Position numbers and translations under genes: made by a program
Shown here: one piece after another, positions 1-55,145 of the stretch
Position numbering within the stretch: position 1 is the first letter of the stretch
How the letters are laid out: each line of letters starts with the position of its first letter
Notes under the pieces: generated by a model
The model's database searches: none
The model's input: the letters and a program-made list of their open reading frames with translations, nothing else
What the model was told of the DNA's origin: nothing
Origin: Elusimicrobiota bacterium
GTDB taxonomy: Bacteria > Elusimicrobiota > Elusimicrobia > JACQJP01
Assembly: GCA_016204975.1 (NCBI GenBank)
Contig: JACQJP010000017.1
Location: forward strand, 1-55,145
Direction: 5' to 3'
Length of the DNA stretch: 55,145 nt

Positions 1-114
1 GGCCTCCCCGAAGGGCCAAGGCACTTTGGGGCTGCGACTGCGTTGTTCGTCGCTCACATAGCCTCCAGCTATGCCACGCTCCTCACGCCTTGTCTCGCTC
101 CCAAATTGACTTGG
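1..114. repeat. MITE-like imperfect inverted-repeat element (partly cut by window edge)
   Basis: Left end GCCAAGGCACTTTGGG and right end CCCAAATTGACTTGGC are 14/16 complementary; a central CATAGC-CTCCA-GCTATG hairpin lies between them. Confidence 0.5.
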
Positions 115-119
115 CAAAC

Positions 120-1178
120 ATGTCATTAATTTCTTCACGGACCCTTAGGGTTGACCGCGTTTTTACCTCCAGCTTTCTGCTGGGGCTGCTTGCGGCTTGC
201 TCCCCCTCTTCCAGACAGCCGGAGGTCCGGCTTTTTACATGGGATAGCTATGATGAGCCCGCGGTGTTTCAGGAATTTGAAAAAATCCATGGGATCCGGG
301 TGGTGGTGGATCGCTTTGCCTCCAATGAGGAGCTGTTGGCCAAGCTCATGGGAGGGGCCAAGGGATACGACGTCATCGTGCCTTCCGATTACATGGTTTC
401 GGTGATGGTTCGTGAGAAGTTTCTGGCCCCTTTAGGGCGGGATAGGGTCCCCAATCTTCAACATATTGACCCACGGTTTTTGGATCTTTATTATGATCCG
501 GGAAACCGCTACTGCGCTCCTTACCTTTGGGGGTTAAGCGGCATCGGCTACGATGCGCAGCGAGTAGAGGTTCCCCCGCGAGGGTGGGGCGTTTTTTGGG
601 ACCCCCGCTATCGGGGGCAGATCAGTGTGATGAATGACCAAAGGGAGATCTTCGCCATGGCCTTGCAGTATTTGGGCTATCCGGTCAACACGCGAGATCC
701 CGCCGTTTTGCGCCGGGCCAAGGAGAAGCTTCTGGAACAGAAACCTTTTATCAAGACCTATAACAGCGAGAACAGTGAGTTGTTGCTCCTCTCGGGAGAG
801 GTGGCGGTGGCGCACATCTGGAGCGGGGATATCAATCGGGTTTCCCGGGAGAAACCCTCGCTTCGGTTTGTGCTCCCCCAGGAGGGGGGGTTTATCTGGC
901 AGGACAATCTCTGTATTCCCACAAGCTCCGAGAATCAGGAGGCGGCCCGGAAGCTCATTGATTTTCTCTTGGAGCCCAGGATCATCGCTCGGATCGTGGA
1001 GAGGGTGGGTTTCGGGTGCCCCAATCGAGCCGCCTGGGGGCTTTTGCCCAAGGCCATGCAGAAAAACCCCACCATCGTTCCCCAAGAAAAGTGGCTGGAA
1101 CGGTTGGAGTGGATTCACGATGTGGGAGAGGCGGCTAGAATTTACGATCGCCTCTGGACGGAGCTCAAGGCAGGATGA
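120..1178 (+). CDS. spermidine/putrescine-type ABC transporter substrate-binding lipoprotein (PotD-like)
   Basis: ORF 90..1178; ATG at 120 more likely. Lipobox LLAAC; VRLFTWDSYDEPAVFQEFEK...YDVIVPSDYMV; IWSGDINR; typical PotD/PotF features. Confidence 0.85.
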   Translation: MSLISSRTLRVDRVFTSSFLLGLLAACSPSSRQPEVRLFTWDSYDEPAVFQEFEKIHGIRVVVDRFASNEELLAKLMGGAKGYDVIVPSDYMVSVMVREKFLAPLGRDRVPNLQHIDPRFLDLYYDPGNRYCAPYLWGLSGIGYDAQRVEVPPRGWGVFWDPRYRGQISVMNDQREIFAMALQYLGYPVNTRDPAVLRRAKEKLLEQKPFIKTYNSENSELLLLSGEVAVAHIWSGDINRVSREKPSLRFVLPQEGGFIWQDNLCIPTSSENQEAARKLIDFLLEPRIIARIVERVGFGCPNRAAWGLLPKAMQKNPTIVPQEKWLERLEWIHDVGEAARIYDRLWTELKAG

Positions 1179-2938
1179 GGATTCGCTCTCTGTGGCTTTC
1201 TTTTGTTTTCGGATATCTGCCTCTGCTGGCCGCAGCCCAGGAGCCTTCGGTGACGATCGTCTATCCTTCCTCTTCCACGGTTCTTCCGGTTTTGGAGAAG
1301 ACCTTGGTGGTGGGGCACGTGGTGCCTTCCACCGCCAGCCTTCAGATCGGCGGGCAGGCTGTTTCCGTGCATCGGACTGGAGGTTTTATTACCTACCTTC
1401 CGATTTCTCCAGGGGAATTTGTGCTCCAGATGAGGGTGGAGGCAGGTGGAGTAGTGGTTCAGTCCACCCACACTCTACGCAGCGCGGAGGCGCTGCCATC
1501 CGTCTCTGCGGATCGTTTTGAGATTGTGGGGGGTTCTCTTCAGCCCGTGGAGGATATGACCTTGCGAAGCGGGGATTGGCTCTTTTGGGGTTTGAAGGCT
1601 ACCCCCGGCGGAAAGGTGCGGTGCGGTGTAGGCGGGCTTTTTTCGGATTGGCCTGTTTTGGAAACCCGGGAGCCGGGGGCCTATCGGGGAGCCTATCGGA
1701 TAGGTTGGAAGAGTCGAGCCCAGGAGGCGCGCATCCATTGTAGTCTGACCCATCCGCGGTTCTGGTGGAGCCGGGAGATTCAGTTTCCGGGGACCGTCAC
1801 GGTGACGGATGAATCGCATCGAGTGGCTCGGGTGCGGACTGGGAATGCGGTGGTCCGCACCGCCGCCGGAAAAGGATACTGGTTTTTTCTTCCCGCGCGG
1901 ACGCAGGTCCTGGTGGATGGACAAAAAGGCAGGGAGTTTCGAATCTGGCTTTCGCCGAGCGAGCGGGGTTGGATGAATGCCTCAGACCTGGAGTTTGAGC
2001 CGAAGGGCTCCGCCCACCGACCGGCAACGATCCAGACCGTAGAGACCCGCCGCAAAGAGAATTCCACGCAGATTTTGCTTGCCCTGGATGAGAAGGTTCC
2101 GTTCCGCATCCGGCAGATTTTGGCCCCCCCCGCTTTTGAAATTACCTTCTATCAGGCTGTGGGGCATACGAATTGGATGATTTATGCCTCCAAGGATCCT
2201 TGGGTGCGGGAGATTTTTTGGGAGCAGTTGGGGGAGGGGATTTACCAGGCTCGGATTGCGCTCAGCCAAAGCCCTGCCTGGGGGTACCATGCGGAGTATA
2301 TCCCCGGGGCGCTCTCCCTGGAGATTCGGGATGCCCCTCGGTGGAAGAGCTCCCAGGATCATCTCTTGAAGGGGCGGGTCATTGCGGTGGACGCTGGGCA
2401 CGCGGGCGGCTCCCCCGGGGCCTATGGTCCCTTGGGCACCTGGGAGGGGGATGTCAATCTTCAGATCGCTGAAAAATTAAAGACCCTCCTGGAAAGGCAG
2501 GGGGCTCGGGTGGTGATGGTTCGGAAGGGGCCGGAGGAGGTCCCCTTGGAGATCCGGCCCGCCGTGGCCTGGGAACAGGGGGCGGAAATCTACCTCAGCG
2601 TTCACAACAACGCCCTTCCCGATGGGAAGGATCCCTTTGCGGAGCCGCTGGGATATTCCGTATTTTATTATCACCCCCACAGTCGCCGGTTGGCGCAGGA
2701 GGTGCATCGGGCCTACGGAAAGCACCTTTCTATCCCGGACAACGGTCTCCGTTACGGAGACCTTCTGGTCACCCGCCTCACGGAGATGCCTTCGGTTTTG
2801 ACGGAGTCCGCCTACCTCATCCTGCCGGAGCAAGAGGAGATGCTCCTCTCGGAAGCTTTCCAGATGAAGTGTGCGATGGCGATGCGGGATGGGGTCTGGA
2901 GTTTTTTAAGAAGTTATCGGCATCAAACCCCCCGCTGA
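1175..2938 (+). CDS. N-acetylmuramoyl-L-alanine amidase (Amidase_3) with N-terminal beta-rich region
   Basis: Signal peptide; C-terminal VIAVDAGHAGG...EGDVNLQIAEKLKTLLERQGARVVMVR...YLSVHNNA...LTESAYL; Zn ligands H/E/H of Amidase_3. Confidence 0.88.
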   Translation: MRIRSLWLSFVFGYLPLLAAAQEPSVTIVYPSSSTVLPVLEKTLVVGHVVPSTASLQIGGQAVSVHRTGGFITYLPISPGEFVLQMRVEAGGVVVQSTHTLRSAEALPSVSADRFEIVGGSLQPVEDMTLRSGDWLFWGLKATPGGKVRCGVGGLFSDWPVLETREPGAYRGAYRIGWKSRAQEARIHCSLTHPRFWWSREIQFPGTVTVTDESHRVARVRTGNAVVRTAAGKGYWFFLPARTQVLVDGQKGREFRIWLSPSERGWMNASDLEFEPKGSAHRPATIQTVETRRKENSTQILLALDEKVPFRIRQILAPPAFEITFYQAVGHTNWMIYASKDPWVREIFWEQLGEGIYQARIALSQSPAWGYHAEYIPGALSLEIRDAPRWKSSQDHLLKGRVIAVDAGHAGGSPGAYGPLGTWEGDVNLQIAEKLKTLLERQGARVVMVRKGPEEVPLEIRPAVAWEQGAEIYLSVHNNALPDGKDPFAEPLGYSVFYYHPHSRRLAQEVHRAYGKHLSIPDNGLRYGDLLVTRLTEMPSVLTESAYLILPEQEEMLLSEAFQMKCAMAMRDGVWSFLRSYRHQTPR

Positions 2939-3561
2939 GGGCACACCGATCTTAGAGGACACTCGGGGCATCGGGGAGAGATCGCCTTGCAGACGCGACG
3001 ACCATGCCAGACCATGGCATGGCTGAACCAAATCCAGCTCTTCCGTGGAATCTGCCGCAGTAAATCCTTCTCCACCTTCACCGGATCTTTCTGTAGGGTG
3101 AGCCCAAGGCGGTAGGATACGCGTTTCATATGCGTGTCCACGACGATTCCGGAGGCGATGCCGTAGGCGCTGCCCAGGACGACGTTGGCGGTCTTTCTGG
3201 CCACCCCCGGCAGCGAGACCAGTTCCTCCATGGTTTTAGGAACGTTCCCCTGGTGTTGTTCGCACAGCCGCACGGCCAGGGTGCGGATCCAAAGAGTTTT
3301 TTGGCGGAAGAAGCCTGTGCTACGGATCTCTTTTTCCAGAGTCTTTTGGGGAACCTTTGCGTAATCCGCGGCGGTTTTGTACTTTTTAAATAGCAGGGGG
3401 GTCACCTGGTTGACCCGCACGTCGGTGCATTGAGCGGATAAAATGGTGGCGATCAGCAGCTCCAAGGGGTTAGAATAATGGAGTTCGCAGTGCGCGGTTG
3501 GGTATTGTTTTTTGAGGATGGCAAGGATCTGAGGCAGTTTCTTGGAATTCGATTGTTTCAT
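2923..3561 (-). CDS. nth: endonuclease III (HhH-GPD, 4Fe-4S)
   Basis: LLIATILSAQCTDVRVN, LPGVARKTANVVL, VDTHMKRVSYRLGL, C-terminal C-x6-C-x2-C-x5-C. Confidence 0.95.
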   Translation of the reverse strand: MKQSNSKKLPQILAILKKQYPTAHCELHYSNPLELLIATILSAQCTDVRVNQVTPLLFKKYKTAADYAKVPQKTLEKEIRSTGFFRQKTLWIRTLAVRLCEQHQGNVPKTMEELVSLPGVARKTANVVLGSAYGIASGIVVDTHMKRVSYRLGLTLQKDPVKVEKDLLRQIPRKSWIWFSHAMVWHGRRVCKAISPRCPECPLRSVCPQRGV

Positions 3562-3691
3562 GAAAAGATAAGGTACTAAAAAATAGCGTGTTCCACCAAA
3601 TGAGCCATCGGATCACCGTGCCTATCCCCGGAAGGATCGCATGCGGTTTCCTGATCCTGCCTTTCAAGCTCCAAGGCCTTGGGCACAAAAA

Positions 3692-3720
3692 TTGACATTG
3701 GCCGGTCCTTCTGATAGACT
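3692..3720 (+). promoter_or_regulatory. candidate sigma70 promoter for the ferredoxin gene
   Basis: TTGACA (3692-3697), 17-nt spacer, TAGACT (3715-3720), 9 nt before ATG 3730. Confidence 0.5.
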
Positions 3721-3729
3721 GAAAAAGGT

Positions 3730-4179
3730 ATGCCTGCGCCACAAACCGATGCCCGTCGGGCTGCGTTGGTCAAAGGGGCCTCCAAGGCCAAGATCAAGGC
3801 CTTGGTGAACCTCTCTGCTTGCACGGGTTGCGAGGTTTGCATCGCGGTTTGCCCCGTCCCCAATTGCATTGAGAAATTTGGCACGGACCCTTCCAATTTC
3901 GGTGTCTATGTCCACTATGACATTTGCATCGGTTGCCAGCTTTGCGTGAAGGACTGTCCGTGGGATACAATCAGGATGGTTCCTACCCCGAGCGTGGCCG
4001 GCCACCAAACCTCGCTTGACTCGCAGCCCAACCATGAGCATGCCGTCTTTCAGCGGCCCGAATTAGTTCCTGAAGAAATCGGGACTTTCGTCGAGAAACC
4101 GCCCTTTCAGGACCCCATCGCGGTCGGCCTCTTCCAGAAACAGAACCCCCAAGTGCCCAACATAATGGGCCCGAAGTAG
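3730..4179 (+). CDS. 2[4Fe-4S] ferredoxin-like protein with C-terminal tail
   Basis: CTGCEVCIAVCP and CIGCQLCVKDCP, two C-x2-C-x2-C-x3-CP motifs. Confidence 0.85.
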   Translation: MPAPQTDARRAALVKGASKAKIKALVNLSACTGCEVCIAVCPVPNCIEKFGTDPSNFGVYVHYDICIGCQLCVKDCPWDTIRMVPTPSVAGHQTSLDSQPNHEHAVFQRPELVPEEIGTFVEKPPFQDPIAVGLFQKQNPQVPNIMGPK

Positions 4180-4252
4180 GCCCACGTTGCCCCACGTCGC
4201 GTTTTCCCCAACAGGGCGCAATGTTGCTCCATGTGGCCCGATATGGCGCCCG

Positions 4253-4309
4253 ACCGTAGCAAAAACCGTAGCAAGGTTGGAGGGTAGGACCGTAGCACTG
4301 CTACGGTCC
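4253..4309. repeat. ACCGTAGCA direct-repeat cluster ending in a perfect palindrome
   Basis: ACCGTAGCA at 4253-4261, 4265-4273 and 4289-4297; GGACCGTAGCA-C-TGCTACGGTCC at 4287-4309. Confidence 0.8.
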
Positions 4310-4334
4310 CATGGAGTGCGGCGACCCTGGAAAC

Positions 4335-4617
4335 TTAGAGAACGACGATCTGGTATCTCTGATCCACCCACTTCTTGAGGCTGGGGTGCCCCTCAAACTC
4401 GCCGACCAAGGCGGCGTCTGACATCTGCTTCAAGCCCTTCTTGACCTTGAAGGCACCGGCGCAGAAGTCGCATATCTCCTCGACCACCCCGAGCTTTCTC
4501 AGCTCCGCGTACTTTCCGTGCAGCTTGTGCTTGGGATCTCGGAAGGCCTGCGCCCAGCCTGTTCCGGCTCCGTAAAAACCAGGATCGGCAACACGATCTT
4601 CTTCATTGGGGCAACCG
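4335..4617 (-). pseudogene. DsrE-family remnant, N-terminally truncated and frameshifted
   Basis: Reads ...YGAGTGWAQAFRDPKHKLHGKY...EEICDFCAGAFKVKKG...GHPSLKKWVDQRYQIVVL, paralogous to the C-terminal two thirds of 4934..5296. No in-frame start matching the DsrE N-terminus; a short MKKIVLPILVF is in another frame. Confidence 0.65.
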
Positions 4618-4851
4618 GCTGTGGCTGCCGTCGCAATAGGGCTTGTTGCCCGAGTGCTTGCAGCCGCACCAGGCGATCTTGGTCGCCTCCTTGATTTCCA
4701 CGCGGATGGGCTCGATACCGGTATTGAGCCTCTTGTGGGAGCCGTCGCAGTACGGCTGCTTCTGCGACTCTCCGCAGGCGCACCACCACTTTTCACCGGC
4801 TTGTTCGTCCACGACGAAAGGCTTTCTTTGCACGATTTTCGGTTCCGCCAT
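4603..4851 (-). CDS. tandem CDGSH iron-sulfur domain protein
   Basis: WCACGESQKQPYCDGSH and WCGCKHSGNKPYCDGSH; start MAEPKIVQ at 4851. Confidence 0.9.
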   Translation of the reverse strand: MAEPKIVQRKPFVVDEQAGEKWWCACGESQKQPYCDGSHKRLNTGIEPIRVEIKEATKIAWCGCKHSGNKPYCDGSHSRLPQ

Positions 4852-4933
4852 TCCATCCTCCTTTTTGTTTTGGCTTCTCAGGAGATTGAGACCATGGTTC
4901 CCCCAACGCGCTATCTTCCATGACTTTCTACTT

Positions 4934-5296
4934 TTACAGGACCAGTATCTGGTAACCTTCCGAGACATACTTTGCTATGGAGGGGTGGCCCTGGAACTCC
5001 GATCTCATCGGGATCGTGCTCTTTTGAGCCAGGTCCTTGACCCCGAAAGCTCCGGCACAGAAATCGCAGATGGCATCAATCGATCCGGTGGTCTGGATCT
5101 CCTTGAACAAAGGATGGAGCTTGTGCTCCGGCTTCATGAGCTCGGGCACCCACTCGGTCCCGGCTCCGTCGAAGACCAGCTTGGCCCCGTGCCCCTTTTC
5201 CTGAAAGTCCTTGCAATAGAGAAGGGCATGGTAGGCTCGGGCCAAGCCCTCATGGCTTTCCTTGCCCGCTTGCAGAATGATCACGTATTGGCTCAT
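4934..5296 (-). CDS. DsrE family protein
   Basis: MSQYVIILQAGKESHEGLARAYHALLYCKDFQEKGHGAKLVFDGAGTEW...ICDFCAGAFGV. Confidence 0.8.
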   Translation of the reverse strand: MSQYVIILQAGKESHEGLARAYHALLYCKDFQEKGHGAKLVFDGAGTEWVPELMKPEHKLHPLFKEIQTTGSIDAICDFCAGAFGVKDLAQKSTIPMRSEFQGHPSIAKYVSEGYQILVL

Positions 5297-5300
5297 TGGC

Positions 5301-5762
5301 TTATCCTCCTAAAAACGGCTTCTTCCGGCGCCGGGAATGATTCCGCAGCATGCAGTCATTGGAAATGACCAAGAGTCCGGCTTGGCGCGCCAGCGCTTCT
5401 CCCTCCGGGTGGGTGATTCCGTCTTGGAGCCACAGCGCCTTGGCCTTGATGGCGATGGCCTCCTGGATGATGGGAAGAACCTGCTCGCTGCGGCGAAATA
5501 CGTCCACCACGTCGACCGGCTCAGAGATCGCGGAGAGATTCGGGAAACATTGCTCGCCTAGAATCTCTTTCTGCCCTGGATTGACGGGGATGATTCGGTA
5601 TCCCTGTTCCTTGAGATAGGCGGCGACATAGTGGCTTGGCCGCTCGGGTTTCGGGGAGCAGCCTACGACAGCGATGGTCCGAAGGGCGAAAATGCGCTCG
5701 ACAATATCCTCAGCTCCGCCGCCGGAAGGAACACGGCAGCTTACCGGTTCCATCGCAGCCAA
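5301..5762 (-). CDS. CoA-binding domain protein (YccU-like)
   Basis: IAVVGCSPKPERPSHYVAAYLKEQGYRIIPVNPGQKEILGEQCFPNLSAI...ALWLQDGITHPE...CMLRNH. Confidence 0.9.
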   Translation of the reverse strand: MAAMEPVSCRVPSGGGAEDIVERIFALRTIAVVGCSPKPERPSHYVAAYLKEQGYRIIPVNPGQKEILGEQCFPNLSAISEPVDVVDVFRRSEQVLPIIQEAIAIKAKALWLQDGITHPEGEALARQAGLLVISNDCMLRNHSRRRKKPFLGG

Positions 5763-5834
5763 CTCCCGGCGCCGTGGATCATGCGCTCGTCTTCTTCTCC
5801 GGGGCGGCGCGCGCGACGCGTGTGATTATAATTT

Positions 5835-6788
5835 TCATGGCGTGCTCAAGACCAATTTCGTCTTAGGATAAAAAGCGAACCAGGCGAACCAGTAGGCGGT
5901 GGCACCGGGGATTTCGCCGCCGTCTTTTCGAAAAGCTCGGACTCCATCCTGGTATCTAAACACGATTTCCTCACCGCCCAGTTTGGCCCTTACGGCGCCC
6001 TTCTCCCTGACCAGCCTTTCCGGCACGGCAAGCGTGTTGCGACCCTGGCGTATCCCGAAAACAGGTTCCTTGGGGTGGAGTCGGGGATCTTGCCGTCCAA
6101 CGGAAAAATAGATTTCGCCTCTGGACTCGTAGCCTTGATAAGGGTCCCTGCTGTAGTCCCTGCCGTGACCGGTGGTAAATGCCGCGACGGTGGTGTCTGG
6201 ATGTTTTTGCCCCCATTCCTTCCAGGTTGTGTGGACCGCCGGCAGCCGCTTCAACGCCTTCCCAGTGGAAGGGCCCGCGATAGCCTGGCCGAGAATCTGG
6301 GACCACAGGCTTTTGCTGCTGCGGTCGTACATCACAAGGTCGCTCTTGTAGAGCAGCCCGGACACGCCGAATTCCGTCTCCTTGCTGTCCACCCGGCGGT
6401 CGAAGACGATGCCGCTGCGGCAGAGAGGGCAGTAGGTCACCGCTATAGGAACCCCGCCAACCGTGTCATTGGCGATCTCGTGCCAGTTGAGCAGGCGGAT
6501 CGGATAGGCGGACGACTCCCCATTTAACAAAATTCCAAGGACGGCGTCATCCGGCGCGAGGATGCGGTCGGCCTCTTTAACCCTGAGTTTCTTGGGATTG
6601 GTCAGGGCCGGGATGCCATCCACAGGCGGCCCGCCGCGCAAAAGCTCCTCCAGAGGCACCGAGGTCTTGGTTCGGGGATGTAGGAATGCATCCACCGGGT
6701 CTCGGCCGGAGATTGGGTCTTGGGCTGCCGCCATGGAGGTCATGAAACAGGTCCACAACAAAAACCACCACTTCCAAATGCACACCAT
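5835..6788 (-). CDS. DUF3179 domain-containing secreted protein
   Basis: Signal peptide; GVPIAVTYCPLCRSGIVFDR...FGVSGLLYKSDLVMYDRSSKSLWSQILGQAIAGP. Confidence 0.9.
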   Translation of the reverse strand: MVCIWKWWFLLWTCFMTSMAAAQDPISGRDPVDAFLHPRTKTSVPLEELLRGGPPVDGIPALTNPKKLRVKEADRILAPDDAVLGILLNGESSAYPIRLLNWHEIANDTVGGVPIAVTYCPLCRSGIVFDRRVDSKETEFGVSGLLYKSDLVMYDRSSKSLWSQILGQAIAGPSTGKALKRLPAVHTTWKEWGQKHPDTTVAAFTTGHGRDYSRDPYQGYESRGEIYFSVGRQDPRLHPKEPVFGIRQGRNTLAVPERLVREKGAVRAKLGGEEIVFRYQDGVRAFRKDGGEIPGATAYWFAWFAFYPKTKLVLSTP

Positions 6789-6941
6789 TTGCTACTCTCT
6801 GATTCTTAGTAGCGGCAGGAACGAAAATGTTACACCCCGGGCGCTGTTACGGGTTCCTGGAATCAACTGGAGGACAGTTTTAGATGGTACGCTGAGTAGG
6901 GCCGGAAGCGTTTGTCGTCGCCATAAACCCCCATGGGGATT

Positions 6942-7580
6942 CTATGGGGCAATTTGAATTTCAACGGCGTTGCCCGGCCGTATGTGCACCGGGAAGGTTT
7001 TTGCGAGTTGTTCCGGTTTGAGTTTCTCACCCCAAACCTTGAGGTCGTATTTCCCAGCGGGAACTCCCCCGATCTCGAATTTGCCTTCCGGCGTTTTAAC
7101 GAGCGTAAAATAGGGATTTTGAAGGACGAGGATGTATGCACTCATCTCCGGGTGGATGGAGCATAGAAGCGTGACTATTCCCTCCTTATCGAACTTTTTG
7201 ACGATAGGCTTTGAGCCCGGTGGCATGGCGGTGTTGAAAAGCTGTTGGGACGTTCTCCTGAGCACTTCCTTGAACCGGGCCAACAGATTGTGCAACTCTT
7301 TGTCTTTGCTCTGGAACTCTACTTCCCAGCCTTTCACGAGGGGAAGGACGTGGGGCACATAGACCAAGTTGATCTGATTCATAATAGGGCGCTCTTTAGG
7401 CAGGAGGAAAGGTCCGTCAGCTCTATCCACGTAGACGACCAGCTGGTATCCTTTTTCAAGCCAATGGCTGCTCAGTTTGCCGCTGATTTTTCCCGAAAGA
7501 TCTTCGGAGTAAGCCGCAGCAGAAATAACGAGGCAAGAGAGCGTAGGTAAAAGCGTCCGGGTTCCGACATAGCCCGCCAT
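6942..7580 (-). CDS. cupredoxin-like / methylamine-utilization-type secreted protein
   Basis: Signal peptide; KPIVKKFDKEGIVTLLCSIHPEMSAYILVLQNPYFTLVKTPEGKFEIGGVPAGKYDLKVWGEKL. Confidence 0.6.
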   Translation of the reverse strand: MAGYVGTRTLLPTLSCLVISAAAYSEDLSGKISGKLSSHWLEKGYQLVVYVDRADGPFLLPKERPIMNQINLVYVPHVLPLVKGWEVEFQSKDKELHNLLARFKEVLRRTSQQLFNTAMPPGSKPIVKKFDKEGIVTLLCSIHPEMSAYILVLQNPYFTLVKTPEGKFEIGGVPAGKYDLKVWGEKLKPEQLAKTFPVHIRPGNAVEIQIAP

Positions 7581-7604
7581 AGCCTGCCCCTTTCCCTGTG
7601 ATAT

Positions 7605-9098
7605 TTAGAACGCCACATCCAAACGCGTCAGCGCCCTGTGGGAGTTGCTTAAAATCGTGTTATCAGTCGCCCCATTGAACTTGGTATAAATTTCCCCTTC
7701 AAGGTTCAGTTTGATATTGTGTCTCAATCGAAACGTTACGCCCGGCACATAGCGCCAGGTATCTGCGCTTGCCGGAATACCCGGAGCCACTAGGGCAGCA
7801 GGCGTCTCGGTGATGTTCACCTCTTCGTAGCGAAACCCCGGTATCAGCCACGGGAAGAGAAAGTAGTTGCCCTCGACATACCACGAACTGAAGTTGGCTT
7901 GGGAGCTTGAGGCTGTTCCCCAAGGATTTTTGTTCTTTCCCCAAAGAAGTCCGCCCACCAGGTCGAAGGATCCGCTGGGTATGCCCCTCTCCTGGTTATG
8001 CAGGAAACGCATGTCCACCCCGCCTCGCCGAAAATTGTCTTCAGCGCCGCCCGTAGTGACGGCTGAGCCCCGGTACCAGAGGCCTCCAATCTGGATGGAG
8101 TTGTCCTTCCAGAAGCTCGGGGCATCGTTGGAGCCGCCTTGGAGTCCTCCTGCAGTCACCCCCGGACCGCCATACGGGATGCCTCCTATCTTGAGGCGGG
8201 TCACGACATAGTTGTCCTTGTCTGAGTTGTCGTCCTGTGTGCCGAAGTTGTCCCCGTTGTTTAGACCCACGGCGTAGTAGAACCGGTTGTAGGCTGAGAG
8301 TCCGTAGACCTCTGCGCCGGGGGAGCCCCCTGGGGTCAGGAATGAAAAGTCATTTCCCGACCCCGGGATCTTGGTGGCCCCGTAGAGATAATTGGTGACG
8401 ATCAGGTGCTGGAAGAAGTTGTTGAAGGCGAGATTCGGAATGTCGATCAAGCCGGTTCTGAGGTTCAGCCTGTTGTCTCCCAAACTCCCATTGAGCAGGT
8501 CTTTGAATATCAACTGGGCCTGGAAAGCTATGTTCCGGGAGGTGGCCTGCCCCTCCCGCATTTCGTCGTCCACGGACTTAAAGCAGATGGTCATGAGGGC
8601 GGAGATGTGGTCGTCAAAAGATCCCCCTGCCAAGAGCCTCCAGAAGTTGGGAAAATCTATGTTGTTTTTGGCCCTGCTTCCCCGGTTATAGGTCCAATCC
8701 CCAAAGAAGCGTAGGGCTATGGGAGGTAACCCTGGGATTTGGGAAGGCCACACCTCTTTGGGGAACATATCCTTGTGGGCTTCGACCCCGAGGTCCAGCG
8801 GCTTGTCCTTGACCATCGCCTCGTCATCTGCGGGGAACTGGTAGCCGTTGAGTTTGAAGGCTATCCCGAAGGAGTTGAGTTTAGGAGGGGCACTATGGCA
8901 GGTGGTGCAGGAAGTTTGGTATTTGCGGGCGAAGGCCGGAATGGCGTTCACTTCTCCGATCCCGTCCGGCCTGAGGGGACACAGATGTAGGCTTCTTTTG
9001 GTTAAGGGTGGTAGCAACCAGGCAAAGAAAAATATTGCTGTGACAATCAGGCTGCTTTCTGCTATTTCTTTTACGTTTCCAAGTTTTGCGCTGAGCAT
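7605..9098 (-). CDS. outer-membrane beta-barrel protein with N-terminal c-type heme motif
   Basis: FARKYQTSCTTCHSAPPKLNSFGIAFKLNGYQFP (CXXCH), then barrel-like alternating aromatic strands ending in RLDVAF. Confidence 0.7.
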   Translation of the reverse strand: MLSAKLGNVKEIAESSLIVTAIFFFAWLLPPLTKRSLHLCPLRPDGIGEVNAIPAFARKYQTSCTTCHSAPPKLNSFGIAFKLNGYQFPADDEAMVKDKPLDLGVEAHKDMFPKEVWPSQIPGLPPIALRFFGDWTYNRGSRAKNNIDFPNFWRLLAGGSFDDHISALMTICFKSVDDEMREGQATSRNIAFQAQLIFKDLLNGSLGDNRLNLRTGLIDIPNLAFNNFFQHLIVTNYLYGATKIPGSGNDFSFLTPGGSPGAEVYGLSAYNRFYYAVGLNNGDNFGTQDDNSDKDNYVVTRLKIGGIPYGGPGVTAGGLQGGSNDAPSFWKDNSIQIGGLWYRGSAVTTGGAEDNFRRGGVDMRFLHNQERGIPSGSFDLVGGLLWGKNKNPWGTASSSQANFSSWYVEGNYFLFPWLIPGFRYEEVNITETPAALVAPGIPASADTWRYVPGVTFRLRHNIKLNLEGEIYTKFNGATDNTILSNSHRALTRLDVAF

Positions 9099-9289
9099 GT
9101 TCTTTACCTCTATTGATAGAGAGGACTGATACCTCTTCCCATCTGTTTAGACATCGCGCAGCAAAACTGCCAAGAGGGGATTTGCTTTGGGTTCATTCAG
9201 CAAACAACTTGAAACCAATCAGTGACTTCTGAGACGCTTTTTTCTCGGTCGCCTCAGAGTATATAAAGTGAAAAGCCGTGAGAGGAGTC

Positions 9290-9643
9290 TTATTTACGAT
9301 GAAAAGGTAAATCCGGTTGGCAATTTCCTTTGATAAGAGAGTAAGCGTGTTTGGAGGAGATGTGGAAGCGTTTGCTGAGTTGACGTGCCGGAATGCCCTT
9401 TTTACGGAGGATCCGAATATGAGCGGATCTGTAGGGACAGTATCGGCAAGGATATAAAGCACCATGTTTGGCGATCCACACGTACCTGCCTCCGAATTGC
9501 TTCTGAAAATGACGGAAGGTTTTGGGCCCCAGAGCGAACCACAGCCACAGATTCGGATTGCTTTTTACAGGCAGTCGATTGAGTGGACAGTCCCCGGGAA
9601 ATAGCTTTGTGTTGCGCTCGGTCATCAGAACCCTCGTGAGCAT
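9290..9643 (-). CDS. Mor-like HTH transcriptional regulator
   Basis: FQKQFGGRYVWIAKHG...RSAHIRILRKKGIPARQLSKRFHISSKHAYSLIKG matches the beta-strand plus HTH layout of the Mor/C family. Confidence 0.55.
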   Translation of the reverse strand: MLTRVLMTERNTKLFPGDCPLNRLPVKSNPNLWLWFALGPKTFRHFQKQFGGRYVWIAKHGALYPCRYCPYRSAHIRILRKKGIPARQLSKRFHISSKHAYSLIKGNCQPDLPFHRK

Positions 9644-9734
9644 TGGTAGGTGAAATTGGAAAAATATTACAGCTAAATTTTTAAATTTATGGCGAACACG
9701 GCCCTTGAGGAAAAGGTAAAATGACCCAAGATCG

Positions 9735-10952
9735 ATGCCATTCTCGAAACTGGGGCTTCACCCGGACCTGGTGCGTGGCGTGCGGGCCATGGGCTTTACC
9801 GAGCCGACTCCCATACAGATTCAGGCGATTCCGCTGGCGCTCCAAGGGCGGGATGTGTTGGGGTGTGCGCAGACGGGGAGCGGAAAAACAGCCGCCTTTG
9901 CCTTGCCGATCTTGCACCGTTTATTGAAGCATACCTGTCCCGGCCCATGCGCTCTGATCATCGTTCCGACCCGGGAGTTGGCGGCTCAGGTTGAGACGAT
10001 GTTTCGCGACTGCGGTCGGTTCACGCCCTGCAAGATCGCGATCGTCATCGGAGGGGTGGGCTATCACGGGCAGCGACAAGCCCTTGCGGGAGGGGCTCAG
10101 ATTCTTGTGGCGACGCCGGGTAGGCTGCTGGACCACCTCCAGCAGGGGGGTGTCCGCCTGGACCGCGTGGAACAAGTCGTGCTGGACGAGGCGGACCGGA
10201 TGCTCGACATGGGATTTTTGCCCGCTATCCGCGACATCCTCGGCCGCTTGCCCAGGCAGCGCCAGACCATGCTCTTTTCGGCCACGCTGGTGCCCGAAGT
10301 CGAACGCATAGCGGCTTTCGCGCTACGCAATCCCCAACGAGTGGAGATATCCAAGCCGACTTCAGTTGCCGGGGGCATCAGCCAAGTCGTCTATCCCGTA
10401 AGCCAGCCGCAAAAGATTCAGTTTCTGATCGCTTTGCTGGAAGCCACCCAGATACGATCGGGCGTGGTGTTTTGCCGCACCAAGCATGGGGCCGATCGCC
10501 TGGCCCGCAGACTCAAAGAGCGCGGTTTCTCCATCGGAATCCTGCATGCCAACCGCACTCAAGGGCAGAGGACGGCAGCTATGGAGGCCTTCCGGAAGGG
10601 TCAAACCCAGCTGCTGGTTGCCACGGACATCGCGGCCCGCGGTATAGACGTTCAGCAAATCAGTCATGTCATCAATTATGACCTGCCGCGCCACCCCGAG
10701 GACTATGTCCACCGGGTGGGACGCACGGCCCGCGCCTACGGCGTGGGCGACGCCATTACCTTGATGGCTTCCGAAGAGCGGCCCTATCTCAGCGCCATCG
10801 AGCGTTTTGTGGGCATCGTTTTTCCCCGCGCGATGCTCCCCAACTTTCCCTATGATGTGCCTCCCCTCTTGACGCCTCCCAAACCCAAGACGTTCCGGGA
10901 TATGCGTTGGGGCCGTTTTCGTCGTCGCTTGCCACGGGGCTTGCGCCGCTGA
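9735..10952 (+). CDS. rhlE: DEAD-box ATP-dependent RNA helicase
   Basis: MPFSKLGL..PTPIQIQAIPLAL; AQTGSGKTAAF; PTRELAAQ; VLDEADRMLDMGF; SATL; HRVGRTAR. Confidence 0.93.
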   Translation: MPFSKLGLHPDLVRGVRAMGFTEPTPIQIQAIPLALQGRDVLGCAQTGSGKTAAFALPILHRLLKHTCPGPCALIIVPTRELAAQVETMFRDCGRFTPCKIAIVIGGVGYHGQRQALAGGAQILVATPGRLLDHLQQGGVRLDRVEQVVLDEADRMLDMGFLPAIRDILGRLPRQRQTMLFSATLVPEVERIAAFALRNPQRVEISKPTSVAGGISQVVYPVSQPQKIQFLIALLEATQIRSGVVFCRTKHGADRLARRLKERGFSIGILHANRTQGQRTAAMEAFRKGQTQLLVATDIAARGIDVQQISHVINYDLPRHPEDYVHRVGRTARAYGVGDAITLMASEERPYLSAIERFVGIVFPRAMLPNFPYDVPPLLTPPKPKTFRDMRWGRFRRRLPRGLRR

Positions 10953-11133
10953 TTGAGCGGTCGGTGAGGCCCGCTGCGCCGGTCTGCTTCGACACTGGGG
11001 CCCCATCCACCCTAAAAATATGTCATAATCCAGCTGCGAGCCTGAGCTCAAAACCTGGGCGTCCAATCCCTCCACTGGGGAGACCGCCAAGACATTGAGT
11101 TTGCGGTTTTTGTGAGGCTCCAGGAGGCGTTCC

Positions 11134-11493
11134 ATGGGAAAGCGGTTGTATGTAGGAAGTCTGCCTTTCGACGTGACCGAGGATCAGCTGCGCTCTATGT
11201 TCACAGCGTGCGGCCAAGTGGCCAACGCCAAACTGATCACGGACAAGTACTCCGGCCAGTCCAAAGGCTTCGGCTTCGTGGAGATGTCCAGTGACGAGGA
11301 GGCCCAGGCGGCCATCCAGAAACTCAATGGAAGCACCGTCGGGACGCGGTCCATCGTGGTCAATGAGGCCCGTCCCATGGAAGATCGCAGCAAGGGTGGT
11401 TTTGGTGGTGGAAGGGGCGGATTTGGCGGAGGAAGGGGCGGCAGCAGAAGCGGCGGCCGGGGGCCCAAGAAGCGCGATTTTAACAGCTGGTAA
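11134..11493 (+). CDS. RNA-binding protein (RRM, Gly/Arg-rich tail)
   Basis: KRLYVGSLPFDVTEDQLRSMF...GQSKGFGFVEM; GGFGGGRGGFGGGRGG tail. Confidence 0.95.
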   Translation: MGKRLYVGSLPFDVTEDQLRSMFTACGQVANAKLITDKYSGQSKGFGFVEMSSDEEAQAAIQKLNGSTVGTRSIVVNEARPMEDRSKGGFGGGRGGFGGGRGGSRSGGRGPKKRDFNSW

Positions 11494-11540
11494 AGTCTTC
11501 CTACTTCCCATTAGAGAAGCGGATCCTATCGCTGGGCTGC

Positions 11541-11798
11541 CTAGCTGCGGGGGGTGCTCTGTCCGAAGAGACCCAGGAGTTTCTGCTTTAAGGACTCTAT
11601 TTTTTCCGAAGGCGGTCCTTGCCGGCATTTTCGGCGCAGGGCCTCGCCGATGAGCCGGATCTGCCGGGCATAGCGCTTGCAGAGGGCGCACATTCCCAGG
11701 TGGATTTGAGCCATCCAGCGTCTCCAGAAGGGCTGGCTTTCCAACCCATCGTGGGAGAGCAGCTCCGCGATTTCCCGGCAGGAAGGCATCCAGCTCAT
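11541..11798 (-). CDS. putative zinc-finger anti-sigma factor (zf-HC2)
   Basis: CREIAELLSHD...HLGMCALCKRYARQ; ATGA overlap with the sigma gene stop. Confidence 0.75.
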   Translation of the reverse strand: MSWMPSCREIAELLSHDGLESQPFWRRWMAQIHLGMCALCKRYARQIRLIGEALRRKCRQGPPSEKIESLKQKLLGLFGQSTPRS

Positions 11799-12430
11799 TG
11801 GCTCACCCAGTTTTTCTCCAAACACTCCCGGAGTTTGTTTCGCGCCCGAAACAGGAGCACCCCAAGGTGGGTGGCGGTGACGTTGAGAATTTTACAGATT
11901 GAGTTTGTGGATTCTCTTTCCACTTCTCTCAGATAGAACGCGCTGCGTTGATTGAGGGAAAGGTTTTGTGAGCATTTTTCAATCCATTCCATTATTTCTT
12001 TGGAGAGGGCTTCCTTCTCCGGCCCTTGGGGCGGGGCGGACCATAGGCCGTTTTTGTGGAATCGCCGATCGAAGATTTCCTCAATGTTTTCCGTGGCCTC
12101 CTCCCGCTTCTGCCTGCGCCAGGTTTCAGAAGCCTTGTGGTAGAGGATTCCAAAAAGGTAGGTTTTTAACTGCGAGCGCCCTTCAAATCGTTTCACCGCG
12201 GTGAGAAAGGCGGTGAAGGTATCCTGCACCAGTTCTTCCGCATCCGGCTCTGGAAAACCGAGTCCCAGAGCCGCCGCGAAGAGCGGTCCGGTGTGTTTTT
12301 GGATCAGCTCACAAATCGCCTGCTCCTTTCCGGCCCGCAGGTCTTGGAGGATCTGTTCCTCAATCTTTGAAGCCACAGTCTTCTCGGACAAAAGAAAGCG
12401 GTAGAGTAATATTTTACCAGTTTCCGGCAC
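11795..12430 (-). CDS. ECF-type RNA polymerase sigma factor
   Basis: DAEELVQDTFTAFLTAVKRFEGRSQLKTYLFGILYHKASETWRR; LNQRSAFYLREVERESTNSICKILNVTATHLGVLLFRARNKLRECL. Confidence 0.9.
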   Translation of the reverse strand: MPETGKILLYRFLLSEKTVASKIEEQILQDLRAGKEQAICELIQKHTGPLFAAALGLGFPEPDAEELVQDTFTAFLTAVKRFEGRSQLKTYLFGILYHKASETWRRQKREEATENIEEIFDRRFHKNGLWSAPPQGPEKEALSKEIMEWIEKCSQNLSLNQRSAFYLREVERESTNSICKILNVTATHLGVLLFRARNKLRECLEKNWVSQ

Positions 12431-12462
12431 CGAGGGGGGAACTTTATAGAAAGGCTGTCTAT

Positions 12463-13260
12463 ATGAGGTTTTTGGGGCTTTTGTTTTGGATTTGGGTGCT
12501 GCTGGTTGCGGCGGGAAGGGTATCCGATGCCGGGGCTGCGTTGGACCATACGCACTCGCTCTGGGGCGAGGTTCTGTCCCGCTACAATCATGAAGGGCTG
12601 GTGGATTATCGGGGACTCCGGGAGAATCCGGAACTTCTCCGGCGTTATTTACGATCGCTGGCCTCGGTGGATTCTGCAGAGTATGCCTCCTGGAAACGGG
12701 GAAAGCAGTTGGCCTTCTGGATCAATGCCTACAACTCGCAAGCGCTGCAGATCGTAGCGGATCACTATCCCATTCGTCCGCGCTTTCCGAAATCCTGGGC
12801 TTATCCAAAAAATAGCATCCAACAGATTCCCGGGGTTTGGAAGGAGATCTATTTTGATATGGCGGGGAGGCGGGTCGCTTTGGATGATATCGAGCATGAG
12901 ATATTAAGGAAGGGATTTCGGGAGCCCAGAATCCATTTTGCTCTGGTCTGCGCTTCCTTGGGATGTCCGAAGCTGCAGCCAAAACCTTTTGAAGCCTCAC
13001 GGCTGGAGCAGCAATTGGAGCAAGCGGCGAGGGAATTCATTCAGGACCCGAAGAAGGCGCATTGGGAGTCGCGCCGACGGATTCTGCGTTTGTCTCCCAT
13101 TTTTTCTTGGTTTGGAGAGGATTTTGGAAATCCGCAGCATTTTATCCTCCGTTATCTTCCGGAAGAGCCGCAGAGGCGTCTCAGCCGTGGAGCCTGGAAG
13201 ATTGAGTGGCTGGAGTATGACTGGAGCTTGAATGAATGGCGGGGTGGGGATAGCCGGTAG
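12463..13260 (+). CDS. DUF547 domain-containing secreted protein
   Basis: VDYRGLRENPELLRRYLRSL...KQLAFWINAYNSQALQIV...DDIEHEILR...IHFALVCASLGCPKL. Confidence 0.9.
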   Translation: MRFLGLLFWIWVLLVAAGRVSDAGAALDHTHSLWGEVLSRYNHEGLVDYRGLRENPELLRRYLRSLASVDSAEYASWKRGKQLAFWINAYNSQALQIVADHYPIRPRFPKSWAYPKNSIQQIPGVWKEIYFDMAGRRVALDDIEHEILRKGFREPRIHFALVCASLGCPKLQPKPFEASRLEQQLEQAAREFIQDPKKAHWESRRRILRLSPIFSWFGEDFGNPQHFILRYLPEEPQRRLSRGAWKIEWLEYDWSLNEWRGGDSR

Positions 13261-14092
13261 CCGTCTCGCGGAGTTATTGGCACCCTATTTTCTTTCCTTC
13301 CTCTTTTTCCTCCCGGAGCTTTCTTGCGCCGGAACCCTATGGTTTCCAAAGGGGGGAGAGCTCTTCGGCAAGCTGATTGCCGACCCGGAGGAGGTTCAGA
13401 CCTCCGGGCAGTATTTTCGCTTAGACGGGCGCAATACCGTTGATTTTTCCGTGGGAAACAGCTGGGGTATCCGGCGATGGATCCTGGGAGAGGACAAAGA
13501 CTGGCGGGTCCAATGGGATATCTCCGGGGTGGTCCAGCCGCGTTTTTTGGTCTCTTTTAATATCAATGAGATGGAGGCGGTGGATTTTATTCTGAATTTT
13601 CCTTTGGAGATCCGCCGCGGGCCTTTTTCAAGCCGTGTGACGTTGGCCCATGAGAGTGCGCACTTGGGGGATAACTTCATTGCCAGAACGGGGAGGGAGA
13701 GGATCGCGTTCAGCCGGGAATTCCTCCAGGCCTTGGCGGCTTGGGAGTTTTCTTATGTTTTCAGAGCCTATGGGGGGGCGGCGACGCTTTTGCATACCAT
13801 CCCCAATTTGCCGAGAACGGAGCTTCAGGGGGGATTGGAGTTTCGCACTCCGGATTTTAAGATTTTTCTGGACCATGACTGCTGGCTTTATTTGGCGCAG
13901 GATTTTCAGTCCAAGGAGCAGAATAGCTGGAATCTGGACAGCAATACCCAGTTGGGAATGAGAATCGGTTTTCCAAGTGTGGCCAGGGATTTGAGGATTT
14001 TCTTGAACTTCTTCAGGGGCCACTCCGTTTTTGGCCAGTTTTTCCGCGAAAGAGAGAGCAATTTCGGGGCGGGCCTCGGTTTTGATTTCTGA
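13232..14092 (+). CDS. DUF1207-type secreted protein
   Basis: LWFPKGGELFGKLIADPEEVQTSGQYFRL...NTVDFSVGNSWGIRRW...SRVTLAHESAHLGDNFI. Confidence 0.75.
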   Translation: MNGGVGIAGSRLAELLAPYFLSFLFFLPELSCAGTLWFPKGGELFGKLIADPEEVQTSGQYFRLDGRNTVDFSVGNSWGIRRWILGEDKDWRVQWDISGVVQPRFLVSFNINEMEAVDFILNFPLEIRRGPFSSRVTLAHESAHLGDNFIARTGRERIAFSREFLQALAAWEFSYVFRAYGGAATLLHTIPNLPRTELQGGLEFRTPDFKIFLDHDCWLYLAQDFQSKEQNSWNLDSNTQLGMRIGFPSVARDLRIFLNFFRGHSVFGQFFRERESNFGAGLGFDF

Positions 14093-14110
14093 GTTGGAAT
14101 TTGTGCTACA

Positions 14111-15871
14111 ATGGGGCCGCCGATGGCTTACGACGGCTCTTCCCTGCTTTATCCCATCGCCTATTTTTCCATGGAGATCGGTCTGGAGCCTGTCTTTCCC
14201 ACCTATGCGGGGGGGTTGGGGGTTCTGGCGGGGGACACCCTGCGGGCGGCGGCCGATTCGGGGGTGCCGATGCTGGGGATCACCCTGCTTTACCGGAAAG
14301 GGTATTTTCGGCAGCATTTAGACTCGGCGGGTAACCAGTCGGAAAGCGAGGCCATCTGGGAACCGGAGAAGCACCTGGAGCCGGTGCCGGTTCGGGTGGA
14401 GGTGATGCTTGAGGGGCGCCCCGTTAAGATCGGCGTTTGGAAGTACCTTCTTCGCGGGATTTCCGGGCATGAGGTTCCGGTTTACTTTTTGGATGCCGAC
14501 CTGCAGGAGAACACCCCTTCCGACCGGCGGCTGACGGATTGTCTCTACGGCCCGGAAGATCCCTACCGATTCTCCCAGGAAGCGATTTTGGGTTTGGGAG
14601 GCGTGGAGGTGTTGAAGGCCTTGGGTCTGGAGAGGATCCAGGCATTTCATATGAATGAAGGACACTCCGCTTTGTTGATTCTGGCTTTAGCGGAGGGGAA
14701 GGTTTGGGAGGGTGGGGCGCAGGATTTTGGGGAGGCGGAACGGGAGAGGGTTCGGGATATGTGTATTTTTACTACGCATACCCCTGTTCCGGAAGGACAT
14801 GATCGTTTTCCGATGGATTTGGTCCGGAGAATTCTGGGGGAGGATCGGGCCTCTTTTCTGCTTCGCATGGGCTGTTGTTCCGGTGAGGTTTTGAATATGA
14901 CCCATTTGGCCCTTCATTTTTCGCGCTATATCAATGGAGTAGCTCTCCAGCATGGGGAAACCTCCCGAAGTCTTTTTCCCAACTATCCCATTGATTCCGT
15001 CACCAACGGGGTTCATGCGGTTACCTGGACCGCTCCTCCTTTTCAGCGTTTGTATGACCGTCATATTCCCGCATGGCGTACCGATAACCTCTATCTACGC
15101 TATGCCATCAAGATTCCATTGGAGCAAATCATCCGGACGCACCGGGAGGCCAAGGAAAGCCTTCTGGCCGAGGTACAGCGGCGAACGGGAATCCGTCTGG
15201 ATCCGGAGGTCTTGACCCTCTGTTTTGCCAGGCGGGCCACAGCCTATAAGCGCATCGACCTTTTGTTTTCGGATTTGGAGAGGCTCAAGCGCCTCTCTCG
15301 GGAGATTGGTCCGTTGCAGATGGTGTGCGCCGGGAAGGCGCATCCGAAGGATACGGGCGGCAAGGAGGCGATCCGTAGGATATGGGACGCGGCGGCTGCC
15401 CTGAAAGGCCGGATCCCTGTCGTTTACTTGGAAGAATATGATATCTCTTGGGCGAAGCTTTTATGTTCTGGAGCGGATCTCTGGCTCAACACTCCGCAGA
15501 AGCCCCAGGAGGCCTCCGGCACCAGCGGTATGAAGGCGGCTTTAAATGGCGTTCCCAGTTTCAGCGTCCTGGATGGGTGGTGGGTGGAAGGGCATGTGGA
15601 GGATGTGACCGGGTGGTCCATCGGGGATGGGAGGGGTCCGGATGTCTCGCCCCATCAGGAGGTTGCCTCCCTCTACGGAAAGCTCGAACGGGTGATTCTT
15701 CCGCTTTTCTACGGCAAGCCCGACAGATATGCCGAGATCATGCGTTCCTGCATTGCCCTCAACGGGTCCTTCTTCAATGCCCAGCGCATGCTGGCGCAGT
15801 ACATCCGCAATGCCTACACCGTCAGTCAATTCTGTCCTCTGCACCCCGGTCAAATGAAGCTGGAGGCCTAA
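14111..15871 (+). CDS. glgP: alpha-glucan (glycogen/maltodextrin) phosphorylase
   Basis: [92 protein letters not shown]. Confidence 0.95.
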
Positions 15872-15901
15872 CCCGCTGGGCGGGACGAGGGGCCCGGGGT
15901 T

Positions 15902-16324
15902 TTAAAGAATTTCGACTTCCTGGAGCCGGACCTTCTGGTAGCGCTGCGAGAAAGCCAGGGGAGCGGTGTTGAGCGGGGGGCGATGTTTGGTGATGAGGGC
16001 CGCCGCGATATCCTGAAAATCCTCCGGCGACTGCTCGCGGGTTCTGGCCACGTAGTCAAAATAGATATCCTTCCATTGAGAGAAGAGTTCTTGGGCCGTG
16101 GGGCTTTTTTTGTCCTCCAGGTGCTCCGCCAGGCAGGCATGGATGCTTTCGGGGTGGGCGATGCCGACATAGAGGACCCGGGGGTTGCGCTCAGAGTCGA
16201 AGGTCACAAACTCATAGACCCCTGGGGCATCGGGGGCATGTGAGAGGAGCGCGTCCAGTTTGAACCGGAAACAGCGCTCCGACATGACCACGCGATATAC
16301 CTTTTCAGCCTCGACCATACCCAC
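15902..16324 (-). CDS. small protein with possible GIY-YIG-like fold
   Basis: [27 protein letters not shown]...HLEDKKS resembles the GVY...LYVG core. Confidence 0.45.
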
Positions 16325-16385
16325 CTATTGTAGCATTTTTTGTGTAAGGGATTTGGCAGGGCGCGGGGATTTTTAGAAATTCCAG

Positions 16386-18266
16386 CTAAATCTGAATCTG
16401 GCGTCCGATCTCGATGACACGGTTGTAGGGTAGCCGGAAATATTCCGTGGGGCGCAGGGCGTTTCGGTAAAGGAAGGAAAACAGCCGCAGCCGCCAGGGC
16501 AGCATCCGTCCGCGCTCGGTGGTCACCAGGGTGTTGTTGCTTAAGATATAGGTGACCAGAGCGGGATTCATGGCCAACCCCCGCTGCTGCAATTTCTGAA
16601 GTATGTCGGGAATATTGGGATCCTCCATGAAGCCGTAGCGCGCGACGACCTGATGGAAGTCCGGCGCCAACGACTCCGTCGTGATCCGATCGCCGTCTGG
16701 AACACGGGGAATCTCGTTGGTCACGACGGTGATGAAGAAGTTGTGCTCGTGCAGCACCTTGTTGTGCTTGAGGTTGTGAAGCAGCGCGCTCGGAGTGGCT
16801 CCCGCCGTGCTGTTTAAGAAGACCGCGATGCCGGGAACACGGGTGATCCTGTCCTGCGACACTTGCCGCACGAAATCGCCCAACGGCAGCGACCCTTCCC
16901 GCTGCAAGGCGTTGAGTATGTTTTGGCCTCTCTGCCAGGTAGTGAATACGATCGCTACCAGAGCCGCGATCGCCAAAGGAAACCAGCCACCTTGCGCGAT
17001 CTTTACGCTGTTGGCGCCAAAAAAGACGAGATCGATCGCGAGGAAGCTCCCCGTCACCGCCAGGCCGAACGATCTCTTCCATCCCCATACATGCCGGGAA
17101 ACGATATAAGCGAGGAGCGTGGTGATGATCATCGTCACCGAGATGGCGATGCCGTATGCGGAGGCGAGATTCGTAGAGCGTTTGAAGCCGATCACCAACG
17201 CCGCCGTCGCGAGAAGCAGCGTCCAGTTCACGAAAGGGATATATATCTGCCCGATCTCGTGCGAGGAGGTGTGGATGATGTGGGAACGAGGAAGGAAACG
17301 GAGCTGCACCGCCTGCCGGGTCAGAGAGAACACTCCGGAGATGACGGCCTGGGAGGCGATCACGGTGGCCATCGTCGCCAGGACCACCGTCGGATACAGC
17401 GCGAACTCGGGAACCAGGCGGTAAAAAGGATTGTGCGCGGTGCCTGGATCGCGCAACAAAAGGGCGCCCTGGCCGAAATAATTCAACAGAAGCGCCGGAG
17501 CGGCGACTGTAAACCAGTCGATCTGGATCGGTTTTTCGGAAAAATGGCCCAGATCTGCGTACAGGGCCTCGCCCCCAGTCGCGACCAAAAAAACGGCTCC
17601 GAGGACGAGATACCCCGAAAACCCGTTTCTCCAGAGGAAGGAAGCCGCGTGCATGGGATTGAAAGCGCCCAAAACGGCGGGCGCCTGATAAATGCTCCAT
17701 AGCCCCAAGAGAGCCAAACACAGGAACCAAATCATGATGATCGGTCCGAATATGATGCCGATTCCGGTCGTGCCTCGGCGCTGAAAAAGGAAGAGAACGA
17801 CCAGTATTGCGACCGTGATGGGGATCACGTATGGCGTGAAGGCGGGCGTGGCGACCTCCAAACCCTCGACGGCGCTCAGCACCGAGATGGCCGGAGTGAG
17901 CATGCCGTCTCCGTAGAGAAGCGCCGCGCCGAAAAGCCCCAGCGCCAAGACGAATTTCTGCGTCCAGAGCCCTATGTTGGGAGAGCGGGCTAAAGCCATC
18001 ATGGCCAGTATCCCGCCCTCACCCTTATTATCGGCCCTCAAGACATAAACGTGATACTTAAGCGTAACGAGGATCAACAAGGTCCAAACGATCAAGGAGA
18101 GGACGCCGAAAATGTTTTCAGGGGTGACGGCGACGGGATGGGAACCGTAAAAACATTCGCGAATGGCGTATAAGGGGCTGGTGCCAATATCCCCGTAAAC
18201 GACACCTAGGGCGGTCAGGCAGAGCAACGCCAGGCGGGAATGCGAAGGAGTATGCTGTTTGGCCAA
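16386..18266 (-). CDS. kup: KUP-family potassium uptake protein
   Basis: LTALGVVYGDIGTSPLYAIRECFYG; TLKYHVYVLRADNKGEGGILAMMAL; YGDGMLTPAISVLSAVEGLEV; TGGEALYADLGHF. Confidence 0.97.
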   Translation of the reverse strand: MAKQHTPSHSRLALLCLTALGVVYGDIGTSPLYAIRECFYGSHPVAVTPENIFGVLSLIVWTLLILVTLKYHVYVLRADNKGEGGILAMMALARSPNIGLWTQKFVLALGLFGAALLYGDGMLTPAISVLSAVEGLEVATPAFTPYVIPITVAILVVLFLFQRRGTTGIGIIFGPIIMIWFLCLALLGLWSIYQAPAVLGAFNPMHAASFLWRNGFSGYLVLGAVFLVATGGEALYADLGHFSEKPIQIDWFTVAAPALLLNYFGQGALLLRDPGTAHNPFYRLVPEFALYPTVVLATMATVIASQAVISGVFSLTRQAVQLRFLPRSHIIHTSSHEIGQIYIPFVNWTLLLATAALVIGFKRSTNLASAYGIAISVTMIITTLLAYIVSRHVWGWKRSFGLAVTGSFLAIDLVFFGANSVKIAQGGWFPLAIAALVAIVFTTWQRGQNILNALQREGSLPLGDFVRQVSQDRITRVPGIAVFLNSTAGATPSALLHNLKHNKVLHEHNFFITVVTNEIPRVPDGDRITTESLAPDFHQVVARYGFMEDPNIPDILQKLQQRGLAMNPALVTYILSNNTLVTTERGRMLPWRLRLFSFLYRNALRPTEYFRLPYNRVIEIGRQIQI

Positions 18267-18348
18267 CAGGTTTATCCTAGCATTTTAGCGGGCGGGTGAG
18301 GGCGATGGCCGGAGGGTCAAAACGGGGGCGTAGAGTCCCTTGAGTTCT

Positions 18349-18386
18349 CGAGTCCACCCAAGACCCGGACTCGCGGCGTTTCGCCG
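18349..18386 (-). promoter_or_regulatory. two tandem perfect hairpins in the kup leader
   Basis: CGAGTCC-N11-GGACTCG (18349-18373) and CGGCG-TTT-CGCCG (18374-18386), upstream of kup start 18266. Confidence 0.5.
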
Positions 18387-18534
18387 GGGAACTGAAGCGA
18401 TACTGGTACAAAACGGCCCGAATGTGGCGCGGCGGTTCTCTTTTAAAAGGGTCTTCCCGGAGCAGGGACATGAAATTTCTATTCAACGCAATCATGAAAT
18501 TTTAAAAAAATTTCTACACAGCAGCAGGAGAGGA

Positions 18535-18563
18535 TTGACAAAACATCCTTTATGGTCTAAATT
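18535..18563 (+). promoter_or_regulatory. candidate sigma70 promoter
   Basis: TTGACA, 17-nt spacer, TAAATT upstream of the 18704 lipoprotein gene. Confidence 0.5.
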
Positions 18564-18625
18564 GTAGGGACTTGAGATGGAGAATTCCACGCGAGCTTAT
18601 ATTGCGAGCCGAAGCGAATGGGGGC

Positions 18626-18684
18626 GCTAGCACGTTGGCGAGCTCTGCGAGTCCGGATGGTACCCGAAGCTCTGCGGAGGATGC
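18626..18684 (+). repeat. 59-bp imperfect repeat, copy 1
   Basis: GCTAGCACGTTGGCGAGCTCTGCGAGTCCGGATGGTACCCGAAGCTCTGCGGAGGATGC; 48/59 identical, no gaps, to 46941-46999. Confidence 0.75.
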
Positions 18685-18703
18685 GACAGAAAGGAGGATT
18701 CTT

Positions 18704-19165
18704 ATGCGGTTTTTAGCTCAGAAGGGATGGATTTTGTTGTTGGGCGGGCTGGGGATTTTGGTTTCAGCTTGCTCCAGGGGCGGCTATGTGAAGAAGGGGG
18801 AGATCCCGCAGACCCTCGAACAGGAGGCTTTCCAGAAAAAATACGTGGAGGCGATCGGGATCGGGGCGGCGGATCCTACCATTGCCAATACGACTCAGCG
18901 CAAGGCTCTTTCCCGCGATGCGGCCATCGTCAAGGCACAGTATGAGCTTCTCTCCATGATCCAGGGACTGCAGTTGACGGGGGGGATTACGGTGCAGAAG
19001 GCGATAGAGACGGACTCTGATTTGAGGACCCATATGGATGCCGAGATCAAGGCGGCGGAGGTGGTCCGAACGGAGTGGACCAACGACGACGGCTGCGTAG
19101 TGACCCTTCGGCTTTACAAGGGCCGCTTGGATAAGATTTTAGGCGGCAAACTCCTGGAAAAGTAG
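18704..19165 (+). CDS. LPP20-like lipoprotein
   Basis: Lipobox LVSAC; GIGAADPTIANTTQRKALSRDAAIVKAQYELL resembles LPP20/FlgT N-domain patterns. Confidence 0.6.
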   Translation: MRFLAQKGWILLLGGLGILVSACSRGGYVKKGEIPQTLEQEAFQKKYVEAIGIGAADPTIANTTQRKALSRDAAIVKAQYELLSMIQGLQLTGGITVQKAIETDSDLRTHMDAEIKAAEVVRTEWTNDDGCVVTLRLYKGRLDKILGGKLLEK

Positions 19166-19210
19166 TTATCCCCGGCCACCTCCCTTCTCTATTGTTTTTG
19201 CAAAAGTCCC

Positions 19211-20833
19211 GTGAATAGCCAAACCGTTGTCCTCGGGGCCCTGGCGGTTTTTGCCTTGGGCTTTCGTTTTTATGGCAGGCTGTTGGAGAGGGTTTTTGGG
19301 CTGGATCCTCGCCGGGCGACTCCCGCCTGCCGGTTTCGCGACGACTTAGACTACGTTCCGGCGCGGAGCTGGTGGGTCCTCTTCGGGCATCACTTTTCCA
19401 GCATCTGCGGAGCGGGGCCCATCGTGGGACCGGCGCTGGCCATCGCTTATTGGGGTTGGGGGGCGAGCCTCCTTTGGATTCTTTTGGGGACGGTTTTCCT
19501 GGGCGCGGTTTCGGATTTTTCCGCTTTAATGGTAAGCCTGCGCCACCGTGGAAAATCGGTTTCGGAGATCTCGGGGGGAGCGATCGGCGCCCGGGCCCGG
19601 CTGCTGTTTTCCGTTTTCATTTGGCTTTCCCTGATCCTGGTGCTCGCCGTCTTTGTGGATTTGACCGCCCAAACCTTCGTCCATAAGCCCCAGATCGTGC
19701 TCCCTTCCTGGGGGCTGATGCCGGTGGCGCTGGGGGTGGGAATATTGCTCCATCGCAGGCGGTGGGGGTTGATTCCGGTAACCTCCCTGGGTCTTTTCCT
19801 CCTGGCGGGGCTTTTGGTGGGCGGGCAGTGGCTTCCGGTGGCGCTTTCCCCCAAGATCTGGATCCTGCTGCTTTTGGGCTACTGCTATGCGGCGGCCGTT
19901 CTGCCGGTACATATCCTTCTTCAGCCACGGGACTACCTGGCCAGCTACCTCCTTTTTGGAACGGTGGCTTTGGGGATACTGGGGGCGGTGTTTTTCCGCC
20001 TGCCGATGCAGGGGGAGTTCCTTCACTCCTGGCAGCCTTTCGGGGAGCTGGGCTCCGGCCCCCTGTGGCCGATGTTGTTTGTGACCATCGCCTGCGGAGC
20101 CATCTCCGGCTTCCATACATTGGTTTCCAGCGGAACCACCTCCAAACAGATTGCTTCGGAGGCCCACGCTTGCCGCATCGGGTATGGGGGGATGCTGATG
20201 GAGGGTTTGGTGGGAGTGCTGGTAGTGGTCAGCGTGGGAGCCGGGCTTTCCACTGGGCGGCATATGGAGATTTTAAAAGGAGGGGGGGCGGTGGCTGCTT
20301 TTGGGGAAGGGTTTGGAAACCTCGTTTCGCGGGTGGCGGGGGGCTATGGGGAGCTCTTTGCGGTTTTGGCCCTGAATACCTTTATTTTGACGACCTTGGA
20401 TACCGCCGCCCGGGTGGGAAGATATGTTCTGGAGGAGGTTGCCGGGATTTCCAATCGGTATCTTTCCACGGGGGTGGTGGTTCTGGCTGCGGCGGCCCTG
20501 GCGCTGCCTGGACACTGGGCCAGGATCTGGGCGGTTTTTGGAACCTCCAACCAGCTTATCGCAGGCCTGTCGCTCCTTTTGGTCAGCGTCTGGCTCGCCT
20601 CCCAGAGGCGCCCCGTCTGGTACACCCTGGCTCCCGCCGGCTTTATGCTGCTGACCACACTGGCCTCTTTTGGCTACCAGATCTACACTTACCTCAATCG
20701 TCCGCAGCCCGACTGGCTCCTGACCGCAATTTCTCTGGTGCTTTCCGGATTGGCCCTGGCCTTCCTGTGGGATTGCCTTAAGAAGCTGCTTCCCAGCGGC
20801 GGACTGCCGACTGCGGGCCTTAGTAGAGATTAA
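19211..20833 (+). CDS. cstA: carbon starvation protein CstA family
   Basis: RFYGRLLERVFGLDPRRATPACRFRDDLDYVPARSWWVLFGHHFSSICGAGPIVGPALAIAYWGW; GAISGFHTLVSSGTTSKQI. Confidence 0.93.
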   Translation: MNSQTVVLGALAVFALGFRFYGRLLERVFGLDPRRATPACRFRDDLDYVPARSWWVLFGHHFSSICGAGPIVGPALAIAYWGWGASLLWILLGTVFLGAVSDFSALMVSLRHRGKSVSEISGGAIGARARLLFSVFIWLSLILVLAVFVDLTAQTFVHKPQIVLPSWGLMPVALGVGILLHRRRWGLIPVTSLGLFLLAGLLVGGQWLPVALSPKIWILLLLGYCYAAAVLPVHILLQPRDYLASYLLFGTVALGILGAVFFRLPMQGEFLHSWQPFGELGSGPLWPMLFVTIACGAISGFHTLVSSGTTSKQIASEAHACRIGYGGMLMEGLVGVLVVVSVGAGLSTGRHMEILKGGGAVAAFGEGFGNLVSRVAGGYGELFAVLALNTFILTTLDTAARVGRYVLEEVAGISNRYLSTGVVVLAAAALALPGHWARIWAVFGTSNQLIAGLSLLLVSVWLASQRRPVWYTLAPAGFMLLTTLASFGYQIYTYLNRPQPDWLLTAISLVLSGLALAFLWDCLKKLLPSGGLPTAGLSRD

Positions 20834-23501
20834 AAAGGACTTCGAGCTCCATGTAGACGGGGACGGGCTTACCCTTGCGCTCGCTGGGCTTAAACTTCCA
20901 GGTCGTCTTGACCGTTTCGGTGGCCTTTTCATCCAAACCCATTCCCAGGCCTTTCAGTACTCGTATCACATCCAGGCCGCCATCGGTGCGGACCACCACT
21001 AAGAGGACGACCATTCCCTGATGTTTTGCTTTTCTGGCCTCTTCCGTGAATTGCGGTTCTGGACAGGATATACATGTGGGCTCTGAGACGTCCCCTCCGA
21101 CCTGAAAAACCCCTCCCCCATATCCGCCTCCCCAGCCTGGACCGAGTCCGGGACCTGTGCCGGATCCGATCCCTCCACCAGGCCCTGTTCCGATGCCCCC
21201 GCCGCTTCCGGGGCCTCCGGAGGGAATCAAGCTCCCCGCCAGGGGATCTCCGTAGGCGGCGATGTCGGGGGATTGAATCTGGATATTAGGCGGCACTACC
21301 AGAGTCGGCTCCGCCGGCAGTCTTGGATTTGGATTTCTAATGACTGCGGCCGGAGGGGTCAACTGGGCCTTTAGGGAAAACCTGGGGAGCCTTCCCTTGG
21401 AGGGAGGGAGAGGGTTTCTTTCTCCGCCCCCGCCGCCTCCTCCCGTCTCGGTCTTTTTTGGTTTCTTGACGGGAATCCAGGTCACCTTGTATTCTCCCGG
21501 AGGGGCCGCTTGCGCTTGGGCCTTTGATTCCGTGGAGAGCTCTGGCGCAGTCACGATGTAGAGTCCGGGCGGAAGAGCCGTAATCAATGCGACCGCTGTT
21601 TTTAAAACGATGCGCTTCCAGAATTCCTTTCTCTTTTCAGGGGTGGAGACCAGACCGGTGTCCGCCGCCAGAACATAGGCCCAATCTTCTTTGGAGAGCT
21701 TCACCGGGACTTGGCGGCGAATCAGGGTTCTTAGATTGGTGAGAAAATTGTCCTCGTAGGAGTTCTCGGAGACCTGCTCTCTGAGCCGGATGTCATTTTC
21801 GGCGAAGGCCCTGGAGGCCAGGGCATAGGCTAGGCCTCCTATGGCGGCGAAGAGAATTCCCGTTTCAAAGACCCCCATCAGCATCCAGAAGATGCCGCTG
21901 GGGCCGGCGGCATAGCCCAAAGCCCTGGTGAGCAGGATGGCTTTCGAGGGACCTTCCTTGCGCAGCGTCACTTGGCGGAAAAAGTAGAGAAGGTTGCCCG
22001 CCAGCAGAAGTCCTCCTCCCGTGCCCAGCAGGTAAAACGGCAGCAGTTTATTCGGGAAGGCCCCCTGAACGATGAGGACGCTGATGGCTATCGCCGCGGC
22101 CAAGGCTCCCAGCCCGGCCAGAGAGATCGCCGCGGCGCTGGGCCTCGGAAGGGGGGGATTCCCCGGCTTGGGGCCGGCCTGTCTGAGAATGCGGATATGC
22201 TCCTTTAGAGCCTGGAAGCTCGAAAGCGCAGATTCCGACTTTACCTCGGTGTAGAGTCTTTTGGCCAGGACTTTTTCATCCACTGCGATCGGTTCCAGGT
22301 TGACGCCTGCCTTGGGCTGGGGAAATTTAAACTTGCTTCCGACTTCGGTATAGAGCTTATCTGTGAACTCTCGAGTTTCAGGGTCCAAATCCTTTGGTTG
22401 GAGTAACGGGATGGGTGCTGTTGCTTCCTCGATCTCCCGGGTCTTCTCTTGAGGGAATAAAATCCTGCCCGAGTGGGTTTGTTGGGTCTTCTGTCTTTGG
22501 TAGAGTGTGAGGAGGGCGATGCCTGCGGCATAGCCCCCGAATAAGATGTAATAGAAGTAAGAGGAGAAATTCAACCGGGGAATTCCGAATCCATCGGAGG
22601 CCAGGGCCTCTGCCGGCACAAGTCCTAAGGCCATCCCCAAGACCACCGTTGCGGTCCCCAGAGCGTAAAGAACGGAGGTCTTGCCGGATTGCGCCAGGGG
22701 GGCCGCCGCCTGTCTTTGCGGTGCGACAGTTGTGAGGGTTGGGTGAATGACGGCATCCCGAAGTTTTTGCTGTGGGATAGTAGAGGGGCCAGCCGGGGTC
22801 CCCGCACCCTCCACAGAGTTCCGGGCACCGGTCGGGGCCCCAGAGGGGCCCAGCGTACCGGAGAGGCCCAGCACGCTGGCGTTGGCCAGCGCCAAGACGG
22901 CGGCTTCTGTTTCTTTAGAGGGGATGAAAATTTTCTTTCCCGCTGTTTGAACCTCCTCCTGTGATCCGGTTCGAAGGGCGGTTTTCACCGCTTCCCGCGA
23001 GGCTTCACCTTGAGAGGAGATTTTTTCTACGGCGGGCCCTGTTTGGGCGGCAACGGCCTTTTCAATGGGGTATCGGATTTTTACGACGGCTTGCCCAATG
23101 CTCCCATCTTCTAAGAGGGTGAGGATTTCCCCTCTTTGGAGAGGAGTGGTTCCGCCCTCCAGGACGATGATCTCCCGGCTGTCGGCGCCGACTGCGAAGG
23201 TGGCCCCGGTGTCGGGCCGGGTGGCGATCCAGCGGATGTCTTGGCCGAAGTGGATACTGAAGGGATTGATGCGGGGAAATTCGGTGACGGCAAAGCCCTG
23301 TTTAGTCAGCGCCCGGACCAGTGGGGAAATCTTGACTTGGCCCATGGCGGCCCAGGCGCGGTAAGCCGCCGGACCCGGGGAGGTCACCAGGACCGAGGCG
23401 GAAAGGAGCAGGGAAAGAAGCTGAGAGAGTTTGTTCCTGGCCGGCATGGCTGAACCTCCAAGAAATTCTAAGGAACTTTGCTTATTCCGGCATGGGTCCA
23501 A
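20820..23501 (-). CDS. large multi-TM protein with Gly-rich linker and C-terminal TonB domain
   Basis: N-terminal signal LLSLLLSASVLVTSPG; several hydrophobic segments; Gly-rich linker; PEPQFTEEARKAKHQGMVVLLVVVRTDGGLDVIRVLKGLGMGLDEKATETVKTTWKFKPSERKGKPV. Confidence 0.7.
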   Translation of the reverse strand: MDPCRNKQSSLEFLGGSAMPARNKLSQLLSLLLSASVLVTSPGPAAYRAWAAMGQVKISPLVRALTKQGFAVTEFPRINPFSIHFGQDIRWIATRPDTGATFAVGADSREIIVLEGGTTPLQRGEILTLLEDGSIGQAVVKIRYPIEKAVAAQTGPAVEKISSQGEASREAVKTALRTGSQEEVQTAGKKIFIPSKETEAAVLALANASVLGLSGTLGPSGAPTGARNSVEGAGTPAGPSTIPQQKLRDAVIHPTLTTVAPQRQAAAPLAQSGKTSVLYALGTATVVLGMALGLVPAEALASDGFGIPRLNFSSYFYYILFGGYAAGIALLTLYQRQKTQQTHSGRILFPQEKTREIEEATAPIPLLQPKDLDPETREFTDKLYTEVGSKFKFPQPKAGVNLEPIAVDEKVLAKRLYTEVKSESALSSFQALKEHIRILRQAGPKPGNPPLPRPSAAAISLAGLGALAAAIAISVLIVQGAFPNKLLPFYLLGTGGGLLLAGNLLYFFRQVTLRKEGPSKAILLTRALGYAAGPSGIFWMLMGVFETGILFAAIGGLAYALASRAFAENDIRLREQVSENSYEDNFLTNLRTLIRRQVPVKLSKEDWAYVLAADTGLVSTPEKRKEFWKRIVLKTAVALITALPPGLYIVTAPELSTESKAQAQAAPPGEYKVTWIPVKKPKKTETGGGGGGGERNPLPPSKGRLPRFSLKAQLTPPAAVIRNPNPRLPAEPTLVVPPNIQIQSPDIAAYGDPLAGSLIPSGGPGSGGGIGTGPGGGIGSGTGPGLGPGWGGGYGGGVFQVGGDVSEPTCISCPEPQFTEEARKAKHQGMVVLLVVVRTDGGLDVIRVLKGLGMGLDEKATETVKTTWKFKPSERKGKPVPVYMELEVLFNLY

Positions 23502-23605
23502 AGGGCAAAAAGTGCGGGAAAAAGGACCTAGATTCGCAATAGGACCTTGGGCCTAGGTTTCGGGACCGATGGGCCTAGAGGAAAAAATGGGTCTAAATTG
23601 CTACA

Positions 23606-23977
23606 CTAGTTGTTGTGGAGGATTTCCTGCCAGGAGGAGTGAGGGGTTTCTTGAATGTCCCAGACCTGTTGGGTGTCCTTCTCTTTTTCCGGGTTTAGGA
23701 GGGAAAAATAAATCACCTGATTTTTGTTGACGCCCAGCGCGCTTTTTCTGAATTTCACCGCGTTGGTTTGGCCGTTGAAGACCGTGGCGTTGGCCAAATG
23801 CAGAATTCCCAGGGCTCCCCGGTCGGCATGCCAAATGAAATCGGAGATTCTGCGGCAACGAGAATGAGCGGGCACCTTCACCATCCCTTCGATGCGCTCC
23901 TCCGGCGTGCGAAGCTCCACCCATACCTCTCGAGTGGCGTAGGGGGGGCGGGAAAACTCCGAATCTTGGGGTTCCAT
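23606..23977 (-). CDS. hypothetical protein (DUF6812-like impression)
   Basis: VWVELRTPEERIEGMVKVPAHSRCRRISDFI...ILHLANATVFNGQT; single reasonable ORF between neighbours. Confidence 0.5.
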   Translation of the reverse strand: MEPQDSEFSRPPYATREVWVELRTPEERIEGMVKVPAHSRCRRISDFIWHADRGALGILHLANATVFNGQTNAVKFRKSALGVNKNQVIYFSLLNPEKEKDTQQVWDIQETPHSSWQEILHNN

Positions 23978-25324
23978 GGGCCGATCCTGTCTCGAGCCTT
24001 CTGGAAAACATTCTATTTTTTTCTGGGGCTTTTGTCAATTTGCATTCCTTTATTAAGACCGGGTCCTTTATATGCCCTGTCCGTGGATCCCTATGACTTC
24101 TCCGGCAGCCTTTCCTTAAATTACCGGGCGCTGGGGGGCAGGGCCGCGGAGGTGGAGGTGGAGAATCAGCTTTTTCTTTCGGACATTTTTTTTGGAGTGG
24201 GGGGGCCGGTTCTCTCCGGAGTGCCTTTTTTTCTGGAGTTTTCCACCGATTCCGGAGGCCGGCCGGAGCTTTACCGTTTTTTGTTTCAGTACGTGCGGTG
24301 GAATGAGTTTCGGCTGCAGTTGGGGAAATTCCTGGTTCCTTTCGGACACTACAACGAGCTGTACCGCCCGGACATGTTTTTGACGGTGACCCGACCGCTC
24401 CTTTTTGCCTCTCCGGCGAGTTTGGATCTGGTGTCGCGCCTGAATCTTCCCAGGCCGGTGTTCAGCTCCGGTTATGTGGACACGGGCGTCAGCCTCGAAT
24501 ATATTCCCAAACGCAACCAATGGTGGTGGCCTGCGAGGATGGCGGCCTATCTGGTCAATGGCTTGGCGGAGAGTCCCAGCCAGGGGCGATCCTTCCCCAA
24601 TCCCCAGAGCTTGATCGTCCCTCCCGTTCCCCTAAGCGGGGTGACGGTGGATTTTGGGCATGAGCGAAATGACCTGGCGGACAACAACGACAGCAAGACC
24701 GTGGGAACGCGCGTGGAGTTTGCCATCGGGGACCTGCGCCTGCCCATCCCCCTACCGGAGGGTGTGGAGGCCTTGGAGGGGGTCGAGGTGGGCTTTTCCG
24801 CCTTTGGAAGCAGGTATGATGTGGAGGATCAACTGGACCAGCAGGCCTTTGGGGCGGATTGGAACTTTCAGTATGGGGATCTGGCCTTTGCCGGCGAGTT
24901 CGCCTACTCCCCGACAGATTTTAGATCCCCATTGGATACTTCCACGACGACCTTCACCACCGCCGATTTGTTGAAAAACCGGGAGGATAATTATGGGTTT
25001 TATGTCCAGATGGTATTCCCTTTGGGAAGCCTGCTGGGCGCGGGGGATAAGTTGTTGGGAGTGGTGGGTTTGAGCCAGATGTGGCGGCGGGGTCCGGAGA
25101 TGAAGCTCTTAACGGACGTGACCATTGACGGGGAAAAATTCGAGTCCGTGACCGCTTTTTCCGCCTCCGGCAGGAAGATAACCGAGAGAATTCGCAAACT
25201 CACCGCAGCCGCGAACTACCGGTTGACGGATCATTTTATTTTAAAAATGGAATGGTCCTTGTGGGCCATGGATCGGTTTGGGGACGTCAATCAGGGTGCC
25301 ATTTCCACGGTCTTCAGCTTTTAG
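23966..25324 (+). CDS. outer-membrane porin-like protein
   Basis: Hydrophobic leader FFLGLLSICIPLL; LQLGKFLVPFGHYNELYRPDMFLTVTRPLL; long beta-barrel pattern. Start uncertain; TTG 23966 is in frame. Confidence 0.65.
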   Translation: MGFHGPILSRAFWKTFYFFLGLLSICIPLLRPGPLYALSVDPYDFSGSLSLNYRALGGRAAEVEVENQLFLSDIFFGVGGPVLSGVPFFLEFSTDSGGRPELYRFLFQYVRWNEFRLQLGKFLVPFGHYNELYRPDMFLTVTRPLLFASPASLDLVSRLNLPRPVFSSGYVDTGVSLEYIPKRNQWWWPARMAAYLVNGLAESPSQGRSFPNPQSLIVPPVPLSGVTVDFGHERNDLADNNDSKTVGTRVEFAIGDLRLPIPLPEGVEALEGVEVGFSAFGSRYDVEDQLDQQAFGADWNFQYGDLAFAGEFAYSPTDFRSPLDTSTTTFTTADLLKNREDNYGFYVQMVFPLGSLLGAGDKLLGVVGLSQMWRRGPEMKLLTDVTIDGEKFESVTAFSASGRKITERIRKLTAAANYRLTDHFILKMEWSLWAMDRFGDVNQGAISTVFSF

Positions 25325-26231
25325 GCCGCTCCTTTTTTGCCTGCTTCCATTCCTTCTGAGCCGGGGTTTCTCGGAATCCTCTTCTTTCCGTTTGGTTCAG
25401 GAAGAGTCCGACCACCGTCTGTATCTTTGGGTTTTTCCCTCACGTGTGCGCACCCCCTTTCCGGAAAACAATCGGGTTTGGGCCAGGGTGTATCTGCCGA
25501 GGGCTACCAAAAGGGTTCCCACTGTCCTGGTGCTGCCGATTCTGGCCGCGCGCAACACCTGGGTGGAGGAGAGGTTCTGCCGTCTGTTTGCGCGGGCGGG
25601 GCTGGCCGCGGTGCTTTTGGAGTTGCCCTACCAGTTTCATCGCCGCCCGGACCCCTGGGGTTTGGGGGAGGGACGGGTGGGGGTCCATTCGGGGGCGGTT
25701 TTTCTCTCGCGCGATCCCGAGGTCCTGGCGCGCAATTTCCGGCAGGCGGTATCGGATGCGGTGCAGGCCGCGGAGAGGCTTCAGGCGTTGGATTTTGTTC
25801 AAAAAGATGCCCTGGGGGTTTTAGGAATCAGTTTGGGGGCGATGGTGGGGGCGGCGGCCTTCAAGAAGACCCCGGCCTTGCGGGCGGGGGTTTTTTTGTT
25901 GGGGGGGGCGGATTTTCCGCGCTGGGTCTACGAAAGCAAGATGACCGCTTTTCACGCGGCCCGAAGCGGCTGGACCCAGGCGCAGTTGCGCAGGATTTGG
26001 GAGGACGTGGACCCTTTGTATCTGAAGGATGTGGAGGGGGTGCGTTCGGTGCTTCTGGTCAATGCGCGGTGGGACCGCATCGTCCCTGCGAAAAATGCAC
26101 GGGCTTTAAAGAAGGCCTTTCCTTTCTCCAGGCAGGTTTGGGTGCCCTTCGGGCATTACAGCTCGGCCGTGCATCTGATTTGGCTACCGGACTATGTGTT
26201 GCGCTATTTCGAGCGGCATTTGAAGCCATAG
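25278..26231 (+). CDS. alpha/beta hydrolase family protein
   Basis: VPTVLVLPILAARNTWVEERFCRLFARAGLAAVLLELPY; DALGVLGISLGAMVGAA nucleophile elbow; VLLVNARWDRIVP; VPFGHYS. Confidence 0.75.
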   Translation: MGTSIRVPFPRSSAFRPLLFCLLPFLLSRGFSESSSFRLVQEESDHRLYLWVFPSRVRTPFPENNRVWARVYLPRATKRVPTVLVLPILAARNTWVEERFCRLFARAGLAAVLLELPYQFHRRPDPWGLGEGRVGVHSGAVFLSRDPEVLARNFRQAVSDAVQAAERLQALDFVQKDALGVLGISLGAMVGAAAFKKTPALRAGVFLLGGADFPRWVYESKMTAFHAARSGWTQAQLRRIWEDVDPLYLKDVEGVRSVLLVNARWDRIVPAKNARALKKAFPFSRQVWVPFGHYSSAVHLIWLPDYVLRYFERHLKP

Positions 26232-26272
26232 GTCAATCATATTTTCTATAATTCCTCGACTTTTGCAAAAAC

Positions 26273-27592
26273 ATGCTTATTACTTTATTGTGGGTGTTTT
26301 TCCATGGTTTTGCCCATGGGGTGACCTTTGAGGACATCTTTCCGGGGGCCTGGGCGGCGGGGGTGGGACAGGCCTATACCGCCTTGGGGGATGATACCTT
26401 CTCCCTATTTTACAATCCGGCGGCTCTGGCGGATCGAGACCACCTGGAAGTCTCCTTTGATCTGGGACGCTCCTTTTCCCCGAGTCCGGTCACCTCTCCC
26501 CTTTCCTTGGGAGCTTGGACCTATTCCCGCCCGGTGCCCGTCCGACCGGGGGCTAATTTTTCCGCCTCGTGGATGTGGCTGCGGCAAGGTGAGGTGGCCG
26601 ATCGGGATTCCTTCCATTTTTCCTGGGCCCAACCGTTTGTGATCCCCCAGCTGCAAGGGTATCTTCAGAAACCAATCAAGGTGGGGGGGAGCTTCAAGAT
26701 TTTAAGCGTTCGCCGTCCGAGCGGATCCGATGTGGGGATCGGCTTAGATGGGGGGGTGCTCCTGGAGGCCGAGAATAATCTGCGGTTTGGTTTTTCCTTT
26801 TTGGGTTTGGACACGGGCAACCTGGGACTCCAGACTCCGTTTGTCAGTTGGGGCCTTTCTTATCCCTACCGATTCCTGAGTCTCAACGCGGATCTGAGGA
26901 TCCGCAAGGGCTTGACGGTGGTCTACCCCGGCATAGAAGCGACCCTCCTGGAGGGGCTGCTGCAACTGCGTTTCGGGAAGGGCATGCCCATTGGGGGGGT
27001 GGGTGGCGTAGCCTTTGGGTTGGGGCTCAGGATCTTGCCTTGGATTGTGGATTATGCGGTGACGCTGCCCATTGAGGGACTGCATCAAAACGGCGGATCC
27101 CACCGCATCTCCCTCGCCTATCGCTTTGGGGAGGCTCCCTTCTACACCCGCTTTGTGGGAAGGGCTTCTGAGCGGGCGGAGAGCCTCAGGAAAGAGATCT
27201 CGCAGTTGGAAAAACACAAGGAGACTTTGCAGGAGGGGATCCGGGAGGCCTCCATCAATCAGCGTTTGGCCCAGGAGGACTTTCGGCGGTTGGAACTGAG
27301 GCTGGAGGATTTAAAACTGCAAGAGAAACGGCTGTTGCGGGAGCTGGGGCGCCCGAAGCCTCCCAGCCCTCCCGCGTCAAAGTCCCTGATAATAAAAAAA
27401 GCCGTCTCCCCAAAGACTCTCCAATGGCCCAGGAGCCATCGCGTCGCTGCCGGCGAAACCTTGCGTAGCCTGGCACAGAGGTATTACGGAGACGCCAACC
27501 TCTGGGAGAAGATTTATAAGGCCAACCGCGGCTCCATTGAGCGGGGGCTGCCCCAGGTGGGTTCGGACCTAGTCATCCCCGACCCCCGGTAG
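26273..27592 (+). CDS. PorV/PorQ-like outer-membrane barrel with coiled coil and C-terminal LysM
   Basis: AAGVGQAYTALGDDTFSLFYNPAALAD; coiled coil SLRKEISQLEKHKETLQ...LEDLKLQEKRLLREL; HRVAAGETLRSLAQRYYGDANLWEKIYKANRGSI. Confidence 0.75.
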   Translation: MLITLLWVFFHGFAHGVTFEDIFPGAWAAGVGQAYTALGDDTFSLFYNPAALADRDHLEVSFDLGRSFSPSPVTSPLSLGAWTYSRPVPVRPGANFSASWMWLRQGEVADRDSFHFSWAQPFVIPQLQGYLQKPIKVGGSFKILSVRRPSGSDVGIGLDGGVLLEAENNLRFGFSFLGLDTGNLGLQTPFVSWGLSYPYRFLSLNADLRIRKGLTVVYPGIEATLLEGLLQLRFGKGMPIGGVGGVAFGLGLRILPWIVDYAVTLPIEGLHQNGGSHRISLAYRFGEAPFYTRFVGRASERAESLRKEISQLEKHKETLQEGIREASINQRLAQEDFRRLELRLEDLKLQEKRLLRELGRPKPPSPPASKSLIIKKAVSPKTLQWPRSHRVAAGETLRSLAQRYYGDANLWEKIYKANRGSIERGLPQVGSDLVIPDPR

Positions 27593-27611
27593 GGGTGTCC
27601 ACAGAGCCTTA

Positions 27612-28793
27612 ATGTCTCGTATTCTTGTTGCGATTCCTCAGGAGTCCTGGCGGCAGGATCTTGCTTTGCTGCTGGAATCTTTGGGACATGAGGTTTCCTC
27701 CGTACAGGCTCGCCCGGAGATGCTGGAGCATTTGAAGGGGGAGTTTCCGGAGCTGCTTTTTATGGCGGACGGGATCGAGGAGACTCCGGCGGAATCTCTG
27801 CTCCGGGAGATTCAGGTGGCCTCCCCTTTGACGACGGTCGTGGTGTGCTTGAAGAGCCGCGACGCGACCCGGGCGGTGGAGGTGCTCAAAGCGGGGGCGT
27901 TTGAGTGCGTGGCTCCACCCTGGACTTGCGAGGGGTTGGATGTGGTAATCCGTAAGGCCGTACGGTGGAGTGGGACGGCGCTTTCCCTGGCGGAGGCTTC
28001 CCGGCGGGAGCGGGTCAGGATCTGGCTGAGGTTTCCCCGGGTGTTGATCTGCGCCGCAGTCTTGGCGCTTCTCATCTCGGCAGGCCTGATAGGTCGGCGG
28101 GCCTATTTTCCAGCCCAGCCGCCGGAGGCTCCGCATTGGGCGCTGCCCTACCGCCACCCTGCCGGGCTGGCCTGGGACGGAAAGGTTTTGTGGGTGGCGG
28201 ACTGGTTTTCTCAAGCGGTTTATCTTGGGGAGTTGCACCCCGGATTTTCGGTGAAAAAAACCTATCATTTTCCCACTTGGGTCCCGGTGACCCTGGCTTT
28301 TGTGGAAGGAACGCTTTGGAGCGCCAGCGCCTCCGGCAAGATTCAGAAACACCTCCTGGACGGCTCCTTGACGGTGGTGGAGTCTTACCCCGCCGTCGGT
28401 CCGGCCACCACCGGACTTTGCTATGATGGGTTGTATCTTTGGAGCGCCGAGGCCTCCGCGCCCCTGATCACCAAGCACCTGCTGGATTCCAAGCTGAGTG
28501 TGGTGGAGCGGTATCCCTATCCCGGCGGCAAGCCCGCCGGCCTGGTCTACGATGGAAAGAACCTTTGGTCTTTGGACGCCGTTAGCGGCCAGCTTTTGGA
28601 GCATGATATCTCTCAGCCGGACCGGGTGCTCGGCCGTTGGCCATTGGAGATTTATCAGACTGGGCAGTGGAAGGCGGCAGGTCTGGCATGGGATGGGCGG
28701 TTTTTTTGGAGTGTGGCGGAGCCTCTCGAAGAGTCCGAAAGGTCTCAGGAGACAGCTCGCATTTTTCGCCACGGCGTCTTGCGGGAGGGGTAG
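27612..28793 (+). CDS. degenerate receiver domain, TM helix and predicted beta-propeller
   Basis: N-terminal CheY-like skeleton (AVEVLKAGAFECVAPPW); TM VLICAAVLALLISAGLI; four repeats around GLAWDGKVLWVAD / GLCYDGLYLWSAE / GLVYDGKNLWSLD / GLAWDGRFFWSVA. Confidence 0.7.
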   Translation: MSRILVAIPQESWRQDLALLLESLGHEVSSVQARPEMLEHLKGEFPELLFMADGIEETPAESLLREIQVASPLTTVVVCLKSRDATRAVEVLKAGAFECVAPPWTCEGLDVVIRKAVRWSGTALSLAEASRRERVRIWLRFPRVLICAAVLALLISAGLIGRRAYFPAQPPEAPHWALPYRHPAGLAWDGKVLWVADWFSQAVYLGELHPGFSVKKTYHFPTWVPVTLAFVEGTLWSASASGKIQKHLLDGSLTVVESYPAVGPATTGLCYDGLYLWSAEASAPLITKHLLDSKLSVVERYPYPGGKPAGLVYDGKNLWSLDAVSGQLLEHDISQPDRVLGRWPLEIYQTGQWKAAGLAWDGRFFWSVAEPLEESERSQETARIFRHGVLREG

Positions 28794-29111
28794 ATGCGGC
28801 GGCGCGTGGTTCGCCTGAGTCAGTGGATTCCGCTTTTGATCACCTATCCGGAACGGGAACTTCAAGATTCCTGGGGGCATCTGTTGGATCTGAGCCTTTT
28901 CGGAGCGCGCTTTCAGACGCGAGCGCCCTTGAAGAGAGGGCAGGAGATTTTTTTGAGCTTTTCGATTGGGGAGAATTTTTTTCAAAAGATTCGCTCTAGG
29001 ACGGTGCGGGCCCGGCGCGATGCGGAAGGATATTGGCTGGCCGGGGCGGAGTTTTTGGAGCCGCCGGAAAAGAAGCGCCTGAAGGATGTCTTGGTGAGGT
29101 TGGTAGGATGA
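28794..29111 (+). CDS. PilZ domain protein
   Basis: RRRVVR and DLSLFGAR (RxxxR and DxSxxG). Confidence 0.8.
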   Translation: MRRRVVRLSQWIPLLITYPERELQDSWGHLLDLSLFGARFQTRAPLKRGQEIFLSFSIGENFFQKIRSRTVRARRDAEGYWLAGAEFLEPPEKKRLKDVLVRLVG

Positions 29112-30178
29112 AATTTACCATCTATTTGCTTTTTCCGTTTGACCTGGGGTTGGAGCTGGATTTTTCCGGCAAGGATCAAAACAAGATATTTAAGGAGCTT
29201 GCCACCCGGCAGATTCCCGATCTGACCCTGGAAGGGCAGGTCCTTTCCTCTGCGGAGGTCACCTTTCAGATCTATCGCTTTGGGGTAGGGCTCATCCAGA
29301 CGGCCTTCAGTTTGGAGGCGGATCTGGAGCGCTGCGCGCAGCTGGCGTGGAACGCCGATCGAATCCGCCTGGGAAAAAGGGATTTGGTGGGATATTGCCA
29401 ATCCATGGTGGAGGGGATTATCGAGCGGGCTAAGCCTTACGCCACCTACACTTATGACCAGCGTTTGGAGGAGTCGGAGGTCTTTCCGGTGTTTGTCCTG
29501 CAGGATTTTATCCGCAAGGACGCCGGGGGGTTTATCCGCCGGCATGAGAAGCTCCTCTACGGCATCGTGGCCAATGAGCCGGACTGGAGCCGCCTGTCTC
29601 CCTTTGTCTTAAAGCAGGATCCCTTGGAAAACTACGGCTACTATGAGTACGAGTTGATACTGATTAAGCGCTACGGGTCGGTGGTGAGTTCGGCGCAATC
29701 CAAGGAGCTGATGGAGTCCATCGCCACCAGCTACGCCCAGTACTGGAGCCTCCGCTCCTACTCCGCCTACTTAGATGGCGAGATGGAACGGACACAGAAG
29801 CTGTTGGAAGATTTGCCTCCCTTTTATAAGTTTTGGAAAGCCCCGCAGCGCTACCGGCGCTATAGCGAGGAGGCGATTGATTTTAGCCGGGATAAGCTCT
29901 CCATCGTGGATTCCTTGTATAACCGTTCCGCGCTGAGAATCGCTTCCGATTCCGATTGGTACTTTCGAAGGTTTTCGGAGACGGCGGCGAAGGTATTTCA
30001 GGTGGAGGAGATGTATCGGGAGGTGGAGCTTAAATTGGATCGAATTGAGAGCGCCTACAACTCCGCCCGGGACTACATCGCCACCAACTTCTTCATCATT
30101 TTGGATTTTATCTTTTTCTTCTGGTTGACCTGGTCCATCCTGGATACCTACCTCCTGTGGAAGATGGCCGGAAAGTAG
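29108..30178 (+). CDS. hypothetical protein with C-terminal membrane anchor
   Basis: C-terminal FFIILDFIFFFWLTWSILDTYLLW; ATGA overlap with PilZ gene. Weak DUF155/CorA-like layout only. Confidence 0.55.
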   Translation: MKFTIYLLFPFDLGLELDFSGKDQNKIFKELATRQIPDLTLEGQVLSSAEVTFQIYRFGVGLIQTAFSLEADLERCAQLAWNADRIRLGKRDLVGYCQSMVEGIIERAKPYATYTYDQRLEESEVFPVFVLQDFIRKDAGGFIRRHEKLLYGIVANEPDWSRLSPFVLKQDPLENYGYYEYELILIKRYGSVVSSAQSKELMESIATSYAQYWSLRSYSAYLDGEMERTQKLLEDLPPFYKFWKAPQRYRRYSEEAIDFSRDKLSIVDSLYNRSALRIASDSDWYFRRFSETAAKVFQVEEMYREVELKLDRIESAYNSARDYIATNFFIILDFIFFFWLTWSILDTYLLWKMAGK

Positions 30179-30189
30179 GCGGCGTCCTG

Positions 30190-31290
30190 ATGGGGCGTGA
30201 GAAAATGTTAAAAAGAACTCCCTTGTATGAGTTGCAAAAGCGGGCCGGGGCCAAGTTCGTGGATTTTCACGGTTGGGAGCTGCCGCTTCATTATGGGAGC
30301 ATTCTCCAAGAGCACCATGCCGTCCGCCGAGGGGCCGGGCTGTTTGACATCTCCCACATGGGACGTTTCTGGATCCGGGGTCCGGGGGCCTTTGCGTTTC
30401 TCCAGAAAACGACCAGCAACGACTTCCGGCGGGCGCCGGTAGGACGGGCCCTCTATACGCATCTTTTAAACGAGCGGGGAGGGGTGATGGACGATGTGGT
30501 GGTGTTCTGTCTCCGGCAGGATGTGTATGGGATGGTGGTCAATGCCGGACGTCGTCAGGTGGATTGGGAGTGGCTTAGGACCCATACCGGCAAAGCCCAG
30601 ATGGAACTGGAGGACGTTTCAGAAGAGTCCGCCATGCTGGGGCTTCAGGGGCCGAGTTCTCCTAAGCTTCTGGAGGGTTTCTGCCCCTCGGCGCTGGCCC
30701 TGAAACGCTTCGGGGTCTTACAGACCCAATATGACAACCAGAGGCTTCTGGTCAGCCGCACCGGTTATACGGGGGAGGATGGGTTTGAGTGGATTGTGTC
30801 GCGTAGCGTGGCCCCTTCGCTTTGGGAGAGACTTCTGGCTTTGGGAGAGCCTGGCCGTTTGAGGCCCTGCGGCCTGGGCGCGCGGGACACCTTGAGGTTG
30901 GAGGCCGGGTATTTGCTGTATGGCGCCGACATTGACGAGGAACATACGCCTTTGGAAGCGGGTTACGATTGGGTGGTGCGTTGGGACAAGGGCTCCTTCA
31001 TCGGTCGGGAGGCTCTGGAGCGCCAGAGGGAGAACGGATTCTCTAAGAAGATACGCGGGGTGAAGCTTTTAGAAAAGGGCGTCCTGCATGCTGGCGCCTC
31101 GGTCCTGTTTCAAGGGAAGGGGGTGGGGAAGCTGACCAGCGGAAGTTTTTCGCCGAGTTTAGGCGTGGGAATCGGCATGGGATATTTGGAGGAAAAACTT
31201 CCGGCCGGCGCGCGGGTAGAGGTGGAGGTGCGGGGTAGGCGCCTGGCGGCGGAGGTGGTGCCGCTTCCCTTTTATGCTAAAGGAAAGTAA
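30190..31290 (+). CDS. gcvT: glycine cleavage system T protein
   Basis: FVDFHGWELPLHYGSILQEHHAVRRGAGLFDISHMGRFWI; SRTGYTGEDGFE; GARDTLRLEAGYLLYG. Confidence 0.96.
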   Translation: MGREKMLKRTPLYELQKRAGAKFVDFHGWELPLHYGSILQEHHAVRRGAGLFDISHMGRFWIRGPGAFAFLQKTTSNDFRRAPVGRALYTHLLNERGGVMDDVVVFCLRQDVYGMVVNAGRRQVDWEWLRTHTGKAQMELEDVSEESAMLGLQGPSSPKLLEGFCPSALALKRFGVLQTQYDNQRLLVSRTGYTGEDGFEWIVSRSVAPSLWERLLALGEPGRLRPCGLGARDTLRLEAGYLLYGADIDEEHTPLEAGYDWVVRWDKGSFIGREALERQRENGFSKKIRGVKLLEKGVLHAGASVLFQGKGVGKLTSGSFSPSLGVGIGMGYLEEKLPAGARVEVEVRGRRLAAEVVPLPFYAKGK

Positions 31291-31310
31291 AATAAAATCC
31301 GGAGCTTGCG

Positions 31311-31706
31311 ATGCCAAACCCTGAGCAGTGTCGGTTCGCAAAGACCCATGAGTGGATTTTTGCGCAGGGGAACCAGGCCACGGTGGGCCTCTCCGATCAT
31401 GCGCAGCGGGAGATTTCGGATGTCGTCTATGTGGAGCTTCCTGTGGTCGGGCGAAAACTCAAAGCCGGGGAGTCCTGTGCGGTGGTGGAGTCGGTCAAGG
31501 CCGCCTTTGATGTCTATGCGCCGGTTTCTGGGACGGTGACGGAGGTGAATCAGGAGCTTCACAATGATGTGTCCCGGATCAATCAGTCTCCCTATGAGAA
31601 GGGCTGGATGTTCCGGTTGGAGATGGAGGATCCTTCCCAGTGGAGTCGGCAGATGGATCATGCGGCGTACCAGGAGTTTGTGAAGAGCGCGGCGAGTTCC
31701 CACTGA
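31311..31706 (+). CDS. gcvH: glycine cleavage system H protein
   Basis: THEWIFAQGNQATVGLSDHAQREISDVVYVELP; AVVESVKAAFDVYAPVSG lipoyl-lysine site. Confidence 0.96.
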   Translation: MPNPEQCRFAKTHEWIFAQGNQATVGLSDHAQREISDVVYVELPVVGRKLKAGESCAVVESVKAAFDVYAPVSGTVTEVNQELHNDVSRINQSPYEKGWMFRLEMEDPSQWSRQMDHAAYQEFVKSAASSH

Positions 31707-33040
31707 TGTTTGTTCCCACCACGGATTCAGAAAAGCGGGAGATGCTTGAAGCCATCGGGGTGGATTGCGTGGAGGAGCTTTTCCAATCTATTCCACCCTC
31801 TCTGCGCTTTCCAGGCCTGAGGGGCCTTCCGCCCCCCGCCGGTGAGCTGGAGGTTTTTCGCCATGTTCAGGCATTGGCGGAGGGGAATCGTCCTCTGCGG
31901 TGTTTCGCTGGAGCGGGGGCCTATGACCATTATATTCCCTCCGCTGTCTGGGCGTTGGCCATGCGGGGGGAATTCGCCACCGCCTACACCCCCTACCAGG
32001 CGGAGGCCAACCAGGGGGCGCTTCAGGCGCTCTATGAGTTCCAGAGCCTGGTTTGTGAGCTTTTGGGCACCGAGGTGGCCAATGCTTCTCTATACGATGG
32101 AGCCAGCGCCCTGGCGGAGGCGGTTTTGATGGCGCTGCGTCACCACCCCGAACGCCGGAAGGTGTTGTATTCCCAGGGAATTCACCCCCAGAGCCTCCAG
32201 ACCCTAAAGACCTACGCGGCCAATCTGGAGGTGGAGTGGGTTCCGCTTCCTCTGACCCCTGAGGGGACAACCGATCTTAATCAACTTCGGCAGAAGCTTT
32301 CGGAGGAGGTGGCCTGCGTCCTTCTGCAGCACCCCAATTTCTTCGGGTGCTTGGAGGAGGTGGAGGAGGTTTGCCACGCCTCTAGCGCCCAGGGGGCGCT
32401 GTCGGTTGTTTCCACCTATCCGGTGGCCTTGGGACTTCTGCGTCCTCCGGGGGAGTGTGGAGCGGACGCGGTGGTGGCGGAGGGGCAGTCTTTGGGAATT
32501 CCCCTGAGCTTCGGAGGACCGTATCTCGGACTTTTTGGGACCCGGCAGGCCCTGTTGCGCCGAATTCCTGGACGGATCTGCGGAATGACCGCGGACTTGG
32601 AAGGCAGTCGTAGCTTTGTCTTGACGTTGCAGGCCAGGGAGCAGCACATCCGTAGGGAAAGGGCGACCTCCAACATCTGCACCAATGAGGCCTTGTGCGC
32701 CTTGGCGGCCAGCATCTTTTTGGCCTTGTTGGGGCCCCAAGGGCTTCGAGAGTTGGCGGAGCTGAATTTTTACCTGGCCCATCGGCTGGCGCGTAGGCTG
32801 GAGAGGCTGCCCGGATTTAGGCTTAGGTATGCCACTCCCTTCTTCAATGAGTTTGTGCTGGATTGCCCCGTCCCTGCCGGGAAGCTCCATCGGAAGATGC
32901 GGGCCAAGGGGTATCTGGCGGGAGTCTGCTTGGACCCATGGTTTCCGAAACTCAAAAACAGCCTGCTTCTTTGCGCGACAGAGACCAGGACGGAACAGGA
33001 GCAGGAGGAGTTTTGCGCAGAGCTCAAGAGATGCCTCTAA
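31706..33040 (+). CDS. gcvPA: glycine dehydrogenase (decarboxylating) subunit 1
   Basis: FAGAGAYDHYIPSAVWALAMRGEFATAYTPYQAEANQGALQALYEFQSLVCELLGTEVANASLYDGASALAEA. Confidence 0.96.
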   Translation: MFVPTTDSEKREMLEAIGVDCVEELFQSIPPSLRFPGLRGLPPPAGELEVFRHVQALAEGNRPLRCFAGAGAYDHYIPSAVWALAMRGEFATAYTPYQAEANQGALQALYEFQSLVCELLGTEVANASLYDGASALAEAVLMALRHHPERRKVLYSQGIHPQSLQTLKTYAANLEVEWVPLPLTPEGTTDLNQLRQKLSEEVACVLLQHPNFFGCLEEVEEVCHASSAQGALSVVSTYPVALGLLRPPGECGADAVVAEGQSLGIPLSFGGPYLGLFGTRQALLRRIPGRICGMTADLEGSRSFVLTLQAREQHIRRERATSNICTNEALCALAASIFLALLGPQGLRELAELNFYLAHRLARRLERLPGFRLRYATPFFNEFVLDCPVPAGKLHRKMRAKGYLAGVCLDPWFPKLKNSLLLCATETRTEQEQEEFCAELKRCL

Positions 33041-34500
33041 GGGCGGAGCCTCTGCTGTCGGAGCGCTCGGTTCGCGGCCGGCGAGGCGTGAGGTACCCTC
33101 GGCCTGCCCGTTTGCCTGCGGATCATGAGTTGCCTGCGCACTTGCGCCGAAGGGCCCTGCGGCTTCCGGAACTCTCGGAACTGGATGTGGTTCGGCATTA
33201 CACGCGGCTTTCTCAGAAAAATTTCGGGGTGGACACCCATTTTATTCCCTTGGGTTCCTGCACCATGAAATACAATCCCAAGTTGAATGATCGTTTGAGC
33301 TTCCTGCCGGGTTTTCAGAATCTCCATCCCCTCACAACGCAGGAGGCGCTGCAGGGGATCCTGGAGCTCTTCTTTGAACTGGAGAAGTGGCTTTGCGAGC
33401 TTTGCGGCATGGATGCCTTTACCCTGCAGCCGGCTGCGGGGGCGCATGGGGAGCTGGCCGGCATTTTGATTGCCAGGGCCTACCACCGGAGCCGAAAAGA
33501 GTCGGCCAGGGTGGAGGTTTTAATTCCCGACTCCGCCCATGGAACCAACCCCGCCTCGGCAGCGCTGGGAGGGTTTACGGTCATTCCCATCCGTTCCAAC
33601 ACGCGGGGAAGGGTGGATCTGGAGGATTTTAAAAGCAAGCTGGGTCCCCGGACGGCTCTGGTGATGCTGACCGTCCCCAATACGCTGGGACTTTTTGAAG
33701 ATGAAATCCTGGAGATTGCAAGGCTCGGCCATGAGGCGGGGGCTCTGTTATATCTGGACGGCGCCAATCTGAACGCCTTGATGGGAATCCTAAAGCCCGG
33801 GGAGTTGGGTTTTGACCTGTTGCATCTCAACCTGCATAAGACCTTCTCCATTCCCCATGGGGGAGGGGGCCCGGGAGGAGGGCCTTTGGGGGTGCGTAAG
33901 TCCTTGGAAGATTTTCTGCCGATGCCCCGCGTGGTTCGGGAAAAGGGCGCCTACCGCCTGCGGGAAAATTCCAAAAAGACAATCGGAAGAATCCGCTCTT
34001 TTTTCGGCAACGTGGGGGCGTTGGTTCGGGCCTATGCCTACATCCGCTCTTTGGGAGGGACGGGGTTGCGGCAAGTCAGCGAGACGGCGGTCCTGCATGC
34101 CAACTACCTCCGGGTGAGGCTCCGCAAGGAGTTTCCGTCTTTCGTGGATGAGCCCTGCATGCATGAGTGCGTGCTCCAGGCCGTAGGGCCCTCCTGGAAC
34201 GGGGTGAAGACACAGGACGTGGCCAAGCGCCTTTTGGATTTCGGGTTTTACGCCCCCACCATCTACTTTCCGCTGATTGTTCCGGAAGCTTTGATGATCG
34301 AGCCCACCGAGACGGAGTCCAAACAGACACTGGATGAGTTTATCGAGGCGATGCGGCAGATCGCGCAGGAAGCCCAAAGCTGCCCGGAGAGGCTTCGGGC
34401 GGCTCCGCACCATACGCATGTCCGGCGGGTGGATGAGGTCCAGGCGGCCCGGAAGCCGAATCTGCGGTGGGGCAGGGGGGAGGGTGGCGGAGGCCTTTAG
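33031..34500 (+). CDS. gcvPB: glycine dehydrogenase (decarboxylating) subunit 2
   Basis: PLGSCTMKYNPKLND; QPAAGAHGELAGILIARAYH; PDSAHGTNPASAALGG; LNLHKTFSIPHGGGGPGGGP. Confidence 0.96.
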   Translation: MPLRAEPLLSERSVRGRRGVRYPRPARLPADHELPAHLRRRALRLPELSELDVVRHYTRLSQKNFGVDTHFIPLGSCTMKYNPKLNDRLSFLPGFQNLHPLTTQEALQGILELFFELEKWLCELCGMDAFTLQPAAGAHGELAGILIARAYHRSRKESARVEVLIPDSAHGTNPASAALGGFTVIPIRSNTRGRVDLEDFKSKLGPRTALVMLTVPNTLGLFEDEILEIARLGHEAGALLYLDGANLNALMGILKPGELGFDLLHLNLHKTFSIPHGGGGPGGGPLGVRKSLEDFLPMPRVVREKGAYRLRENSKKTIGRIRSFFGNVGALVRAYAYIRSLGGTGLRQVSETAVLHANYLRVRLRKEFPSFVDEPCMHECVLQAVGPSWNGVKTQDVAKRLLDFGFYAPTIYFPLIVPEALMIEPTETESKQTLDEFIEAMRQIAQEAQSCPERLRAAPHHTHVRRVDEVQAARKPNLRWGRGEGGGGL

Positions 34501-35155
34501 GTTTTTGGATCTGGACGCTGGTGATGCCGCCAGGCAGATGGCGGCCGATGAGGCGGTTTGGGCCTGTCGCCTGTTTCCGACGCTGCGGATCTACCGGTGG
34601 TCCGAGCCCGGGATGACCTTCGGTTACTTCCAGAGTTTTCGGGAAGGTGGGGTCCGCCGGATGACGGGGGGAGGCAGGGTTTTTCATGGCCAGGATCTGA
34701 CCTTCTCCGCTGTTTTTCCCTGGGAGAAGGGACGGACCGCCTCCCAGATTTACCGGAGGATCCATGGGGAAGCGGCCCTTTTTTTAAGGGAGCGGGGTTT
34801 GGAGGTTTTCCTCTGCCCGGAAGGCTCCGGTGGGGAGGCCGACTGTTTTAACGGCCCTCCCGTAGCCGGGGATCTTTGGGTCGCGGATCGGAAGGTTTTG
34901 GGGGGCGCCCTGAGGCTCTCCGGAGGCTGGGTTCTCTACCAAGGCTCTTGGCAGGGGGAGGGGCGGTTTTTTCCTTGCGTTCGAGAGGCCTTGCTCTGTG
35001 CGATGCGGGCCCTGGGCTTTGCGGTTTTTTGGAGGGCGCAGGATCTTGAGCCGGCAGAGAAAGAGAGGGCGCAGGCGCTGGTTCAGGGGAAGTATTCTTG
35101 CCTATATTGGAATCGAAACCGAGAGGTGACAAATGGTTGCATTTGTTCTGTGTAA
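34484..35155 (+). CDS. lipoate-protein ligase A / octanoyltransferase-like protein
   Basis: GTG start in frame at 34484; RRMTGGGRVFHGQDLTFSAVFP; VADRKVLGGALRLSGGWVLYQGS. Confidence 0.75.
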   Translation: MAEAFRFLDLDAGDAARQMAADEAVWACRLFPTLRIYRWSEPGMTFGYFQSFREGGVRRMTGGGRVFHGQDLTFSAVFPWEKGRTASQIYRRIHGEAALFLRERGLEVFLCPEGSGGEADCFNGPPVAGDLWVADRKVLGGALRLSGGWVLYQGSWQGEGRFFPCVREALLCAMRALGFAVFWRAQDLEPAEKERAQALVQGKYSCLYWNRNREVTNGCICSV

Positions 35156-35363
35156 ATTGGTGGCGGGCCTGGAGCAGAAGGCGTTGACTCAAATCCGCGA
35201 CATCGGGGGCGTCAAAGACGTGTTTTTGACCTTTGGCTCTTGGGATGCGATTTTAACGGCGGAGGCGGATACTATTGACAAGCTCAGCGGCTTGATCGTT
35301 CGGGAGATCCGCGGCATCCACGGAGTGCAGACCACGGAGACGCTGGTCACTACCAACCTCTAG
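35133..35363 (+). CDS. stand-alone Lrp/AsnC ligand-binding (RAM) domain protein
   Basis: MVAFVLCKLVAGLEQKALTQIRDIGGVKDVFLTFGSWDAILTAEADTIDKLSGLIVREIRGIHGVQTTETLV; no HTH. Confidence 0.85.
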   Translation: MVAFVLCKLVAGLEQKALTQIRDIGGVKDVFLTFGSWDAILTAEADTIDKLSGLIVREIRGIHGVQTTETLVTTNL

Positions 35364-35376
35364 GTACGGAGCCTTA

Positions 35377-35739
35377 ATGTATCGCGGCGGGGTCGGGCAG
35401 TTTTCCTATCTCCTGCACCGGGTGACCGGGGTGGGAATTCTTTTGTTTTTGTTGGTGCATATCGCGGATACGGCGCTCATATGCCTGGGCCCCGGTTACT
35501 ACAACCGGATCATGGCTCTTTATGCGCATCCGGTCTTCAAGCTCTCCGAGGTGGCGCTGTTTGCGGCGGTTTTGTTCCATGCCTTGAACGGCATCCGGGT
35601 GTTTCTGGTGGATTTCTGGGAGAGAGGGACGGTATATCACAAGAAGCTGTTTTACCTGGAGGCGATTGTGTTTTTTGTGGTCATGGTGCCGGTGGCTTAT
35701 AAGATGGTGGGAAGTTTTGTGTTGGGGAGTTTGTTCTAA
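35377..35739 (+). CDS. sdhC: succinate dehydrogenase cytochrome b subunit
   Basis: LLHRVTGVGILLFLLVHIADTALI...LFHALNGIRVFLVDF. Confidence 0.88.
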   Translation: MYRGGVGQFSYLLHRVTGVGILLFLLVHIADTALICLGPGYYNRIMALYAHPVFKLSEVALFAAVLFHALNGIRVFLVDFWERGTVYHKKLFYLEAIVFFVVMVPVAYKMVGSFVLGSLF

Positions 35740-36135
35740 ATGGAAGCGGGTGCGGACTGGAGCGTAGAAAGCGGGGGGCGCCCCATGCCGGAGGGCGGGC
35801 TGGAGCTCTATGCCTGGATTTTTATGCGCTTGTCCGGGGTGGCCCTGCTTTTTCTCGCCCTGGGACATATGGTCCTGATGCATATCTTGAACAGCGTCGA
35901 GGTGATCGATTACGACTTTGTGGCACGGCGCTACGCCTCTGTTCTGTGGCGCACCTACGATTTTTTGATGCTTTTTTTGGCCATGCTTCACGGCGTCAAT
36001 GGCGCTCGGACCATCCTGGCGGACGTCGTCACTCATCCGGGCAGAAGATTTCTATTCCAGTCCATTCTTTTTACGGTCGGGGCGGTCTTTTTGGTTTTGG
36101 GCGCTTTGGTGATCTTTACCTTTCAACCCGTTTGA
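35740..36135 (+). CDS. sdhD: succinate dehydrogenase membrane anchor subunit
   Basis: WIFMRLSGVALLFLALGHMVLMHIL...LAMLHGVNGARTILADV; position between sdhC and sdhA. Confidence 0.85.
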   Translation: MEAGADWSVESGGRPMPEGGLELYAWIFMRLSGVALLFLALGHMVLMHILNSVEVIDYDFVARRYASVLWRTYDFLMLFLAMLHGVNGARTILADVVTHPGRRFLFQSILFTVGAVFLVLGALVIFTFQPV

Positions 36136-36145
36136 AAAACTGCTT

Positions 36146-37894
36146 ATGACCATACCGACCCATCGTTTTGAGGCGCTGGTGGTGGGAGGCGGCGGGGCGG
36201 GGCTTTATGCCGCCCTGACCCTTTCCCGGGAAGGCATCCCCACCGCGGTTTTGAGCAAGCTCTATCCCACCCGGTCTCATACCGGAGCGGCTCAAGGGGG
36301 GATCGGGGCGGCCCTGGGAAACACCGAAGAGGATCATCCGGAATGGCACATGTACGACACCGTGAAGGGCTCCGACTATTTGGCGGATCAGGACGCGGTG
36401 GAGATCCTGTGCCGGGAGGCCATCGAGACCGTTTATGAACTGGAGCATCTGGGGCTTCCATTCAACCGGACGCCGGAGGGCAAGATTGACCAGAGGCGTT
36501 TCGGGGGACATACCCGGGAGCAGGGAAAGGCGCCGGTGCGGCGCGCCTGTTATGCCGCGGACCGCACCGGCCATATGATTCTGCAGACTTTGTACCAGCA
36601 GTGCATCCGGCGCCAGGTGCGCTTTTTTGATGAGTTTCATGTGTTGGATCTGGTGCTGGAGGAGGGTTCCGGCGGACGCCGGTGCGCGGGGGTCGTGGCG
36701 ATGGATTTGGCTTCTGGGGAGCTCCACTTGTTTCATGCCCAGGCGGTCCTTTTTGCCACCGGGGGAAGCGGCCGGATGTTTCAGGTGACCTCCAACGCCC
36801 ATGCCCTGACCGGGGACGGGATGGCGGTGGCTTTTCGGCGGGGGATTCCCCTGGAGGATATGGAGTTCTTTCAGTTCCATCCCACTGGGATCTATAAGAT
36901 GGGGATTTTGTTGAGCGAGGCCTGCCGGGGGGAAGGGGGGGTGCTGCGCAATGCTCTCCAGGAGCGGTTTATGGAGCGCGTGGCGCCGACGATCAAGGAC
37001 CTGGCTCCCAGGGATATGGTCTCCCGTGCGATCTATCAGGAGATCCGGCAGGGGCGGGGCATCGGGGGAAAGGATTACGTGCATCTGGACCTGACCCACC
37101 TGGGGCAGGAGACCCTTGAGAAAAAGCTTCCCGACATTGCGGATTTTGTCCGCACCTATATGGGGCTGGATCCTGCCCGGGACTTGATCCCCGTTCAGCC
37201 GACCGCGCACTACTCCATGGGGGGCATACCCACCAATGTGGATGGGGAGGTGATGCAGGACGAGAAGGATACCCCTCTGCCCGGTTTCTATGCCGCGGGG
37301 GAATGTGCCTGCGTTTCGGTGCACGGGGCCAACCGCTTGGGGACCAACTCCCTGGTGGATATTCTGGTTTTTGGACGCCGCTCCGGAATGACCATGTCCC
37401 GCTACATCCGCCACAGCGGCTGGCCCTCTTTGCCTTCCCAAGGCCTGGATTGGGCGCAGGCTCTTTTGGAGCGTTTACGGAACGCCCAGGGCAAGGAGAA
37501 GGCGGCCACCTTGCGGCGTGAGCTGCAGCAGGAAATGATGGAGAGCTGCGGGGTTTTCCGAAGGGAGCAATCCTTGAGTCTTTTGCTGAAGAAACTGGAG
37601 GTGTGGGAGGGAAGGTTTCTGGAGATCGGCCTGCAGGACCGCTCCCGGCGGTTCAATACCGAGCTCCTAGAAGCCATAGAACTTCAGAATCTTCTAGTCC
37701 TGGCGCGCGTGACGGTTGCCTCCGCCTTGGCGCGCACGGAGAGCCGTGGGGCTCATGCGCGGGAGGATTACCCTAAGCGAGATGATGAGAATTGGCTCAA
37801 GCATACCTTAGCCGCTGGCGAAAACGGCAAGGTGGTGTTAAAATATAAGCTGGTGGTCATCACCAAGTTTCAGCCGCAGGAGAGGAAGTATTAA
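36146..37894 (+). CDS. sdhA: succinate dehydrogenase flavoprotein subunit
   Basis: ALVVGGGGAGLYAALTLSREGI; TRSHTGAAQGGI; HYSMGGIPTNVDGEV; ECACVSVHGANRLGTNSLVDI. Confidence 0.97.
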   Translation: MTIPTHRFEALVVGGGGAGLYAALTLSREGIPTAVLSKLYPTRSHTGAAQGGIGAALGNTEEDHPEWHMYDTVKGSDYLADQDAVEILCREAIETVYELEHLGLPFNRTPEGKIDQRRFGGHTREQGKAPVRRACYAADRTGHMILQTLYQQCIRRQVRFFDEFHVLDLVLEEGSGGRRCAGVVAMDLASGELHLFHAQAVLFATGGSGRMFQVTSNAHALTGDGMAVAFRRGIPLEDMEFFQFHPTGIYKMGILLSEACRGEGGVLRNALQERFMERVAPTIKDLAPRDMVSRAIYQEIRQGRGIGGKDYVHLDLTHLGQETLEKKLPDIADFVRTYMGLDPARDLIPVQPTAHYSMGGIPTNVDGEVMQDEKDTPLPGFYAAGECACVSVHGANRLGTNSLVDILVFGRRSGMTMSRYIRHSGWPSLPSQGLDWAQALLERLRNAQGKEKAATLRRELQQEMMESCGVFRREQSLSLLLKKLEVWEGRFLEIGLQDRSRRFNTELLEAIELQNLLVLARVTVASALARTESRGAHAREDYPKRDDENWLKHTLAAGENGKVVLKYKLVVITKFQPQERKY

Positions 37895-37910
37895 GTTTAG
37901 TGAGGCGGGG

Positions 37911-38612
37911 ATGAAAATCAAACTCCAGATCAAAAGGTTTAATCCGGAGAAGGATCGGGCTCCTTGGTGGGGGAAGTATGAGGTGGATGTGGAGCCGAAC
38001 GACCGACTTTTGGACGCGCTGCATGAGGTCAAGTGGCGGCAGGACGGGACGCTGGCCTTTCGGCGTTCCTGCGCGCACGGGGTCTGCGGTTCGGATGCCA
38101 TGAAAATCAACGGCAGAAACCGTCTTGCCTGCAAGGAGCTGGTGAGGAATCTTTCCCGGACCATTGTGGTGGAGCCCCTCATGGGCTTTCGGGTATTAAA
38201 GGATCTGATTGTGGATATGGAGCCTTTTTTTAAGAAGTACCGTCAGATACACCCCTATTTGGTCAACGAGGATCCGGAGGAACCTGGGCGGGAGCGCCTG
38301 CAGACCCCCGCCGAGAGGTCCCGTTTCGAGGACACCACAAAATGTATTCTGTGCGCTGCCTGCACCACGGCCTGCCCTTCCTTTTGGACGAACCCCGATT
38401 ATGTGGGGCCGGCCTCCATTGTCCAGGCCCATCGCTTCATCTTCGACAGCCGGGACCGGGCGGGAGCGGAGCGCCTGCACATCTTGAATGAGTCGGAAGG
38501 GGTCTGGCGTTGCCGGACGGTGTTTAACTGCGCAGAGGCCTGCCCTCGGGGGATTGACGTGCCCAAGGCCATTGCGGAGGTCAAGCGCGCGCTCGTCTTT
38601 AAGAAGATTTAA
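37911..38612 (+). CDS. sdhB: succinate dehydrogenase iron-sulfur subunit
   Basis: SCAHGVCGSDAMKINGRNRLACK; CILCAACTTACPSFW; CRTVFNCAEACPRGID. Confidence 0.96.
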   Translation: MKIKLQIKRFNPEKDRAPWWGKYEVDVEPNDRLLDALHEVKWRQDGTLAFRRSCAHGVCGSDAMKINGRNRLACKELVRNLSRTIVVEPLMGFRVLKDLIVDMEPFFKKYRQIHPYLVNEDPEEPGRERLQTPAERSRFEDTTKCILCAACTTACPSFWTNPDYVGPASIVQAHRFIFDSRDRAGAERLHILNESEGVWRCRTVFNCAEACPRGIDVPKAIAEVKRALVFKKI

Positions 38613-39070
38613 TGCCTTTCTCGGCGGATCCCAAAGAGAAAAAAATTCTGATCGTGGACGACGATGAAAGCGTGCTGGAACTTTTGGGGTTTATTGTGGG
38701 CAAGGAAGGCTTCCAGGTCGCGACGGCTCTCGATGGGGTGAAGGCTCTGGAGGCGGTGGAGGCAAGCCCCCCCGATCTCATTCTGCTGGATCTGATGCTT
38801 CCCCGCTATGGCGGTTTTGAGGTTTTGAGGAGGCTGCAGTCCGGGGAAAGCTCCCGCATCCCCATCGTGGTGATCACCGGCAAATATACCGACCGCTCCA
38901 CGGTGGATCTGATCCGCCAGGAGTCCAACGTGGTGGAGTTTTTTGAAAAACCCCTCAAGCCTCAGGTCTTGACCCCTCTCCTGCATCGGATTCTGCAGAC
39001 CCGCCCCAGGGATCTAGACCGGGTCGAGGAGAAAAAAAAGGAGCTGGGGACCCAGGGAGCGGAATCCTGA
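38612..39070 (+). CDS. response regulator receiver protein
   Basis: KKILIVDDDESVLELLGFIV; PDLILLDLMLPRYGGFEVL; FEKPLKPQVL; all receiver residues present. Confidence 0.92.
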   Translation: MPFSADPKEKKILIVDDDESVLELLGFIVGKEGFQVATALDGVKALEAVEASPPDLILLDLMLPRYGGFEVLRRLQSGESSRIPIVVITGKYTDRSTVDLIRQESNVVEFFEKPLKPQVLTPLLHRILQTRPRDLDRVEEKKKELGTQGAES

Positions 39071-39555
39071 TGAGAGAGCGTTTCGCGGAGCTTTGGCGCA
39101 AGAGGTGGTTCCGGGCGGCCTCGGCGGTTTTTTTCTGCGCGGCCTGCGTCTATGGGATGGTCTTCGTGGATCTTTGGTTTCGCGCGCGCTCGGCCTATCT
39201 GGAGGGGGAGAAGTATTGGGACTGGCATTTTTATCCGGAGAAGAAAAAGCGCCACTACGAGGGGTGGTTTCAGAAGGAACTTCAGAAGCTTCAAGGGCGG
39301 CTCAAGAGCGGGGAACTGGAGGAGGAAGCCTTTCAGCGCGAGCAGGAGCTTTTGGAGTTTCGCAGGGAGGAATTTCTGAGGGAGAGCTCCATCAAATACG
39401 CCTATGTCTGGTATCAGACGGCAGTGGAGCTGTTTTCTCCTCCCCGTTCCAGGTGGGTGGAGCTTTCCAGGGGTAAGATGCCCCAGACCAAGGAGCTCTG
39501 GAAAGAGGAGCTCCGCCGACAGAAGATTCCGTTCGAGGAGTATATGCTGCGCTGA
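39070..39555 (+). CDS. hypothetical single-TM protein
   Basis: TM AASAVFFCAACVYGMVFVDLWF followed by charged helical region; ATGA-type overlap. Confidence 0.6.
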   Translation: MRERFAELWRKRWFRAASAVFFCAACVYGMVFVDLWFRARSAYLEGEKYWDWHFYPEKKKRHYEGWFQKELQKLQGRLKSGELEEEAFQREQELLEFRREEFLRESSIKYAYVWYQTAVELFSPPRSRWVELSRGKMPQTKELWKEELRRQKIPFEEYMLR

Positions 39556-39556
39556 C

Positions 39557-40249
39557 GTGTGGTATAAAAAACTCTTCGCCTGTCTGCTTCTCCCCACCGC
39601 CGTTTGTTCGTTTTGGGCCGTCTTTTCCCTTTTTCCCGCCCTTTTTTCCCGCCTCGGTCATTTTTTGATCTTTCTCTCCGGTTTTGCGATTTTTGGGGTG
39701 ATCTATGTCTTCCGCCGCAGGCCTTTCTGGATCTATGTCTTTGGGCATGAGCTGACCCATCTTTTGGCGGCGCTTCTCTCCGGCGCCAGGATCCATCGTT
39801 TGGTGGTGAGCCGCTCCGGGGGATCGGTGAGTCTGTCCAAGTCCAACGCCTTCGTGGCCCTGGCGCCCTACTGCCTTCCCATCTACACCGTCCTCCTTTT
39901 GATTGTATACGCGGTGCTGCATTTTTCCCGGGGATCGGTGCCCTACCCGGAGCTCTTTTTATTCGGATTTGGCCTCACCCTGGCCTTTCATGTCTTTCTG
40001 ACCTCAGAAGCGATCCTGCAGGAAAGCCAAAGCGATCTGGTGCAGGCGGGGGGGGTGCTTTTTTCCTGGACGGTCATCCTGTGGACCAACAGCCTTTGCC
40101 TGGTTTTGATGCTGAAACTCCTTTTTCCTGCGGAGGTTTCCCTGCGAAGGTATTTCCTCAGAACCTGGGAGATGACCCAGGAGGTTTGGGCAGGCCTCGA
40201 TCGGGGGGCGGCGTGGGGTTTGGAAAAGATCTCTGGGAGTTTGAAGTAA
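39557..40249 (+). CDS. polytopic membrane protein with HExxH motif (M50-like, putative)
   Basis: In-frame GTG at 39557; IYVFGHELTHLLAALLSGARI; multiple TM segments. Confidence 0.6.
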   Translation: MWYKKLFACLLLPTAVCSFWAVFSLFPALFSRLGHFLIFLSGFAIFGVIYVFRRRPFWIYVFGHELTHLLAALLSGARIHRLVVSRSGGSVSLSKSNAFVALAPYCLPIYTVLLLIVYAVLHFSRGSVPYPELFLFGFGLTLAFHVFLTSEAILQESQSDLVQAGGVLFSWTVILWTNSLCLVLMLKLLFPAEVSLRRYFLRTWEMTQEVWAGLDRGAAWGLEKISGSLK

Positions 40250-40800
40250 GGCGCAAGGCCTTTCACCTGCTAGGTCTGGTCTACCTGGCGATCTATGCGG
40301 CTCTGGGGCGCCAGGGGGCCCTGTGGGCTATCGGGATTTTTGGCCTCTGGGTTTGGTCTACAGAATGGCTGCGGCTTCGCCATGCACACTGGAATGAGAG
40401 GATTTTGGAGTGGTTTAGATCGGTTTCCCGCGGCGCCGAGCGGATGCGGCCCTCCGGGATCGGCTACGGGGCCTTGGGGGTTTGGCTGGTCATTTTTTTC
40501 TTTTCGTCTCCTGCCATTGTGGCCGCCTCGGTGCTCTTGATGGTTTTCGGGGATGCGGCCTCCGCGTTGGTGGGCACCCGCTTCGGTCGGCATCCCATTG
40601 CGGGATGCTTCGGAAAAAGTTGGGAGGGCTTCAGCGCCTGTCTGGTGACCTGTTTCTTTTTGGGGAGGTTGTTTTTTCCCTGGACCGAGGCCTTGGGGGC
40701 GGCCCTGACCGTCAGCGTTTTGGAATCGGCCCCCCTGCCCTTAGACGACAACCTTTGGACCCCTCTTGGCGCGGCCTGCGCCTTCCACTGGTTCTCTTGA
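40213..40800 (+). CDS. dolichol-kinase/CTP-dependent lipid kinase family membrane protein
   Basis: EVRRKAFHLLGLVYLAIY; VLLMVFGDAASALVGTRFGRHPIAGCFGKSWEGFSACLVTCF. Confidence 0.7.
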   Translation: MGFGKDLWEFEVRRKAFHLLGLVYLAIYAALGRQGALWAIGIFGLWVWSTEWLRLRHAHWNERILEWFRSVSRGAERMRPSGIGYGALGVWLVIFFFSSPAIVAASVLLMVFGDAASALVGTRFGRHPIAGCFGKSWEGFSACLVTCFFLGRLFFPWTEALGAALTVSVLESAPLPLDDNLWTPLGAACAFHWFS

Positions 40801-40923
40801 CTCCCTCTCCCCTGCCGCGCATTCGCGAGGCTCCTCCGTCGCCGGCCGCCCTCGCTGCCGCTCGCTGCGCTCGCTATCTGCCGCCGGCAGCGCTCGGGTC
40901 GGCTTCGACTCCCTCTTGATAAA

Positions 40924-41007
40924 TGGCCAGGGTGGGAGTCGAACCCACACGCCCTTGCGGACACAGGTTTTTGAGACCTGCGCGTCTGCCGGTTCCGCCA
41001 CCTGGCC
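40924..41007 (-). tRNA. tRNA-Leu (anticodon CAA)
   Basis: GGCCAGG acceptor, CAGGT-CTCAAAA-ACCTG anticodon arm, long variable arm, GTGGGTTCGACTCCCAC T arm, CCTGGCC. Confidence 0.95.
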
Positions 41008-41017
41008 TTCATCGCCC

Positions 41018-42298
41018 TCACGGGATAATTTTTTGCCCCTCCTGCGCCATGAGGATTTGGGGGGCGCCGGGGACCGCTTGGGCTTTTTGTCGGCAGGCTT
41101 CATAGAGCCCGTCCAACTGAGCATCGGAGTAGGCCGGGTTGTGATGAAAGAGCAGGAGTTTTTTGGCCTTGGCCTGAAGGCCCAGCTCTAGGGCCATCTC
41201 CCAAGAGGAGTGCCCAAGCTGCTTGTGTTTCTGGTAGTCTTCCGGGGTGTACTGGGCATCGTGGATGAGGATGTCGGCGTTCTCGCAGAAGCGGGTGAGT
41301 TTTTCGGTATAGTCCAGGAAGGCCGTTCCGGGCTCGATCTGCACCTCACTGTCCGGGCAGTAGATGATTTTTTTTCCTGAAAACTCCAGGGCGAAAGCCA
41401 GCGTGGTGGAGGGATGGAAGGTGTAGAGGGCGTGGAGCTGGATCTGGGGGCCTAGCTCGGCCGTGCCCTCCGCAATAGGATGGATCTCCAGCCTGGCTTT
41501 TGGGGGATTGGCCATGGGGGAGAGCACGCTGGTAAAGATTTCCCGCACCATCTCCTTCAGGTCTCTTTCGGGGTCGTCGGGTCCGTAAATCTCCAGGGTG
41601 CAGCGGCTGTCTCGGGCGCAGGCAAACGTTCCCAGTCCCTGGATATGGTCCAGATGAAAATGGGTCAAAAGGATTTTGAGCCGTTGGTGCGCGGGGGACT
41701 TCACCAGCATTTCGCCCAGCGGGAGAATGCCGGTTCCGGCATCCAGGATGATCAGGGGGGAGCCGGGGATCTCCAGACTGATGCAGGGGGTCCGGCTGCC
41801 GTAGCGGCTCTGTTGCCCCGTGCTTAGGGGAGCGATGCCCCGGCAGCCCCAGATTTCCAGTTGGGCCGTTTGAAGAGTGGGAGGGCGAGTGGGGGGAGGG
41901 GCCGGAGTTTTGATGGTCGGGGTGTGGGGGGGGCCGATGATGGCCGCGATCTTTGGGGCCAAGGTGTCTATGTTGTAGGGCTTTTCGATGAAGAGATCCG
42001 CCCCCTGTTGGTAGGCCCGTTCCTTGTCCAGGGGGAAGGCCTTGGCGGAGATGATGACGATTTTGGAGTCTTTGAGCTCCGTCTCTTTGCGGATCATCCG
42101 GCACAGGGAGAGTCCGTCAATGCCCGGCATCATGATATCCAAAAGGATGGCCCGCGGGCGGACCCTCTTGGCTAACTCCAAAAGCTTGCGCCCTTCCTGC
42201 AAAAGTTGGGTTTGGAATCCTGCTTCCTGAAGGATATCGAAGGTCAATTGCCCGACGATGGGATCGTCATCGATGATGATGATTTCGGGATTGCTCAT
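41018..42298 (-). CDS. receiver domain fused to metallo-beta-lactamase-fold hydrolase
   Basis: EIIIIDDDPIVGQLTFDIL...AILLDIMMPGIDG...FIEKPYN; then LTHFHLDHIQGLGTF. Confidence 0.9.
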   Translation of the reverse strand: MSNPEIIIIDDDPIVGQLTFDILQEAGFQTQLLQEGRKLLELAKRVRPRAILLDIMMPGIDGLSLCRMIRKETELKDSKIVIISAKAFPLDKERAYQQGADLFIEKPYNIDTLAPKIAAIIGPPHTPTIKTPAPPPTRPPTLQTAQLEIWGCRGIAPLSTGQQSRYGSRTPCISLEIPGSPLIILDAGTGILPLGEMLVKSPAHQRLKILLTHFHLDHIQGLGTFACARDSRCTLEIYGPDDPERDLKEMVREIFTSVLSPMANPPKARLEIHPIAEGTAELGPQIQLHALYTFHPSTTLAFALEFSGKKIIYCPDSEVQIEPGTAFLDYTEKLTRFCENADILIHDAQYTPEDYQKHKQLGHSSWEMALELGLQAKAKKLLLFHHNPAYSDAQLDGLYEACRQKAQAVPGAPQILMAQEGQKIIP

Positions 42299-42345
42299 CG
42301 CAACTATGGTACTATATCGAATCCTCGATTGTCGATTCTCGGACG

Positions 42346-42948
42346 ATGAGAATTATAGCGGGAGCGGCAAAGAAAAGGCGGATTCTTTCGGTTTCTAAAA
42401 AGTCGGGGGTGCGCCCCATCTCGGCGCGCATCCGGCAATCTTTGTTTGATATTTTGCGGCCTTGGGTGCCGGGCTCCAGGTTTCTGGACCTTTATGCCGG
42501 AACGGGGGCCGTGGGGCTGGAAGCCCTGTCTCGCGGGGCGTCACGGGTGGTCTTTGCGGAATTTGACCCTCGTTGTCTGAAGGTCATTGAAAAGAATCTC
42601 TCTCGCATGGGTTTCCAGGATCGGGCCCGCACCTACCGCACGGATGTGTTGCAGGAGCTGCGGTGGCTCCGGATGCAAGAGGGAGAGTCTTTCGACCTGA
42701 TCTTTTTTGGACCTCCCTATGTGGATGCACGCAAGCGACCTCTGCGTTTGGTGGGGCCGACCCTGGAGCAGGTGGCTCGGGCGGATCTGTTGTCGGCAAC
42801 AGGGTGGGCAGTGGCCCAGCATCACGCCAAGGAGGGTTGCTCCGCAGAGGGATGGGTCCTTTTCCGACAGCAGAGGTATGGGGACAGTCGGTTGAGCTTT
42901 TTTAGGCGGGTACCCGGAGATCTGCGGAAGGTGGGGCATGGAGCTTAG
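42346..42948 (+). CDS. rsmD: RsmD-family 16S rRNA methyltransferase-like protein
   Basis: MRIIAGAAKKRRI; VRPISARIRQSLFDIL; FLDLYAGTGAVGLEALSRGA; FDLIFFGPPY. Confidence 0.82.
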   Translation: MRIIAGAAKKRRILSVSKKSGVRPISARIRQSLFDILRPWVPGSRFLDLYAGTGAVGLEALSRGASRVVFAEFDPRCLKVIEKNLSRMGFQDRARTYRTDVLQELRWLRMQEGESFDLIFFGPPYVDARKRPLRLVGPTLEQVARADLLSATGWAVAQHHAKEGCSAEGWVLFRQQRYGDSRLSFFRRVPGDLRKVGHGA

Positions 42949-43669
42949 CTACTCGGGGCTTAAGGCCTACCGCAACTGCGGATGGCTGTATCAGCTGCTT
43001 TACGTAGAAGGCCGGCGGGCTCCCTGGAGTCTGTCCTCGGCCCTGGGGGTTTCGGTGCATCAGGCCCTCAAGGAGTACCACGCTGGTGGCCCTGCGGATT
43101 TGGACCGTTTGCTGGGGCTTTTGGATCGGCACTGGGCCTCTCCCCGCGATACCTCTCCCCGGGAGCAGTGGGAGTCTTATGAGCGCGGGGTGCGGATGTT
43201 GAAAAATTACTGGAGGATGGACCGGGATCGCAAAACCCAGGTCGTTTTCGTGGAACGGGCTTTTGAGTTTTTCTTGGGCCGGTATCGCGTTCGGGGAACG
43301 ATCGATCGCGTGGATCGGTGGCCGGATGGGAGCTACGAGCTGATTGATTATAAGACCCATCGGGGGCGGTGGTCTAGAGAGCGCGTGGCACAGGATACGC
43401 AGATCGTTTTGTATGCGATGGCTCTGCGCAGAGCGTTTGGAATCCATCCTCAAAGGCTGAGCCTCTTGTTTTTGGCCAGAGGTCTTAAGGAGACGATCCG
43501 GCCCGATGCGGGAAGGGAGCAAGAATTGGAAACGCTGTTGTGCCGCGTCGGAGAGGCCATTGAGAAAAAGAGTTTTTCCCCGGATCTCCGATTCTGCCCC
43601 CGGTGTGATTTTAGGAGCCAATGTGTTTATTCTACCGCCCGCGAGGGGGTTGCGGGCGGTTTTTCTTGA
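42938..43669 (+). CDS. PD-(D/E)XK (RecB-like/Cas4-like) nuclease with C-terminal cysteines
   Basis: SYSGLKAYRNCGWLYQLLYVEG; GTIDRVDRWPDGSYELIDYKTHRG; CPRCDFRSQC. Confidence 0.85.
   Translation: MELSYSGLKAYRNCGWLYQLLYVEGRRAPWSLSSALGVSVHQALKEYHAGGPADLDRLLGLLDRHWASPRDTSPREQWESYERGVRMLKNYWRMDRDRKTQVVFVERAFEFFLGRYRVRGTIDRVDRWPDGSYELIDYKTHRGRWSRERVAQDTQIVLYAMALRRAFGIHPQRLSLLFLARGLKETIRPDAGREQELETLLCRVGEAIEKKSFSPDLRFCPRCDFRSQCVYSTAREGVAGGFS
43635..43664 (+). terminator. intrinsic terminator
   Basis: CCGCCCGC-GAGGGGGTT-GCGGGCGG then TTTTT; 8-bp perfect GC stem. Confidence 0.75.
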
Positions 43670-43718
43670 ATCCGCTGCGTTTTTTCTATATGATGGGGAC
43701 AATTTCCGCGAGATTCTC

Positions 43719-44861
43719 ATGCCCGAAGCCGCCCCCTCCTTCTCGCCCGGTTTAGAGGGAGTTGTCGCCGCCAAGTCTAGGCTGTGCCAGATCGATGGAA
43801 CTCAGGGGAAGCTGTACTACCTGGGCTACGCCATTGAAGATCTGGCGGAGCACTCCAGTTTCGAGGAAGTCTGTTTTTTGTTGTGGAGGGAGCGCTTACC
43901 TCGCGCCCGGGAGCTGGAGGAGCTCCGGGGTCAGTTGCAGGAGTATCGCCAAGATTGCCGCGACCTTTTTGACTTTGTCGGCAGGTTTCCGCACACCGCC
44001 CGCCCGATGGATATGTTGCGGACCTGTGTTTCCTGGCTGGGATGCAGGGACCCCCATCCCGGCGACGCCTCCGGCGAGGCTAATTTCCGTCGCGCAGTGG
44101 CGGTGACCGCCCATTTTCCAACCGCGGTGGCCGCCTTCCATCGCTTTCGGGAAAAGCAGTCTCCCGTCCCGCCCCATGCCCGCCTTTCCCACGCCGCAAA
44201 TTTTCTCTACATGCTGACCGGAAAACAACCGTCGGATTTGGCGGCCCGGGTCATGGACGTAGCGCTTATCCTGCACGCCGACCATGAGATGAATGCTTCC
44301 ACCTTCGCCTCCCTGGTGACCGCCTCGACCATGTCGGATTTATACTCGGCTTTGACCACGGGGGTGGGAACATTAAAGGGGCCGCTGCATGGGGGGGCCA
44401 ACGAGGCGGTAGTTCAGATGCTGGAGAAGATCGGCAGCGTCGAGAATGTGGAGTCCTATTTGAGCGAGGCCTTTGCCCAGAAGAAAAAGATCATGGGCTT
44501 TGGGCACCGGGTGTACAAGACCTACGATCCCAGAGCGAGGATCTTTAAGCGCTATGCGGACGAGCTTTCCCGCGCCGATGGCGACCGCAGATTTTTTGAG
44601 ATCAATGAGCGGATAGAGGAGCTGATGCAGAAACGCGTGGGAAGCCATGGGATTTATCCCAATGTGGATTTCTACTCCGGGATTGTATACCGGAGCTTGG
44701 GGGTGGCTTCTGATTTATTCACCCCCATCTTCTCCATCGCCAGGGCGGCCGGTTGGACGGCGCATGTTTTGGAGTCTTGGCAGAAAAACCGCATCTACCG
44801 CCCTGCCTCTGTTTATGAGGGCCCTGGGCCCCGAGCCTACGTGCCCTTGGATGAAAGGTAG
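43719..44861 (+). CDS. gltA: citrate synthase
   Basis: GKLYYLGYAIEDLAEHSSFEEVCFLLWRERLP; HADHEMNASTFA; GPLHGGANEAV; GFGHRVYKTYDPRA; GWTAHVLE. Confidence 0.95.
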   Translation: MPEAAPSFSPGLEGVVAAKSRLCQIDGTQGKLYYLGYAIEDLAEHSSFEEVCFLLWRERLPRARELEELRGQLQEYRQDCRDLFDFVGRFPHTARPMDMLRTCVSWLGCRDPHPGDASGEANFRRAVAVTAHFPTAVAAFHRFREKQSPVPPHARLSHAANFLYMLTGKQPSDLAARVMDVALILHADHEMNASTFASLVTASTMSDLYSALTTGVGTLKGPLHGGANEAVVQMLEKIGSVENVESYLSEAFAQKKKIMGFGHRVYKTYDPRARIFKRYADELSRADGDRRFFEINERIEELMQKRVGSHGIYPNVDFYSGIVYRSLGVASDLFTPIFSIARAAGWTAHVLESWQKNRIYRPASVYEGPGPRAYVPLDER

Positions 44862-44873
44862 AGCATTCGCGCG

Positions 44874-46043
44874 ATGAAGCTTTTGGAGTATCAGTCCAAG
44901 GAACTTCTTCGACGCTACGGCGTTCCTTTGCCCCGCTCGGGGGGGCTGGTGCGCGCTGCGGGACATCTGGGAAAGGCCTTGAAGGAACTGGGCCGTGGGC
45001 CTTGGGTCCTCAAGTCCCAGGTGTTTTCCGGGGGGAGGGGTGCCGCCGGTGGGATTCGGTTGGTTCGAACCGCGCAGGAGGCGGCGTGTGCGGCCGGAGA
45101 GCTTTTGGGGAAAAGGCTGGTGACGGCCCAGAATGCGCCGGAGGGGGAGACGGTTCGCGCCCTCTGGGTGGAGGGGGCATTGGAGATTTCCAGGGAGCTT
45201 TACGTTTCGGTTTCGATCCACCGCGGCCTGGGACGTCCGGTTTTCACCTTCTGTGCCGAAGGCGGCGTGGAGATCGAGCGGCTGGCCCGGGAGTCTCCGG
45301 AGAAGATCCGCACGGCAGTTCTGGAGGAGGGGGAATTTCGGCCTCACCAGCTGCGCGGTTGGACAGACGGCCTGGAACTCCCCTCCGGCGCCGGGGAGAG
45401 GTTTCAGGAGATCGTCGGGTCTCTGATTCGGATTTTTATGGAGCAGGACGCCTCCACGCTGGAGATCAATCCCCTGATCTGGACTGCGCAGGGGGAGTGG
45501 GTTGCTTTGGATGCCAAGGTCATTTTGGATGATAATGCCCTGTATCGGCATCCGGAATATCTGAAGCTCGCCCAAAAGAGCGAGGAGTACTCCAAAGCGG
45601 AGAGAAAGGCCTTGGAGGCGGGCATCTCCTACGTTTCCATGGATGGGGAGATCGGCTGTATGGTCAATGGAGCGGGGCTGGCCATGGCCACGCTGGACAT
45701 GATCCATCTGGCCGGGGGACGGGCCGCCAATTTTTTGGATGTGGGAGGAGGAGCCGATGCGCAGCAGGTGCGGCGGGGGTTTGAGCTCTTGCTTTCCGAT
45801 CGGAAGGTGCGCGCGGTTTTGGTGAATATCTTTGGCGGCATCCTGCGGTGCGATGTGGTTGCCCGGGGTCTTTTGGATGCTTTCCGAAAGCTCCGGCTGG
45901 GAGTGCCTTTGGTGATGCGCCTGGAGGGGACGCGGGTGGAGGAGGGAAGGAAACTCCTCGGCGCCTCCGGGCTCTCCGTCATTGGGGCCGAAACCCTGGC
46001 AGATGCGGCCCAGAGGGCGGTGGCGGCCGCCCGAAAGGTATGA
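44874..46043 (+). CDS. sucC: succinate-CoA ligase (ADP-forming) beta subunit
   Basis: [76 protein letters not shown]. Confidence 0.96.
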
Positions 46044-46945
46044 GTATTTTGGTGCATGCGGACAGCCGGGTGGTGATCCAAGGGATCACCGGATCGGCGG
46101 GGTCTTTTCATGCGCAGGGGTGTTTGGAGTATGGAACCAAGGTAGTGGCGGGAGTCACGCCGGGCAAGGGGGGCAGCGAGATTTTGGGAGTTCCCGTTTT
46201 TGACTCAGTGCGCCAGGCGGTGAAAGGGAGACATGCGGAGGTCTCCTTGATTTTTGTGCCGGCGCCCCATGCGGCGGATGCCATCGTGGAGGCGGCGGAG
46301 GCCGACGTGAAGCTGATCGTCTGCATCACCGAGGGCATTCCCGTGCTGGACATGGTGGGTGTGAAAAGGAGGCTGGCCCAGTTGCCCGGCCCTGTGGTTT
46401 TGATCGGTCCCAACTGCCCCGGGGTGATCACCCCGGGGGCGTGCAAGGTGGGAATCATGCCGGGATACATTCACCGGGCCGGCAAGGTTGGGATCATTTC
46501 CCGCTCAGGTACCTTGACCTACGAGGCGGTGTGGCAGCTGACGCGTTTGGGGCTTGGACAATCCACCGTGGTGGGCATCGGTGGGGATCCTATTTTGGGC
46601 ACGGGCTTTCAGGAAATACTCGGCCGCATGTTGGAGGACCCCGGCACGGAGGCCGTGGTCTTGATCGGGGAGATCGGAGGCTCCGCGGAGGAAGCGGCGG
46701 CGCAATTCTATCGGGAGCGGGGAAACTCCAAACCTGTCTTCGCCTTTGTTGCGGGTCGCACCGCCCCGCCCGGCAAACGGATGGGGCATGCGGGGGCAAT
46801 CGTGGAGGGGGGGACCGGGACGGCGGAATCCAAGAGGGAGGCTTTCCGCAAGGCGGGGATTTGTGTGATTGACTCTCCGGCGGAGATTGGACAAACGGTC
46901 TTTGAGTCCTTGAGTCCAACCCGCAAACAGGATGCGCTGACCTAG
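46040..46945 (+). CDS. sucD: succinate-CoA ligase alpha subunit
   Basis: [69 protein letters not shown]. Confidence 0.97.
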
Positions 46946-46999
46946 CACGCTGGCGCCCTCTGGGCGCCCGGCGGGTACCCGCAGCTCTGCGGAGGGTGC
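46941..46999 (+). repeat. 59-bp imperfect repeat, copy 2
   Basis: CCTAGCACGCTGGCGCCCTCTGGGCGCCCGGCGGGTACCCGCAGCTCTGCGGAGGGTGC; alignable to 18626-18684 without gaps. Confidence 0.75.
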
Positions 47000-47006
47000 T
47001 AAAGGA

Positions 47007-47753
47007 ATGGAAAGCTCTGTCGGGACATGGGCGGCTTTTCTGGCCGGGGTTTTGAGTTTTCTTTCCCCGTGTGTGTTGCCTCTGGTTCCGGCCTACCTGG
47101 CTTTTTTGGCGGGCGGTTCCTGGGAGTGGGGAGAGCCCCAGGATCCACGGGGCCGGGTCAGGATCTTTTTTCGGGCCACGGCTTTTGTCCTGGGTTTTTC
47201 CGCAGTATTTATCGCCTTGGGGGCGACCGCCAGCGCAATCGGGGGATGGTTTTCCAGCTATCAGGTCTGGATTCAAAGGCTGGGTGGGGCGGTGGTGATT
47301 GTGTTGGGAATATTTCTGCTGGGGCTTCTGCCTGTTTCCTTCCTCCAGCGGGACCTCCGGCTTCGCCTGAAGAGCCCCCCGGCCGGCTTGGCCGGCTCCG
47401 GCTTGGTAGGGGCCGCTTTTGCGGCCGGCTGGACTCCTTGCGTCGGGCCGGTTTTAGCCTCCGTTCTGCTTTATGCCTCGGCTTCGAGGACGCTCTCCAG
47501 CGGTATTTTTCTTCTTTCCGTTTACTCCCTGGGGCTGGCTCTTCCTTTTCTGATTGCCTCCTTGGCGCTGGGGAGATTTTTAACGGTCCTACGGCGTGCG
47601 CGGCCCATTTTGCGCTGGATGGAACCCCTCCTGGGGGCACTGCTCGTTTTTTTCGGAGGGCTTCTCTTGTTGGGCGGGATGAACCGCTTCACCGCCTGGA
47701 TGCTGATGCAGTTTAGCGGTTGGGTTCGGTTTCTGACGGAGTTGGGGATATGA
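47007..47753 (+). CDS. ccdA: cytochrome c biogenesis protein CcdA family
   Basis: FLAGVLSFLSPCVLPLVPAYLAFLAG; GAAFAAGWTPCVGPVLASVL. Confidence 0.95.
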   Translation: MESSVGTWAAFLAGVLSFLSPCVLPLVPAYLAFLAGGSWEWGEPQDPRGRVRIFFRATAFVLGFSAVFIALGATASAIGGWFSSYQVWIQRLGGAVVIVLGIFLLGLLPVSFLQRDLRLRLKSPPAGLAGSGLVGAAFAAGWTPCVGPVLASVLLYASASRTLSSGIFLLSVYSLGLALPFLIASLALGRFLTVLRRARPILRWMEPLLGALLVFFGGLLLLGGMNRFTAWMLMQFSGWVRFLTELGI

Positions 47754-49777
47754 AATTGAAGGGCCGCGGAATCCTTTTTTGGTTTTTGGGACCTACCTCG
47801 GCCCTCCTTTTTTCTATAGCTTATCTCATGATGGGATGGGGTCAGAGGCTGGAGAATGTTTGGTCGGATCTTCTCTTTCGGTTGCGGGGGCCTCTGGAAA
47901 CCACCAACTCCAAAATTGTCCTGGTGACCATTGACGATATCTCCTTGGCTCGCTACGGCCGCTTTCCCTGGCCTCGGAGCTACCATGCCCGGTTGATCCG
48001 CAGGTTGACGGCTCTGGGGGTTCAGACGATCGCTTTTGACGTCATGTTTGTGGATCCCGATCAGTTTGGAGCACAGGGGGATCGGGAGCTGGAGCGGGCT
48101 ACCCGGGAGTCCGCCCGGACGGTCCACGGCTTTTTTTTGAACCGCTACCGAAAGAAACTCATTCAATCGGGAGGCGGCGTTGGACAAGAACAATTTGTCT
48201 ATGAGATGCAGAAGCCCATCGGGAAGCTTCCGGAGTGGAGCGCGGGGCTGGGATATTACAATGTGGAAGACTTTGTGGACGCCGATGGCTCTCTGAGGCG
48301 TTTGGCCTTGTGGAAGAAGATACCCGACCTGGGAACAATGTCCCTTTTTTCCGTGGCGGCTTTGGCGCATTATTCGGGAATCTCCCGGGAAGAGATTCCC
48401 CGCACTTGGCCGGTGGAGATCGGGATCAACTACCGAGGTCGGCGCTTTTACTACTCCATTCCCTACTCCCAGGTTTTAGACGGCAAGTTAAGCGCCCGGG
48501 AAAAGAAACTGTTGCAGGGGGCCTTGGTTTTGGTCGGTTCGGTGACCATCGGCGCCTATGACCACTATCCTTCTCCCTTTGAGGCGCAGATCCCCGGCGT
48601 GGATATCCATGCGACCTTGATAGACAATTTGATGCGAGGGGATTACCTTCGCTTTCTGCCCCTGTGGACGGGAGTGCTGGCCATCTGGGGGCTGGGCCTG
48701 CTGTTTTACTTTTTGGCCTTTCTGCCCTTGGGGCTGGGATGGGCGGCTCTTTTCTCCATCATTTTTTGCTATTCTGCTTCGCAGGTCGGATTGTTTTTCC
48801 ATCAGATTCGCCTGGCGTACGTGGCGCCGGTGGCCGCTTTGGCGGCCCCTTCTGTTTTGTGGCTGGCTTACCGCACCTTTGTGGTGGAAAGGGAGAAGCG
48901 CTGGATCCGGAAGACCTTCTCGCATTATCTCTCTTCCAAGGTCATTGATGCGTTGATGGCCGATCCCCGGAAACTCAGGCTGGGAGGGGAGCGCCGAGAG
49001 ATGACGGTCTTCTTTTTGGACATTGTCAACTTTACCGCTCTTTCGGAACGGATGCCTCCGGAGAAGCTCACTCATTTCTTGAATACCTACCTGTCGCGCT
49101 TGACGGAGGTGGTGCTCCGGCATGACGGCGTGGTGGATAAGTACATGGGAGATGCCATCATGGCTTTTTGGAACGCTCCCTTGGACCAGCCGGACCACGC
49201 GGCGCTGGCCTGTCTGGCGGCCTTGGGGGCCCTGGCGGAGCTGGAGGGGCTGCGCAAGGAACTGACGGAGTTTGGGGAACAGGCCCCGACGGTCCGTATT
49301 GGGCTCAACACCGGGCAGATGGTGGTGGGCAACATGGGTTCGGAGGCCCGGTTTGAGTACACGGTGATCGGGGATCATGTGAATATGGCCTCGCGCCTGG
49401 AGGGGGCCAATAAGTTTTTTGGGACCAATATCTTGATCAGCGAGGCCACCTACCAAAGGGCCCGGGAGCGGGTGGAGGCCCGGGAGGTGGGGTCGGTGCG
49501 CGTATTGGGAAAGCAGCTTCCGGTCAAGGTCTATGAGCTTTTTGCGGAGAAGGGGAAGCTTTCCCCGGACTGGCAGGTGGCTTTCCAAGAGTACCGGCTT
49601 GGGGTGGAGGCGTTTCGGGGTCGGCGTTTTGGAGAGGCTCTGGAGCATTTCCATCGCATTCGACAGCGGCTGCCCCAGGATCATCTGACGGCCTGTTACA
49701 CCCAGTTGTGCGAAGATTACCTCAAGGTCCCTCCGGCGGAGGATTGGGACGCGGTATTTAGCTTGGCTGCAAAGTAA
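47750..49777 (+). CDS. CHASE2 sensor - class III adenylate/guanylate cyclase
   Basis: CHASE2 IVLVTIDDISLARYGRFPWPRSYHARLIRRLTALGVQTIAFDVMF; cyclase MTVFFLDIVNFTALSERMPPEKLTHFLN...VDKYMGDAIMAFWNAP...FEYTVIGDHVNMASRLEG. Confidence 0.95.
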   Translation: MKLKGRGILFWFLGPTSALLFSIAYLMMGWGQRLENVWSDLLFRLRGPLETTNSKIVLVTIDDISLARYGRFPWPRSYHARLIRRLTALGVQTIAFDVMFVDPDQFGAQGDRELERATRESARTVHGFFLNRYRKKLIQSGGGVGQEQFVYEMQKPIGKLPEWSAGLGYYNVEDFVDADGSLRRLALWKKIPDLGTMSLFSVAALAHYSGISREEIPRTWPVEIGINYRGRRFYYSIPYSQVLDGKLSAREKKLLQGALVLVGSVTIGAYDHYPSPFEAQIPGVDIHATLIDNLMRGDYLRFLPLWTGVLAIWGLGLLFYFLAFLPLGLGWAALFSIIFCYSASQVGLFFHQIRLAYVAPVAALAAPSVLWLAYRTFVVEREKRWIRKTFSHYLSSKVIDALMADPRKLRLGGERREMTVFFLDIVNFTALSERMPPEKLTHFLNTYLSRLTEVVLRHDGVVDKYMGDAIMAFWNAPLDQPDHAALACLAALGALAELEGLRKELTEFGEQAPTVRIGLNTGQMVVGNMGSEARFEYTVIGDHVNMASRLEGANKFFGTNILISEATYQRARERVEAREVGSVRVLGKQLPVKVYELFAEKGKLSPDWQVAFQEYRLGVEAFRGRRFGEALEHFHRIRQRLPQDHLTACYTQLCEDYLKVPPAEDWDAVFSLAAK

Positions 49778-50503
49778 ATGACTGTCTTTTGGCGACTTCT
49801 TTTTGGGCATTTTCTGGCGGATTTTACCCTCCAGACGAACTTCATAAACTCCTGGAAGCGCCAGAGTTTCTGGGGCATGCTGTTGCACACCGGTACCCAC
49901 CCCATTTGTTACCTCTTGCTTACCTATCCCTATCTGGACCGCTTCTGGGTTCAGACGGATTATTTCTCCCTGCGGGGATGGACCTGCATCCTGCTCTTGT
50001 TTCTCTTTCACCTCTTGGAGGACGAGTGGCGAATCTACACCATCCGGAGGTTTCGAACCTCCGATAGCACCCTCTATTTTCTGTGGGATCAGGTCATCCA
50101 TCTTTCCGTAATTTTTCTATTGTTTCCTCTGGGGATGTATGACCGGGAAGCGGCTCTGATTCCGGAGGCCTGGCCCATCATAGGCGTTCTCCTGATCCTC
50201 GCCACCCATTTCGCCACCGTGTTGATCTATTTCATCGAGAAGGATTGGTTCGGCGCTCACTACCCCCAGGTGGATGAGAAGTACCTGCTCATTTTGGAGC
50301 GACTGGCGCTAACCTGTTGCTTTCTGCTGCCCGGGTCGTGGTGGGTGGCGCTGGTCAGCTTTTGGTTGGGGCATATGTTTTACCTGCGTTACCGCAGGGT
50401 GCATGATTTCTCTTGGTTCAGCGTGGGGTTTGGGGGGCTGATTGCGGTCGCATGCGGGATTTTTGCTCGCCTGGTTTACTATAATGGATCTAACTTTTTT
50501 TAA
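49778..50503 (+). CDS. DUF3307 membrane protein
   Basis: RLLFGHFLADFTLQTNFINSWKRQSFWGMLLHTGTH...FHLLEDEWRIY...LWDQVIHLSVI. Confidence 0.82.
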   Translation: MTVFWRLLFGHFLADFTLQTNFINSWKRQSFWGMLLHTGTHPICYLLLTYPYLDRFWVQTDYFSLRGWTCILLLFLFHLLEDEWRIYTIRRFRTSDSTLYFLWDQVIHLSVIFLLFPLGMYDREAALIPEAWPIIGVLLILATHFATVLIYFIEKDWFGAHYPQVDEKYLLILERLALTCCFLLPGSWWVALVSFWLGHMFYLRYRRVHDFSWFSVGFGGLIAVACGIFARLVYYNGSNFF

Positions 50504-50523
50504 CGCTAGTTGAGATTCCCATA

Positions 50524-51675
50524 ATGGAAGAAGCGGTGATTTTGAGCGCGGTGCGAACGCCCATCGGGTCTTTGGGCGGCTCTTTGTCTACCTACTCAGC
50601 TCCCCAGTTGGGCGCGGCGGCGATCCGGGAGGCGGTGTCGCGCGCGGGGATTGCGCCTGAAAAGGTGGAGGAGGGAATCCTGGGAAATGTCCTTTCTGCG
50701 GGCGTGGGGCAGGCCCCGGCCCGGCAGGCGATGATCGCGGCGGGGATTCCTCCCTCGGCCGGCGCTATGACCATCAACAAGGTCTGCGGCTCGGGGCTGA
50801 AGGCGGTAATGCTGGCGGCCCAGTCGCTGCGCCAAGGAGATTGCCGGATCGCGGTGGCTGGGGGCATGGAATCCATGACCCAGGCCCCTTACCTTTTGGA
50901 GAAGGCCCGCGCAGGCTACCGGTTGGGGCATGGGCAGCTGGTGGACAGCGTCATCCGGGATGGATTGTGGGATGTCTACCAAAACATCCATATGGGGGGC
51001 TGCGGGGAAATGTGCGCGGAGAAGCACCGCATCTCCAGAGAGGAGCAGGACGAGTACGCCAGGAAGAGCTACTCCCGGGCGGTGAGGGCTCAGCAGGAGG
51101 GAGCCTTGCAAGAGGAGATCGTTTCCGTGGGAGGCGTGGGGGAGGATGAGGAACCCAAGCGCGCCGCCTTCGAGAAGATGGGCCGCCTCAAACCGGTTTT
51201 TAAGCCGCAGGGAACCATCACTGCGGCCAATGCCTCCAAGCTCAACGATGGGGCTGCGGCCCTGGTCTTGGCCTCCGCTTCTCAAGCAAAGGAGCAGAAG
51301 GCCCCCCCGCTGGCCCGGGTGGTGGGTTGGGCCACCCACAGCCAGGAGCCGGAGTGGTTCACCACCGCTCCCACCGGGGCGATCGAGAAGCTTTTATCTC
51401 GGGTGGGTTGGAAGAAAGAGGAGGTGGATCTCTGGGAAGTCAATGAGGCCTTTTCGGTGGCGGCCCTGGCGGTTCTGCGCTTGGCGGGCTTGGATCCCGA
51501 GCGGGTCAATGTGCATGGGGGGGCGGTGGCCCTGGGGCACCCCATCGGAGCCAGCGGAGCCCGCATCCTAACCACATTGCTCTATGCCTTAAAAAGGCAC
51601 CGAAAGAAAAGGGGGGTGGCGGCCATCTGTCTAGGGGGAGGCGAGGCGGTCGCCCTGGCGGTGGAAAGAGTATGA
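50524..51675 (+). CDS. acetyl-CoA acetyltransferase (canonical thiolase)
   Basis: ILSAVRTPIGSLGGSLS; INKVCGSGLKAVMLAAQ; GGMESMTQAPYLL; NVHGGAVALGHPIGASGARI. Confidence 0.96.
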   Translation: MEEAVILSAVRTPIGSLGGSLSTYSAPQLGAAAIREAVSRAGIAPEKVEEGILGNVLSAGVGQAPARQAMIAAGIPPSAGAMTINKVCGSGLKAVMLAAQSLRQGDCRIAVAGGMESMTQAPYLLEKARAGYRLGHGQLVDSVIRDGLWDVYQNIHMGGCGEMCAEKHRISREEQDEYARKSYSRAVRAQQEGALQEEIVSVGGVGEDEEPKRAAFEKMGRLKPVFKPQGTITAANASKLNDGAAALVLASASQAKEQKAPPLARVVGWATHSQEPEWFTTAPTGAIEKLLSRVGWKKEEVDLWEVNEAFSVAALAVLRLAGLDPERVNVHGGAVALGHPIGASGARILTTLLYALKRHRKKRGVAAICLGGGEAVALAVERV

Positions 51676-52817
51676 CCAGGGTGGCCATTGTCGGTTTGGG
51701 TTTTGTGCCGGCGCAGCGCAAGACCCCTCAATATTCCTATAGGGAGATGACCTACCGCGCGGCCCGGCAGGCGTATGAGGATGCCGGCATCTCCCCCAAA
51801 GAGGTGGATTGCTTTATCACCTGCGCGGAGGACCTGCATGAAGGAACCAGCATCTTTGATGAATATACCCCGGACCAACTGGGGGCGGTCCATAAGCCGA
51901 TGCACACCGTGACCCATGACGGTTTGGTCGGCTTAGCCTGCGCCTGGATGGCTATTGAGTCCGGAGCGGCGGAGCTGGTGGTCATAGAGGCGCACAGCAA
52001 GGCCTCCAATATTTTGACGCTGGATGACCTCACCACCTATGCGATGGATCCGGCGCTCACCCGTCCCTTCTCCCTTTCGCCCCATTTCGTGGCCGGTCTC
52101 GAGATGAACGCTTTTTTGACGCAGTCCGAAAATACGGAGGAGGCCTGCGCTGCGGCTGTGGTTTTAAACCGGCTCCGGGCCGGAAAAAATCCCGCTGCCG
52201 CATATGGGGGAGAAACCACGGTGGCCCAGGTGCTGCGCTCCAAGCCCCTCTCGGCGCCCCTGAAGGAGGCGGAAAAAAGTCCCACGGCGGATGGGGCGGT
52301 CGTGGCAGTCGTGGCCTCGCAGGAGCGCGCCCGCAGACTCAAGGGCAGGCCCATTTGGATCGAGGGGATTTCCTGGATCAGCGATTCTCCCAGCCTGGAG
52401 TCTCGGGAGTGGGGCCAGGCCTTTTATGCCCAGGAGGCCGCTGCCGGGGCCTTTCGGATGGCTCAGATTACCGATCCCCTCAGGGAGGTGGATCTTTTTG
52501 AAGTGGATGACACCTATGCCTACAAAGAGCTGCAGCATCTGGAGGCCATCGGCCTCTATGAGCGGGGGAAGGCCGGACGGGCGGTCCTGGATGCCGCACA
52601 GGGCCCCAAGGACTTTCCGGTCAACCTCTCAGGGGGATGTTTAGGGAGGGGGGACCTTCTGGAAGCCAAGGGGCTGTATCAGATTGTGGAGTTGGTGCTG
52701 CAACTGAGGGGAGAGGCCGGCAAGAGGCAGAGGGCCTGCGCCAGACGAGGTTTTGCCCTTTCCTGGCGGGGAGTGCCCACGACCTCCGGGGCGGCGGCAG
52801 TTTTGTCAAAAAACTGA
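51672..52817 (+). CDS. thiolase-like protein lacking apparent catalytic Cys/His
   Basis: MTRVAIVGLGFVPAQRKTPQYSYREMTYRAARQAYEDAGISPKEVDCFITCAED; TVTHDGLVGLACAWMAIESGAAELVVI; SGGCLGRGDLLEAKGLYQIVEL. Confidence 0.85.
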   Translation: MTRVAIVGLGFVPAQRKTPQYSYREMTYRAARQAYEDAGISPKEVDCFITCAEDLHEGTSIFDEYTPDQLGAVHKPMHTVTHDGLVGLACAWMAIESGAAELVVIEAHSKASNILTLDDLTTYAMDPALTRPFSLSPHFVAGLEMNAFLTQSENTEEACAAAVVLNRLRAGKNPAAAYGGETTVAQVLRSKPLSAPLKEAEKSPTADGAVVAVVASQERARRLKGRPIWIEGISWISDSPSLESREWGQAFYAQEAAAGAFRMAQITDPLREVDLFEVDDTYAYKELQHLEAIGLYERGKAGRAVLDAAQGPKDFPVNLSGGCLGRGDLLEAKGLYQIVELVLQLRGEAGKRQRACARRGFALSWRGVPTTSGAAAVLSKN

Positions 52818-53983
52818 TGGCAAGACGAGTGGCGGTCATTGGAGCAGGAATGACCCGGTTTGTCCGGCGGGCGAAGGAAACGTCCAGGGAGCTGGCCTTC
52901 GGGGCCAGCCGGATGGCGCTGGATTCCTGCGGGCTTTCCTTGAATGACATAGATTGCGTAGTGCATGGAACGGCTCCGGATGCCTTTGACGGATTCCATA
53001 TGAAAGGAGAGTATCTGAGCGACGGCAGCGGAGCCTTTCGAAAACCCTATCTGCGCTGTTATGTGGGAGGGGGGACGGGGGTTTTTGCCCCCATCCAGGG
53101 TTGGATGCATGTGGCCTCCGGCCTTTTCGACACCTGTCTGGTGGTTTGTGAGGAGAAGATGTCCTCCTGCCAGCCCCATCCCCAGGGGGCCTTTAACTCC
53201 ATCTTTGACCATACGACCGAAAGGCCCTTGGGTCCGAATCTTCTGTGGATTTTCGCGCTGGAGATGAACCGCTATATGAATGCCTATGGAATCTCCCAGC
53301 GGGACATCGCCGGAGTGTCCGTCAAGAACAAAAAGAACGCCTTGGACCACCCTGCCGCCCAGGTGGCCAAGGAGACCACGGTGGAGGAGGTGTTGGCCTC
53401 GGAGGTGTTGGCCTGGCCGGTCCACCGGTTGATGGTGAGTCCCGTTTCGGATGGGGCGGCGGCGGTCATTTTGGCCGGCGAAGAGAAGGCCCGGCGTTTG
53501 ACGGACCGCCCGGTCTGGATTCAGGGGGTGGGATGGGACTTGGACACCTCCTACTGGACCAATCGGGACCTGGCCTATCCCCAGTACGTGGAGAACGCCG
53601 CCCGCCGGGCCTACCGGATGGCGGGGGTCCGGGAGCCCAGGAAGGAGATCCATCTGGCGGAGCCCTACGATCCCTTCGCCTACAAGGAGCTGCACCACCT
53701 AGAGGGGCTGCTTTTGTCGGAGAAGGGGAAGGCCCCGGAGGACCTGGCCCGCGGCCGGTTTGATCGGGAGAAGGGGGAGCTTCCCACCTGTCCCTCTGGG
53801 GGATTGATGGGGGTGGGCAACCCCATTGCCGCGGCGGGGTTGATGAAGATCTGCGAGCTTTTTTGGCAGCTTCGGGGGGAGGCGGGGAAACGGCAGGTCC
53901 CCGGAAAGCCGGAGCGGGGGTTGGCTCAGGCCTGGGGGGATTTGATGCAGGTGGGGACAGTCGTAGTGATGGGAATAAAATGA
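52817..53983 (+). CDS. thiolase-like protein (Ltp2/SCP2-thiolase type) lacking apparent catalytic Cys/His
   Basis: ARRVAVIGAGMTRFVRRAKETSRELAFGASRMALDSCGLSLNDIDCVVHG; YVGGGTGVFAPIQGWMHVASGLFDTCLVV; SGGLMGVGNPIAAAGLMKICEL. Confidence 0.88.
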   Translation: MARRVAVIGAGMTRFVRRAKETSRELAFGASRMALDSCGLSLNDIDCVVHGTAPDAFDGFHMKGEYLSDGSGAFRKPYLRCYVGGGTGVFAPIQGWMHVASGLFDTCLVVCEEKMSSCQPHPQGAFNSIFDHTTERPLGPNLLWIFALEMNRYMNAYGISQRDIAGVSVKNKKNALDHPAAQVAKETTVEEVLASEVLAWPVHRLMVSPVSDGAAAVILAGEEKARRLTDRPVWIQGVGWDLDTSYWTNRDLAYPQYVENAARRAYRMAGVREPRKEIHLAEPYDPFAYKELHHLEGLLLSEKGKAPEDLARGRFDREKGELPTCPSGGLMGVGNPIAAAGLMKICELFWQLRGEAGKRQVPGKPERGLAQAWGDLMQVGTVVVMGIK

Positions 53984-54002
53984 TATTCGCTTCGAGAATT
54001 TT

Positions 54003-54551
54003 ATGACTGAGGTGGCGCAGAATGTAAAGTGGATAGGGGAGAACTGGAAAAAGGAGGAGGTCCTGCACGGCAAGGTTTTTACCTTCTCCGACCGGCCGCA
54101 GGCCAGGTATGCCTGGGACACCGGAGAGGCCATAGGAAGGTATCTGGCTGGGTTCAAACAGGGAAAGATCCTGGGGGTTCGGTGCAGGGGCTGTCAAAGG
54201 ATCATGGTTCCTCCGAGAATTTTTTGCGAGCTCTGTTTTCGGGACATCTCGGAGTGGGTCACCCTGAAAGAGACCGGCCGCATCCGAACCTTTTCCGTCT
54301 GCTACGTCACCTGGGACATGAAACGCATCCGCAAGCCCCAGATTCCGGCGGTCATCGAAATCGATGGAGCCTCTGAGGGGATGGGGATTTTGCATCTGGT
54401 GGAGGCTCCCAGGGGAGATAAGCCCTGGGAGAGGTTGCGCGCAGGGACGAGGGTGCAGGCTGTCTGGAAGCCCAAAGGACTTCGGCGCGGGGCGGTGACG
54501 GATATCCGATTTTGGAGGGTGTTGACGGGTAACGCAAATGCCGGCCACTAA
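54003..54551 (+). CDS. DUF35 Zn-ribbon/OB-fold protein (acyl-CoA associated)
   Basis: ILGVRCRGCQRIMVPPRIFCELCFRDISEWVTLKETGRIRTFSVCYV. Confidence 0.88.
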   Translation: MTEVAQNVKWIGENWKKEEVLHGKVFTFSDRPQARYAWDTGEAIGRYLAGFKQGKILGVRCRGCQRIMVPPRIFCELCFRDISEWVTLKETGRIRTFSVCYVTWDMKRIRKPQIPAVIEIDGASEGMGILHLVEAPRGDKPWERLRAGTRVQAVWKPKGLRRGAVTDIRFWRVLTGNANAGH

Positions 54552-55005
54552 AACTCGGCAGGCTTTGAAGGTCTGGGGTTCTTGGAAGGGGGAGCTTCCC
54601 CTGCAGAACCTCTACACCGCGGGGATTGCGGGCAATGAGTTTTTTCGGGTGCTCAAGGAGCGGGGCGAGCTCTTGGGGGCCTTTTGCCAACAGTGCGAGT
54701 ACGGCTATGTGCCGGCCCGCTCTTTCTGCGAAAGGTGTTTTGCCGATTTGTCCGGCACCTTCAAGACCGTCTCCTCCGAGGGAGTGCTTCTGGCCTGGAC
54801 ACAATGCCACCGGGATCGGACCGGAAAAACCCTGAAGAAACCTGTCTGGCTGGGGGCCGTTCGCCTTCAGGGTTCCTCCTCGGCTTTAATCCATATCTTA
54901 AAGGTTCCTCCTCAAGAACTTCACGCTGGGCGCTTCGTGCGCGCTATTTTCAAACCGGCCGCGCAACGCGTGGGCAGCATTTTGGACCTCTCCCACTTTG
55001 AATAA
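54538..55005 (+). CDS. second DUF35 Zn-ribbon/OB-fold protein
   Basis: LLGAFCQQCEYGYVPARSFCERCFADLSGTFKTVSSEGVLLAWTQCHRDRTGK. Confidence 0.85.
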   Translation: MPATKTRQALKVWGSWKGELPLQNLYTAGIAGNEFFRVLKERGELLGAFCQQCEYGYVPARSFCERCFADLSGTFKTVSSEGVLLAWTQCHRDRTGKTLKKPVWLGAVRLQGSSSALIHILKVPPQELHAGRFVRAIFKPAAQRVGSILDLSHFE

Positions 55006-55009
55006 CGCC

Positions 55010-55145
55010 GTGTTTGCGCTGCTTCTCCTTTTAGCTTCTGCTTTCCTGGGTCTCGGCCAAGCCGAGACCCTAGTGATCTACCACACCAACGACGTGCATG
55101 GCTGGGTCTTTCCCCAAACCGTATCCCGGAGAGGCTCTCCCCGCA
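55010..55145 (+). CDS. 5'-nucleotidase/metallophosphoesterase family protein, N-terminus only
   Basis: GTG start; signal peptide FALLLLLASAFLGLGQA then ETLVIYHTNDVHGWVFP; runs off window end. Confidence 0.75.
   Translation, partial: MFALLLLLASAFLGLGQAETLVIYHTNDVHGWVFPQTVSRRGSPR

Follow-up and report, generated by a model that had tools for sequence, protein, structure and literature searches.

What does a receiver domain do when it has lost the residues for phosphotransfer, and on what does it act when a membrane helix ties it to a propeller? The gene at 27612-28793 (+) of the window, by which we mean the whole stretch of 55,145 nucleotides of Elusimicrobiota DNA analyzed here, raises both questions. 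A 2025 review describes it as still a mystery how bacterial pseudo-receivers are turned on and off (PMC12632262). Below we describe the protein, its relatives with intact receivers, the genes that accompany the two forms, and the readings that these observations favor.

Domain architecture of the encoded protein

The open reading frame 27612-28793 (+) extends from ATG to TAG and encodes a protein of 393 amino acids. An AlphaFold model (mean pLDDT 78), for which the input consisted of three sequences (the protein itself, L021 and L022), gives a (βα)5 receiver that a linker of low confidence joins to a membrane helix (residues 142-163), followed by a propeller (residues 175-387). The product is confirmed as a CheY-fold receiver (residues 1-119) connected by one membrane helix to a propeller. 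A first-pass annotation of this DNA had proposed these three parts and would have had to be abandoned if structure prediction gave no REC fold at the N-terminus; the model contains all three, the REC fold included. Matches to the protein were found in 62 of the 98 related genomes searched, and a search for the architecture in other genomes returned full-length relatives (roughly 35-45% identity; two contig matches at 43-44%) from many genera of the class. Because these relatives share the full-length layout, the architecture is not due to chance. A sequencing or frame artefact is rejected as well, since relatives from independent genomes have the same frame and the same losses. The gene is not part of a recognized anti-phage system, as PADLOC gave no match.

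The receiver domain (27612-27968, +) is recognized by Pfam Response_reg (PF00072) over residues 11-107 with E=5.9e-5, which for this single protein is below Pfam's own cut-off; all 17 members of the family alignment match, the best with E=8.8e-35. In the AlphaFold model β-strands (residues 3-7, 27-30, 48-52, 75-79 and 98-100) alternate with α-helices (11-23, 34-44, 60-70, 85-93 and 106-119), and the pLDDT of this block is 69-89. The family alignment places Ile and Pro at the acidic pair (codons 8-9, 27633-27638, +), Ala at the phospho-Asp position (codon 52, 27765-27767, +; D53 is next), Leu at the conserved Thr/Ser (codon 80, 27849-27851, +) and Pro at the conserved Lys (codon 102, 27915-27917, +), which is followed by P103-W104. 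Both residues of Y-T coupling are also lost. Thus, of the features that define PF00072 the (βα)5 fold is present, whereas the acidic pair, phospho-Asp, Thr/Ser and Lys are absent, and the domain is a bacterial pseudo-receiver in the sense of being recognized as a receiver that lacks the phosphotransfer residues (PMC12632262). The alignment bears out the losses read earlier from the single sequence (IP at the acidic pair, Ala at the phospho-Asp, a replaced Lys), and with I8/P9, A52, L80 and P102 all deviating it supports the proposal of a pseudo-receiver that would act independently of phosphorylation.

The single membrane helix (28035-28100, +) is indicated by the AlphaFold model, by a hydropathy of 2.34 and by charge, with six Lys/Arg residues on the N-terminal side and two on the C-terminal side, a distribution that supports an N-in orientation for this protein. 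Among intact relatives the N-terminal side is richer in Lys/Arg in 31 proteins and the C-terminal side in 8, which favors the same orientation for most of them. In the degenerate set introduced below these numbers are 19 and 29, so that by charge the topology is ambiguous there. From the single helix and a cytoplasmic receiver we infer that the propeller is extracytoplasmic, and for the 27612-28793 protein the charge adds support. The first-pass annotation had also placed the propeller across the membrane; the single helix attached to a receiver agrees with this, but the charge is equivocal over the degenerate set.

The propeller (28134-28772, +) is defined by the AlphaFold strands and by Foldseek. 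It has five blades of four strands each, and its N-terminal first strand closes the last blade; the first-pass annotation was right that a propeller is present, but its estimate of about four repeats is replaced by five blades. Among the top structures returned by Foldseek are the propellers of the glutaminyl cyclases 2iwa, 3mbr, 2faw and 3nok. The glutaminyl cyclotransferases 2iwa, 3mbr and 3nok are likewise five-bladed (TM-score 0.67-0.69, normalized by target), but share 13-14% identity with the propeller described here. Despite the similar fold, identity as a glutaminyl cyclase was rejected, as the corresponding Pfam family has no match at E≤0.1 in any of 17 family members.

Intact and degenerate receivers in the family

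A profile of 17 members detects full-length copies over the phylum, also outside the class to which the 27612-28793 gene belongs; its tally of 312/341 genomes takes in plain receivers as well and does not give the frequency of the REC-TM-propeller architecture. The genome searches were made within the phylum; the one match from outside it, on a Coatesbacteria contig (L023), has the propeller only. For comparison of receivers, we used 106 full-length REC-TM-propeller genes from regions fetched around relatives, 50 of which encode receivers with complete catalytic residues and 56 degenerate ones. The first acidic position (8) is Asp or Glu in 50/50 intact and 0/56 degenerate receivers. The conserved Lys (position 102) shows the same distribution, Thr or Ser occurs at position 80 in 48/50 and 1/56, and Tyr or Phe three residues before the Lys in 47/50 and 0/56. 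In 11 of the 56 an Asp appears in the phospho-Asp column, probably a neighboring acidic residue shifted by a gap; these were counted as degenerate because they lack the acidic first position, the Thr and the Lys.

The degenerate receivers have a signature of their own. At the start of α4 (codons 83-87, RDATR, 27858-27872, +) column counts give R83 in 55/56, D84 in 42/56 and R87 in 47/56 of the degenerate set, while R83 and R87 are each found in 0/50 intact receivers. At β5-α5, position 104 is Trp or Phe in 48/56. Pairs of related degenerate receivers have dN/dS values of 0.08-0.37, similar to those of their propellers and of intact receivers. The dead receivers are under purifying selection, and together with their conservation across many genera this rules out a decaying pseudogene.

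A system of intact receiver and kinase is either the ancestor or the sister of the degenerate version. In the genome that harbors the 27612-28793 gene (87% complete), the search turned up no REC-TM-propeller gene with an intact receiver. On the propeller tree the degenerate genes require at least two changes, and a single origin of all of them except L049 is not rejected (AU p=0.49). The exchange of kinase for PilZ-like neighbor described below may thus represent one or few events inherited by many genes.

Histidine kinase genes accompany the intact receivers

Of the 50 intact receiver genes, 45 have a same-strand histidine kinase gene next to them, against only one of the 56 degenerate ones (Fisher p about 5e-23, a value that is overstated because the genes are related). 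Representative kinases match HisKA and HATPase_c, and the kinases beside intact receivers keep the phospho-His wherever the H-box is readable; the partial kinase at L124 lacks that stretch. Five intact genes lack a kinase on their own strand. Four of these have other phospho-signaling genes nearby: a divergent kinase (L100, two genes) and CheC/CheD-like neighbors (L102 and L103), the latter recognized by eye and not by a family search. The 27612-28793 gene has no kinase gene beside it and thus does not form a two-component pair with an adjacent cognate kinase. Overall, the comparison shows that loss of receiver chemistry accompanies loss of the kinase.

The sole kinase beside a degenerate receiver is encoded at 5557-6988 of the reverse-complemented locus L063 (genome G015); in its H-box the phospho-His is replaced by Gln. 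A PilZ gene is also present at this locus, followed by a homolog (377 bits) of the 356-amino-acid protein that is encoded downstream of the PilZ gene in the window; among the loci examined this homolog occurs only there. Because the Gln-kinase, the PilZ gene and the homolog occur together, L063 is an apparent intermediate, with a dead kinase, a dead receiver and a PilZ gene.

These neighborhoods bear on the direction of signaling. The first-pass annotation held that the propeller senses a ligand outside and relays inward, a claim that in this form finds no support, as the intact relatives adjoin a histidine kinase gene. Because these relatives have a complete receiver next to such a gene, a flow from inside to outside is suggested. 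The main rival is a receptor of opposite direction, in which the propeller would respond to a ligand in the periplasm or to the PorV/LysM protein described below, and the pseudo-receiver would pass its state through protein contact to a cytoplasmic partner such as PilZ. Propellers often bind ligands, one type of propeller carries different cytoplasmic heads as a receptor might, and the pseudo-receiver has kept a conserved patch. There is also a precedent in PknD of Mycobacterium tuberculosis, a Ser/Thr kinase sensor with a cytoplasmic kinase, one transmembrane segment and an extracellular six-bladed propeller of the NHL type. Against this, the kinase gene beside intact relatives makes the receiver the natural input, and an enzymatic output is absent from both the receiver and the coiled-coil heads of paralogs. 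Sensing from outside to inside is therefore less parsimonious than signaling from inside to outside, and we consider it unlikely.

A PilZ-like gene accompanies the degenerate receivers

The start codon of the next gene (28794-29111, +) immediately follows the stop codon of the 27612-28793 gene. It encodes a stand-alone PilZ domain (Pfam PilZ E=4.5e-9) with both c-di-GMP motifs, RxxxR (RRVVR) and (D/N)xSxxG (DLSLFG), and from these motifs it is predicted to bind c-di-GMP. A PilZ-like gene on the same strand is located beside 53/56 degenerate and 0/50 intact receiver genes (Fisher p about 9e-27, again overstated by the relatedness of the genes). Both motifs are kept in only 5 of 55 PilZ-like neighbors, and only 5 of the 16 neighbors tested match Pfam PilZ; the remaining ones were joined to the group by a family profile and by an alignment in which P13, W27 and G28 are invariant. 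We accordingly rejected c-di-GMP acting through PilZ as a general input. Because so few of these neighbors keep the motifs or match Pfam, the association between receiver and PilZ-like protein may depend on contact between the two proteins, c-di-GMP having been kept in only some lineages.

The second messenger could also act on the pseudo-receiver itself, with the PilZ gene being secondary. In ShkA, the pseudo-receiver REC1 binds c-di-GMP on its α4-β5-α5 surface (PMC7010744, PMC12632262), and the newly conserved Arg, Asp and Trp residues of the degenerate set are found in α4 and β5-α5. GGDEF genes are present, but as a correlate they are uninformative, since they occur in 98/98 genomes with or without the REC-TM-propeller family. 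We regard direct binding of c-di-GMP by this receiver as very improbable.

The PilZ stop codon is overlapped by the gene for the 356-amino-acid protein (29108-30178, +), which has a hydrophobic C-terminal segment and matches no Pfam family. Glycine cleavage genes (30157-34500) follow the operon. In 25 of the 56 degenerate loci GcvT lies no more than 2.5 kb downstream, and these genes were taken as neighbors only, not as functionally linked.

The PorV-like neighbor and the variable cytoplasmic head

The gene upstream (26273-27592, +) ends 19 nt before the 27612-28793 gene. It encodes a predicted outer-membrane protein resembling PorV/PorQ, with a coiled coil and a C-terminal LysM domain (NCBIfam PorV_fam and LysM). 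Its match to PorV_fam (E=2.4e-8, 33.9 bits) is under the cut-off of 90, as are those of its relatives (up to 74.9 bits), and because this cut-off is not reached we call the protein PorV-like and not PorV. The structural model is of low confidence (pLDDT 54) and was used only for the order of strands, helices and LysM. The PorV-LysM, 27612-28793 and PilZ genes are spaced as in an operon. A PorV-LysM gene on the same strand lies upstream of 54/56 degenerate genes and beside 20/50 intact ones. Further away, the window encodes an 893-amino-acid protein with a TonB C-terminal domain (20820-23501, -).

Paralogs of the membrane-anchored propeller (L064, L066, L067 and L071-L075) carry long coiled coils instead of the receiver and have a total length of about 600-1200 amino acids; one of them, L064 (G000:C30), is found in the same genome as the 27612-28793 gene. 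Some have a PorV-like gene beside them (L064, where it is upstream, and L073). As this gene adjoins both the degenerate loci and some of the coiled-coil paralogs, the propeller and the PorV-like protein look like a constant core, and the cytoplasmic head like the variable part and input.

The same arrangement could serve as a static tether, the next alternative after the outward-facing receptor, in which the propeller would link PorV-LysM and peptidoglycan to the inner membrane while the pseudo-receiver would only dimerize or localize the protein. The frequency of the PorV-LysM gene beside degenerate genes fits such a role, as do the long coiled coils that replace the receiver in paralogs, and dead receivers can serve as docking domains, for example in FrzS (PMC12632262). 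On the other hand, receiver status strongly tracks the type of neighbor, kinase or PilZ, which suggests regulation and not pure structure. We judge a purely structural role improbable.

Proposed mechanism

The reading that we prefer, at close to even chances, takes the protein for a response regulator that signals from inside to outside. Its receiver would have degenerated and lost phosphorylation, its only output would be the propeller in the periplasm, and its input would come from another protein, for which the PilZ-like neighbor is the likeliest candidate. In the intact version, the histidine kinase encoded by the adjacent gene would phosphorylate the membrane-anchored receiver, which would act across the membrane on the propeller, the sole possible output within its own protein; the propeller would probably engage the outer-membrane PorV/LysM partner. 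In the branch of the 27612-28793 gene, the receiver has lost the Asp chemistry and the Y-T coupling with retention of the fold, and it has a new conserved patch at α4-β5-α5 (R83-D84-A-x-R87 and P103-W104-T). Its input would now most likely be protein contact, for which the adjacent PilZ-like protein appears the best candidate. The analysis shows a predicted fold, the loss of the catalytic residues, purifying selection and the exchange of kinase for PilZ genes in the neighborhoods; the contacts with PilZ and PorV-LysM, the periplasmic location and the signaling direction are inferred.

More generally, the family might represent a class of membrane-anchored response regulators with an extracytoplasmic propeller output that are driven by kinases, one branch of which has become a kinase-free, PilZ-controlled pseudo-receiver switch; we put this forward tentatively, as a possibility that is somewhat doubtful. 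If true, two-component and second-messenger signals could reach the cell envelope from inside without transcription, and response regulators would act directly on the envelope by means of a domain outside the cytoplasm. The family provides matched pairs with the same membrane-anchored propeller, a live receiver next to a kinase gene and a dead receiver next to a PilZ-like gene, and together with L063 these allow tests of how a receiver continues to function without phosphate.

Comparison with known systems

Our literature searches returned no membrane-anchored response regulators and no receiver-propeller fusions. A parallel in layout is PknD, which shares the order of cytoplasmic signaling domain, transmembrane segment and propeller, but here the cytoplasmic domain is a receiver and the propeller has five blades. 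An archaeal membrane-anchored output domain, MetOD3, is mentioned in PMC5847659. FimX resembles the present protein in being a c-di-GMP-linked protein with a degenerate REC domain, and has a c-di-GMP-binding EAL domain (PMC12564702); its organization is REC-PAS-GGDEF-EAL, without transmembrane segment or propeller. In the HapZ-SagS system, a stand-alone PilZ protein works together with a two-component signaling protein (PMC12564702), whereas the candidate target here is a membrane-anchored degenerate receiver, which gene neighborhood links to PilZ. Like FrzS, ShkA REC1, NblR and the second receiver of PleD, the domain has a receiver fold without phosphotransfer residues (PMC12632262). Searching the text of that review gave no mention of a transmembrane segment, PilZ or Elusimicrobiota; compared with these known pseudo-receivers, the distinguishing features here are the membrane anchor, the propeller on the far side and the existence of phospho-competent sisters.
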